A stretch of 43,370 bases of DNA from Balneolales bacterium (GCA_022565805.1 JAIULZ010000017.1:1-43370), one strand, 5' to 3'; counted from the stretch's first letter, positions 1 through 43,370 are shown. Notes: generated from the letters alone by a model not told the origin. Made by a program: numbers and translations.

Positions 1-53
1 AAAATCTTCTTGCGACGGCGACTGGAAGCCACTTTGTTCGTTGAACGTGGCAT
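1..53 (-). CDS. rplT: 50S ribosomal protein L20, N-terminal fragment (runs off the window start)
   Basis: Only the first 17 codons are present. The minus-strand ATG at 53-51 opens a peptide beginning MPRSTNKVASRRRRKKIL, the very basic N-terminal tail typical of L20, which binds 23S rRNA early in 50S assembly and often autoregulates its own operon. It follows rpmI by 37 nt in the same direction, which is the conserved infC-rpmI-rplT order. The rest of the gene lies outside the window. Confidence 0.93.
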   Translation of the reverse strand, partial: MPRSTNKVASSRRRKKI

Positions 54-90
54 TTCTAAGCTATTAGGTTAATAAAATGAGTGAATAATA

Positions 91-288
91 CTAAATGTAG
101 GGCAGAAGACGCTTGATATTGCTTGTGTCGCCTGCGCTCACCAGTGTAGATTGGCGTAAACCGCGCTTTCTTTTAGGTGATTTTTTAGTAAGGATGTGGC
201 TTTTGAATGCTTTTTTGCGTTTTATTTTACCGGTTCCGGTTAGTCTGAAACGCTTTTTAGCACCACTGTTTGTTTTTAATTTAGGCAT
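91..288 (-). CDS. rpmI: 50S ribosomal protein L35
   Basis: A 65-residue, strongly basic protein starting [20 protein letters not shown], with the K/R-rich [17 protein letters not shown] core of bacterial L35 and a full family length. It is a structural protein of the large ribosomal subunit. It sits between infC and rplT, as in most bacteria. The 125-nt spacer from infC contains a strong hairpin (343-394) and a second small inverted repeat (TGTATC/GATACA on the minus strand) just before the start, so its expression may be set separately from infC. The ATG at 288 is the only sensible start. Confidence 0.97.
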
Positions 289-342
289 TTTAGAATTGTA
301 TCTGTTTTCGTTTTTGATACAGAATTGCTAATATAACAAATG

Positions 343-394
343 AAAACGCGCATTTCAACGGAAATTTATTCTAATTCCGCAGAATGCGCGTTTT
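343..394 (-). terminator. Strong hairpin between infC and rpmI: terminator or attenuator
   Basis: A perfect 12-bp inverted repeat (AAAACGCGCATT at 343-354, AATGCGCGTTTT at 383-394) encloses a second inner pairing (CGGAA/TTCCG). On the minus strand the right arm runs into TTTTCATTTGTT, a passable U-tract; on the plus strand it runs into nine T residues. It lies inside the translation operon, so it may partly terminate infC transcripts, act as an attenuator, or be part of an L20-type autoregulatory leader. Which of these applies cannot be decided from sequence alone. Confidence 0.55.
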
Positions 395-413
395 TTTTTA
401 TAATAAAGACAAT

Positions 414-947
414 TTATTTGGCTGGAGCCAAAATGAGAGACATACGCTTGCCTTCTAAGGTAGCTTTGCCTTCAATTTTGCCAATATCTTGTAGATCTTC
501 GGCAAATCGATCGAGCAGTTCCTTACCTTTTTCGCTGTAAATGATATCCCGGCCTCTGAACTGAACCGTAGCTTTTACCTTATTTCCTTCCGTAAGGAAT
601 TCGCGGGCGTGCTTGATTTTAAAGTTGTAGTCATGGTCGTCGGTATGAGGCCTGAAGCGAAGTTCTTTTAGCGTTACTGTATGTTGCTTCTTTTTGGCTT
701 CTTTCTCTTTCTTCCTCTTTTCATAGAGGAATTTCTTGTAGTCGAGAATTCTGCAAACCGGAGGATCAGCATCCGGAGCTACTTCCACAAGATCAAGACC
801 AAGACGCTGCGCAATGGCTATAGCGTTGCTTGAGCTCACGATTTCGTGTTCCCCGTCTGGTTTTATAACCCTAACCTTGGGCGCGTTTATATCCTCGTTT
901 ATGCGCTCAGTATTATAATTCTTGTATTGTTTATATCGCTTTCCGAT
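414..947 (-). CDS. infC: Translation initiation factor IF-3, predicted ATC start
   Basis: IF-3 binds the 30S subunit and checks start-codon fidelity. The C-terminal domain is clear (PPVCRILDYKKFLYEKRKK, then RFRPHTDDHDYNFK and EGKRM near the end). An in-frame GTG at 839 would give only 141 residues and cut off the N-terminal domain. Reading the frame upstream restores the conserved RINED..APKVRVI segment and leads to ATC at 947-945, 8 nt after a clear AGGAG, giving 177 residues, the usual family length. No in-frame ATG exists in that stretch. A rare AUU/AUC/AUA start is the known basis of IF-3 autoregulation, so the unusual start is expected rather than an error. It lies 34 nt after thrS in the same direction. 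Confidence 0.93.
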   Translation of the reverse strand: MGKRYKQYKNYNTERINEDINAPKVRVIKPDGEHEIVSSSNAIAIAQRLGLDLVEVAPDADPPVCRILDYKKFLYEKRKKEKEAKKKQHTVTLKELRFRPHTDDHDYNFKIKHAREFLTEGNKVKATVQFRGRDIIYSEKGKELLDRFAEDLQDIGKIEGKATLEGKRMSLILAPAK

Positions 948-960
948 GGTTGTTTCTCCT
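945..960 (-). promoter_or_regulatory. infC ribosome binding site and rare ATC start
   Basis: On the minus strand AGGAG (960-956) is followed by 8 nt and ATC (947-945). This is one of the better Shine-Dalgarno sequences in the window and fixes the infC start. The non-canonical codon allows IF-3 to repress its own translation, as is known for other bacteria. Confidence 0.8.
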
Positions 961-981
961 AATCGTTGATTTTTCTCGTTC

Positions 982-2931
982 TTAAACCGGTAATTTCTTT
1001 AACCGGATTTCGTCTGTTAATTTATTAAGGTATTCGTCAAAAGCAAACGTTCCAATATCGCCAATTTTATGTTTTCTCACAGATACTGTTTTATTTTGTA
1101 TTTCCCGATCACCTAATATAAGCATATAAGGCGTTTTAGCCTTTTCTGCTTCACGTATTTTTAAACCTATTTGCTCACTTCTGGTATCTGTATGTACCCG
1201 TATTCCTTTTTCTTTCATTTCGCGGGCGTAGGCTTCGGCTGCTTCGTTGTATTGCTCAGAAATTGGCAGTATAGCTACCTGTAGCGGAGATAGCCATAAT
1301 GGGAAATTACCGGCGAAATGTTCAATAAGGATTGAGGTAAATCTTTCCATCGAACCAAAAGGAGCCCGGTGTATTATTACAGGCCTGTGCTTTTGATTGT
1401 CTGATCCCATATAGGTGAGATCGAAGCGTTCGGGCATTACATAGTCGAGCTGTACGGTGCCCAATTGCCATTTTCTGCCTATCGCATCCCGTATAATAAA
1501 ATCAATCTTTGGTCCGTAAAAGCTGGCTTCACCTTCGGCAATAGTATAATCGAGATTAAGTTCGTCTGCTACTTCCCGTATTTCCCGCTGTGCACGATCC
1601 CACAGACTCGTATCACCGCCAAATTTTTCTGAATTTTCGTCACGAAACGATAGCCGTATATCAACCGGCATATCAAAAACAGAGAAAACATATTGAGTGA
1701 GGTCAATACAGCTTTTAATTTCATCTTTGAGCTGATCTGTAGTACAATAAATGTGGGCATCATCCTGTGTAAAACCTCTAACTCTTGATAAACCGTTAAG
1801 TTCTCCGGATTGCTCATAGCGGTAAACGGTACCAAACTCAGACAATCGGATTGGCAACTCACGGTAGCTACGCATAGACCTGGAATAGATTCTATGATGA
1901 TGCGGGCAGTTCATGGGTTTAAGCATGTACTCTTCATCATCAACTTTTATAGGATCGTATTGAGAATCGGCATAATAAGGATAATGCCCCGATGTTTTGT
2001 AGAGATTAAGGTTAGCAATATGTGGCGTAATCACTTCCTGATAGCCACGGCTAATTTGTTCGTCGCGCAAAAATGCTTCAAGTGTTCTGCGAAGAACGGT
2101 ACCATTGGGCAGCCAAACAGGTAATCCGCTTCCAATCATTGAATCTATCATATAGAGCCCCAGCTCTTTGCCCAGCTTTTTATGATCTCTTTTTTTAGCC
2201 TCTTCGAGCATATTCAAATACTCATCAAGCATTTTTTGTTTGGGAAAGCTAATCCCATAAATACGCGTTAATTGCTTATTGTCTGAATTACCGCGCCAAT
2301 ACGCACCGGCCAGATTAAGTAGTTTTACGGCCTTAACTTTTTCGGTATTAGGTATATGTGGTCCGCGGCAAAGATCTGTAAAATTGCCTTGCGTATAAAA
2401 TGTAATTGTACCGTCGTCCAGATCGTTTAAAAGCTCAATTTTATACGGATCATTCTTTTCCTTATAGTAAGCAACTGCTTCCGCTTTGGCAATTTCACGG
2501 CGAGTAAACGTGCTTTTAGCACGAGCTAGCTCGATCATTTTTTTCTCAATAACAGGAAGCTCGGCAGCTGTTATCGCATGATCACCAAAATCGATGTCGT
2601 AATAAAAACCATTTTCAATAGCAGGGCCTATACCAAGTTTTACGCCGGGGTAAAGAGCTTCCACAGCTTCGGCAAGAAGGTGAGCAGTGCTGTGCCAGAA
2701 TGTCTGTTTTCCTTCTTCTGTTTCCCAGGTATTTATTTTGATGGAGCCGTTCTCGAATACAGGCCGCCCAAGATCAAGAATTTGCTCGTTGTAAGTAATG
2801 CTAAGTGCTTCTTTGGCAAGTCTCGGGGAGATGGAAGCGGCTATTTCGAACCCGCTTATTCCACTTGAGAAGGTACGCACTGTTTTATCAGGAAATGTTA
2901 CGGAGATCTGATCCTGCTTTTCTTGGCTCAT
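982..2931 (-). CDS. thrS: Threonyl-tRNA synthetase
   Basis: A class II aminoacyl-tRNA synthetase of about 649 residues, normal for bacterial ThrRS. Domain order: TGS domain (about 8-70), editing/SAD domain with HSTAHLLAEAV near residue 80 and its second metal-like motif around CRGPHIP, catalytic core with the zinc-ligand motif LKPMNCPHHHRIY and RVRGFTQDDAH, motif 3 around IIHRAPFGSMERF, and a C-terminal anticodon-binding domain. A TTG directly precedes the ATG at 2931; I use the ATG, so one residue of uncertainty remains. No strong Shine-Dalgarno is seen. It is the first gene of the thrS-infC-rpmI-rplT cluster. Confidence 0.97.
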   Translation of the reverse strand: MSQEKQDQISVTFPDKTVRTFSSGISGFEIAASISPRLAKEALSITYNEQILDLGRPVFENGSIKINTWETEEGKQTFWHSTAHLLAEAVEALYPGVKLGIGPAIENGFYYDIDFGDHAITAAELPVIEKKMIELARAKSTFTRREIAKAEAVAYYKEKNDPYKIELLNDLDDGTITFYTQGNFTDLCRGPHIPNTEKVKAVKLLNLAGAYWRGNSDNKQLTRIYGISFPKQKMLDEYLNMLEEAKKRDHKKLGKELGLYMIDSMIGSGLPVWLPNGTVLRRTLEAFLRDEQISRGYQEVITPHIANLNLYKTSGHYPYYADSQYDPIKVDDEEYMLKPMNCPHHHRIYSRSMRSYRELPIRLSEFGTVYRYEQSGELNGLSRVRGFTQDDAHIYCTTDQLKDEIKSCIDLTQYVFSVFDMPVDIRLSFRDENSEKFGGDTSLWDRAQREIREVADELNLDYTIAEGEASFYGPKIDFIIRDAIGRKWQLGTVQLDYVMPERFDLTYMGSDNQKHRPVIIHRAPFGSMERFTSILIEHFAGNFPLWLSPLQVAILPISEQYNEAAEAYAREMKEKGIRVHTDTRSEQIGLKIREAEKAKTPYMLILGDREIQNKTVSVRKHKIGDIGTFAFDEYLNKLTDEIRLKKLPV

Positions 2932-2934
2932 CAA

Positions 2935-3894
2935 TGGGAAAAAATGTTTTTTTAGTTAAGAAAGACTTTCAACGGTAAGTAATACGCTGACCGAAGTTTG
3001 TAAGTAATACAGCCTTAAAATATAAGGTATTAATTTACGTGTAAAAAGCTTATGCAATCACTTTATTTGCTTTTTATCACCATAATAAACCCCGAAAAGG
3101 TGTTTTTTTATCTGTATTAGCAGAAAAAGAGCTCTTCTATCTTATTCTCTCAACTGCAATAATAATGCCATATAAAGCTATTTACAGTGTGTGCGGATAA
3201 TTTAGTTGCCCAAAACGACAAAGAGTCATTAGTTTTAGAGTGGTGCTAAATTTCAAATTAGCCTGAGAAGGATTCCGATAAGTCGGGGAGAGGATAATTA
3301 CTAGTGAAGCAGCCTGCACTCCTTTTTGGCTGGGGTAGCTTTGTAAATTTGGGTATAGCTCTATCTTCTGACTTTAATCTTTAGAAGACGGGCAAAAGAG
3401 TGGTTTTGCAAAGCCTTTCTTTACCCAAAATGGATGATATTCAAGCATAATTTACAGTTGATAGCGAAGCGACTCCCAACGATCTTGGGTTATTAATTGG
3501 CCACAAGTAAGCTGCCAGTTTCTTTTATTGAAGCAGGCATTTTGTTTTATACCATCATATTTAGATTAATTAGATTATATAGTTTAAGCTATACAGCTAA
3601 AAAATTGTCTTAGAAGCAAAAACAGAAGTCGGGCATCTAAAGCTAGGCACATCCTATTTATAAAGAATTAACGCTGCCTTTTTTTTGATGCATGAATAAA
3701 AGCAATACTGTCGTATTTTATAAACTTTTTCAGGTAATTTGTGAACGGATTCAAATATTAAATGGCTTTGTGTTCGAATCGTAAAAAAAATAATAACTTA
3801 TCGATTTAGCATATAGTTGCAAAAGCAACTTTTGACTTTACTAACGCAGGCTTAGAAATTACTTTTAATTTAAACCATAATTAAAAAGGGTCAT
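2935..3894. other. 960-nt region without a convincing gene
   Basis: Every frame is broken by frequent stops and no known RNA family was recognised. It separates divergent thrS and the small membrane protein gene, so promoters for both should be here, but no clear consensus stands out. Visible structure: an imperfect hairpin ending in GGTGTTTTTTT (about 3091-3113, plus strand) and a compact AGTTGC-AAAA-GCAACT hairpin (3815-3830). The size is large compared with most spacers in the window, so decayed coding sequence or a small RNA are possible but unproven. Confidence 0.5.
3815..3833 (+). terminator. Short hairpin followed by TTTG
   Basis: AGTTGC (3815-3820) and GCAACT (3825-3830) pair perfectly around an AAAA loop and are followed by TTTG. 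It could end a short upstream plus-strand RNA, or be a protein-binding palindrome 65 nt before the next gene. The T-tract is short, so the terminator call is weak. Confidence 0.25.
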
Positions 3895-4173
3895 ATGGAT
3901 CATAAAGCGAAGTGGAAAAGATTTGCAATTATTGCGGTTAGTCTTATAGGTCTTGGAGTAACCATTGTAGCGGAAGCAACCATTATTAAATCTCAGTCAC
4001 CAGACGGCTTTGATTTAGGTCATATGGCGCTTTGGTTTTGGACAGGATTGGCTGGGATTGTTTCTATAAATGCCGGAATTTCTTTCATGGCCGAATCGGT
4101 AAAACAAAGGCTCTATTACGAAATGAAAGAGCACAAGGTGTTACAAGATGATAAAGAACCAATAGAAGATTAA
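3895..4173 (+). CDS. Small two-helix membrane protein, function unknown
   Basis: A 92-residue protein with a short basic N-terminus (MDHKAKWKR) followed by two predicted membrane helices, about residues 10-30 and 43-66, and a charged C-terminal tail ending DDKEPIED. An AAGGG 4 nt before the ATG supports the start. By the positive-inside rule both ends would face the cytoplasm. I do not recognise the family. It stands alone: the nearest neighbours are divergent thrS and, 526 nt downstream, the AtuA-family gene. A hairpin at 4265-4288 could end its transcript. Confidence 0.7.
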   Translation: MDHKAKWKRFAIIAVSLIGLGVTIVAEATIIKSQSPDGFDLGHMALWFWTGLAGIVSINAGISFMAESVKQRLYYEMKEHKVLQDDKEPIED

Positions 4174-4264
4174 TTTTTAGCATACATAAGGGTATTCTGC
4201 ACTTTTCAAGTTGCTTGGTTGCAGTTTCTTGTGATGTGTCTAATCTTTTTTGAGTCGCAAGAAG

Positions 4265-4291
4265 ACAGATAAGCGTAATTTTATCTGTTTA
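4265..4291 (+). terminator. Hairpin ACAGATAA-GCGTAATT-TTATCTGT, probable terminator
   Basis: A perfect 8-bp stem (4265-4272 with 4281-4288) around the loop GCGTAATT, followed by TTTA. It lies 92 nt after the small membrane protein gene. The loop and 3' flank match a second hairpin at 6082-6102 after the AtuA-family gene, with compensating stem differences, so the two look like copies of one element. Confidence 0.5.
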
Positions 4292-4432
4292 AAGAAACCA
4301 TTCGTAAATGAAGGTAGGGTTTATTAAATTTGAGCACTTTTTTAATCAGACTTCACACAATAGTTCAATTATCAAAATAAAAGATTTGTTTTGACTCCTA
4401 TTGTTTAAGTCTGCATGCACTAAAGGAAGGCC

Positions 4433-4480
4433 ATGAAGACCTTTATTTTGTTCGTATTATATACCGGATCAAAAAAGTAA
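4433..4480 (+). pseudogene. 15-codon open frame over the repeat; possible truncated gene start
   Basis: ATG at 4433 follows AGGAAGG and opens a frame MKTFILFVLYTGSKK before TAA. A related peptide, SILFVFDAGSKI, is encoded in the last bases of the window over the matching repeat. It may be the remains of a gene start whose intact relative begins near 43.3 kb, or a coincidental frame over a non-coding repeat. No family is recognised. Confidence 0.25.
4444..4475 (+). repeat. Short dispersed repeat, copy 1
   Basis: TATTTTGTTCGTATT, a 5-nt variable block, then CCGGATCAAAAA. The same arrangement with the same 5-nt spacing is found at 43337-43368. Twenty-seven of 32 positions match as a minimum, too long to be chance in a window this size. 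Confidence 0.6.
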
Positions 4481-4699
4481 TTGCAGCTCCGATAATCGGA
4501 ATGCATCAATTTTATTTTTGATACATTTTTTTTGATATATGGTGAAGCTGGTTTAAAAAGTGGATTTTCCAAAACTTGTACAAGTAAAAAAGCTTTACTT
4601 CTTAAGTAACCCTGTTTTTCAGGTATAAAAAGTGTCTTAAGTATATAGCTAAAATATATAGGGTAACGAGAAATCATTTCCGACATAAAAGGTTTTAAT

Positions 4700-6067
4700 T
4701 TGAAGAAATCGATAAGAATAGCATCAGGACAGGGATTTTGGGGTGACTTACCTACGGCGCCCATCCGGCAAGTTAAAGAAGGTAACATTGATTATTTGAT
4801 GATGGATTACCTGGCCGAGGTAACTATGTCAATCATGCAAAAACAGAAGCTTAGAAATCCTGATTTTGGATACGCACGTGATTTTGTTGGGGTTATAGAA
4901 GCAATTCTTCCAGAAATTGCAGCCGGTAAAGTTAGAGTTCTTTCGAATGCCGGTGGGGTAAACCCTGTAGCTTGCAAAGATGCCATCTTACAAACTGCCG
5001 CAAAACTGGGTATTAAAGGGTTAAAGGTTGCTGTAGTAGATAACGACAATATTCTTTCATCTATTGATGAGCTCATAGATTCGGGGCACGAGCTTAATAA
5101 TATGGAGTCTGGTGAGCCTATTTCGCACGTAAAAGACCGTTTGCTTAGTGCAAATATCTATTACGGAGCCGAACCAATGGTGGAAGCCCTTGCAGAAGGT
5201 GCGCACATTGTTGTAACCGGCCGCGTTACAGACACGGGCCTATGCCTAGCACCAATGGTTCATGAATTTGGGTGGGACTTTGATGATGCCGATAAGATGG
5301 CTTCCGGAACAGTAGCCGGTCATATACTGGAGTGTGGGGCACAGAGTTCGGGTGGTAATTTTACCGACTGGGAACTGGTACCGAATATGGAAGATATTGG
5401 TTTCCCGATCGTGGAAGCATATCAAGATGGAACTTTTGTAGTTACCAAGCATAAAAATACGGGGGGGCTTGTTTCTGAAGCTACCGTAAAAGAACAATTG
5501 TTGTACGAAATCGGAGACCCATCAGAGTATATTACTCCAGATTGTGTTGCCGATTTTACGAGCATCAGATTAAAAGATGACGGACCAGACAGAGTTCTTG
5601 TTAGCGGAATTAAGGGTAAGCCTAAAACACCATTTTACAAGGTATCGGCCAGTTATCTGGATGGTTACAAGATTTCTGGCACCTTAGTTTATGCCTGGCC
5701 CGACGCTCTTAAAAAGGCTGTTCGCGCTGGCGAAATCTTAGAAGTCAGAGCAAAAATGCTTGGCCTAAATTATAATGAATTCAGAGCAGAATATATTGGC
5801 TACAGCGGTTGCTCCGAAATACCCGCAAAAGAGCCTTTTAATAGAGACTCTCCAGATGAGGTACAGCTTAGGGTTGCGCTCACCGGTAAATCGAGAGACG
5901 ACCTTAACCGTTTCGGCATGGAACTTGCCCCTCTTATCTTAACCGGGCCGGGAGCAGTAACCGGGTTTGCCGGAGGCAGACCTAAGGCTGGCGAAATTGT
6001 AGCTTATTGGCCTGCTCTTATTCGCAAAGATGCCGTGTCTCCCAAGACAACCATTTATTCAACTTAA
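4700..6067 (+). CDS. AtuA-family protein (DUF1446)
   Basis: A 455-residue protein matching the AtuA family: N-terminal RIASGQGFWGDLP, then YLAEVTMSIM, a glycine-rich SNAGGVNPVAC segment near residue 85, VTGRVTDTGLCLAP near 170, and ECGAQSSGGNFTDW near 210. AtuA is named from acyclic terpene utilisation in Pseudomonas, but its reaction is unsettled and many relatives occur outside terpene pathways. There is no C-terminal DUF4387 fusion and no adjacent carboxylase or acyl-CoA dehydrogenase, so the pathway cannot be inferred. Translation appears to start at TTG 4700, 7 nt after AAAGG. A hairpin follows the stop. The amine-oxidase-like gene 58 nt downstream may or may not be co-transcribed. Confidence 0.85.
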   Translation: MKKSIRIASGQGFWGDLPTAPIRQVKEGNIDYLMMDYLAEVTMSIMQKQKLRNPDFGYARDFVGVIEAILPEIAAGKVRVLSNAGGVNPVACKDAILQTAAKLGIKGLKVAVVDNDNILSSIDELIDSGHELNNMESGEPISHVKDRLLSANIYYGAEPMVEALAEGAHIVVTGRVTDTGLCLAPMVHEFGWDFDDADKMASGTVAGHILECGAQSSGGNFTDWELVPNMEDIGFPIVEAYQDGTFVVTKHKNTGGLVSEATVKEQLLYEIGDPSEYITPDCVADFTSIRLKDDGPDRVLVSGIKGKPKTPFYKVSASYLDGYKISGTLVYAWPDALKKAVRAGEILEVRAKMLGLNYNEFRAEYIGYSGCSEIPAKEPFNRDSPDEVQLRVALTGKSRDDLNRFGMELAPLILTGPGAVTGFAGGRPKAGEIVAYWPALIRKDAVSPKTTIYST

Positions 6068-6081
6068 ACTTTAACAAATCG

Positions 6082-6105
6082 CAGAGAGCGTAATTTTCTC
6101 TGTTT
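6082..6105 (+). terminator. Hairpin CAGAGA-TCTCTG, second copy of the GCGTAATT element
   Basis: CAGAGA (6082-6087) pairs with TCTCTG (6097-6102), followed by TTTAAT. The loop region GCGTAATTT matches the hairpin at 4265-4288. It sits 15 nt after the AtuA-family stop codon, a normal terminator position. The stem is short and A/T-poor at the tail, so termination may be partial. Confidence 0.45.
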
Positions 6106-6125
6106 AATCTCAGCGTGATTTCTGT

Positions 6126-7166
6126 ATGTTAATTGGTATAATAGGAGCCGGACTGGCTGGCTTAACTGCTGCTCGTGAACTGGCTAAAGCCGGGCATGAA
6201 ACTATTGTTTTTGAAAAAAGCAGAGGATACGGAGGCCGATTGTCTACCCGGTATTCTCCCGATAATTCTAATGTGCGTTACGATCATGGAGCTCCGTTTA
6301 TATCTGGTAAAGATCCACGCTTCATGAAGCTGATATCGGAACTCGAAGCCAAAAATGTGGTTAAATTATGGTGTGATCGTTTTTCTTTTCATGATGGTGA
6401 TATACTGCATAATGAGCATCCTAACCGCCCGGTAACGCCCATTTATGCTGCTGAAAACGGAATGAATGCAATAGGAAAATATCTTAGCCGCTGGTCGGAT
6501 GTGCGTACCAACAGTAAAGTTATTGGCTTTACTTATGTGGGAGATAAGCGAACCACAAAAAGAGCTTGGATGCTTAACCTGGAAAGCAGTGAAGTGGTAG
6601 AAGTAGATGCACTTATAATCGCAACACCGTCTGTACAAACCTATGGTCTTATTGAAAACAGCACAGACGAAACCATGTTTAAAGCCGTAATCAAAGACTT
6701 GCATGGTATTTATTACAGACCGAAACACTCCTTAATGTTAAGTTACGATCAGGCTCCTGTTCCTGCATTTAACGGCATGATTGTGGGTAATAATCCCGTT
6801 ATTACATGGGTATCAAACGAAAGCTCAAAAAGGAATAATGACGGTAAAACAAGTTTAGTTGTGCATTCAAATGGAGATTTCAGTAAGAAACGAATCTTGA
6901 ATGATGTGTCTGATGAAGTTATTGCCTCAGAAATGCTGGTTGCATTACGTGCACTACTTGGTGATTGGGCCGGACGCTACGACGAAATGATGATTCATCG
7001 CTGGCGATATTCACAACCAGTCAACTTTTTTAAAGCTAATTTTGTTGAATTGGGGCAGGACAAAGCTCCTGTTGCGTTAATTGGAGATTTTCTGAACGGA
7101 CAAACCCTCGAAGACGCCTACATTTCCGGCTACGAACTTGCTCAGCACTGGGCTTCGAAGCTTTAG
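6126..7166 (+). CDS. Renalase-like FAD-dependent amine oxidase/oxidoreductase
   Basis: A 346-residue flavoprotein. The N-terminus has the Rossmann dinucleotide motif GIIGAGLAGLTAARELAKAG and, at about residue 30, FEKSRGYGGRLSTR, the FAD-binding signature of the renalase/NAD(P)-FAD amine oxidase group. YDHGAPFISG follows, as in that group. The C-terminus has a second FAD-contact region around ALIGDFLNGQTLEDAYISG. The substrate is unknown; bacterial renalases oxidise wrongly isomerised NAD(P)H, but other relatives act elsewhere. It is followed after 15 nt by an ABC exporter gene, so the two are probably co-transcribed. No signal peptide is seen, so it should be cytoplasmic. Confidence 0.85.
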   Translation: MLIGIIGAGLAGLTAARELAKAGHETIVFEKSRGYGGRLSTRYSPDNSNVRYDHGAPFISGKDPRFMKLISELEAKNVVKLWCDRFSFHDGDILHNEHPNRPVTPIYAAENGMNAIGKYLSRWSDVRTNSKVIGFTYVGDKRTTKRAWMLNLESSEVVEVDALIIATPSVQTYGLIENSTDETMFKAVIKDLHGIYYRPKHSLMLSYDQAPVPAFNGMIVGNNPVITWVSNESSKRNNDGKTSLVVHSNGDFSKKRILNDVSDEVIASEMLVALRALLGDWAGRYDEMMIHRWRYSQPVNFFKANFVELGQDKAPVALIGDFLNGQTLEDAYISGYELAQHWASKL

Positions 7167-7181
7167 CTCTACTAATTCATT

Positions 7182-8978
7182 TTGAAAGAACTTCTTAAGC
7201 TTAACAGGTTTTTCTACAAGTATAAGGGCACCGTAATTCTCGGTGTCCTTTTTCTTATTTGTGCCAATGCGTTTTTGGTTTGGATTCCCATTATAATAAG
7301 ACAGACTATAGATGCTGTTGAAGAAATTGCCGAAGCTGGCACATCATCAACCGTTATTTGGGATGTGTTATTTTCTGCCGAAGCTGGATCTCTTCTGGCC
7401 ATGAACACAGGATATCTAATGCTTGCAGTTAGCCTCTATGGCTTACTACTTTACGCAACAAGGCAAACATTAATAGTTACTTCAAGAAAAATTGAGTTCG
7501 ACCTCAGAAATGAAATATTCGATAAAATACAACGACTACCACAGTCGTACTATGCAGCAAATAAGACCGGAGATATTTATGTAAGGGCAACAGAAGATGT
7601 ACAGAGAGTTCGGGAATACTTTGGACCCGCATTTATGTACACTATCCAAACTATATCAAGAGCGGCGATTATTATTAGTATAATGCTCTTGGTAAATCCT
7701 GTTTTAACACTTTGGGCACTTCTTCCACTCCCGGTTCTTTCTGTATTTGCATATTGGGTTAGTGGTTTTATTCATCGCAGATCGAATGAAATTCAGGAAC
7801 AATATGCCGAACTCGCCGGTCGTGCCAGTGAATCATTTAGTAGTATTCGCTTGATTAAAGCCTATGCCAGAGAAGAATACGAATCGAAGCAATTTCGCAA
7901 AGAAAGCGAAATATACCGTCGTAAAAAGCTGAAACTCGATATAGTTGAGTCTTTGTTTCATCCAATGCTTAGTTTGCTTATCGGCTTATCTATTGTATTG
8001 GTTATATGGCAGGGTGGAATAATGGTTATTGAAGGTCTTATTACGGTTGGTAACATTGCGGAATTTATTATCCATGTAACGTATCTAACATGGCCTGTTG
8101 CATCACTTGGATATACCATTAACCTTATACAGCGTTCTGCTGCCTCTCAGGCTAGAATAGCAAGAATGATGCGCGAAGAAGAAATTGATGACTTGTCTAC
8201 TCGTACAGAAAAAGAGATTTCTGCTATTGAAGGTAAAATTGAGTTCGAAAATGTATCTTTCAGGTATCCCGGAAGCGCATCTTTAGCCGTAAACAGAGTA
8301 TCGTTTACCGTACATAAAGGCCAAATGGCGGCCTTTATAGGAAGAACAGGTTCTGGCAAAACATCTTTAGTACAATTAATACCAAGATTATTTGAACCAA
8401 GCGCAGGAAAAATATATATTGATGGAACAGATATAAGGGAAATCCCGTTAGGGGTTCTGAGACAAAATATCGGTTTTGTACCACAGGATACTTTTTTATT
8501 TTCCGATACGATAGGTGAGAACATCGCCTTTGGCGTAGAAAAAATGGATTTGGAGCAGGTAAGGCAGGCTGCTTCTCAGGCTCAGGTGCTTGAAAATATA
8601 GACGGGTTTGACAAAGGCTTCAAAACGTTGCTGGGTGAACGCGGAATTACGCTATCGGGCGGTCAAAAACAAAGAACAAGTATTGCACGTGCTTTAATAA
8701 GAAAGCCCTCTGTTTTAATATTTGATGATTCACTAAGTGCTGTGGACACAAAAACAGAGGATTTGATTCTGGATCATCTTCAGAACCATCTAAATAATCA
8801 AACTTCGATAATTATAAGCCATAGAATATCTAGTGTTAAACAAGCAGATATAATTTTCGTTTTAGACGAAGGTTGCATCATCGAACAAGGAAATCATCGG
8901 GAGTTGTTAACCCAAAAAGGGTTTTATGCAAAAATGTACAGAAAGCAACTTCTCGAAAAAGAGCTATCCGAACTTTAA
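7182..8978 (+). CDS. ABC exporter half-transporter with degenerate ATPase site (MdlA/SmdA-like)
   Basis: A 598-residue type IV exporter half: membrane domain with about six helices (residues 15-320) and a nucleotide-binding domain (350-598). Visible motifs: Walker A GRTGSGKT at 387-394, signature LSGGQ at 491-495, Walker B ending FDD at 514-516, and H-loop His547. The residue after the Walker B Asp is Asp516 instead of the catalytic Glu, so its own ATP site is predicted to be poorly hydrolytic. The half-transporter encoded at 10761-12545 has the complementary defect, so the pair should form one heterodimer. Start TTG at 7182, 15 nt after the flavoprotein gene. Substrate unknown (lipid or drug-like in relatives). 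Confidence 0.9.
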   Translation: MKELLKLNRFFYKYKGTVILGVLFLICANAFLVWIPIIIRQTIDAVEEIAEAGTSSTVIWDVLFSAEAGSLLAMNTGYLMLAVSLYGLLLYATRQTLIVTSRKIEFDLRNEIFDKIQRLPQSYYAANKTGDIYVRATEDVQRVREYFGPAFMYTIQTISRAAIIISIMLLVNPVLTLWALLPLPVLSVFAYWVSGFIHRRSNEIQEQYAELAGRASESFSSIRLIKAYAREEYESKQFRKESEIYRRKKLKLDIVESLFHPMLSLLIGLSIVLVIWQGGIMVIEGLITVGNIAEFIIHVTYLTWPVASLGYTINLIQRSAASQARIARMMREEEIDDLSTRTEKEISAIEGKIEFENVSFRYPGSASLAVNRVSFTVHKGQMAAFIGRTGSGKTSLVQLIPRLFEPSAGKIYIDGTDIREIPLGVLRQNIGFVPQDTFLFSDTIGENIAFGVEKMDLEQVRQAASQAQVLENIDGFDKGFKTLLGERGITLSGGQKQRTSIARALIRKPSVLIFDDSLSAVDTKTEDLILDHLQNHLNNQTSIIISHRISSVKQADIIFVLDEGCIIEQGNHRELLTQKGFYAKMYRKQLLEKELSEL

Positions 8979-9136
8979 AAGTGCCGTTATCATCAAGCAG
9001 CGCACATAATTAAAGAAAGCAAACATACTACAATACAACTACTACTAATAACTGAGTAATAATCGCACATCACAGACACGTACTGGCGGCTTGACTGCTG
9101 CGTGATGTAAATTCAATAGGATTATAGGAGAATAAA

Positions 9137-10774
9137 ATGATAATTGTGCCACTAGGGGTTGCATCAGCAACGCCAACCGCTAAAAGACATCTTTCATCTG
9201 TTGCGTTATGGCGAGATGGTCGTGTGTATCTATTTGATTGCGGCGAGAATGCCCAAATGAGAGCGCTTCAGGCTGGACTCAAACGTTCTAAAATCGACTA
9301 TATTTTCATCTCCCATATGGATGGTGATCATTTTTTCGGTTTACCAGGGCTTATTTCAACCATGCAACTGCAGAGAAGGGAAACTCCACTGCATATTATA
9401 GGACCAGAAGGTCTTCGGGAATTTATTCAAGCATCTTTAAATGCTTCGGAAATTGAGCTTTCTTTTGAAATCGTCTTTAAGGAGTTAAAAGATGGTTTTG
9501 AGCACGAAATCGTGCTAGACGATTCCGAGTATTTTGTTGAAGCTCGGCCGCTTGAGCATAAACGACTTTGCATTGGCTATCGCTTTCAGGAAAAAGACAA
9601 ACCCGGTAAAGTGGATGCAAAAAAAGCAGAAGAGCTTGGTATTACAGAAGATCATCAGTATAAGGCTTTGAAGGCGGGTCAGGATGTGGAGCTCGAAAAT
9701 GGTACTGTCGTAAAATCGAGTGATATCGTTGGTGATACCAAGAAAGGACATAGCTTTACTTACGTAACAGATACTCTTTTTTCTGTAAATTCGCTAAAGC
9801 TTGCCTATAAAGCCACGATTTTGTACCACGAAGCCACATTTGATCAAAACCTGAAAGATAAAGCAGAAGAGACTTATCATTCTACGGCAGAAGATGCGGC
9901 TACTATTGCTTTAAAGGCAGAAGTTGAACGGCTTGTTATCACACATTTTTCTGCTCGTTATACAAATCAGTTTGTGCTGCTTAAAGAAGCCAGAAAAATC
10001 TTCCCCGATACATGGGTTGCGACCGAGTTACGCCCGATTATGACCGATCCCGAGCACGAAAGGGGTATCATTAAGGCTAAAGTGCAGATTGAATCTACAC
10101 AGGATAACAGACAAAAAGGCAGAAGACCCAGTAGCGGAGGCAGGCCGGGCGGTGGTCGCTCCGGCGGACCCAGAGGCAGATCTTCTCAGGGACAGGGTAA
10201 ATATTTCAGACCACGTAAACGTTACGACGATTCAAGACCTCCTCGAAGCGGCGGTGGATACCAGCGTGGTGGAGGAAGACCTTACGACAGAGACGGCGGC
10301 GGTCGCAGTTATAGTGGTGGTGGTAGTGGTGGTCGCAGAGACTATGATAACCGCTCTTACGACAATCGTGGTGGCGGTGGCGGCGGTGGTCGCAGAGATT
10401 ACGACAATCGTGGTGGAAGCAGCAGACCTCCATACGATAATCGCAGAAGCTACGACGACAGAGGCGATAACAGAGGTGGAGACAGCAGAGGTTATGATCG
10501 CAGATCATACGACAACAGAGATCGAGACCGCGACCGTGGCTATGACTCGCGCCCGGCGCCCAGAGATCGTGGTGATTACGATAACCGCGGGCAAGGCGGG
10601 AGAGATTATGACCGGGACAGACCCAAAAGATACGAGCCCAGAGATAACCGCCATGATAACAGAGGGCGAGACAACCGTGAGCGTGACCGGAAAAATGATA
10701 ATGAGAAGGATATTGACCAATCCAACTTACCTATAAAACCGAGAGCGCCATTCGACGACTTTGACCGCTTCTGA
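9137..10774 (+). CDS. rnz: Ribonuclease Z with long RGG-rich C-terminal tail
   Basis: RNase Z cuts the 3' trailer from tRNA precursors. The core (1-305) is a metallo-beta-lactamase fold of normal length with the expected ligands His60, Asp64, His65, His141, Asp212 and His270, plus HEATF and HST motifs. The usual HxHxDH reads SHMDGDH: the second His is Asp62, one base (CAT to GAT) from normal. After residue about 323 comes a tail of about 220 residues rich in Gly, Arg, Asp, Tyr and Asn, with RGG boxes and repeated RDYDNRG/RSYDNR units, ending PFDDFDRF; it is predicted disordered and probably RNA-binding. AGGAG lies 6 nt before the ATG. The leader holds an ACATCAC/GTGATGT pairing (9067-9108). 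The stop overlaps the next ABC gene by 14 nt. Confidence 0.93.
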   Translation: MIIVPLGVASATPTAKRHLSSVALWRDGRVYLFDCGENAQMRALQAGLKRSKIDYIFISHMDGDHFFGLPGLISTMQLQRRETPLHIIGPEGLREFIQASLNASEIELSFEIVFKELKDGFEHEIVLDDSEYFVEARPLEHKRLCIGYRFQEKDKPGKVDAKKAEELGITEDHQYKALKAGQDVELENGTVVKSSDIVGDTKKGHSFTYVTDTLFSVNSLKLAYKATILYHEATFDQNLKDKAEETYHSTAEDAATIALKAEVERLVITHFSARYTNQFVLLKEARKIFPDTWVATELRPIMTDPEHERGIIKAKVQIESTQDNRQKGRRPSSGGRPGGGRSGGPRGRSSQGQGKYFRPRKRYDDSRPPRSGGGYQRGGGRPYDRDGGGRSYSGGGSGGRRDYDNRSYDNRGGGGGGGRRDYDNRGGSSRPPYDNRRSYDDRGDNRGGDSRGYDRRSYDNRDRDRDRGYDSRPAPRDRGDYDNRGQGGRDYDRDRPKRYEPRDNRHDNRGRDNRERDRKNDNEKDIDQSNLPIKPRAPFDDFDRF

Positions 10775-12545
10775 AAATAAAAAACAATCTGCTGATAAGG
10801 CCGTCGATTCTAAACTTGTTCGACGGCTTTATCAGTTTTTACGGCCGTATAAGTGGTTTTTGCTTGTAGCATTAATCCTTACTCTATTAAGCTCATTCCT
10901 TGGGCCATTACGACCGTATCTAATTCAGTTGGCTGTAGACGATTATATCGCGCCCGGAGATATTCCCGGACTTGGAAGAATTGCGCTAATTTTTCTTGGC
11001 GTGCTTATTCTCGAAAGCCTGCTGATGATAGTAATAACCTATCTAACCCGATGGATAGGTCAGGGTGCGCTTCTTTCACTAAGAATTGCTGTATTTGATA
11101 AAATACAATCCCTGCATGTACAATTCTTTGACCGGAATCCTCAAGGCAGGCTTATTACCAGAACGACCAATGATATAGAAGCACTTAGCGATCTTCTGTC
11201 GTCTGGTGTTGTAAACATTATTGGCGACATATTTAGAATAGTATTTATTCTCGGCTTCATGTTTTATATGAGCTGGGAACTAAGCATTGTTGCTATTTCT
11301 ACGCTTCCTATCCTTTTCTACGCTACTTTTTGGTTTAAAGCTAAGGTGAGAGTGGCTTTTCTGGATGTAAGAGATTGGATTGCCAGGCTAAACTCCTTTG
11401 TGCAGGAACACATAAACGGGATGAGCATTGTACAGCTTTTCGGCAGGGAAGACAGAGAAGCAGAAAAGTTTAAAAAAATTAACGAAGGTCACCGAGAAGC
11501 ACATATACGCACTATATTCTTTTTCTCTATATTCTGGCCGGCAGTAGAAGTTCTTTCCAGTTTGGCTATGGCACTCGTAATTTGGTACGGAGGCGCAAGT
11601 GTGCTTTCAGGCACTCTTTCTTTCGGGGTGTTGCTTGCTTTCATACAATATGTACGACTTTTCTTTTTACCCATCCGAGATCTGTCAGACAAGTTTAATA
11701 CACTGCAAAGCGCTCTTGCTTCATCAGAACGAATTTTTTCGGTTATGGATACTGTTAACCCTATAAAAGAAGCAGACAATCCGATAACAAAAATTCCGAA
11801 TCAAACAGAAATTGAGTTCAGAAATGTCACTTTCAGCTACACCAAAGATGGTGAGACGATTCTGGATGACGTCAGTTTTCGCGTAAAAGACGGTGAGACC
11901 GTTGCTGTTGTAGGTGCTACCGGAGCAGGAAAATCAACTCTCATAAATCTTGTAACCAGATTTTACGACATCGGAAAAGGACAGATTTTGCTGAATGGCA
12001 AAGACATTAAAGAATATTCCTTGCAATCGCTTAGACAGTCTTTTGGGCTGGTGTTACAAGATAATGCCCTTTTCTCGGGTTCTATATTAACAAATATAAC
12101 TCTCGGCAACCCGATTATAACCGAAAAGCAGGTCCGTGAAGCTATAGATTTGGTCGAGGCAGGGCGCTTTATTTATAAATTGCCGGGAGGTCTCAATTAT
12201 GTACTCCAGGAAAGAGGAGCTTCTCTGTCTATGGGACAAAGACAGCTTATTTGCTTTGTAAGAGCTCTTGTGTATAATCCTAAAATATTGGTTTTAGACG
12301 AAGCTACATCAAATGTAGATTCTGAAACAGAAGAGCTTGTAAACAATGCGGTTAAAAAACTTATGAAGGGAAGAACTTCAATTGTAATTGCTCACCGGCT
12401 TTCAACAATCCAGCATGCAAGTAAAATTATTGTTATGCATAAAGGTCGAATAAGAGAAACCGGTACGCATAATGAACTTTTGAAACTTCGAAATGGAATT
12501 TACCGGAGGCTGTATGAACTTCAATTTAAAGACGAAGCAGCCTGA
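10761..12545 (+). CDS. ABC exporter half-transporter with canonical catalytic Glu (MdlB/SmdB-like)
   Basis: A 594-residue half-transporter: six-helix membrane domain (about 30-320) and a nucleotide-binding domain (350-594). Walker A is GATGAGKS at 385-392, the signature is LSMGQ (489-493) instead of LSGGQ, and Walker B ends LDE with catalytic Glu514. In heterodimeric exporters one composite site is built from a non-catalytic Walker B plus a changed signature, exactly what this protein and the one at 7182-8978 would give together. The start is a TTG inside the last 14 nt of rnz, implying translational coupling with RNase Z. Substrate unknown. The cyclophilin gene follows after 26 nt. Confidence 0.9.
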
Positions 12546-12571
12546 TATTTACCAACAATAATATATTTATA

Positions 12572-13015
12572 ATGAAACAAGCTAAAATTCATACATCACA
12601 TGGCGTAATGACCGTCAATTTCTTCGAAAAAGATGCCCCAGGCACAGTTGCCAATTTTATTAAACTTAGCGAAGAAGGTTTTTATGACGGGCTTACATTT
12701 CACAGAGTAATTCCTGATTTTGTAGTTCAGGGTGGGTGTCCTAACGGTACAGGCGCCGGGGGGCCTGGCTATAAAATTAAATGTGAACTGGATGGAGACA
12801 ACCAGTTCCACGATCGTGGTGTACTTTCAATGGCTCATGCAGGTAGAAATACAGGTGGATCACAATTTTTTATATGCCATAGCCGGCAAAATACGGCTCA
12901 CCTCGACCGTAACCATACCGTTTTTGGCAAAGTTGTTGAGAATGTAGATGTTGTTGATAAAATCCGCCAGGGAGATGTAATCAACAAAATTGAAATATTT
13001 GAGCCCGAAGCTTAA
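12572..13015 (+). CDS. Cyclophilin-type peptidyl-prolyl cis-trans isomerase
   Basis: A 147-residue single-domain cyclophilin with no signal peptide, so a cytoplasmic prolyl isomerase is expected. The catalytic segment [13 protein letters not shown] holds the family's active-site Arg, Phe and Gln; GGSQFFI and HTVFGKV also match. The drug-contact Trp found in cyclophilin A is not present, as in many bacterial forms. It is 26 nt downstream of the second ABC half and is followed by a clear terminator (13033-13075), making it the last gene of this transcription unit. Confidence 0.93.
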
Positions 13016-13032
13016 TGCCTTAAAATCTTCTA

Positions 13033-13075
13033 CAGGCTTAGAGCTGGTAATACGCTAGTTCTAAGCCTGATTTTT
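13033..13075 (+). terminator. Intrinsic terminator after the cyclophilin gene
   Basis: A perfect 10-bp stem, CAGGCTTAGA (13033-13042) with TCTAAGCCTG (13060-13069), 17-nt loop, followed by ATTTTT. It ends the AtuA-to-cyclophilin group and isolates alaS. Confidence 0.85.
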
Positions 13076-13154
13076 CGCTGTCAGCGAGCAGAATATGATT
13101 AATTTTTGTATTTTCATCCTTCATTTTTCATTACAAAACGTTTACGCTTTTTAA

Positions 13155-15857
13155 ATGGCATTCCGCAGTTCATCACAAATACGGCAAGATTTTTTGGATT
13201 TTTTTGCCAAAAAAGGTCATGTAATTACCCCAAGCGCACCAGTCGTGCCCAAAGATGACCCTACGCTGCTTTTTACAAATGCCGGCATGAATCAGTTTAA
13301 GCCCATTTTTTTGGGCGACCAAACCGATTACGAGCAAGATGGAAAACGCTGGGCTCGTGCAGCAAATACGCAAAAATGTATTCGCGTTAGTGGCAAGCAT
13401 AACGATCTGGAAGAAGTTGGCATAGACACTTACCACCACACGCTTTTCGAGATGCTGGGTAACTGGTCTTTTGGTAATTACTTCAAAAAAGAAGCCATTG
13501 AGTGGGCATGGGAGCTTTTAATTGATGTATGGGGCCTTGAAGAAAACAGAATATATGTTACAGTCTTTGGCGGTGATGAAGAAGACGGCCTGCCCGTAGA
13601 TGAAGAAGCAATTGAGCTATGGAAAGATCACACCAAAATTAAGCCAAACCGGATTCTGAAATTCGGTAAAAAAGATAATTTTTGGGAGATGGGCGATACA
13701 GGACCGTGTGGTCCCTGTTCTGAAATTCACATAGACCTGAGGCCAGACGAAGACCGTGCGCGCGTGGATGGCGCTACGCTGGTAAATGCAGATGACCCAA
13801 GGGTGATGGAAATATGGAATCTTGTATTTATACAGTTTAACCGTAACTCAGACGGCACTCTTAAAACCTTGCCGGCCCAGCACGTGGATACCGGAATGGG
13901 TTTTGAACGTATTTGTGCGGTTATACAAGGGCAAAAATCTAATTACGATAGCGATGTTTTCGAACCATTACTAAGCAGTATTCAAAAGCTCTCGGGCTTA
14001 AAATATGGAAGTGATGAGAAAACAGATATCGCCATGCGGGTTATTGCAGATCATGCTCGTGCAATAAGTTTTGGAATCGCAGACGGTGCATCGCCCTCTA
14101 ACGATGGCCGTGGCTATGTTATCAGGCGTATTTTAAGACGAGCAATTCGTTATGGCTGGGATGTTCTCAATCTTAAAAAGCCATTTATATACAAATTAGC
14201 CGATGTTTTAGGGCAGCAGTTCGAAAGTGTATTTCCCGAGCTTCAGGCGCAGCTTGCGTACGTTAAGTCTGTTATAAAAGCAGAAGAAGAAAGCTTTTTA
14301 AGAACACTGGGCAACGGAATTGTTCTTTTTAATGAGCTAGCATCCAGAGTAAAGGAAATCTCCGGTGAAGACGCGTTTAAACTTCACGATACCTACGGGT
14401 TCCCTATAGACCTTACCAGGCTGATGGCACGTGAACGTAATATAAGCGTAGATGAGTCTGGTTTTGAGACACTTATGCAAGAGCAAAAAGAAAGAGCGCG
14501 CAATGCTGGTAAGTTTGCTGTTTCTGATTCTGGCCTTTCGGAATGGGTTACGGTAGCTAATCGCACACTCGTTCCTACTAATTTCTGTGGTTATGATTCT
14601 CTTACTTCTCAAAGCTCAATTCTAGCCTACCGAACCACGGGAGACGGACGTACAGTTCAGGTAGTATTCGATCAAACCCCTTTATATGCAGAATCGGGCG
14701 GGCAGGTATCGGATTCGGGTTACCTCGAAATTCGAGATACTGATTCGGGACATATTTCTATACCAGTACTGGATGTCCAAAAAAAGGATGATCTGTTTAT
14801 ACACACATTACCGAAATTGCCTGCATCCCCCGAAAATTCTGTTCGCATTGTAGCTGAGAAGAAAACACGGCTAGAGACTCAAAAGCATCACACTGCAACT
14901 CATTTATTGCATGCTGCTCTAAGGGAAGTTTTAGGTACACATGTTACGCAAAAAGGATCCCTTGTAAATCAGCATAAACTGCGTTTCGATTTCTCTCACT
15001 TTGAGGCGCTATCTCAAAATCAGTTAGATGAAATCGAAATTATTGTAAATGAGAAAATTCAGGAAAATATTTCATTATCTGAAGAACGCGATGTGCCTGT
15101 AGAAGAAGCAAGAAAAAGAGGCGCCATGATGCTTTTTGGCGAAAAATATGGTAATAAAGTTCGTGTAATTACTTTTGACCCAACCTTTTCTGTCGAGCTT
15201 TGTGGCGGAACACACGTTAAGTCTACCGGTGAAATTGGATATTTCCGGATTGTATCCGAATCCAGCGTTGCGGCAGGTATTCGCAGAATTGAAGCAGTTG
15301 GCGGTATGGCGGCAGACGCTCTTTTAAGAAAAGAAAAAGAAACCTTGCAAGAATTAGCCGCCGTCTGTGGCAATGCTGCAGAACCGATTCGCTATATTTC
15401 TGTACTAGCTGAAGAGAAAAAACAGCTTGAAAAAGAACTGCAAAAGTTAAAAATGAATCTCGCTGCCTCAAAGCTAGAGTCTATTCTTTCAACAGGAGAA
15501 AGCCTGGGAGATGATACGACTCTGATTAAAGCAGAAATTGAAGGGCAGGGAATGAATGAACTAAAGCAGCTTGGCTACGATTTAATTAACAGAACAGGAA
15601 ATGGTACAATTGGTTTACTGTCTTCTGTAGATACCGAAACTAGTAAGGTTTATTTAGTTGTAACCGTTTCTGAAGATTTGGTAAATAAGGGCGTAAAAGC
15701 CGGATCTCTTGTTGGTGTTTTAGCACGCAAGGTAGGTGGTGGAGGTGGTGGTCAGTCTAATCTTGCTACAGCAGGAGGCAAAAAGCCAGAACTTCTTCCG
15801 GATATGCTTGCTGAAGCAAATGAAATCGTCCGTGATTTATTGCAAAAAACACAGTAG
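13155..15857 (+). CDS. alaS: Alanyl-tRNA synthetase
   Basis: A 900-residue class II synthetase, slightly longer than the E. coli enzyme. The N-terminal catalytic domain shows FFAKKGH, FTNAGMNQFKPIFLG, TQKCIRVSGKHNDLEEVG and the DTGPCGPCSEI loop. The editing domain carries the metal-site motifs HHTATHLLHAAL and CGGTHVKSTGEIG. The C-terminal part has a glycine-rich GGGGGGQSNLATAGG segment typical of the C-Ala/DHHA1 domain. The start ATG at 13155 is supported by the family N-terminus. It stands alone between a terminator and a 318-nt spacer. Confidence 0.98.
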   Translation: MAFRSSSQIRQDFLDFFAKKGHVITPSAPVVPKDDPTLLFTNAGMNQFKPIFLGDQTDYEQDGKRWARAANTQKCIRVSGKHNDLEEVGIDTYHHTLFEMLGNWSFGNYFKKEAIEWAWELLIDVWGLEENRIYVTVFGGDEEDGLPVDEEAIELWKDHTKIKPNRILKFGKKDNFWEMGDTGPCGPCSEIHIDLRPDEDRARVDGATLVNADDPRVMEIWNLVFIQFNRNSDGTLKTLPAQHVDTGMGFERICAVIQGQKSNYDSDVFEPLLSSIQKLSGLKYGSDEKTDIAMRVIADHARAISFGIADGASPSNDGRGYVIRRILRRAIRYGWDVLNLKKPFIYKLADVLGQQFESVFPELQAQLAYVKSVIKAEEESFLRTLGNGIVLFNELASRVKEISGEDAFKLHDTYGFPIDLTRLMARERNISVDESGFETLMQEQKERARNAGKFAVSDSGLSEWVTVANRTLVPTNFCGYDSLTSQSSILAYRTTGDGRTVQVVFDQTPLYAESGGQVSDSGYLEIRDTDSGHISIPVLDVQKKDDLFIHTLPKLPASPENSVRIVAEKKTRLETQKHHTATHLLHAALREVLGTHVTQKGSLVNQHKLRFDFSHFEALSQNQLDEIEIIVNEKIQENISLSEERDVPVEEARKRGAMMLFGEKYGNKVRVITFDPTFSVELCGGTHVKSTGEIGYFRIVSESSVAAGIRRIEAVGGMAADALLRKEKETLQELAAVCGNAAEPIRYISVLAEEKKQLEKELQKLKMNLAASKLESILSTGESLGDDTTLIKAEIEGQGMNELKQLGYDLINRTGNGTIGLLSSVDTETSKVYLVVTVSEDLVNKGVKAGSLVGVLARKVGGGGGGQSNLATAGGKKPELLPDMLAEANEIVRDLLQKTQ

Positions 15858-16022
15858 GTTCAATTCGTTTTAAACTGCATAATTCACAAATAATAGTTGA
15901 TGGAATGTAATCCTATGTCTTTCAGCTATATGCATTATTTAAAGTATAAAGTTCTATTCAAGGCTGCGCACCGTGCTAAGCGATACCCACGAAGTGAGTG
16001 AGCAATGCAGGTTAAATGGCTT

Positions 16023-16053
16023 ATCTGGTAAAATATGCCAGATGCAGATTTTT
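16023..16053 (+). terminator. Possible alaS terminator hairpin
   Basis: ATCTGG (16023-16028) and CCAGAT (16038-16043) pair around a 9-nt loop; a short T-run follows after four bases. The stem is only 6 bp, so this is tentative. Confidence 0.3.
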
Positions 16054-16100
16054 GAATTAATTACCGGATTACATAAAATCTCAATTAAGAAAAATATATG

Positions 16101-16133
16101 GTTGTGGATTACGATATGATTTCGGTACATTTT
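16101..16133 (+). promoter_or_regulatory. Candidate Bacteroidota-type promoter for the PDH operon
   Basis: GTTG at 16101-16104 and TACATTTT at 16126-16133 with a 21-nt gap resemble the -33 TTTG and -7 TAnnTTTG elements used by Bacteroidota sigma factors. It lies 43 nt before the pdhA ATG. Match is partial and the lineage itself is inferred. Confidence 0.3.
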
Positions 16134-16175
16134 TTCATAAAGTTATTATCAACTTAATAAAAGACAATATATACT

Positions 16176-17249
16176 ATGGCAAAGAAAGCCGATGAAGGGT
16201 TTACCCCAACTGGCATGGTTTACAAAAGTACAACCTTGCCTAAACCAACCCAGAAAAAACATAAATCTCTGGGTATAAAGGATGAACAGCTACCGGATAT
16301 TTTCAGAAATATGTATTTGCAGAGACGTTTTGAAGAACGGGCTGCGCAAATGTATCAAAAGGGGAAATTTGGTGGTTTTCTGCATTTATATATTGGCCAG
16401 GAAGCCGTCTCTGCTGCAACTGTACATGTGCTAAACGACGACGACGACATTATTTCTGCATACAGGGTACATGGTATGGCACTAGCCCGGGGAACAAGCC
16501 CGGATGCCTGCATGGCCGAATTATTTGGAAAAAAAACAGGCTGTTCCAGAGGTAAAGGCGGGTCTATGCACTTTTTTGATGTAGAAAGGCATTTTTGGGG
16601 TGGCCACGCTATTGTTGGTGCTCATATTCCGCTGGGCGCTGGTCTTGCAATGGCCAACAAATATCAGAATAACGGAAGAATTGCAATTTGCTTTTTCGGA
16701 GATGGTGCTGTAGATCAGGGTTCTTTAAATGAAACTTTTAATATGGCACAGCTATGGAAATTACCCGTTATCTTTGTGGTAGAAAATAACGGCTATTCTA
16801 TGGGGACTGCAGTTGAAAGACATTCGGCCGGGCAACTTCATAAAAGGGGGGAAGCCTACGGTATGAAAAATGGCGTTGCAAATGGTATGGACTTTTTCTC
16901 AATGGTTGATACACTAACCGATATTGCTAAAGAAGTTCGGGAAACAAACGAGCCTTATTTTCTGGAAGTAAAAACCTATCGCTATAGAGGTCACTCAATG
17001 AGTGATCCCGGTAACTACCGTACCAAAGAAGAACTCGAAGAATTTAAAAGCTTCGACCCAATAGAGCGACTTAAAAGCTATATTATTGAAGAAAAAGTAG
17101 CTTCAGAAGATGAGCTAAACGCAATTGTAGAGGAGGTTGAACAGCAGGTACTCGACTCTATAGAGTTTGCTGAAAACAGCGACCTGCCAGATGAATCTGA
17201 GCTCTACGATCATGTGTACGTTCAGAAAGATTTTCCTTTTCATACCTAA
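16176..17249 (+). CDS. pdhA: Pyruvate dehydrogenase E1 component, alpha subunit
   Basis: A 357-residue thiamine-diphosphate enzyme subunit. The TPP motif is visible as FGDGAVDQGSLNETFN followed by VENNGYSMGT; the N-terminal part has QRRFEERAAQMY, and the phosphorylation-loop-like region YRYRGHSMSDPGNYR is conserved. With E1 beta (next gene) it decarboxylates pyruvate and passes the acetyl group to the E2 lipoyl arm. A branched-chain 2-oxoacid substrate cannot be fully excluded, but the match to pyruvate enzymes is close. It is the first gene of a three-gene operon (E1 alpha, E1 beta, E2). A roughly 30-residue polar N-terminal extension precedes the core. Confidence 0.93.
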   Translation: MAKKADEGFTPTGMVYKSTTLPKPTQKKHKSLGIKDEQLPDIFRNMYLQRRFEERAAQMYQKGKFGGFLHLYIGQEAVSAATVHVLNDDDDIISAYRVHGMALARGTSPDACMAELFGKKTGCSRGKGGSMHFFDVERHFWGGHAIVGAHIPLGAGLAMANKYQNNGRIAICFFGDGAVDQGSLNETFNMAQLWKLPVIFVVENNGYSMGTAVERHSAGQLHKRGEAYGMKNGVANGMDFFSMVDTLTDIAKEVRETNEPYFLEVKTYRYRGHSMSDPGNYRTKEELEEFKSFDPIERLKSYIIEEKVASEDELNAIVEEVEQQVLDSIEFAENSDLPDESELYDHVYVQKDFPFHT

Positions 17250-17281
17250 GCCGTAACTGAAACTAATAGGAGTTTTAACAA

Positions 17282-18262
17282 ATGCCAGTTAAACAATTCA
17301 GAGAAGCCATCCGTGAAGCAATGGTTGAAGAAATGCGTAAAGATGAAAGCATTATCATCATGGGTGAAGAAGTTGCCGAGTATAACGGTGCTTATAAAGT
17401 TACGCAGGGTATGCTCGACGAATTCGGTGGAAAAAGAATTATAGACACACCTATTTCGGAACTCGGTTTTGCAGGTATAGGCGCAGGCGCTGCCATGAAT
17501 GGCCTAAGACCTATAATTGAGTTCATGACATTTAACTTTGCACTGGTCGGTATAGATCAAATTTTAAATAATGCTGCCAAAATCCGATATATGAGTGGCG
17601 GGCAAATTAGTTTCCCAATGGTTTTTAGGGGACCTAATGCATCGGCTGGTCAGCTTGGAGCCACGCATTCTGTTGCATTCGAGAGCTTATATGGTCACTT
17701 CCCGGGCCTGAAAGTTATGTACCCTTCCGAGCCTTACGATGCCAAGGGTTTACTTAAAACAGCTATTCGTGATAACGACCCGGTTATTTTTCTGGAGTCT
17801 GAGCAGATGTATGCCATGAAGCAGGAAATGCCGGATGAAGAGTATACCATCCCATTAGGTGTTGGGAAAATTAAACGGGAAGGAAAAGATGTTACTATTG
17901 TGGCTCATGGAAAAATGTACCATGTGGCTAAACAAGCAGCAGAGCAACTTGCTAAAGATGGTGTCGAAGCCGAAATAATCGACCCGCGTACCATGAAGCC
18001 TTTCGATTTTAAAATGGTTATCGAATCGGTTAAGAAAACAAACCGATGCGTTATTGTAGATGAATCTCATCCTTTTGCGGGCATGGCATCAGAAATCGGT
18101 TTTATTATTCAGCGCGATGCATTTGATTATCTCGACGCTCCTGTACTGCGGGTTTGTTTGCCCGATGTTCCAGCTCCATTTGCGAAAAATTTATTTGAAA
18201 AATGGTTGCCATCACCAAAAGAAATTATTGACGCCGTAAACGCCGTTACCTACAGAAACTAA
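17282..18262 (+). CDS. pdhB: Pyruvate dehydrogenase E1 component, beta subunit
   Basis: A 326-residue transketolase-like subunit. Visible features: REAIREAMVEEMRKDE at the N-terminus, MGEEVAEYNGAYKVTQG, the GFAGIGAGAAMNGLRP segment, and the C-terminal transketolase domain with VIVDESHPFAGMASEIGF. It completes the E1 heterotetramer active site with PdhA. It starts 32 nt after pdhA, with TAGGAG a few bases upstream, and is followed 21 nt later by E2. Confidence 0.95.
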   Translation: MPVKQFREAIREAMVEEMRKDESIIIMGEEVAEYNGAYKVTQGMLDEFGGKRIIDTPISELGFAGIGAGAAMNGLRPIIEFMTFNFALVGIDQILNNAAKIRYMSGGQISFPMVFRGPNASAGQLGATHSVAFESLYGHFPGLKVMYPSEPYDAKGLLKTAIRDNDPVIFLESEQMYAMKQEMPDEEYTIPLGVGKIKREGKDVTIVAHGKMYHVAKQAAEQLAKDGVEAEIIDPRTMKPFDFKMVIESVKKTNRCVIVDESHPFAGMASEIGFIIQRDAFDYLDAPVLRVCLPDVPAPFAKNLFEKWLPSPKEIIDAVNAVTYRN

Positions 18263-18283
18263 TCATTACAAACAGAGGATCTT

Positions 18284-19609
18284 ATGGCTATACTTATAGA
18301 TATGCCCAAACTTAGCGATACCATGGAAGAAGGGATCATCGCTAAATGGAATGTAAAAGAAGGGGATAAAGTAAGCTCCGGCGATATTATTGCCGAAGTA
18401 GAAACCGACAAAGCCACCATGGATGTTGAAGTTTTTGATTCGGGAACTGTCCTTAAAATTATTGCTCAGGAAGGCGATTCTGTACCTTTGGGTGGTAAAA
18501 TGGCTATTATTGGTGAAGAAGGTGAAGATATTTCTGAAATGCTGGGCGATGGCGGTAATTCATCCGCTTCATCTAAAGAAGATAAAAAGAGCTCTGATGA
18601 AAAATCTTCCGCTAAAGAAGAGAAAGACGAAGAGTTTGACCCCCTTTTCGGTGAACTTGAAAAAGATTCTAAAGGCAGTGAAAAAGAAAAAGCCGATTCT
18701 GAAGATTCAGGTTCAAGAGTTCGGATATCGCCACTGGCCCGTAAAATGGCCGATGATCAGGGGATTTCTATCTCTGACTTAAAAGGTAAGGGTAGCGGAC
18801 CGAATGGCCGTATTACTAAGAAAGATGTTGAGTCTTTTGAAAAACCTGAAGCAGCGACATCCCAAAAGTCTGATGAAAAAGATGCTGCTCCTGAACCAGC
18901 TGCCAAAACAAAGAGCGCTCCGGCACCAGGGGCCTATGAAGACGTTCCTGTTTCGCAGATGAGAAAAGCCATTGCCCGCAGGCTCGGAGAAAGTAAATTT
19001 ACCAATCCGCATTTTTATGAGACGATTGATATTGATATGAAAAATGCAATTGAACTAAGAAAAACGTTCAATGCGCTGCCAGATGTTAAAGTTAGCTTTA
19101 ACGATCTCGTGGTTAAAGCCTGCGCCGTATCTCTGCGCAGGCACCAAAAAGTAAACAGCTCATGGATGGGCGATTTCATTCGCAAGCATAAAGAAGTTCA
19201 TGTTGCGGTTGCAGTGGCTATCGAAGATGGTTTGGTAACCCCTGTCATTCGAAATACCGATAGCAAAGGTTTAACCGAGATTGGAGCCGAAGTTCGGGAT
19301 CTTGCAGCTAAAGCCCGCGATAAAAAACTTCAGCCAGACCAGATGGAAGGTAGTACTTTTACAATCAGTAATCTGGGCATGTTTGGTATTGAAGAGTTTA
19401 CAGCCATTATTAATCCACCAAACGCCTGTATTTTAGCAGTTGGTGCAATTCGTGAAGTACCCGTTGTAGAAGATGGTCAGGTTGTACCTGGCAACCGCAT
19501 GAAAGTAACTCTTTCGAGCGATCATCGTGTGGTAGATGGGGCAAGCGCCGCAGAATTTCTGCAAACCTTGAAAGGGTTGCTTGAAAACCCCATGAGCATG
19601 ATGTTGTAA
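18284..19609 (+). CDS. pdhC: Pyruvate dehydrogenase E2, dihydrolipoamide acetyltransferase
   Basis: A 441-residue E2 with one lipoyl domain (residues 1-80; lipoyl-lysine Lys43 in ETDKATMD), a long Ser/Lys/Glu/Asp-rich linker, a peripheral subunit-binding domain (about 143-185, RISPLARKMADDQG), an Ala/Pro linker, and the catalytic acetyltransferase domain ending with DHRVVDGASAAEFL, which holds the active-site His and Asp. E2 forms the PDH core. An AGAGGA site precedes the ATG. No lipoamide dehydrogenase (E3) gene follows; the operon closes with a strong terminator, so E3 must be encoded elsewhere. Confidence 0.95.
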   Translation: MAILIDMPKLSDTMEEGIIAKWNVKEGDKVSSGDIIAEVETDKATMDVEVFDSGTVLKIIAQEGDSVPLGGKMAIIGEEGEDISEMLGDGGNSSASSKEDKKSSDEKSSAKEEKDEEFDPLFGELEKDSKGSEKEKADSEDSGSRVRISPLARKMADDQGISISDLKGKGSGPNGRITKKDVESFEKPEAATSQKSDEKDAAPEPAAKTKSAPAPGAYEDVPVSQMRKAIARRLGESKFTNPHFYETIDIDMKNAIELRKTFNALPDVKVSFNDLVVKACAVSLRRHQKVNSSWMGDFIRKHKEVHVAVAVAIEDGLVTPVIRNTDSKGLTEIGAEVRDLAAKARDKKLQPDQMEGSTFTISNLGMFGIEEFTAIINPPNACILAVGAIREVPVVEDGQVVPGNRMKVTLSSDHRVVDGASAAEFLQTLKGLLENPMSMML

Positions 19610-19635
19610 GGCCGAATCCTGGCGTTTAGAACTAA

Positions 19636-19681
19636 ATAAACAGAGCCCGGATGTTGTTAACCGGCTCTGTTTATTATTTTT
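19636..19681 (+). terminator. Intrinsic terminator of the PDH operon
   Basis: ATAAACAGAGCC-CGG pairs with CCG-GCTCTGTTTAT (left arm from about 19636, right arm ending 19674) with one bulged base, followed by TATTATTTTTTC. It is among the strongest terminators in the window. Confidence 0.88.
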
Positions 19682-19788
19682 TCATCGATATATATTTCCA
19701 GCTCTTATCCAGCATAAAGACTGCGATTGTTTTAGTAAGGTAGCTTCTTTTTATTTCCGTTGTGAGTATCCATTTTTAACTAATTGCT

Positions 19789-20673
19789 ATGAATTACTCA
19801 AGAATATTGATTACCGGCGGAAATGGACAGCTTGCCAATCAGTGGAAAAACTCTCTTTCGGCAAGTGGAAGTAAGGTTTGGGCACCGGGTAAATCAGAGT
19901 TTGATCTTACAGATGAAAAAAGTATTAAACGGGGTATTAACGATTTCGGACCTGAAATACTTATTAATTGCGCCGCTTATACGAAAGTAGATCTTGCAGA
20001 AGAGGAGAGGGAGCTTGGCATGCTTGTAAACGGAAGAGGGGTCAAGCTACTTGCAGAAGCTTGTAAATCAATTGGTTGTTTTGTAGTACATTATTCAACT
20101 GACTATGTTTTTGGCGGTTACAAAGAAGATGCAAATAAATATCCCGCAGGCTATCCGGTTAACGCATCTGCTGATCCCGTAAATTATTACGGGTTAACAA
20201 AATGGGAAGGGGAGAAATCCTTACAGGAGTCTGGTGCAGAGTTTCTGTTGATACGTGTAGCATGGTTGTGTAGCGCGCATGGAAATAACTTTCTTAAAAC
20301 TATGCTAAGGCTTGCTCAAGACAGAGATTCATTATCTGTTGTAAACGATCAGGTTGGTTCTCCATCATTCGCTAACGACGTTGTTACTGCAACACAAAAA
20401 CTACTTGAGGCTAAGCAAACCGGTATTTTTCACGTCGGCTGCAAAGGAAAATATAGCTGGTACGATTTTGCAAAGCGAATATTTGAACTCTCCGAAACAG
20501 AAATTGAAATTAAACCAATAACATCCGATCAGTTTCCGATGAAAGCGGCTCGCCCATTTTATTCAAAGCTGGATCTTAATTCCTATACTTCTCTCTTTCC
20601 GAATGAAGAGTTGTCGATTGATAAAGGCATTCTACTTATTCTCGAAGAATTAAGGGCTAAAAATAGCGTATAG
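19789..20673 (+). CDS. rmlD: dTDP-4-dehydrorhamnose reductase
   Basis: A 294-residue short-chain dehydrogenase of the RmlD type, which makes dTDP-L-rhamnose from the 4-keto sugar. It has the N-terminal nucleotide motif ITGGNGQLANQW, the NCAAYTKVDLAEEE segment, the HYSTDYVFGG strand, and the catalytic YxxxK as Tyr134-Lys138 (YYGLTKWEGE). Rhamnose is used for surface polysaccharide. It is first of three rml genes in order D-C-B with 157- and 95-nt gaps, wide for an operon. The glucose-1-phosphate thymidylyltransferase gene (rmlA) is not in the window. Confidence 0.93.
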   Translation: MNYSRILITGGNGQLANQWKNSLSASGSKVWAPGKSEFDLTDEKSIKRGINDFGPEILINCAAYTKVDLAEEERELGMLVNGRGVKLLAEACKSIGCFVVHYSTDYVFGGYKEDANKYPAGYPVNASADPVNYYGLTKWEGEKSLQESGAEFLLIRVAWLCSAHGNNFLKTMLRLAQDRDSLSVVNDQVGSPSFANDVVTATQKLLEAKQTGIFHVGCKGKYSWYDFAKRIFELSETEIEIKPITSDQFPMKAARPFYSKLDLNSYTSLFPNEELSIDKGILLILEELRAKNSV

Positions 20674-20830
20674 TAGCTGGTGAGGATACCTTTATAATCT
20701 ATATTTGATTTATTTCAACAAATAGTTCACAGGATAGTAAGTATCCTGAATTAAAAAAGTCTGGCGATTTAGGGGTTTATGTGCGTCTGACTTACCTATA
20801 TTAGTATGTACCTTCAAAATTTTTGCACTT

Positions 20831-21403
20831 ATGAAGCTAATAAAAACAGATATTGAGGATGTTGTAATTATTGAGCCCAAAATCTTTGGGGATGTTCGAG
20901 GTTTCTTTTCGGAAGTATACCGGAAAAGTTGGTTCGATTCGGCCGGTGTTCCTTCTATTTATGTTCAGGATAATCTCTCCAGATCCAAAAAAAATACGCT
21001 TCGTGGGTTACACTATCAGTATAGAAATTCTCAAGCTAAATTGGTTATGGCTACGAGAGGAGCCGTATTGGATGTTGCTGTAGATATTAGAAAAGGCTCA
21101 CCAACTTTCGGGAAATATGTAAAAGCGGTATTAAGTGAAGAGAATAAGCGAATGATTTTTATACCTGAAGGCTTTGCCCACGGTTTTGCCGTGCTTACAG
21201 ATGAAGCCGATTTCCAGTATAAGTGCTCAAATTACTATGATCCCGAGAGTGAGCGTTCTATTTTTTGGAATGATCCTGCAATCGGAATTGAGTGGGAAAT
21301 AGATAGCCCCATTCTTTCTGAAAAAGATAAAAATGCACCATTGCTAAAAGATATGCCCGAAAATGAATTACCACTGTACCAGGGTAAGCATAATCTTATC
21401 TAA
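20831..21403 (+). CDS. rmlC: dTDP-4-dehydrorhamnose 3,5-epimerase
   Basis: A 190-residue cupin-fold epimerase. Motifs: FGDVRGFFSEVY near the N-terminus, TLRGLHYQ with the catalytic base His61, VLDVAVDIRKGSPTFG, and IPEGFAHGFAVL. It acts between RmlB and RmlD to invert C3 and C5 of the 4-keto sugar. Length and motifs are normal. No Shine-Dalgarno is evident before the ATG. Confidence 0.95.
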   Translation: MKLIKTDIEDVVIIEPKIFGDVRGFFSEVYRKSWFDSAGVPSIYVQDNLSRSKKNTLRGLHYQYRNSQAKLVMATRGAVLDVAVDIRKGSPTFGKYVKAVLSEENKRMIFIPEGFAHGFAVLTDEADFQYKCSNYYDPESERSIFWNDPAIGIEWEIDSPILSEKDKNAPLLKDMPENELPLYQGKHNLI

Positions 21404-21498
21404 TCTTTTGTTCCAAAATCTCTGATTTTGTCGTTGGCTATTAAGATTAAATTCTTTATCTAACCACTATTTGATTCTAAAACGTAATACCTATTTCT

Positions 21499-22500
21499 AT
21501 GAAAATTATGGTAACCGGCGGCGCAGGTTTTATTGGTTCGAACCTGCTTCTGCATTTACACGAGACCTACCCAAAGTACTCTTTCTTGAATGTCGATAAA
21601 TTGACATATGCTTCTGATTTAACGTTTCTGAAGCCTTTGGAAGATAGCCCGAGATATGCTTTTTCAAAAACAGATATAACTGATCGTGCAGCTGTTAAAA
21701 AACTGGTTGAAGAGTTTGCTCCGGATGGAGTAATTCATTTGGCTGCCGAATCGCATGTAGACAACTCGATTAAAGGTCCTGAACCATTTGTTATGACTAA
21801 TGTAGTAGGTACGTTTAACCTTTTGGAAGAATGTCGTAACTTTTGGAATAAATCTGACAAGGCATTTTCTGAGTTTCGATTTCATCATGTTTCTACAGAT
21901 GAAGTTTACGGAAGTCTGGGTGCTGAAGGGCTTTTCAGCGAGACTACTCCTTATGCTCCAAATTCACCTTATTCTGCGAGCAAGGCTTCAAGTGATTTCA
22001 TGGTTCGGGCCTACCATCATACTTATGGGATGAATGTAGTAACCACAAACTGTTCGAATAATTATGGCCCGCATCAGCATGATGAAAAGCTTATTCCTAC
22101 TGTAATTCGCACAGCCTTGCAAAAGAAATCTATTCCTGTTTATGGAAAAGGCGAAAATGTACGGGATTGGCTGTTTGTTAAGGATCATTGCCGTGCGATA
22201 GATATGGTTTTTCATGAGGGGAAAACCGGAGAAACCTATAATGTGGGCGGGCGCAACGAATGGATGAATATAGAACTTGTGAGAGCTATATGCGATGAGC
22301 TTAATACCTTGAAAGGAGAGGGGCCGGATGGGGATTACAAAAATCTGATTTCATTTGTTACCGACCGACCCGGCCACGATTTGCGTTATGCTATTGATGC
22401 AACAAAAATAGAATCTGAGCTTAAGTGGCAAAATACCCAAGATTTCCGCAGAGATCTTAGGGAAACGGTGCAATGGTATATTCGCAAATATGGTTTTTAG
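21499..22500 (+). CDS. rmlB: dTDP-glucose 4,6-dehydratase
   Basis: A 333-residue extended SDR enzyme: NAD-binding VTGGAGFIGSN at the N-terminus, HLAAESHVDNSI, the catalytic STDEVYG triad segment (Thr-Asp-Glu), and SPYSASKASSD with the YxxxK pair. It makes the 4-keto-6-deoxy intermediate used by RmlC. It is last of the three rml genes and is followed by a strong terminator that also separates it from the convergent exonuclease gene. Confidence 0.96.
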   Translation: MKIMVTGGAGFIGSNLLLHLHETYPKYSFLNVDKLTYASDLTFLKPLEDSPRYAFSKTDITDRAAVKKLVEEFAPDGVIHLAAESHVDNSIKGPEPFVMTNVVGTFNLLEECRNFWNKSDKAFSEFRFHHVSTDEVYGSLGAEGLFSETTPYAPNSPYSASKASSDFMVRAYHHTYGMNVVTTNCSNNYGPHQHDEKLIPTVIRTALQKKSIPVYGKGENVRDWLFVKDHCRAIDMVFHEGKTGETYNVGGRNEWMNIELVRAICDELNTLKGEGPDGDYKNLISFVTDRPGHDLRYAIDATKIESELKWQNTQDFRRDLRETVQWYIRKYGF

Positions 22501-22546
22501 ACCGTCGAATTATTCTTAGCTTCTCAGCGTATTATTTACATAGGTA

Positions 22547-22594
22547 AGGTTTTACTCCTTTTGGTTTTAGCGATTGGGGTAAAACCTTTTTTTT
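22547..22594 (+). terminator. Intrinsic terminator after rmlB
   Basis: AGGTTTTACTCC (22547-22558) pairs with GGGGTAAAACCT (22576-22587; one G-T type mismatch), followed by seven further T residues. It is oriented for rmlB; on the minus strand there is no T-tract. Confidence 0.85.
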
Positions 22595-22620
22595 GCCGGC
22601 TAAACATATACTAAGATCTA

Positions 22621-24774
22621 TTAATAGATAAGCTGAGTAAACCTGGATTTTTTACTTAACTCCTGTGCCTGATTAAGCGTGTAAATGCCATTAGAGGCGA
22701 GGAAGTCAATCAAATATATGAGTGCTTCAGCAGTGGCAACAGCATCTCCAAGAGCAGTATGACGTCCGTCGATTTGAATACCGAATTTTTTGCAAAGTGC
22801 GTCAAGCTTGTGCGAATCAGCGTCTTCATACAAAACGGATGACAGCAACAAAGTATCTAAGATAGGGTGTTTAAACGATAGTGATGTTTTTTTAGAAGCC
22901 ATTTCAAGAAATCGAAGATCAAAAGCAACGTTATGTCCTACAAGTACGCTGTCTTCGCAGTAGCCATGAAAATGAGGCAATATTTCCATAAGACCGGGTT
23001 TATTCTCAAGCATTAAATTTGTAATACCATGTATTTCTATGGATGCATCAGGTACTTTTCTTTCAGGTTTTACCAGCTCATAAAAAGTATCTTCTTTATA
23101 TAATTTGGCATTTACGACCCTTACCGCTCCTATTGATATAATTTCGTCCCCAACAGATGGGTTAAGTCCGGTAGTTTCAAGGTCAAAAACGGTAAGATTA
23201 AGTTCTTTTAGCGTTTTATCACCGAGCTGCTTATTGGTAGTAAATCCTTGTCCTATAAGGTCAAAATCATAATATACCGGACGACTCTCACTTTTTAAAA
23301 GTTGCGCATTTAGATGTTTTCCTTCATCAGCCTTATTAGTTTCAGCTGTATTTGTAGCAGCCGGGAAAATGACGCTAACCCAGGCTTCTGTATCATTCTC
23401 TGATGAAAGTATTTCAGCCTGATGTTGCTCTAATATATAATGAATACTATGTGGATACGGCGAATTATTTAGCAGCGGTTGATTTTGAATAATAGTCTCC
23501 AGGCTAAATTGAGACCCGCTTTTATCCTGATTTAATATTTTTCTGCTAGTGCTAAACCGAAGCGTTAGCAAACGGTCTTCGGCAAATATTGATACGTAAA
23601 GAAGTGTGGAATCTGCTTTTTCTGCAAATCGTCTGATTATATAAACAAGAGAAGAGGTAAGAGCAAACGCGTCCCCTTTAATAAAAGATGCAAGTTCTTT
23701 GCCTTTCAGCTCAAGTGTAACGGGTTGATCACCACTTTTGAGACTTCGTCCAACATCTTCCAGCAGATTGGGGATTAAAATATGCTGCACGGGCCATGCC
23801 GGATGAAACCCTTCCTGAGGTGTATTGCTCGATATGGAAGCTGCTTCTCCAAGCCGAATAGTTTCATCATGAATAACTGAAATAAGCGACTTTTTGACAT
23901 CAGCAGACATTTCATCATATTCGGCAATGGTTTCTGCAGCTGCCCGTATATTAGCAGTTGAAGACCGTGTAATATTTCGCAACTCATTTAAATCCCGGTC
24001 GCGGCGCTCAGCTTTTTCAATTTCACCCGCAATATTTCGTATGATTATCACATAAATATAGCTACCGGGTTCTGAGTCTGGATTTGTTAAGATAAGATGA
24101 ACAGAAATTGGATTCCCATTGGGCGCATAGTGAAGACCGCTTATCGTTTTAGTATGATGTTTTCCATTTCTTGTATCAAGTAGTTTGCCAGAGAGATAAC
24201 TTGTAAAGTCTTTGTCTAAAACAGCATTTAAGTGTCTCCCCAAACTAATTTTAGTGCGTCTCTCAACGTATTTTAAAATAGATGCCGCTTTAGGATTGAA
24301 TAAAGTAATTCGGAAAGAGCTGTTGCAGAGTAAAACTCCCGACTGTAATTCTGAAATAAGGCTGGTAAGTGTCTCTTTATCCATCTCCGCCTTTTTACGC
24401 GAGTCTTGCGCCAGCATCTCGCTATCCTTTGAAAGTTTGGTATAAGACTTTAGCAAAAATGATGCGGATTTTCCAAGCTTTCGCGTAAAAAAACTGTCAA
24501 GGCCGCTAATTTCAGGGTTAGATTTAAATGCATCAAGAGCATCTGCAAGACGGTTAAGAGGTTGAAACACAGACGTAAACAACCAGTACAAAAAAGCGGT
24601 AAAGCAGGTAGCCAGAAAGCCGAATGAAATTAAAATATAAAACCCAAAATCTTGAACGAAAGAAGTTTCGAAGCCATGGTTTACAAGCAAGGCCGAAAGT
24701 AGCAGACCCAGCAAAATTACCGCAAGTCCGCCGACTGAAAGTAAAAAAAAAGATTTTAGTTCTTTAGTGTTCAA
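22621..24774 (-). CDS. Membrane PAS protein with degenerate kinase region fused to a DEDDh 3'-5' exonuclease
   Basis: A 717-residue fusion. Two membrane helices (about 11-32 and 45-70), a HAMP-like linker, a PAS-like domain (about 130-250, LQSGVLLCNSSFRITLFNPKA), then a region resembling a histidine-kinase dimerisation and ATPase domain (about 265-470). The H-box equivalent reads NITRSSTANIRAAAETI with no His, and the usual N and G boxes are not recognisable, so it should not autophosphorylate. From residue 525 is a DnaQ-like exonuclease with all five expected residues: Asp531, Glu533, Asp619, His672, Asp677. It starts with TTG inside the last 11 nt of the receiver gene and shares an operon with the symporter-kinase. 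PolC/DnaQ epsilon-type annotation would be misleading; a signalling or RNA/DNA-turnover role is inferred. Confidence 0.88.
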   Translation of the reverse strand: MNTKELKSFFLLSVGGLAVILLGLLLSALLVNHGFETSFVQDFGFYILISFGFLATCFTAFLYWLFTSVFQPLNRLADALDAFKSNPEISGLDSFFTRKLGKSASFLLKSYTKLSKDSEMLAQDSRKKAEMDKETLTSLISELQSGVLLCNSSFRITLFNPKAASILKYVERRTKISLGRHLNAVLDKDFTSYLSGKLLDTRNGKHHTKTISGLHYAPNGNPISVHLILTNPDSEPGSYIYVIIIRNIAGEIEKAERRDRDLNELRNITRSSTANIRAAAETIAEYDEMSADVKKSLISVIHDETIRLGEAASISSNTPQEGFHPAWPVQHILIPNLLEDVGRSLKSGDQPVTLELKGKELASFIKGDAFALTSSLVYIIRRFAEKADSTLLYVSIFAEDRLLTLRFSTSRKILNQDKSGSQFSLETIIQNQPLLNNSPYPHSIHYILEQHQAEILSSENDTEAWVSVIFPAATNTAETNKADEGKHLNAQLLKSESRPVYYDFDLIGQGFTTNKQLGDKTLKELNLTVFDLETTGLNPSVGDEIISIGAVRVVNAKLYKEDTFYELVKPERKVPDASIEIHGITNLMLENKPGLMEILPHFHGYCEDSVLVGHNVAFDLRFLEMASKKTSLSFKHPILDTLLLSSVLYEDADSHKLDALCKKFGIQIDGRHTALGDAVATAEALIYLIDFLASNGIYTLNQAQELSKKSRFTQLIY

Positions 24775-25138
24775 TGCTTAGTAAAGATTTAATTAGTTTA
24801 ATAAGCTCTCTTGTAGAAAAAGGTTTTGTTATATATGCATCAGCTCCAAGATCAGTACCTTTTTTAATATCCTGCTCTCTTCCTCTTGCAGTAAGCATTA
24901 CGACTTTAGGTTGATCGCTAGTGGCTTTTTTTCTAATGTGCTGCAAAACATCAAAGCCCGATTTGCCGGGCATCATAACGTCAAGCAGAATTAAATCTGT
25001 TGCATTAGAATCAATGAAATCTATAGCCTGCTCACCATTTCTTGAGACATAAGGCTTAAAGCCGTGTTGAGCAAGCAAGAACTCAAGAGAAATAACAATA
25101 TTCGGCTCGTCATCAACTATCAATATTGTGGCAGCCAT
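24764..25138 (-). CDS. Stand-alone response regulator receiver protein
   Basis: A 124-residue REC domain and nothing else. The acidic pair Asp9-Asp10, the phospho-acceptor Asp53 (LILLDVMMPGKSG), the switch Thr in VVMLTARG and the Lys in YITKPF are all present, so it should accept phosphate. With no output domain it may act by protein contact or as a phosphate shuttle. It lies 122 nt after the symporter-kinase gene and its last 11 nt overlap the exonuclease fusion gene, which suggests that the kinase phosphorylates it and that the PAS-exonuclease is a partner. Confidence 0.93.
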   Translation of the reverse strand: MAATILIVDDEPNIVISLEFLLAQHGFKPYVSRNGEQAIDFIDSNATDLILLDVMMPGKSGFDVLQHIRKKATSDQPKVVMLTARGREQDIKKGTDLGADAYITKPFSTRELIKLIKSLLSIEH

Positions 25139-25260
25139 AATGAAGAAACAGTTTTGGGTTAAGCCGGGCTGGATAAAAGCATTCTCATTTGCCGGCAGAA
25201 AAGACTGATATGGAGATTAGCTTAAAATAAGCTATTTGTTTGTATCAATTTTATTGAAGG

Positions 25261-28002
25261 TTATGAAATATCTTTTAAAATAGGTAGATGCATTTTAAAG
25301 CAAGCCCCTCCAAGGTGCGAATCTCCTGCCGTAACTAAGCCTTTATGATCCTCGGCTATGGCTTTTACAACAGCCAGCCCAATACCTGAGCCGCTTACAC
25401 CCGATTCTACCGCAAATTTGCCTCTTGAAAACTTCTTAAAAACAAGTTCTCTTTCCTCTTCTGCCAAGCCCTCGCCATTGTCATGAATGGCTATACATAC
25501 CATATTTTGATCGATGCAGAGGTGAAGTAAAATCCGGGGATTTTCTTTATTTGCAAACTTTGTAGCATTTGATAATAAATTGAGAACAGCCTGTTCAAGA
25601 AAGTCATTATCTGCCAGTATTTTAGTGTTTCTATCCACATCGAGCTGTAGCTCGAAATTATTCTTTTCATGGATAAGGCCGTGCGCAGCCTGCAGAGTTT
25701 TATCGATAAAATCAAAGATATATAATGCTTGTTTATTTTTCGAAGTAAAGCCTTGTTCAAATTTTTGAAGCTCTAATATCTGAGTGATTAATCTCGAAAG
25801 TCGGTCTGTTTCTGATGTAATTATACCAAGAAAATGATTTTTCTTTTCGGGATCCATTTCCGGGTGATCTTTAATTAATTCAGAAAAAGCCCGAATAGAT
25901 GTAAGAGGAGTTTTTAATTCGTGTGTTACGGTGTACATAAACTCATCCTTGAGTAAATCCAGTTCTTTAAGTTTTTCATTGGCAACCGTGAGCCTGTCAG
26001 TTGTTTTATTAAGCTCGGCTGTTTTAGATTCAAGTGCACGGCTATATTCCAGGGCCTGTCTGGTTTCATCAAGTAAAACCATCACATTTTCCAAATGTAT
26101 GGGACGTTCGCTTACAGCCGATGATACTATTTCACGGGCAGATGCTGCGCCAATAATTCCGCCTAAAACAGACTCTGCGTACTGTATAAAAGCTTCATTA
26201 GCCTCGTTAGAATCTTTTTGGAGGGTGCTATCATGGCCTAAATTAAAATCTGATAATGCTTTTTGCGTTTTCTGTTCTCCCAGAAATCGGGTCAAAATTT
26301 GGAGCAACTCATCCTTAGCAGCAGTTCTGTAATCCATTGTAAGGCCTTGGCCGCTGTTGCCTGTCTCAATATCAATGCTTGTAAAAAGCTCTGCCTGAGC
26401 GATTTCCGGAATTTTCGGTTTTCGAATAATTGATATAAACGCAAATATGAAACTGTTGATGCTCAAACTCCAAAAAACAGAGTGAGAAACGGGATCAAGA
26501 CTATTTAATCCAAATAAGGCATGTGGATTAAGCCACCAAATTCCGGCTGGTCCATAATCTAAGGCCGTTGTTGCGAATATGCCCGAAAGTTCAAAAGTTG
26601 GCCAGACAAGCGTGTAGAACCAGATGAGACTTCCTGAAATAATACCAGCAAAAGCACCTGTTTCTGATACTTTTTTAAAGAACATGCCGCCAAAAATGGC
26701 CGGAGCAAACTGTGCTACTGCTGCAAAAGATATCAGGCCGATAGATACAAGAGAATATTCCTGATTTATAAAGCTAATAAAGAAATAAGAGGCTAAGAGC
26801 ACAAGAACTACGCTTAGTCTCTTTATAAATAATAGCTGTGATTGTATGCTTTCATCCGGAAGATTTTGTGATTTAGGAGATTTCCATTTAAGCAGGGCTG
26901 GTACAAATAAATCATTGCTTAGCATGGTGCTAATTGCCACTACCGCAACAATTACCATGCTTGTTGCAGCAGAAATTCCGCCTATAAAGACCAGCATAGC
27001 CACAGCTGGCATATCATGCATTAAAGGTATGGTAATCACAAAAGTATCGGCATCTACTGTACCAGCTGGAAATAAAATTAACCCTGCTAAAGCAATTGGA
27101 ATAACAAATAAATTGATTAAAAGCAGGTAAAGTGGAAACAGCCAAACAGCGGTATCGACATGACGCACAGAAATATTTTCAATTACGGCAACCTGAAACT
27201 GCCTTGGGAGCAGTAAAATAGCAAACATAGAAATGAGGGTTAGCCAAAACCATTCGCTATAGGTGATTGTGGCCTCGCCAAATGTAAACAAACCGTCTGT
27301 TATACCTTTTTCTGCGGCTTGGGAAAATAAATCTATAGGACCGTTAAAGATGAACCAAACGATGCTAATACCGGCTACCAGAAAAGCCACCAGCTTTACA
27401 ACAGACTCGAAAGCAACTGCGGCAACTAAGCCCTCGTGTCTTTTAGAAGAATCCAGATGGCGGGCACCAAATAAAATACCGAAGAGAATCATAGCTATGG
27501 TAGTATAGAAGGCTGTATCCGAGAAAAGCCCTCCGTGCTCTGCCATGGCCGTTTCTGTAGAAACAAGAACATGAAAAGAACCCGATACCGCCTTGAGTTG
27601 TAAACCTATGTATGGAATTATCCCAACCACGCACACCACACTCACAAGTTTAGCTAGTCGACTACTCTTTCCATATCTGGATGCTACAAAATCTGAAATA
27701 GTGGTAATTCGCTGGTTTCTGGAAATAGAAATCATTCTCTTTAGAATAACAACCCATAGAAGCGCCATGAGCGTAGGGCCTATATAAATAGGCAAAAAAC
27801 CAATTCCACTACTTGCCGCTCTGCCAACACTTCCATAGAATGTCCAGGCAGTACAGTATACACCTAGCGAGAGAGCGTAAACAAATGGCAATTTTAAAAA
27901 GCGATCTAACCCCAGCTTTTTATTATCAACCAAATAAGCTATCGTAAAAAGCAGCAGGAAATAGACAGCAGAAACAAGTATAACTAGCCAGGGTTGTAGC
28001 AT
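25261..28002 (-). CDS. Na+/solute symporter-histidine kinase (CbrA/CrbS-like)
   Basis: A 913-residue sensor whose first 520 or so residues are a sodium:solute symporter (SSF) domain with about 13 membrane helices (starting WLVILVSAVYFLLLFTIAYLV). A STAC-like linker follows (about 565-650, ELLQILTRFLGEQKTQKAL), then a coiled coil, and a kinase: H-box DEFMYTVTHELKTPL with His694, N-box Asn812, DNGEG at 841-845 and GSGIGL. In CbrA/CrbS proteins this layout senses or imports small carbon or nitrogen compounds (histidine, acetate); the ligand here is unknown. It is second in a minus-strand group: small membrane protein, this gene, receiver, exonuclease fusion. Confidence 0.93.
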   Translation of the reverse strand: MLQPWLVILVSAVYFLLLFTIAYLVDNKKLGLDRFLKLPFVYALSLGVYCTAWTFYGSVGRAASSGIGFLPIYIGPTLMALLWVVILKRMISISRNQRITTISDFVASRYGKSSRLAKLVSVVCVVGIIPYIGLQLKAVSGSFHVLVSTETAMAEHGGLFSDTAFYTTIAMILFGILFGARHLDSSKRHEGLVAAVAFESVVKLVAFLVAGISIVWFIFNGPIDLFSQAAEKGITDGLFTFGEATITYSEWFWLTLISMFAILLLPRQFQVAVIENISVRHVDTAVWLFPLYLLLINLFVIPIALAGLILFPAGTVDADTFVITIPLMHDMPAVAMLVFIGGISAATSMVIVAVVAISTMLSNDLFVPALLKWKSPKSQNLPDESIQSQLLFIKRLSVVLVLLASYFFISFINQEYSLVSIGLISFAAVAQFAPAIFGGMFFKKVSETGAFAGIISGSLIWFYTLVWPTFELSGIFATTALDYGPAGIWWLNPHALFGLNSLDPVSHSVFWSLSINSFIFAFISIIRKPKIPEIAQAELFTSIDIETGNSGQGLTMDYRTAAKDELLQILTRFLGEQKTQKALSDFNLGHDSTLQKDSNEANEAFIQYAESVLGGIIGAASAREIVSSAVSERPIHLENVMVLLDETRQALEYSRALESKTAELNKTTDRLTVANEKLKELDLLKDEFMYTVTHELKTPLTSIRAFSELIKDHPEMDPEKKNHFLGIITSETDRLSRLITQILELQKFEQGFTSKNKQALYIFDFIDKTLQAAHGLIHEKNNFELQLDVDRNTKILADNDFLEQAVLNLLSNATKFANKENPRILLHLCIDQNMVCIAIHDNGEGLAEEERELVFKKFSRGKFAVESGVSGSGIGLAVVKAIAEDHKGLVTAGDSHLGGACFKMHLPILKDIS

Positions 28003-28072
28003 ATTTATTATTTCATATAAACCTATAGACGGGTAAATGCCCGGTTTTAAAAGCCTTTTAAATTAAGCTTCG

Positions 28073-28273
28073 TTAGCTGTAGTTTTCGTTTTTTTGTCTT
28101 TGACCCGAGATTAACGCTGAAGCGATTATTACTAAAATCCAGCAAATAAATAAGTAAAATGGCAGACTTAAGCTATGATCTGCAACATTATCATCTTTAA
28201 AAACATGCAGTAAGGGAGACAGAAGCAAAAATCCTGAAACAAAGAACAGTAAAATGAATTGATTTGTTTTCAT
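28073..28273 (-). CDS. Small two-helix membrane protein upstream of the symporter-kinase
   Basis: A 66-residue protein with two predicted helices (about 6-24 and 37-57) joined by a short polar loop, and a charged tail ending GQRQKNENYS. It lies 70 nt upstream of the symporter-kinase in the same direction. Small two-helix proteins (DUF3311-, DUF4212- or DUF485-like) often accompany SSF transporters, and CbrX occupies this place before Pseudomonas CbrA; the PFYLFICWILV segment is reminiscent of DUF3311, but similarity is too short to be sure. It may be an accessory subunit of the symporter domain. Confidence 0.7.
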   Translation of the reverse strand: MKTNQFILLFFVSGFLLLSPLLHVFKDDNVADHSLSLPFYLFICWILVIIASALISGQRQKNENYS

Positions 28274-28632
28274 TTTCCGGAAAGAGGTGTTGTTTATCCA
28301 ATTAGGTTAATACATTACACAAATAAGTAAAAAAAAAGTAATCTAAAAGACGAAATTTAGCTTTACTAGGTTTGTAAAAGACAGGAAATTTATTGGGAGT
28401 AAGTAAAAAATCTGACGAACTCGAAGACTAAATTTGAGAAGTTCTGGGTTCAATATAGCTCTGTTAGTAAAATGATGTGTTCTATCGGGTTTTACTAATG
28501 AAATGAAAACTATTTTGATAAAGCTATTTAAATACCACTATTATGAGTGCACTATACTAATAGTTGACTTAGAAAATTAATATTTTTTATAATTTTATCT
28601 GAAATTTTCTGGAATTCTTCTATTTTCATTAC
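28274..28632. other. 359-nt divergent promoter region
   Basis: It lies between the minus-strand small membrane protein/symporter-kinase group and the plus-strand dCTP deaminase gene, so it should carry both promoters. It is very AT-rich, with no strong hairpin, palindrome or recognisable operator. Confidence 0.5.
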
Positions 28633-29838
28633 ATGAATTTTAAAATAACTGATAAAGGCATTTTACCTGTTCAGCATCTGAAATTACTAATAGATGCCGG
28701 GCTTATTGGCAGTGACGAGGCTAACCCAATCCAAAGGGATCAGCTGCAGCCAAACTCACTGGATTTACGTCTTGGTAAAACAGCCTACCGGGTAAGATGC
28801 GGTTTTTTACCGGAAAAAGAGACCGTATTACAAAAGGTAAACAGGCTTTGTCAGCATGAATTTTCTATTCAAAATGGTGGGATTCTGGAACCGAATTGTA
28901 CCTACATTATACCATTGCTGGAAACATTAAGGTTGCCTGAGAGTTGTTCCGGTATGTACCGTAACCTGAATTTATTTGGTGAAAGAGGCTCTGAATATAT
29001 AACACTGGAAACTACAGATGTATTTTCAGCAAGAACAAATCCAAAAAGCACCACGGGCAGACTTGATATTTTTACAAGGGTTGTTACAGATTATTCGCGC
29101 CGTTTTGAAGACATAAGCCCTGGTTATTCTGGTCCTCTTTATTTAGAAGTTGTTCCAAAATCGTTTCCCATAAGAGTTCAAACAGGTCAGAGACTTAATC
29201 AATTACGAATTAGACACGGAAATGCTTTGTTGTCTGACGATGATATAAGGGCGCATCATTCGTTGGAACCACTTCTATTAAACAATCTTGGTGATGCTGT
29301 TTTGGCCAAGGAGTTAAAGCTTGATTCAGGGCTTTTTATGAGTGTGAATCTCGAGGGTCGTAGAGATGAGATAATTGGTTACCGTGCAAGAAAAAACAGA
29401 GCTGTAATCGATCTTAGTAAAATTGCTTTCTATAATACCTTCGAATTTTGGGAGCCTATTTATGCCGGGCGAGAAGAGCATTTAATTTTGGAGCCGGAAG
29501 CGTTTTATATCTTTGCTTCTTTGGAAAGATGCCGTATTCCATCAAGTCTTGCTAGTGAAATGGTTCCTTACGATACAGGATCCGGAGAGCTTCGAACGCA
29601 TTATGCCGGATTTTTTGATAGTGGCTTTGGTTTCTCTAACGAAGGCAAAGGAGCAAGAGCTGTGCTAGAAGTAAGGTCTCACGATGTTCCTTTTTTAGTT
29701 GAACATGGGCAGACATTTTTCAGTATGGTCTTTGAGAAAAATACAGAGTCGCCAGAAATGCTTTACGGTTCTTCTGTTAAGAGTAACTATCAAGGCCAAA
29801 GTTTAAAGCTAAGTAAACACTTCAAGGAGGGAACTTAA
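28633..29838 (+). CDS. Two-domain 2'-deoxycytidine 5'-triphosphate deaminase
   Basis: A 401-residue enzyme of the long dCTP deaminase family (DCD, PF06559 type), about twice the size of E. coli Dcd. The N-terminal half has KGILPVQHLKLLIDAGLI, QLQPNSLDLRLG, and the dUTPase-fold motif STTGRLDIFTRV; the C-terminal half repeats elements of the same fold (SGLFMSVNLEGR, TGSGELRTHYAGFFDSGFG). The reaction converts dCTP to dUTP on the way to dTTP. It stands alone, divergent from the symporter-kinase group. No Shine-Dalgarno is seen. A physical link to the neighbouring exonuclease fusion is speculative. Confidence 0.85.
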   Translation: MNFKITDKGILPVQHLKLLIDAGLIGSDEANPIQRDQLQPNSLDLRLGKTAYRVRCGFLPEKETVLQKVNRLCQHEFSIQNGGILEPNCTYIIPLLETLRLPESCSGMYRNLNLFGERGSEYITLETTDVFSARTNPKSTTGRLDIFTRVVTDYSRRFEDISPGYSGPLYLEVVPKSFPIRVQTGQRLNQLRIRHGNALLSDDDIRAHHSLEPLLLNNLGDAVLAKELKLDSGLFMSVNLEGRRDEIIGYRARKNRAVIDLSKIAFYNTFEFWEPIYAGREEHLILEPEAFYIFASLERCRIPSSLASEMVPYDTGSGELRTHYAGFFDSGFGFSNEGKGARAVLEVRSHDVPFLVEHGQTFFSMVFEKNTESPEMLYGSSVKSNYQGQSLKLSKHFKEGT

Positions 29839-30015
29839 ACAAAATAAATACAACTCTTTTTTATAGAGTTATTTCTAGAGCATTTTTGCTTAAATTTTTC
29901 GGTTTACTAATTAACTGTTTAACTAATTAATAATTTAGATTTCAATAGAACTTATAGTCTAAAGATAAATATCCGTAATCAGAGAATGTGTAATGTAGCC
30001 AACTTTACTAGAGTA

Positions 30016-30041
30016 CTTAAGATATATTATTCTATCTTAAG
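30016..30041. repeat. Perfect 9-bp inverted repeat
   Basis: CTTAAGATA (30016-30024) and TATCTTAAG (30033-30041) with an 8-nt spacer. No T-tract follows, so it is either an RNA stem or a dimeric-regulator site. Confidence 0.55.
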
Positions 30042-30281
30042 ACAATCTATACCAAATACTTATCATTGTTAATGCGCTTTACGAAGGACAAGAAAACCTA
30101 AAGTTCTGTCCCTGTAAATACCCAAATATAAATAAAATCGCAGCTTTCTATTGTTGAGTTTTATTATCAAGGATAAAACAGGAGACGGACATAAAGCGGT
30201 TTTGTTAACTTATTATAAAGATTTTGCTTATCAAAACTTTTTATTAAAAAGGAATAAGTAATAAAGGTCTAATATTCTGTT

Positions 30282-30308
30282 GTCCTTACTGGTAATCAGG
30301 ACTTTTTT
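30282..30308 (+). terminator. Terminator-like hairpin upstream of the ferredoxin-like gene
   Basis: GTCCT (30282-30286) and AGGAC (30298-30302) pair, with a partly paired TTAC/GTAA interior, followed directly by six T residues. It is 444 nt after the dCTP deaminase stop and 45 nt before the next start, so it may end a separate small RNA or act as an attenuator. Confidence 0.45.
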
Positions 30309-30352
30309 AATATCATTACTACTAATTCGACGCTTTAAATATTAATATTATT

Positions 30353-30580
30353 ATGGCTTATGATAGAAGAAGTGTAAAGATGTGCGTTTGTCACAAAAAG
30401 AAATTCGCACAAATCAAAGAAATATGTGACAAAGAGGGCTTAAAAACCCTTGACGACATCATTCATTCAGATGTAGCAGCCAAGGGTTGTGGCATGTGCC
30501 ATCCTTATATTGAGAAAATGCTTATAACAGGCGAGACCTGCTTTATTCCTGGTGATGTGTACATAAACTCTGAGAAATAG
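30353..30580 (+). CDS. BFD-like [2Fe-2S] protein
   Basis: A 75-residue protein with the four-cysteine pattern of the bacterioferritin-associated ferredoxin domain: Cys11 and Cys13 (MCVCHKK) and Cys46 and Cys49 (KGCGMCHPYIEKML), with a helical stretch between. Such domains bind a [2Fe-2S] cluster and occur alone (Bfd, iron release from bacterioferritin) or in larger redox proteins. No bacterioferritin is nearby. It is 3 nt upstream of rsmE, so the two should be co-translated, but no functional link is known. Confidence 0.82.
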   Translation: MAYDRRSVKMCVCHKKKFAQIKEICDKEGLKTLDDIIHSDVAAKGCGMCHPYIEKMLITGETCFIPGDVYINSEK

Positions 30581-30583
30581 ACG

Positions 30584-31369
30584 TTGAATTTATTTTACGT
30601 TTCTGAATTTACGACTAGAGATGAATCAGTTCAATTAATTGCTGAAGAGGCTCATCATGCACTAAATGTTTTAAGATATAAAACAGGTGATTTGATTCAT
30701 GTTTTTAATGGCAAAGGGTTGCAGGGGACAGGTACACTCGAAGTATTGTCAAAAAAAAGCTGTCTTGTGCATCTTGATAATACGATATTTAATGAAGCTG
30801 CTGTTCCAGAAATTGAAGTCTGTCTCGGTCTTATAAAAAACAGGCAACGGTTAGAATGGGCTGTCGAAAAACTTACTGAAACCGGGGTCTCGCGCATCAC
30901 CTTGCTTCATACTGAAAGAACGGAGAGAAATAAGTTTAGGGCAGACAGGCTGGAATCTGTTATTCTCACTGCTGCAAAACAGTCTAAGTGTTTTTATTTA
31001 CCAATCTTGAGAATTTGTACACTAAATGAGCGTGTTGAAGAAATTAAAACGCAGCGTAATCAAACTAAACAAATTTACCCATTGGTCGCTCATGAGAATG
31101 AAGCCGAATTGACTATTAGTAAGACATCGAGCTACACCTCAGGTAATTTTTCATTTGTCAGAGATCAACTTCATCAGGTTATGACCAAGGGTTTTGAAAT
31201 TGTAATTTTTATTGGACCAGAGGGAGGTTTTTCGGAACCTGAAATCAAGATGATGCTTTCTGAAACGAAAGGAGATGATGCTTTTTCCCCTTTATGGCTT
31301 GGTAAAAACAGGTTACGGGCAGAGACAGCAGCTGTGCAATGTGCCGGGCTTTTGCGTTTCGGGATTTGA
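30584..31369 (+). CDS. rsmE: 16S rRNA (uracil-1498-N3)-methyltransferase RsmE
   Basis: A 261-residue SPOUT-family methyltransferase: N-terminal PUA-like part with EEAHHALNVLRYKTGD, the LIKNRQRLEWAVEKLTETGV segment, and the C-terminal knot with FIGPEGGFSEPEI and LGKNRLRAETAAV, which bind S-adenosylmethionine. It methylates U1498 of 16S rRNA. The start is TTG at 30584, 3 nt after the ferredoxin-like gene's stop. A strong hairpin separates it from the convergent protease gene. Confidence 0.95.
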   Translation: MNLFYVSEFTTRDESVQLIAEEAHHALNVLRYKTGDLIHVFNGKGLQGTGTLEVLSKKSCLVHLDNTIFNEAAVPEIEVCLGLIKNRQRLEWAVEKLTETGVSRITLLHTERTERNKFRADRLESVILTAAKQSKCFYLPILRICTLNERVEEIKTQRNQTKQIYPLVAHENEAELTISKTSSYTSGNFSFVRDQLHQVMTKGFEIVIFIGPEGGFSEPEIKMMLSETKGDDAFSPLWLGKNRLRAETAAVQCAGLLRFGI

Positions 31370-31394
31370 TTTTATTGAGAAATCCTAGCTGATA

Positions 31395-31440
31395 CAAAAA
31401 ATGCTTTTCATTTATTAATGAAAAGCATTCTTTGTTGTTT
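31395..31440. terminator. Bidirectional terminator between rsmE and the ctp protease
   Basis: A perfect 13-bp stem, AATGCTTTTCATT (31400-31412) and AATGAAAAGCATT (31417-31429), with a TATT loop. CTTTGTTGTTTT follows on the plus strand and the upstream ACAAAAAA gives a U-tract on the minus strand, so it can serve both convergent genes. Confidence 0.88.
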
Positions 31441-31463
31441 TGGATTCAAATAAATGAATTAAG

Positions 31464-33362
31464 TTAACCTCCGGATCCTGAGCGTCGCGTTGCCTGAGTG
31501 CTCAGATATTCTTCAACAAATGCTTTAAGTTCCATTACTTCGGTCCATAACTCCATAGATTGACGCAATGTTGTGTCAAATTTATCATTGTAGACAGGCC
31601 AGAACTTATCAGGGCTCCATACTTGGCGCGCAAGCTCCGCTTTCATAAATGTTGGTGGAATCCAACTGTCTTTATCCACCAATTTTGGATTTATATACAT
31701 GATGTCGTCTACATAAGTAGTTGTAGCTGTGGTATCTGAAAGTACCATGCCAGCTTCTGTCATTTTTCCCCAGAACCGGTTCATATCATCTTCCGACCAT
31801 GAAAAGTCACTACGGAAACGATTAAAATCATCACCCCATTCTGCCCTGAAAGAATCGGAGTAATTATCTAGATAATTTCTTACGAAATCGAAACCGATGT
31901 TATTTTGTCTCATAAAGCCAAGCACATAGCTTCTTGAGGTATCGGCCTGTACAATATGGTCTGGAACAATTCCACCGCCACCGTAAACAACTCTTCCGGC
32001 GCGTGTACTAAATATAAGTGAGTCTGGTGTTTCGCTTATAAAGTTAGTAACATCTGTGGTTGCATCACGATCTCTGTTTCTTATTTCCAGCGCATATTCT
32101 TCACGGCCATTGTTAAATGGCTTTTGTATAAGCCTGCCAGAAGGAGTGTAATACCTCGAAATAGTTACACGAATGAAGCTTTCATCAACAAGTTCATACT
32201 GTTGCTGTACCAAACCTTTACCAAATGTTCTTCTGCCGACTACCAAACCGCGATCGTTATCTTGTATTGCACCAGCAACAATTTCACTGCCTGAGGCCGA
32301 GCCTTCATTTATCAGAACAATTAAGGGGATATCCAGAAAACGTCCGTTTGCTCTTGTGTTGTATTCGCTGCTAAATCTGGCATGCCGGCTTTGTGTGCTA
32401 ACAAGCTTTGTGCCACGGGGGAAGAATTCGCTTGTGATACGCACAGCCTGATCCAGAAAACCACCAGGGTTATAGCGCATATCCAGCACGAGGCGCTCCA
32501 TCCCAAGCTCATTAAGTTTATTCATTGCATCCATAAACTCATCATAAGTAGTGGATGCGAATCGATTAACTTTTATATAACCAGTCTTTTCGTCGAGCAT
32601 GTATGATGCATCTACAGTATACAGAGGAATGTCGTCCCGGGTAATATTGAAATGAAGTAAACTTGACGCATTTGGCCTTACAATTCCAACCCGTACTACG
32701 GAGCCTTTAGGTCCTCTTAGGTTAGAAAGCACATCTTCCTGACTAAAGCCAACCGAAGTTTCTCCGTCTATGGAGATAATACGATCACCAGACCGAATAC
32801 CGAGTTGCTCGCTAGGGCCACCCGAAATTGCAGAAATAACGGTAATAGTATCCTGTATTATTTCGAATTGAACACCAATACCCTGAAACCTGCCCGCAAA
32901 GTTTTCGCGCACACGTTCGCTTTGCCGTGGATCGATATAATCTGTGTAAGGGTCGAGACTAGCAAACATACCTCTTAACGCATACTCCGTTAATGAATTC
33001 ATATCTGCATCTTCAACATTATTTGCAATCCAGGTATAGGCTCGCTCGAAGCGAATAGACGCTTCTGCAAAATTGGAAATACGAACGTCTGTAAAGGTAG
33101 TATCGGCCGGTGTGCCTGATATAGAGAGGGTAGAGTCTCCAATTGCGCGAACCATCCCGCGAACAGAGTCTTTAAAGAGAATATCTACATCGACTTCATC
33201 AACGTAATTGTTCAGAATCCACCGCTGAGTATGCAAATATTTAGACAGGTTTTGCTCATCACTATTTTCATCGGAAATGAAAACTTTGTCCAGTCCGAAG
33301 AACCATAGTGCACTTAGTAGTATAAGTCCGGAAAATCCTGATGCGAAAAAACGTTTTATCAT
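31464..33362 (-). CDS. C-terminal processing protease, S41 family with PDZ domain
   Basis: A 632-residue periplasmic-type protease. An N-terminal membrane or signal segment (about 5-27) follows MIKRFF. A PDZ domain (about 150-245, FQGIGVQFEI...GIRSGDRIISIDG) precedes the S41 peptidase domain with the Ser-Lys dyad: Ser357 in NEGSASGSE and Lys382 in RRTFGKG, 25 residues apart as in known CtpA enzymes. Tsp/CtpA proteases trim or degrade envelope proteins by their C-termini. The C-terminal roughly 180 residues form an extra region with no recognised domain. It is a single-gene unit facing rsmE. Confidence 0.93.
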   Translation of the reverse strand: MIKRFFASGFSGLILLSALWFFGLDKVFISDENSDEQNLSKYLHTQRWILNNYVDEVDVDILFKDSVRGMVRAIGDSTLSISGTPADTTFTDVRISNFAEASIRFERAYTWIANNVEDADMNSLTEYALRGMFASLDPYTDYIDPRQSERVRENFAGRFQGIGVQFEIIQDTITVISAISGGPSEQLGIRSGDRIISIDGETSVGFSQEDVLSNLRGPKGSVVRVGIVRPNASSLLHFNITRDDIPLYTVDASYMLDEKTGYIKVNRFASTTYDEFMDAMNKLNELGMERLVLDMRYNPGGFLDQAVRITSEFFPRGTKLVSTQSRHARFSSEYNTRANGRFLDIPLIVLINEGSASGSEIVAGAIQDNDRGLVVGRRTFGKGLVQQQYELVDESFIRVTISRYYTPSGRLIQKPFNNGREEYALEIRNRDRDATTDVTNFISETPDSLIFSTRAGRVVYGGGGIVPDHIVQADTSRSYVLGFMRQNNIGFDFVRNYLDNYSDSFRAEWGDDFNRFRSDFSWSEDDMNRFWGKMTEAGMVLSDTTATTTYVDDIMYINPKLVDKDSWIPPTFMKAELARQVWSPDKFWPVYNDKFDTTLRQSMELWTEVMELKAFVEEYLSTQATRRSGSGG

Positions 33363-34052
33363 GACCGGGTATGGGCTTTAAATTGTGTTTTCTGTGAAAT
33401 TATAAAAAATGTCTCAAACGCTGCCGATAATTTGAGATAGTCTGTGCTCAATCCAGTACAGTTAGAATTAACTATATATGTTTGTTACGAAAAATTATGC
33501 TAGACCGGACTTTTTAAGGCGGACAGATTTCAATTAACGAATTAGCATTACTGTAATGTATTTAGCTAATCGATTTTTTGTATGGATCGAACAACAGGAT
33601 GATTCTATGAATTAACTATACATCACTAATGCTTTATATGCAAAAAAAATTGTGCAGGAAAAAAATCTCTGAAATGCGACTCGGAAAAAAAATAAAATCA
33701 TCCGAAAATGAGTAAATCAGCTAAGAACGTATTTATTCTGTGCGCAAAAAAGATAGATAAGAAACCACTTATTTTTTCAAATAATCCAATTTCTATGAGC
33801 AGGGGAGAAAGTTGGTAAAGTCTTATTGCAAACAAAATTAACTAAATTCGCCTAAAAAGCTCATGATATTAACAGCGATGCAATTCTTAAAACATTGCGC
33901 TGGTAATTAAACACAATAAACAATACTGATCATTCACTTGGAGCATTAATCGGCCGGGAATTAATCGCCGGCCGATTAGTAGTTCAATAAATATATACTA
34001 CAAAATTGCAGAGTTTAATTTAAGTTCTTAAAAAAAGAGAGTGTAAGTCTTC
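33363..34052. other. 690-nt spacer between the protease and hslU
   Basis: No gene seen. It contains the protease promoter region and the downstream side of hslU. The one clear structure is a GC-rich 11-bp hairpin (33947-33978) close to the hslU end. The rest is AT-rich without visible repeats. Confidence 0.55.
33947..33978 (-). terminator. GC-rich 11-bp hairpin downstream of hslU
   Basis: TAATCGGCCGG (33947-33957) and CCGGCCGATTA (33968-33978) pair perfectly around a 10-nt loop, 75 nt after the hslU stop. No T-tract follows on either strand, so it may protect the 3' end or act as a U-less terminator. Confidence 0.45.
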
Positions 34053-35507
34053 TTAAAGAATATATCGGGATAAATCTTTATTTCGCACTATAGACTCAAT
34101 TTGTTTTCCAACATAAGCTTTATCTATAGTTATTGTCCCTGAATGGATATCATCGGGTACAGAATAGAGTAATTCCTCTAATACGGTAGATAATATAGTG
34201 TGAAGCCTGCGTGCGCCAATATTTTCAACTTCACGATTTACTTCTGCAGCAACACGGGCAATTTCAAGCAAAGCTTCATCATTAAAGTGTAAATCCACAC
34301 CTTCCGACTTTAACATTGCCATATATTGTTTCGTTAGCGCATTTTGCGGAGTAGTAAGAATATTATAAAAGTCTTCTTCTGTTAAAGAATTCATCTCAAC
34401 CCGAATTGGAAAACGCCCCTGAAGTTCCGGAATAAGATCACTTGGTTTTGCAGTAGAAAATGCACCGGATGCTATAAATAAAATATGATCTGTTTTAACC
34501 ATACCATATTTTGTTGTTACAGTAGAACCTTCAACAATGGGAAGAAGATCCCGCTGAACGCCTTGTCTTGATACATCCGGACCACTTTGTTTGCTACCAC
34601 CGCCGGCTATTTTATCGATTTCATCTAAAAATACAATTCCTGAGCTTTGCACTCTTTCAAGCGCTGTTTGTACAGCAGCTTCATGATCGATAAGCTTTTC
34701 AGACTCTTCCTGCAAAAGATATTCTCTGGCTTCACTTATCTTCATTGGGCGTTTTTTCGTTTTCTTTGGCATTATATTACCAAGCATGTCCTGCAGGTTC
34801 ATACCCATTTCTTCCATACCCTGAGGGCCAAAAATTTGCATGGTCTGCCCGCTGCCGGCCTTAACTTCCACGTCTACTTTCCGGTCTTCTAGTTCTCCGT
34901 TCTTGAGTTTGACGCGGAATTTTTCGCGCGTTCTCTCATTTAGTTCTTCGTCGCTGGCGTTTTGGGGATTAAAATTTTCATTCTTCTCATCAAACCCGCT
35001 GATTGCCCCGGTCGTGTTTCGGGAATAGGGGCTGGTATTTCTTGGTTTTCTAAGTGGCGGTATTAGTAGATCTAGAATTCTCTCTTCCACCATTTCTTTT
35101 GCCTTGGGTATAACAGCCTGTTGCATTTCAAGTTTAACCATGCTTACCCCGATTTCGGTAAGGTCGCGTATCATAGATTCAACATCGCGACCAACGTATC
35201 CTACCTCGGTAAATTTGGTGGCCTCAACTTTAATAAATGGGGCTTTGGCTAATTTTGCTAATCTGCGGGCAATTTCGGTTTTTCCAACACCGGTTGGTCC
35301 AATGAGAATTATATTATTTGGTACAATTTCATCTTTGATGCCTTCGTCTGAATTCATACGTCTCCAGCGGTTTCTCAAGGCAATTGCTACGCTTTTTTTG
35401 GCTTCTTTTTGGCCAATAATAAAGTTATCTAATGCGGCTACAATCTGTCGGGGGGTAAGATTATCCAAGTATCCGCCTTTCGTTGGTGTGCTTATAATAT
35501 CAGTCAA
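34053..35507 (-). CDS. hslU: ATP-dependent protease ATPase subunit HslU
   Basis: A 484-residue AAA+ unfoldase for the HslV peptidase. Visible: [17 protein letters not shown] at the N-terminus, Walker A GPTGVGKT (70-77), Walker [12 protein letters not shown], the pore motif around GYVGRDVES, and a C-terminal [15 protein letters not shown] sensor-2 region. The I domain between Walker A and B is present. It starts with TTG inside the last 8 nt of hslV, so the two subunits are translationally coupled. Length is normal. Confidence 0.97.
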
Positions 35508-36036
35508 TTTCCAGTACCGTAAGGTTATGGTTTGTATAAATATCTATGTCGGCCGCTGCATGTATAGCTTCTTCAGCGATTGTTTTTGCACTTAAGTGCG
35601 GGGCATGTTTTTTTAGCATGCGTGCAGCGCTAAGTGCGTAAGACCCGCCACTGCCAATAGTTATTATTTGGTCATCTGGTTCAATAACATCACCCTGACC
35701 CGAGATAAGCAAGATTTTTTCTTTATTCATAACTATTAGAAGAGCTTCCAGTTTTTTTAGATACTGGTCTGTTCGCCATTCTTTAGCGAGTTCTATAGCT
35801 GCACGTTCAAGGTTACCATTATATTGGCCCAGCTTATCTTCAAATTTTTCGAAAAGGGTAAAAGCATCTGCTGTAGAACCAGCAAAACCTGCAAGAATAT
35901 CTCCCTTACCAAGTTTACGTACTTTCTGAACGGTCGATTTTAGAATAGTTTTATCGAGCGTAGCCTGGCCGTCGCCAGCTATAGCCGCTTTGCCGTTGTG
36001 AAGTATACCGGCTACGGTAGTTGCGTGAATATGCAT
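35500..36036 (-). CDS. hslV: ATP-dependent protease peptidase subunit HslV
   Basis: A 178-residue Ntn-hydrolase of the proteasome type. The usual HslV starts TTI right after Met, but here the start is [12 protein letters not shown], so the nucleophile is Thr6 and a 5-residue N-terminal propeptide must be removed. The GDGQATL segment and [13 protein letters not shown] region match the family. It forms the chamber with HslU, whose gene overlaps its last 8 nt. It is transcribed away from the end of rne, with a hairpin between them. Confidence 0.96.
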
Positions 36037-36113
36037 AGTCTGATTATCTCTGATTGATTTTAATAATAAACAGATAGTCCGGCTTAGATTGTGAGTATTT
36101 AAAAGAATAAATT

Positions 36114-36146
36114 ATCCACGCCCGGTTTTTCTGGCCGGGCGTGGAT
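36114..36146 (-). terminator. Terminator hairpin after rne
   Basis: A perfect 12-bp GC-rich stem, ATCCACGCCCGG (36114-36125) and CCGGGCGTGGAT (36135-36146), loop TTTTTCTGG. On the minus strand it is followed by AATTTATTCTTTT, 70 nt after the rne stop and 78 nt before the hslV start. Confidence 0.8.
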
Positions 36147-36216
36147 ACATACTCAAAACTTAACAGGCATCTGCCAATCCGATCACAAGAATCAAGCCGA
36201 AAATATAAATTTAAGT

Positions 36217-39117
36217 CTATTTGGAATCGCTGGCAGGTGCTTCGGATTCTTTACGTGACAATTCGTCTTTATCTGTAGTTTTGTCGGATATTTTTGATTT
36301 GCCTGAATCATCAGCCTCATTTTTTAATGGCTTCTGCTGATTTTCTTTTTTAGGTTTTACCTCATCCTGCGAATCAGAATCGGTTTTCTCTTTTAGTATT
36401 TCTGCCCGTGCTTTTTTTGCACGCTCAATTACTTCTGTATGAGGTTTGCTTACTGTAGAAGATTGCTCAACAGATTCAGGCTCTTTTTTGCCTAATACCG
36501 TTTCCTTAACCCGTTGGTCACTTTTTTCTTCACTAACAACACGTGCTACGGGCTTACGAAAGTAATCTTCGTCCAGAGTTGCCTTTATAGCGTCCATTTC
36601 ACGAAGTTTCACAGACTTAGGATCATCTTTCTCGGCAGCAGAGTTTTCTGTAGATTCATTTTTTTTGGCCTCAGGCTTTACTTGTTCTTCTTTACTTTCA
36701 GCAGAACGTTGTGACTTACCAATTGCTTTTTTCCGAGGCGGGCGAACGGCATTTTTTACCTTTTTAGGTGCTTTTACCCGCTTTGAGTCGCTATCTGAAT
36801 CAGTTTCTTTTACTTCGCCGGTAATAGCATTCTTACTAGAATCAGCTTTAGAAGTTTTCGTAATATCTGCTTTTGTTTCAGTATCTATTTTCTCATTAAC
36901 TGAATTTTCCGTCTCTTCCTTTTGTGCAGAAACAACCTCAGAATCTTTATTTACAACAGCCTCTTTGGGCTTAGGTGCTTCTTTTTCTTTGGATTTAGTT
37001 TGTTCTTTTGCTTCTTCCTTTTGAACTTTGCGGGCATACGCTCTTGCAACAGCTAATGCATCTGGCTTATCTGAAATATTTTCTTCAGGGTTACCAGTTG
37101 ATTTTTGATCGTTTGTATCCTGGGCTATTTTTTTCTCAGGTTTTTGATCGGAGACCGGGTTCTTTTGCTCGTTCGATTTTTCTTCTTCGTCCGCTTTTCT
37201 GAAATACTTAGATTTGATTTTGGTGTTGCCTCGTGCCTGTGGTGTAATTCTAACGGGCGCAGGTCTTTTCCTTGGATTATCACCCTGCGATTTGTCTTCT
37301 GTAGTATTCGATTTAGAGCTACGGTTTGAAGTATCGTTATCTGAGTCGTTCCTGGAGCGTGATTTCCCGTTTCTCGAGTCAGAATCTGATTTGTCTTTTC
37401 CGTTTTTACCATTTTTGCGGTAAATATCCAGATACTCTTCATTTCTTCTGCCGCCACTGCCGAGTTCGGCCAGGCTTTTCTCATTTTCTTTTATAGCTTC
37501 CTCGATATTACCACCTTGAAATACGGTCTCATAAATATCAAAATCGGAACCCCGTAAACTGGCTTTGAAATCATTTAGTGATACAGATTCATCACTAATT
37601 ACATTGATATGTATAAAATACTTGAACATCCATTTAATACGCGTACTTAACAACCCCTGGCATAAAACGGAATGGAAGAATGGGTTAACGTAGAGATCTA
37701 CTGAGCGGTATGAGTAAGAGTGCTTGAACTTGCTAATCCATGCATCGATGTCTGAAAGCAGCGTATTTTCGGATACTATACTTCCAGAACCACCACACAT
37801 TGGGCATACTTTTGAAACAGATTTTACAACACTTGGTCTAATTCGCTGCCGTGTAATCTGCATGAGTCCAAAATCCGACATGGGCAGTATATTTGTTTTA
37901 GCCCGGTCTTTCTTAAACTCTTTTTTTATCTCATCGTAAATTTTTTTACGGTTGCTATCTTGAGCAAGATCAATAAAATCGACTACAATTATACCGCCAA
38001 TATCGCGTAAACGAAGTTGCTTGCCAATCTCTCTGGCAGCTTCGAGATTCGTTTTTAAAGAATTGTCTTCCTGAGCTTTTTTTGCTGCATACCGACCGGA
38101 GTTTACATCAACTACATACATAGCCTCCGTTTGTTCAAAAATGAGATAGCCTCCGCTCGGCATTTTAACCCTTGGGCTAAAAATTGAATTTACATCTTTA
38201 GAGATATTCATGTGGTCGAATACATGCTCTTTACCTTTGTAGAGCTGTACATTTTTGACCATACTTGGCGCTACTTTTCCAATGTAGCTTTTTATTGTTT
38301 TAAACGACTCCGCATCATCTATGAGAATCCGGTTGTAATTTTTAGAGAAAAGGTCGCGAACGAGGCTTTCTGTCATGTCTAAATCACGATGCAGCAGGGC
38401 AGTAGGTTTAGAGTCTGTAAGATTTTCGCGGATTTTTTCCCACTTGTCGTGAAGATCTTTGAGATCTTCGCGAAGCGCCTCTTCATCCTGAGCTTCTGCA
38501 ACTGTGCGAACAATAACGCCAAAGCCATTGGGAAGCATTTCGCCAATTAATGAGCGTAATCGGCGCCTCTCTTTATAGGATCGAATACGTTTAGACACAG
38601 CTACATAATCCCCAAAAGGAATTAAAACAAGAAATCTGCCAGCCAGGGTAATATCGGTAGAAACCCGCGGACCCTTAGAGCCGATAGGTTCTTTTACAAC
38701 CTGCACAATTACCTTTTGGCCGGGTTTAAGCAAATTGCCTATAAGGTTTTGCTCATATACTGTTTGTTCCTTGGGCGACATGTTCGAAATGCTGCCGTCG
38801 TTCATTTTAGCCCTAAACTCTCGAAGTTCTGCGCTGGCTTTATCTGGTACAGAATCTCTCCCATTAAGCATTACCAGATATTCCTCGAGGTGGTCACCTA
38901 AATCAGAATAGTGTAAAAAGCCGTCTTTTGGCGTGCTTAAATCGATAAATGCGGCACGAATACCGCTCATTACTTTATGAACGCTGGCAAGATAAATATC
39001 GCCAACGGAACGTCTGTTTTCTGGAGATTCTATGAAAAACTGCGCTAATTCACCATTTTCGATTAACGCTATTCGCTTCTGTTCGCCTGAAGCGTGGATT
39101 ACTATTTGATTGTCCAT
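36217..39117 (-). CDS. Ribonuclease E/G family protein with long disordered tail
   Basis: A 966-residue endoribonuclease. The catalytic core (about 1-540) has an S1 domain (about 35-160), the 5'-sensor/RNase H-like region, metal-binding Asp337 (YVVDVNSGR) and Asp380 (IIVVDFIDL), 43 residues apart as in E. coli RNase E, and the Zn-link CPMCGGSG with Cys438 and Cys441. The C-terminal roughly 400 residues are Lys/Glu/Ser/Asp-rich, with no fold or known degradosome motif visible, and are predicted disordered. It should process rRNA and turn over mRNA. The ATG has no obvious Shine-Dalgarno. Rne or Rng naming is uncertain. Confidence 0.93.
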   Translation of the reverse strand: MDNQIVIHASGEQKRIALIENGELAQFFIESPENRRSVGDIYLASVHKVMSGIRAAFIDLSTPKDGFLHYSDLGDHLEEYLVMLNGRDSVPDKASAELREFRAKMNDGSISNMSPKEQTVYEQNLIGNLLKPGQKVIVQVVKEPIGSKGPRVSTDITLAGRFLVLIPFGDYVAVSKRIRSYKERRRLRSLIGEMLPNGFGVIVRTVAEAQDEEALREDLKDLHDKWEKIRENLTDSKPTALLHRDLDMTESLVRDLFSKNYNRILIDDAESFKTIKSYIGKVAPSMVKNVQLYKGKEHVFDHMNISKDVNSIFSPRVKMPSGGYLIFEQTEAMYVVDVNSGRYAAKKAQEDNSLKTNLEAAREIGKQLRLRDIGGIIVVDFIDLAQDSNRKKIYDEIKKEFKKDRAKTNILPMSDFGLMQITRQRIRPSVVKSVSKVCPMCGGSGSIVSENTLLSDIDAWISKFKHSYSYRSVDLYVNPFFHSVLCQGLLSTRIKWMFKYFIHINVISDESVSLNDFKASLRGSDFDIYETVFQGGNIEEAIKENEKSLAELGSGGRRNEEYLDIYRKNGKNGKDKSDSDSRNGKSRSRNDSDNDTSNRSSKSNTTEDKSQGDNPRKRPAPVRITPQARGNTKIKSKYFRKADEEEKSNEQKNPVSDQKPEKKIAQDTNDQKSTGNPEENISDKPDALAVARAYARKVQKEEAKEQTKSKEKEAPKPKEAVVNKDSEVVSAQKEETENSVNEKIDTETKADITKTSKADSSKNAITGEVKETDSDSDSKRVKAPKKVKNAVRPPRKKAIGKSQRSAESKEEQVKPEAKKNESTENSAAEKDDPKSVKLREMDAIKATLDEDYFRKPVARVVSEEKSDQRVKETVLGKKEPESVEQSSTVSKPHTEVIERAKKARAEILKEKTDSDSQDEVKPKKENQQKPLKNEADDSGKSKISDKTTDKDELSRKESEAPASDSK

Positions 39118-40041
39118 TTAAAAATTTTTTCGCATAAAACCAGCAAAAAAGGGACCTATTTCCAAAAATCTCATAAGCAGATGCGCTGCCGGATAGTTGT
39201 GTAAAATTCTTAACCGGAATAAAAGAGCGTAAAGAAAAAGACCGGGTGGATGATTTCCCGTTTTTTGCCTGGTATAAATTTCTGTTTTTGTGGTATTGTA
39301 CAGCCCGACTTTCCGGAATAATATTTGAATTGGAACCAGTTTTTTCGCAACAGTTATCTGTATTTCCCATTTTTTTAGTAAATGGAACTGCCAAAATTAA
39401 TCGGTTTTGGGGCTGAGGAATGAGGTGTAGCAAAGCCATAGCGCTAAGAATTACGCCTAGAACATTATGCAACTGATAGTTTAGTATAGTTTCCTGCATT
39501 ATGGCCTGATAAAGATCTTTTGAACTTATTCTTCTAATTTTTCTCTTAATTAAGCAAGAAAGAGAGGGAGTAATCTGAGCTGATGTATTGGGATTTCGCA
39601 GCCTGTCTGTAAAGTTTAGCTGCATGTTTATTAATCGATTCTAAATGCCAATCCGGCATTTTGGGTCACCATTAAATGAAATCGAAAAAGTTTATTTCTC
39701 GGCAGTTATGGCACAAATATTATGCACTCAGCTCGGCTTTACTGCACTAATACAAGGTATCGTGCATTCGATTAATATACATCAAAATATACCGCATATA
39801 AAGAGGTAATAGAAATTACGCTTTAAAGCCTGTAAGCTTCATTTACATTCTACAAATACGGTATTAATCCATTATTGAATAAACGAAACCAAGCCAATTA
39901 TGGTGCTAAATTTGGCTGCTATCTAACCTAAGCTTCCGGAATGTCTGTATTTAAAGACCTGCGTGAGGCATAGAAGTGAGTTATTATCTCTTAGGCATAC
40001 GCAATTAGAAAACCAGACTCTGTTCGAAATGCAGTTAAGCA
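39118..40041. other. 924-nt region: probable rne leader and murA downstream
   Basis: No convincing gene. An open frame of 191 codons on the minus strand runs across 39050-39625, but it overlaps the start of rne in another frame and looks spurious. If rne is transcribed from far upstream, this would be a long 5' leader like the one through which E. coli rne autoregulates. The part nearer murA is AT-rich with no terminator I can support. Confidence 0.45.
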
Positions 40042-41325
40042 TTATTCAGACTCGTGTTGTTCGGTAACCCTTCGAATGGAGGCACCTACGCCGTTTAATT
40101 TATCTTCGAGCCTCTCGTATCCGCGATCGAGGTGGTAAACGCGCAACACCTGAGAAATACCAGTTGCAAACATTGCGGCCATCACTAAACTCACACTCGC
40201 CCTTAAGTCGGTACTCATTATAGACGTGCCAGCCATTTTATTAGGACCTTTAATAATCGCCGAATTATTTTTTACCTTAACCGAAGCCCCCAATCGTCCA
40301 AGTTCCGGAACATAGCTAAATCTATCGCTGTAAATAGAATCGGTTACAACGCTTTCGCCATTGGCGAGGGTCATAAGTGTAGCCCATTGAGCCTGTAAAT
40401 CGGTAGGAAACCCCGGATACACTTCTGTAGCTACAGAAACAGCGTTAATTATCTTAGGTGGAATAATCTCTATTATATCTTTATCTATTTTTGTAGAGGC
40501 TCCGGTTTTATGAAACCAGCTTAGGAAGTGGCCTAGTTCTTCCGGATCGGCATTGGTTAGTTTTATTTTGTTTAAAGGATGCATGGCAGCGAGTATCATA
40601 AACGTACCGGTTTCTATTCGGTCTGATGCATTTCTAAACTGTACTGCATTGAGTTGCTTAACACCTTTAACGGTAATTTGCGAACTTCCTTCACCTTGTA
40701 TATCGGCACCTGCCTGTTTTAAAAAATAACATAGCTGTACGACATCAGGTTCTTTTGCAGCATTAGAAATTACGCACGTATTAGAGCCTAAAACTGAGGC
40801 TAAAATCAGGTTAACGGTAGCCCCAACGCTGGAAGGGCTTAGGTTAAATGAGCCGCCTTTCAACCCCTCTGCAGGCCGGCTTGCCAGAACATACCCTTTA
40901 TCAAGTTCGATAGATGCACCTAGCGCTTTTAGCCCTTCAATATGCAAGTCTACGGGACGAGGCCCCCATGCGCAACCCCCGGGAAGCGAAACTTTTGCTT
41001 CACCCATTCGCCCAAGTAATGCGCCAAGCATATAAAAAGAAGCCCGCATTTTACGAACTAAGTCATAGGGAGATTCCGGGTAATAAATGTTTTCAGGATC
41101 AATCAACAAAGATTGTTCCTCAGCAGAATAGGTAACTTTTGCCCCGGTAACTCGAAGAACATTACAAAAAGTACGTATATCTACAAGGTCGGGAATGTTA
41201 GTCAATTTTGTGGTACCGTCGAGTAGTAACGAAGCAGCCATTAACGGTAAAGCGGCATTTTTTGAACCACTTATAGGAATGGTTCCCGTTAATACCGAAC
41301 CTCCCTCAATAATAAACTTATCCAA
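40042..41325 (-). CDS. murA: UDP-N-acetylglucosamine 1-carboxyvinyltransferase
   Basis: A 427-residue enzyme for the first committed step of peptidoglycan synthesis. The catalytic Cys118 is in LPGGCAWGPRPVDLH, so the enzyme should be fosfomycin-sensitive in principle; Lys22 and Asn23 in SGSKNAALPLMAA are also family residues, and YPGFPTDLQAQ and RFSYVPEL match the C-terminal half. It begins with TTG inside the last 8 nt of the biotin-carrier gene, so the two should be translationally coupled. No other cell-wall gene is near. Confidence 0.96.
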   Translation of the reverse strand: MDKFIIEGGSVLTGTIPISGSKNAALPLMAASLLLDGTTKLTNIPDLVDIRTFCNVLRVTGAKVTYSAEEQSLLIDPENIYYPESPYDLVRKMRASFYMLGALLGRMGEAKVSLPGGCAWGPRPVDLHIEGLKALGASIELDKGYVLASRPAEGLKGGSFNLSPSSVGATVNLILASVLGSNTCVISNAAKEPDVVQLCYFLKQAGADIQGEGSSQITVKGVKQLNAVQFRNASDRIETGTFMILAAMHPLNKIKLTNADPEELGHFLSWFHKTGASTKIDKDIIEIIPPKIINAVSVATEVYPGFPTDLQAQWATLMTLANGESVVTDSIYSDRFSYVPELGRLGASVKVKNNSAIIKGPNKMAGTSIMSTDLRASVSLVMAAMFATGISQVLRVYHLDRGYERLEDKLNGVGASIRRVTEQHESE

Positions 41326-41836
41326 TGGGCTCTATCTCCAGTAGTGTATGATTTTTTTCAACGGATTGACCTGGACTCGCATTCAGCTTTTTTATGATAC
41401 CTGTTGCCGGAGATTTAAGCTCGTTTTCCATTTTCATTGCTTCCAGAATTACAAGGGCATCTCCGGCCTGCACGGTATCGCCTTCATTAACCAAAAAGCT
41501 AACAACTTTACCAGGCATGGGTGCATTTAATATACCCTCTGTGCTTTTAGATCCGGTTTTAAAACCAAGGCGGTCTAATAACAACATTTGTTCATCTTTT
41601 AGATTTGCTTTGACCCATTTTCCATTTAAAGTAAATTCTACGATACCATCCTTAAAAGTCTTGTTACCAATGGTATAAACATTATTATTGATAATTAGTT
41701 TGTCTCTGGTTGAGTCGATTTTCTCAAATGAAAAATCAGATTCTGACTCAGCCGGACCTTCAATTTTAAATTGTGATGTTTCATCATTAATATGAATCAG
41801 TTTAGAGACATCACCAATAGTTACTTCATATTTCAT
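41318..41836 (-). CDS. Biotin carboxyl carrier protein (acyl-CoA carboxylase type)
   Basis: A 172-residue protein with a divergent N-terminal half and a C-terminal biotinyl domain (about 101-170, LNAPMPGKVVSF to ENHTLLEIEP-like end). The biotin acceptor is Lys135 in LEAMKMEN. The layout resembles the carrier subunit of propionyl- or methylcrotonyl-CoA carboxylases and oxaloacetate decarboxylase more than AccB, but no carboxylase or transferase subunit is in the window, so the partner is unknown. It overlaps murA by 8 nt, an unusual pairing. Confidence 0.85.
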   Translation of the reverse strand: MKYEVTIGDVSKLIHINDETSQFKIEGPAESESDFSFEKIDSTRDKLIINNNVYTIGNKTFKDGIVEFTLNGKWVKANLKDEQMLLLDRLGFKTGSKSTEGILNAPMPGKVVSFLVNEGDTVQAGDALVILEAMKMENELKSPATGIIKKLNASPGQSVEKNHTLLEIEPIG

Positions 41837-41877
41837 GAAGGGCAGGGGTTAAGGTTAATTCAAGTTTAGGTTCTGGT

Positions 41878-41908
41878 GTGCAGGAAGTTACTGCACCGTT
41901 ACTTTTTT
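41878..41908 (+). promoter_or_regulatory. GTGCAG/CTGCAC inverted repeat upstream of the biotin-carrier gene
   Basis: GTGCAG (41878-41883) and CTGCAC (41891-41896) with a 7-nt spacer, followed by CGTTACTTTTTT on the plus strand and preceded by that A/T run on the minus strand. It lies 42 nt before the carrier start. It could be an operator or a hairpin; as a terminator it would face the plus strand, where no gene is known. Confidence 0.3.
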
Positions 41909-41961
41909 AAAAAAAAGATTAAGCAGAAATACTAATAAGCAGGATTTTCTCTTACGAAAGC

Positions 41962-42213
41962 TTACGCCCGGTTCTCAAGTCCCTTCTTAGTGGCCCTGAA
42001 GCTAAAATATTGCAAGTTATCCGAATCATAGCCATGCAGGCGAACCTGACTTTCACGATCAAAGACCTCAATCATACCCGAATTTATAAGCTGGATTAAG
42101 TCATCTCTTAAAGCTCCCCGGTGAAATCCTGAATCGCTTAGTAAATTTTCGTAGCTTTCCGTAAAAATCAAATGCGACAAAACAGCACGTTGAGAGGGTG
42201 TTAATTTCTTCAT
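41962..42213 (-). CDS. Small protein, possible winged-helix
   Basis: An 83-residue protein starting MKKLTPSQRAVLSHLIF. The order of short helices, GALRDDLIQLINSGMIEVFD and a following beta-like segment (QVRLHGYDSDNLQYFSFRATKKG) resembles a small winged-helix domain, so DNA binding is possible but not shown. It lies between the lipoprotein and the biotin-carrier gene, all on the minus strand, with 125 nt before the carrier. Not recognised as a named family. Confidence 0.6.
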   Translation of the reverse strand: MKKLTPSQRAVLSHLIFTESYENLLSDSGFHRGALRDDLIQLINSGMIEVFDRESQVRLHGYDSDNLQYFSFRATKKGLENRA

Positions 42214-42322
42214 ATTTAAAATCTAAAACTGATAAGAATCGGTGTAGCCGAATTGTTGACTTATGTTAATCATATGGTTATCCAATAGAACTCATTGGTC
42301 CCCCTTTAGTAACAAATTTAAT

Positions 42323-42844
42323 TTAATCAACGCGTATATCACCATAGGTAATTAAATTTCCTCTTTGGTCAAAAATAAAAACACGTCGCAAACCCCGTGC
42401 CCCGCTAATAGTACCGCTATTGTTTGGATCGAGTAAAACAGGATCGAAATTTATACTCGAAAAACCAACTGGAAGAGGCCTTCTTTCATCAAAATACAAT
42501 AATTTGAAACGGCCGTTACGGTCAAAAGTAACAACTTCGAGGCCGTTTACGGAACTAATCCCGGTTACAAGCAACTCAATAGTTACAATTTGGCCTGTAG
42601 TTGGATTAGGAAAAGCAGGTCTGCCCATTTCCACGAATCCCGAAAACATGGGGCCGATACGCCAATCATTGGGGTCTTCTTCAATAATATCTCCGTTTCC
42701 GTCTGTTCTGGTAAAATTAGTTGGCTGACGAAAAGCATCGTCCTCGAATTGTTTTTGTGCGTCGTCTGTGCTACTGCATGAGCTCCCCGAAGTGGCTAAA
42801 ATCAAAACCCATAGTAACAAGAAAGTGTTTCTGAAAAGTAACAT
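42323..42844 (-). CDS. Predicted lipoprotein, function unknown
   Basis: A 173-residue protein with a hydrophobic signal segment and the lipobox TSGSSC near residue 23, so the mature form should be a lipid-anchored Cys protein. The mature part is polar; FPNPTTGQIVTIELLV resembles the beta-sandwich opening of Bacteroidota C-terminal secretion-type domains, but the protein lacks the rest of that domain, and the similarity may only reflect a small beta fold. No homolog is recognised. It is 109 nt upstream of the possible winged-helix gene. Confidence 0.75.
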   Translation of the reverse strand: MLLFRNTFLLLWVLILATSGSSCSSTDDAQKQFEDDAFRQPTNFTRTDGNGDIIEEDPNDWRIGPMFSGFVEMGRPAFPNPTTGQIVTIELLVTGISSVNGLEVVTFDRNGRFKLLYFDERRPLPVGFSSINFDPVLLDPNNSGTISGARGLRRVFIFDQRGNLITYGDIRVD

Positions 42845-43087
42845 AGTTATAGCTGTTAAGCCGTAAACGGGTAATATGCATAAAAAATAGACTACACAGC
42901 CTAATAAGGGCTGTTCTTAAATTAAGAACTATGCATTGGATTAAATATTTCGGAAGGAATTAATTAAAAGTAAGACTTTCGGCCTTTAAGTTCATCCCAA
43001 AAAAGTTTATAAAGAAAACGAAGAATGTAAGATAAACTGGCCAAAATTATTTTACCCAAAAAGAGCGTATACTCTGTATAAAATAAT

Positions 43088-43121
43088 GGTACAATGGTTA
43101 TTTTAAATACTTATTTGTACC
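43088..43121. repeat. 7-bp inverted repeat GGTACAA...TTGTACC
   Basis: GGTACAA (43088-43094) and TTGTACC (43115-43121) with a 20-nt AT-rich spacer. The spacing suits either an RNA stem-loop or a dimeric-protein site. It lies 244 nt upstream of the lipoprotein start. Confidence 0.45.
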
Positions 43122-43336
43122 GTTTCGGGCTTTCTTAGAGAAATAGATTCCACAACCAAATCGGCTATTCTGTAGTTTAATTTCGCACAAGCTCAGACAA
43201 TGGCGTAAGCTTTTCGACTTAGAAACCAGTTATTTGGAGATTGAATTTTACACATCCTCTTTACAAAAACAGATACACAGAAAAAGTATCGCGTCTACAT
43301 TCGCCATAAATTATAAGAAGGCTTTGAAAAAGCTTC

Positions 43337-43368
43337 TATTTTGTTCGTATTCGACGCCGGATCAAAAA
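43337..43368 (+). repeat. Short dispersed repeat, copy 2; possible start of a gene leaving the window
   Basis: TATTTTGTTCGTATT, a 5-nt variable block, then CCGGATCAAAAA, matching 4444-4475. In the frame that matches copy 1 it encodes SILFVFDAGSKI, against FILFVLYTGSKK in copy 1. A purine-rich AAGAAGG lies at 43313-43320, so this may be the N-terminal coding region of a gene continuing past 43370. Confidence 0.5.
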
Positions 43369-43370
43369 TA

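Follow-up and report, generated by a model that had tools for sequence, protein, structure and literature searches.

A pseudokinase-exonuclease encoded with a symporter-type sensor kinase and a lone receiver: a candidate two-component pathway with a nuclease effector

Gene organization of the module

The window, i.e. the whole 43,370-nucleotide stretch of Balneolales bacterium DNA that was analysed (GCA_022565805.1, JAIULZ010000017.1:1-43370), belongs to a Balneolota genome available as a 4.47-Mb draft. Genes for a small peptide, a kinase, a receiver and a nuclease lie together in it, all on the minus strand, and the single direction noted in an initial sequence-only reading was confirmed. The features are as follows, with the basis of each assignment in parentheses.

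28073..28273, minus strand: 66-aa two-helix membrane peptide, CbrX-like in position and size (ORF; small-ORF homologs upstream of the kinase)
25261..28002, minus strand: SLC5/SSF-type sensor histidine kinase, 913 aa (motifs of a live kinase unchanged across 13 homologs)
26563..28002, minus strand: SLC5 symporter domain, residues 1-480, CbrA-similar (10ed_A match; K203 invariant)
25750..25950, minus strand: HisKA/DHp domain of the live kinase, H694 = CAC at 25921-25923 (PF00512, E=1.2e-16)
25279..25611, minus strand: HATPase_c of the live kinase, N and G boxes intact (PF02518, E=5e-20)
24764..25138, minus strand: stand-alone receiver, 124 aa, D53 at 24980-24982, output domain absent (PF00072, E=1.8e-28)
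24764..24774, minus strand: receiver/nuclease gene overlap, 11 nt (ORF calls; same in relatives)
22621..24774, minus strand: membrane pseudokinase-exonuclease, 717 aa, TTG start (ORF, domain matches, fold model)
24355..24774, minus strand: two transmembrane helices and HAMP-like/coiled-coil helix, residues 1-140 (AlphaFold2; 4i5s_A alignment)
24031..24342, minus strand: PAS domain, residues 145-248 (PF13426, E=5e-4; WalK PAS structures 4mn5/7duc)
23824..24030, minus strand: pseudo-DHp two-helix hairpin, residues 249-317, N267, R270 (hhalign to live kinase DHp; AlphaFold2)
23362..23787, minus strand: degenerate CA (ATPase-like) domain, residues 330-471, G boxes lost (alignments and AlphaFold2)
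22624..23232, minus strand: DEDDh 3'-5' exonuclease domain, residues 515-717 (RNase_T, E=7e-39; 2ido fold match)

The kinase gene is upstream of the receiver gene, from which it is separated by 122 bases. As had been noticed at the outset, the exonuclease gene starts inside the receiver gene: its first 11 bases fall there in the window, and the same overlap was found in relatives G002, G031, G134, G168 and G176, and in G035 too if an internal ATG is taken as the start. Recurrence across phyla puts the gene order far beyond chance.

The live kinase and its small peptide

Pfam matches were obtained for HisKA (residues 685-751) and HATPase_c (798-908), after which the window kinase ends, the receiver being encoded by a separate gene. 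Across 13 kinase homologs, K203, H694, N808, N812, D841, G843, G845, G871, G873 and G875 are invariant. Residues 7 to 476-482 match the structure of Pseudomonas CbrA (10ed_A) with an E-value of about 2e-64; the alignment ends there, ahead of the STAC part of CbrA, and the kinase linker has no Pfam match. When the whole window genome was searched with the SSF model (PF00474), the window kinase was not matched; because the CbrA structure does match, this miss is ascribed to the sensitivity of the model and not to an absent symporter domain. The initial description of an SSF-type kinase with an intact His694 is thereby upheld for the histidine and the CbrA likeness, but not by the Pfam SSF model. 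K203 aligns with K196 of CbrA, a residue that fills the Na2 site and to which a role in coupling transport to protons is ascribed (PMC13022988).

For comparison of loci, 84,980 species genomes were scanned with an alignment of the symporter part and the best 80 loci were taken. A small homologous gene lies directly upstream of the kinase in 79 of these 80 best-matching loci. CbrX, a two-helix peptide of 58 aa, binds CbrA at its SLC5 domain and is translationally coupled to CbrA (PMC6591292, PMC13022988). The 66-aa peptide, already picked out as a two-helix small protein, corresponds to CbrX in place, size and predicted topology.

The receiver and the pseudokinase-exonuclease

D10, D53 and K105 of the receiver are kept in 70 of 70 relatives, and the early assignment of a stand-alone receiver with Asp53 holds. 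Helix 1 of a receiver is the face that docks on DHp domains; most of this helix (PNIV.SLE.L) is at least 80% conserved across phyla.

The 717-aa protein had been described as a membrane PAS protein with a complete DEDDh exonuclease at its C terminus. For the exonuclease this was borne out, with D531, E533, D619, H672 and D677 invariant in 54 sequences, bar one end gap. The membrane and PAS assignments were retained, on the strength of two transmembrane helices and a weak PAS match (5e-4), but the whole N-terminal part resembles a degenerate sensor kinase. Over positions 44-470, the profile built for the nuclease family hits 4i5s, a kinase of VicK/CovS type (E=5e-17), and over the C terminus it hits PolC/DnaQ exonucleases (E=7.5e-51). 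The AlphaFold2 model (mean pLDDT 82, pTM 0.59) has helices at residues 3-32, 37-82 and 95-141 of the N terminus and a layout of two transmembrane helices, PAS, DHp hairpin, CA-like domain and exonuclease, with a pLDDT of about 95 over the helices of the pseudo-DHp hairpin (249-317). WalK was the top Foldseek match of this model, and the exonuclease part aligned with Pol III epsilon (2ido) with a target-normalised TM of 0.86 and rmsd of 2.0. By hhalign, the pseudokinase also aligned with the DHp-CA region of the live kinase (E=1.4e-14). By profile and fold, the N-terminal 480 residues are a degenerate HAMP/PAS/DHp/CA sensor kinase of WalK-like build. In NCBIfam, no named family above cut-off was found for the nuclease, except a generic DnaQ subfamily domain.

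The chemistry of a histidine kinase has been lost from this region. At the phospho-acceptor position, His occurs in 0 of 54 nuclease sequences; it is replaced by Glu in 30, Asp in 7, Arg in 6, Ala in 3 and other residues in the rest, with N267 in the window. The usual Glu after the lost His is mostly Gly, and the CA domain has no G boxes. The Arg at +3 from the lost His (R270 in the window) is nonetheless kept in 49 of 54 sequences. Loss of the His, retention of the Arg and invariance of the exonuclease residues together indicate that the nuclease and a docking surface stayed under selection as the kinase chemistry disappeared. In DivL, which has Tyr in place of the His, R553 at the same +3 position is required for DivK binding (PMC4211667). 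By analogy, the dead-kinase middle of the nuclease protein is likely to be the point of contact for the receiver.

Divergence of the domains was compared over 42 loci with control for the SLC5 domain. Receiver distances gave a partial r of 0.71 with pseudokinase distances, against 0.40 with live-kinase distances; the value for the exonuclease domain was 0.57, over which the excess of the pseudokinase was borderline in bootstrap. The receiver co-diverges with the pseudokinase more than with the live kinase, and part of this co-divergence may come from adjacent genes being inherited as a unit.

Distribution and variants

In a class-level count of 196 genomes, the full-length nuclease was found in 14, 13 of which contain the SSF-kinase, as opposed to 11 of the 182 genomes without the full-length nuclease. 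A scan with the 717-aa protein as query found nothing. The best 80 loci obtained with the symporter part span alpha-, beta- and gammaproteobacteria, desulfobacteria, Chloroflexota, Nitrospirota, Calditrichota and Bacteroidota; the receiver is present in 69 of them (45 of 47 where at least 4 kb of flank was available on each side) and the full-length nuclease in 43 (32 of 47). Strong co-occurrence of these genes across genomes, the check put forward in the sequence-only reading, was observed. In most loci the receiver and pseudokinase-nuclease genes are adjacent or overlapping. Paracoccus denitrificans PD1222 has the order DUF294-small-kinase-receiver-nuclease (PDEN_RS25395-RS25415), and Cupriavidus necator C39 the order symporter-small-kinase-receiver-nuclease-DUF294-ACS. 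Three relatives of the window (G031, G134 and G168) have the kinase at a different place from the receiver-nuclease pair, which still retains the 11-nt overlap.

The remaining 37 of the best 80 loci have no full-length nuclease nearby, some of them being truncated by contig ends. Whole-genome searches of 20 genomes with a nuclease-less kinase locus revealed the fused nuclease elsewhere in 3 and a stand-alone pseudokinase plus a separate exonuclease in 2; in most of the others (e.g. Kiloniella), neither arrangement was found genome-wide, so there the receiver must act otherwise.

A stand-alone PAS-pseudokinase, termed X, directly follows the receiver in L081, L084, L097 and L101. In the two from Desulfobacterota (L097 and L101) and in families f7/f12, where X likewise follows the receiver, a separate exonuclease gene is nearby; in f7/f12 the DHp has been lost from the nuclease and is found on X instead. 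An active kinase or a DNA-binding output was considered for X (about 316 aa in f7/f12) and rejected, as its Pfam matches are essentially PAS only and its DHp has no His. The occurrence of the pseudokinase as a protein of its own, encoded next to the receiver, makes receiver and pseudokinase the constant pair, to which the nuclease has been fused. Pseudokinase and nuclease form one protein in most other nuclease loci, which argues for a joint function. The stand-alone exonucleases of acetate loci were also considered as plain unfused orthologs of the nuclease; a tree with long branches, from which PP_0353 was left out, sets those of L097, L101 and L127 outside the fused-nuclease group.

Acetate genes and DNA-binding regulators around the module

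ACS, an SSF symporter or DUF294 is nearby in 55 of the 80 best loci. DUF294 is the commonest further neighbour (40 of 80), and in two loci (L155 and L103) it replaces the nuclease right after the receiver. Acetyl-CoA synthetase comes next after the kinase-receiver-X operon of f7/f12. Among relatives of the window, a RamB-like regulator adjoins the kinase, together with malate synthase and isocitrate lyase in G031 and G134, and in L071 aceA, aceB and a RamB-like regulator lie beside it; the receiver-nuclease pair of these relatives adjoins DUF294 or a symporter, with ACS also in L072. In the window genome, genes for an outer-membrane protein, a symporter, ACS and DUF294 are together on another contig (C126), DUF294 being unlinked from the four-gene module. 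In Pseudomonas putida, PP_0354 (a CBS protein) and PP_0353 (an RNase_T exonuclease) form an operon, its promoter bound by ErdR, in the MxtR/ErdR (CrbS/CrbR) acetate regulon; PP_0353 is needed for normal growth on pyruvate, and deletion of PP_0354 has no growth phenotype on acetate, succinate or pyruvate (PMC9927547). The acetate-gene surroundings match this Pseudomonas regulon, in agreement with the initial remark that DnaQ-like nucleases are known near SSF/acetate loci.

No DNA-binding regulator is present in the window's module, and neither there nor in the flanking genes inspected was a LuxR-type response regulator found. Ten betaproteobacterial loci do contain an orphan OmpR-type regulator, and seven of the ten lack the nuclease; such a regulator is absent from about 70 of the 80 best loci. 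An explanation of these regulators as TctDE pairs was rejected, since no second kinase is present at those loci, and for that reason they are kept as counter-evidence. Transcriptional output is likely at the OmpR-carrying betaproteobacterial loci and may also apply at the window locus. The early suggestion of an output without a transcription factor accordingly agrees with the window module itself, but is weakened by these ten loci and by the genomes with kinase and receiver and no nuclease.

Proposed pathway and alternatives

The model that we somewhat favour is one in which the kinase phosphorylates the receiver, the phosphorylated receiver docks on the pseudokinase in the manner of DivL, and the exonuclease is thereby controlled, in the service of acetate or monocarboxylate metabolism. 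The SLC5 kinase and CbrX-like peptide would sense a nutrient, as ligand or through transport, most likely acetate or a related monocarboxylate. The kinase would then autophosphorylate on H694 and pass the phosphate to D53 of the receiver. The receiver would not bind DNA; it would dock on the dead DHp/CA core, as phosphorylated DivK does on DivL, and docking would switch the membrane-tethered DEDDh exonuclease, with the PAS domain perhaps supplying a second, cytoplasmic input. The output would be turnover of nucleic acid 3' ends, most likely in RNA of carbon-assimilation genes. For the kinase and receiver steps, we infer phosphotransfer from what is established for two-component systems and from the intact residues; docking is suggested by the DivL parallel, conservation and co-divergence, and control of the nuclease, its RNA substrate and the ligand are what we further infer.

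It is rather unlikely, though in keeping with several observations, that the nuclease is a separate, co-regulated gene of the acetate locus. In CrbS and RpuS the receiver is fused to the kinase, and their partners are of LuxR type (PMC9100948); ErdR binds the promoter of the PP_0353 operon (PMC9927547), and both the orphan OmpR-type regulators and the many loci with kinase and receiver but no nuclease would fit such a role. The window module, however, has no DNA-binding regulator and most of the best loci have no OmpR orphan, whereas the receiver gene mostly adjoins or overlaps that of the pseudokinase-nuclease; furthermore, a pseudokinase without the His cannot relay, and another explanation would be needed for why the docking Arg stayed when the His was lost.

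A reversed arrangement is improbable. Here the pseudokinase-nuclease would tune signalling by binding to the live kinase or the receiver, in the role of an anti-kinase or of a heterodimer partner, with the exonuclease under the PAS domain and not the receiver. The pseudo-DHp resembles the live DHp, including the PDM..R..F stretch of the hairpin, which makes heterodimers conceivable, and X is found without a nuclease; yet the receiver co-diverges more strongly with the pseudokinase than with the live kinase, and in the three relatives with a split module the receiver-nuclease pair stays together, apart from the kinase. Least probable is that the receiver gates the nuclease as eraser of a nucleotide mark written by the DUF294 nucleotidyltransferase on a protein or RNA of acetate metabolism: DUF294 is frequent at the best loci, can take the place of the nuclease and lies beside ACS and a symporter in the window genome, and RNase Z, a nuclease, is an AMPylation eraser (PMC12663964), but in the window genome DUF294 and the module are not linked, and in P. 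putida it is deletion of PP_0353, not of PP_0354, that affects growth on pyruvate (PMC9927547).

Relation to known systems and significance

SLC5 kinases, an acetate-locus exonuclease and receiver-reading pseudokinases are each already known. With CbrX-CbrA/CbrB the module shares a small two-helix peptide upstream of an SLC5 kinase, homology of the SLC5 domain over 470 residues and the equivalence of K203 and K196; CbrA, however, signals to CbrB, a separate transcription-activating regulator, and here a lone receiver is followed by a pseudokinase-nuclease. As the SLC5 domains of the window kinase and CbrA are far apart in sequence, histidine is not implied as the ligand. In the CrbS/CrbR (MxtR/ErdR) system, too, a single regulon or locus combines an SLC5 kinase and acs with an actP-type symporter, a DEDDh exonuclease and a protein of CBS/DUF294 type; CrbS, however, is a hybrid kinase whose partner is of LuxR type, and the window kinase has no C-terminal receiver. 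Caulobacter DivL/DivK offers a PAS-bearing membrane pseudokinase and a single-domain receiver, with the +3 Arg kept and the His lost; DivL reads its receiver, as the pseudokinase here would. DivL acts on the kinase CckA, however, whereas here the pseudokinase is fused to an exonuclease, and the His is replaced mostly by Glu here and by Tyr in DivL; no shared pathway ancestry is claimed. The exonuclease has the catalytic residues and fold of DnaQ/PolC DEDDh enzymes (Pol III epsilon, 2ido; Thermotoga maritima PolC exonuclease, 2p1j), but is fused behind a membrane pseudokinase and has no polymerase partner.

The open-access literature searched did not yield the combined module, in which a lone receiver precedes a dead sensor kinase with an exonuclease fused to it, nor did it yield a DnaQ/PAS/pseudokinase signalling protein, DUF294 with an exonuclease and kinase, or a description of an exonuclease as the output of a two-component system. 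The outputs of two-component systems are mostly transcription factors, nucleotide cyclases and similar. The loci may represent, although we put this forward with some hesitation, a phylum-spanning class of two-component system with a nuclease as effector, in which a lone receiver is read by a dead kinase fused to a tethered DEDDh exonuclease. Carbon use would then be controlled directly, after transcription or by erasure of a nucleotide mark, and no transcription factor would be involved. If so, many environmental bacteria, among them Paracoccus, Cupriavidus, Azospirillum, Thauera and Marinobacter, would gate acetate or pyruvate use through a signal-controlled nuclease, which would help to explain the exonuclease in the Pseudomonas acetate regulon and its effect on growth on pyruvate. 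It would also provide a further natural case, after DivL, of a dead histidine kinase serving as a reader of a receiver, here with an enzyme attached, and a common signalling route may then act on nucleic acids and not on transcription.

Genes adjoining the receiver and the kinase

Directly 3' of the receiver, two of the related loci from other genomes (L-numbers) carry a DUF294 nucleotidyltransferase at the usual position of the pseudokinase-nuclease, and in four a separate PAS-pseudokinase lacking the phospho-acceptor His is found there; these stand-alone pseudokinases are a protein family without a name.

DUF294 nucleotidyltransferase: L155 13147-14640
DUF294 nucleotidyltransferase: L103 4073-5566
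PAS-pseudokinase: L081 14939-15889
PAS-pseudokinase: L084 4091-5038
PAS-pseudokinase: L097 5162-6217
PAS-pseudokinase: L101 8337-9365

Two receivers flank the SLC5 kinase in L103 (34-534 and 3687-4055) and in L156. In two relatives within the class, G031 (L071 2960-10594) and G134 (L073), the kinase gene is clustered with those for malate synthase, isocitrate lyase and a regulator of the RamB-like HTH-IrrE type; in Kiloniella (L149, L157) a similar-looking 510-aa protein adjoins the receiver, CbrX-like small peptide and kinase genes. The divergent neighbour in the window (28633-29838) encodes a 401-aa protein that has a dCTP deaminase domain at either end, DCD_N at the N-terminus and DCD_C at the C-terminus. 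In G002 this position is occupied by a similar-sized protein, read at its start only (L070 15362-16570).

Stand-alone exonucleases and orphan regulators

Three stand-alone exonucleases of acetate loci were placed outside the fused-nuclease group, on long branches.

Exonuclease: L097 9256-9981
Exonuclease: L101 12335-13039
Exonuclease: L127 683-1375

Subject to the caveat of those branches, this placement suggests repeated recruitment of DEDDh exonucleases to acetate loci.

In ten betaproteobacterial loci, mutually homologous orphan OmpR-type response regulators lie near the SLC5 kinase-receiver genes.

OmpR-type regulator: L098 13195-13917
OmpR-type regulator: L108 9032-9703
OmpR-type regulator: L115 15649-16362
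OmpR-type regulator: L121 9030-9701
OmpR-type regulator: also L123, L131, L141, L142, L151
OmpR-type regulator: L106, at the contig edge

None of these loci contains a second kinase, and the nuclease is absent from 7 of the 10. The orphan regulator is a possible alternative output.
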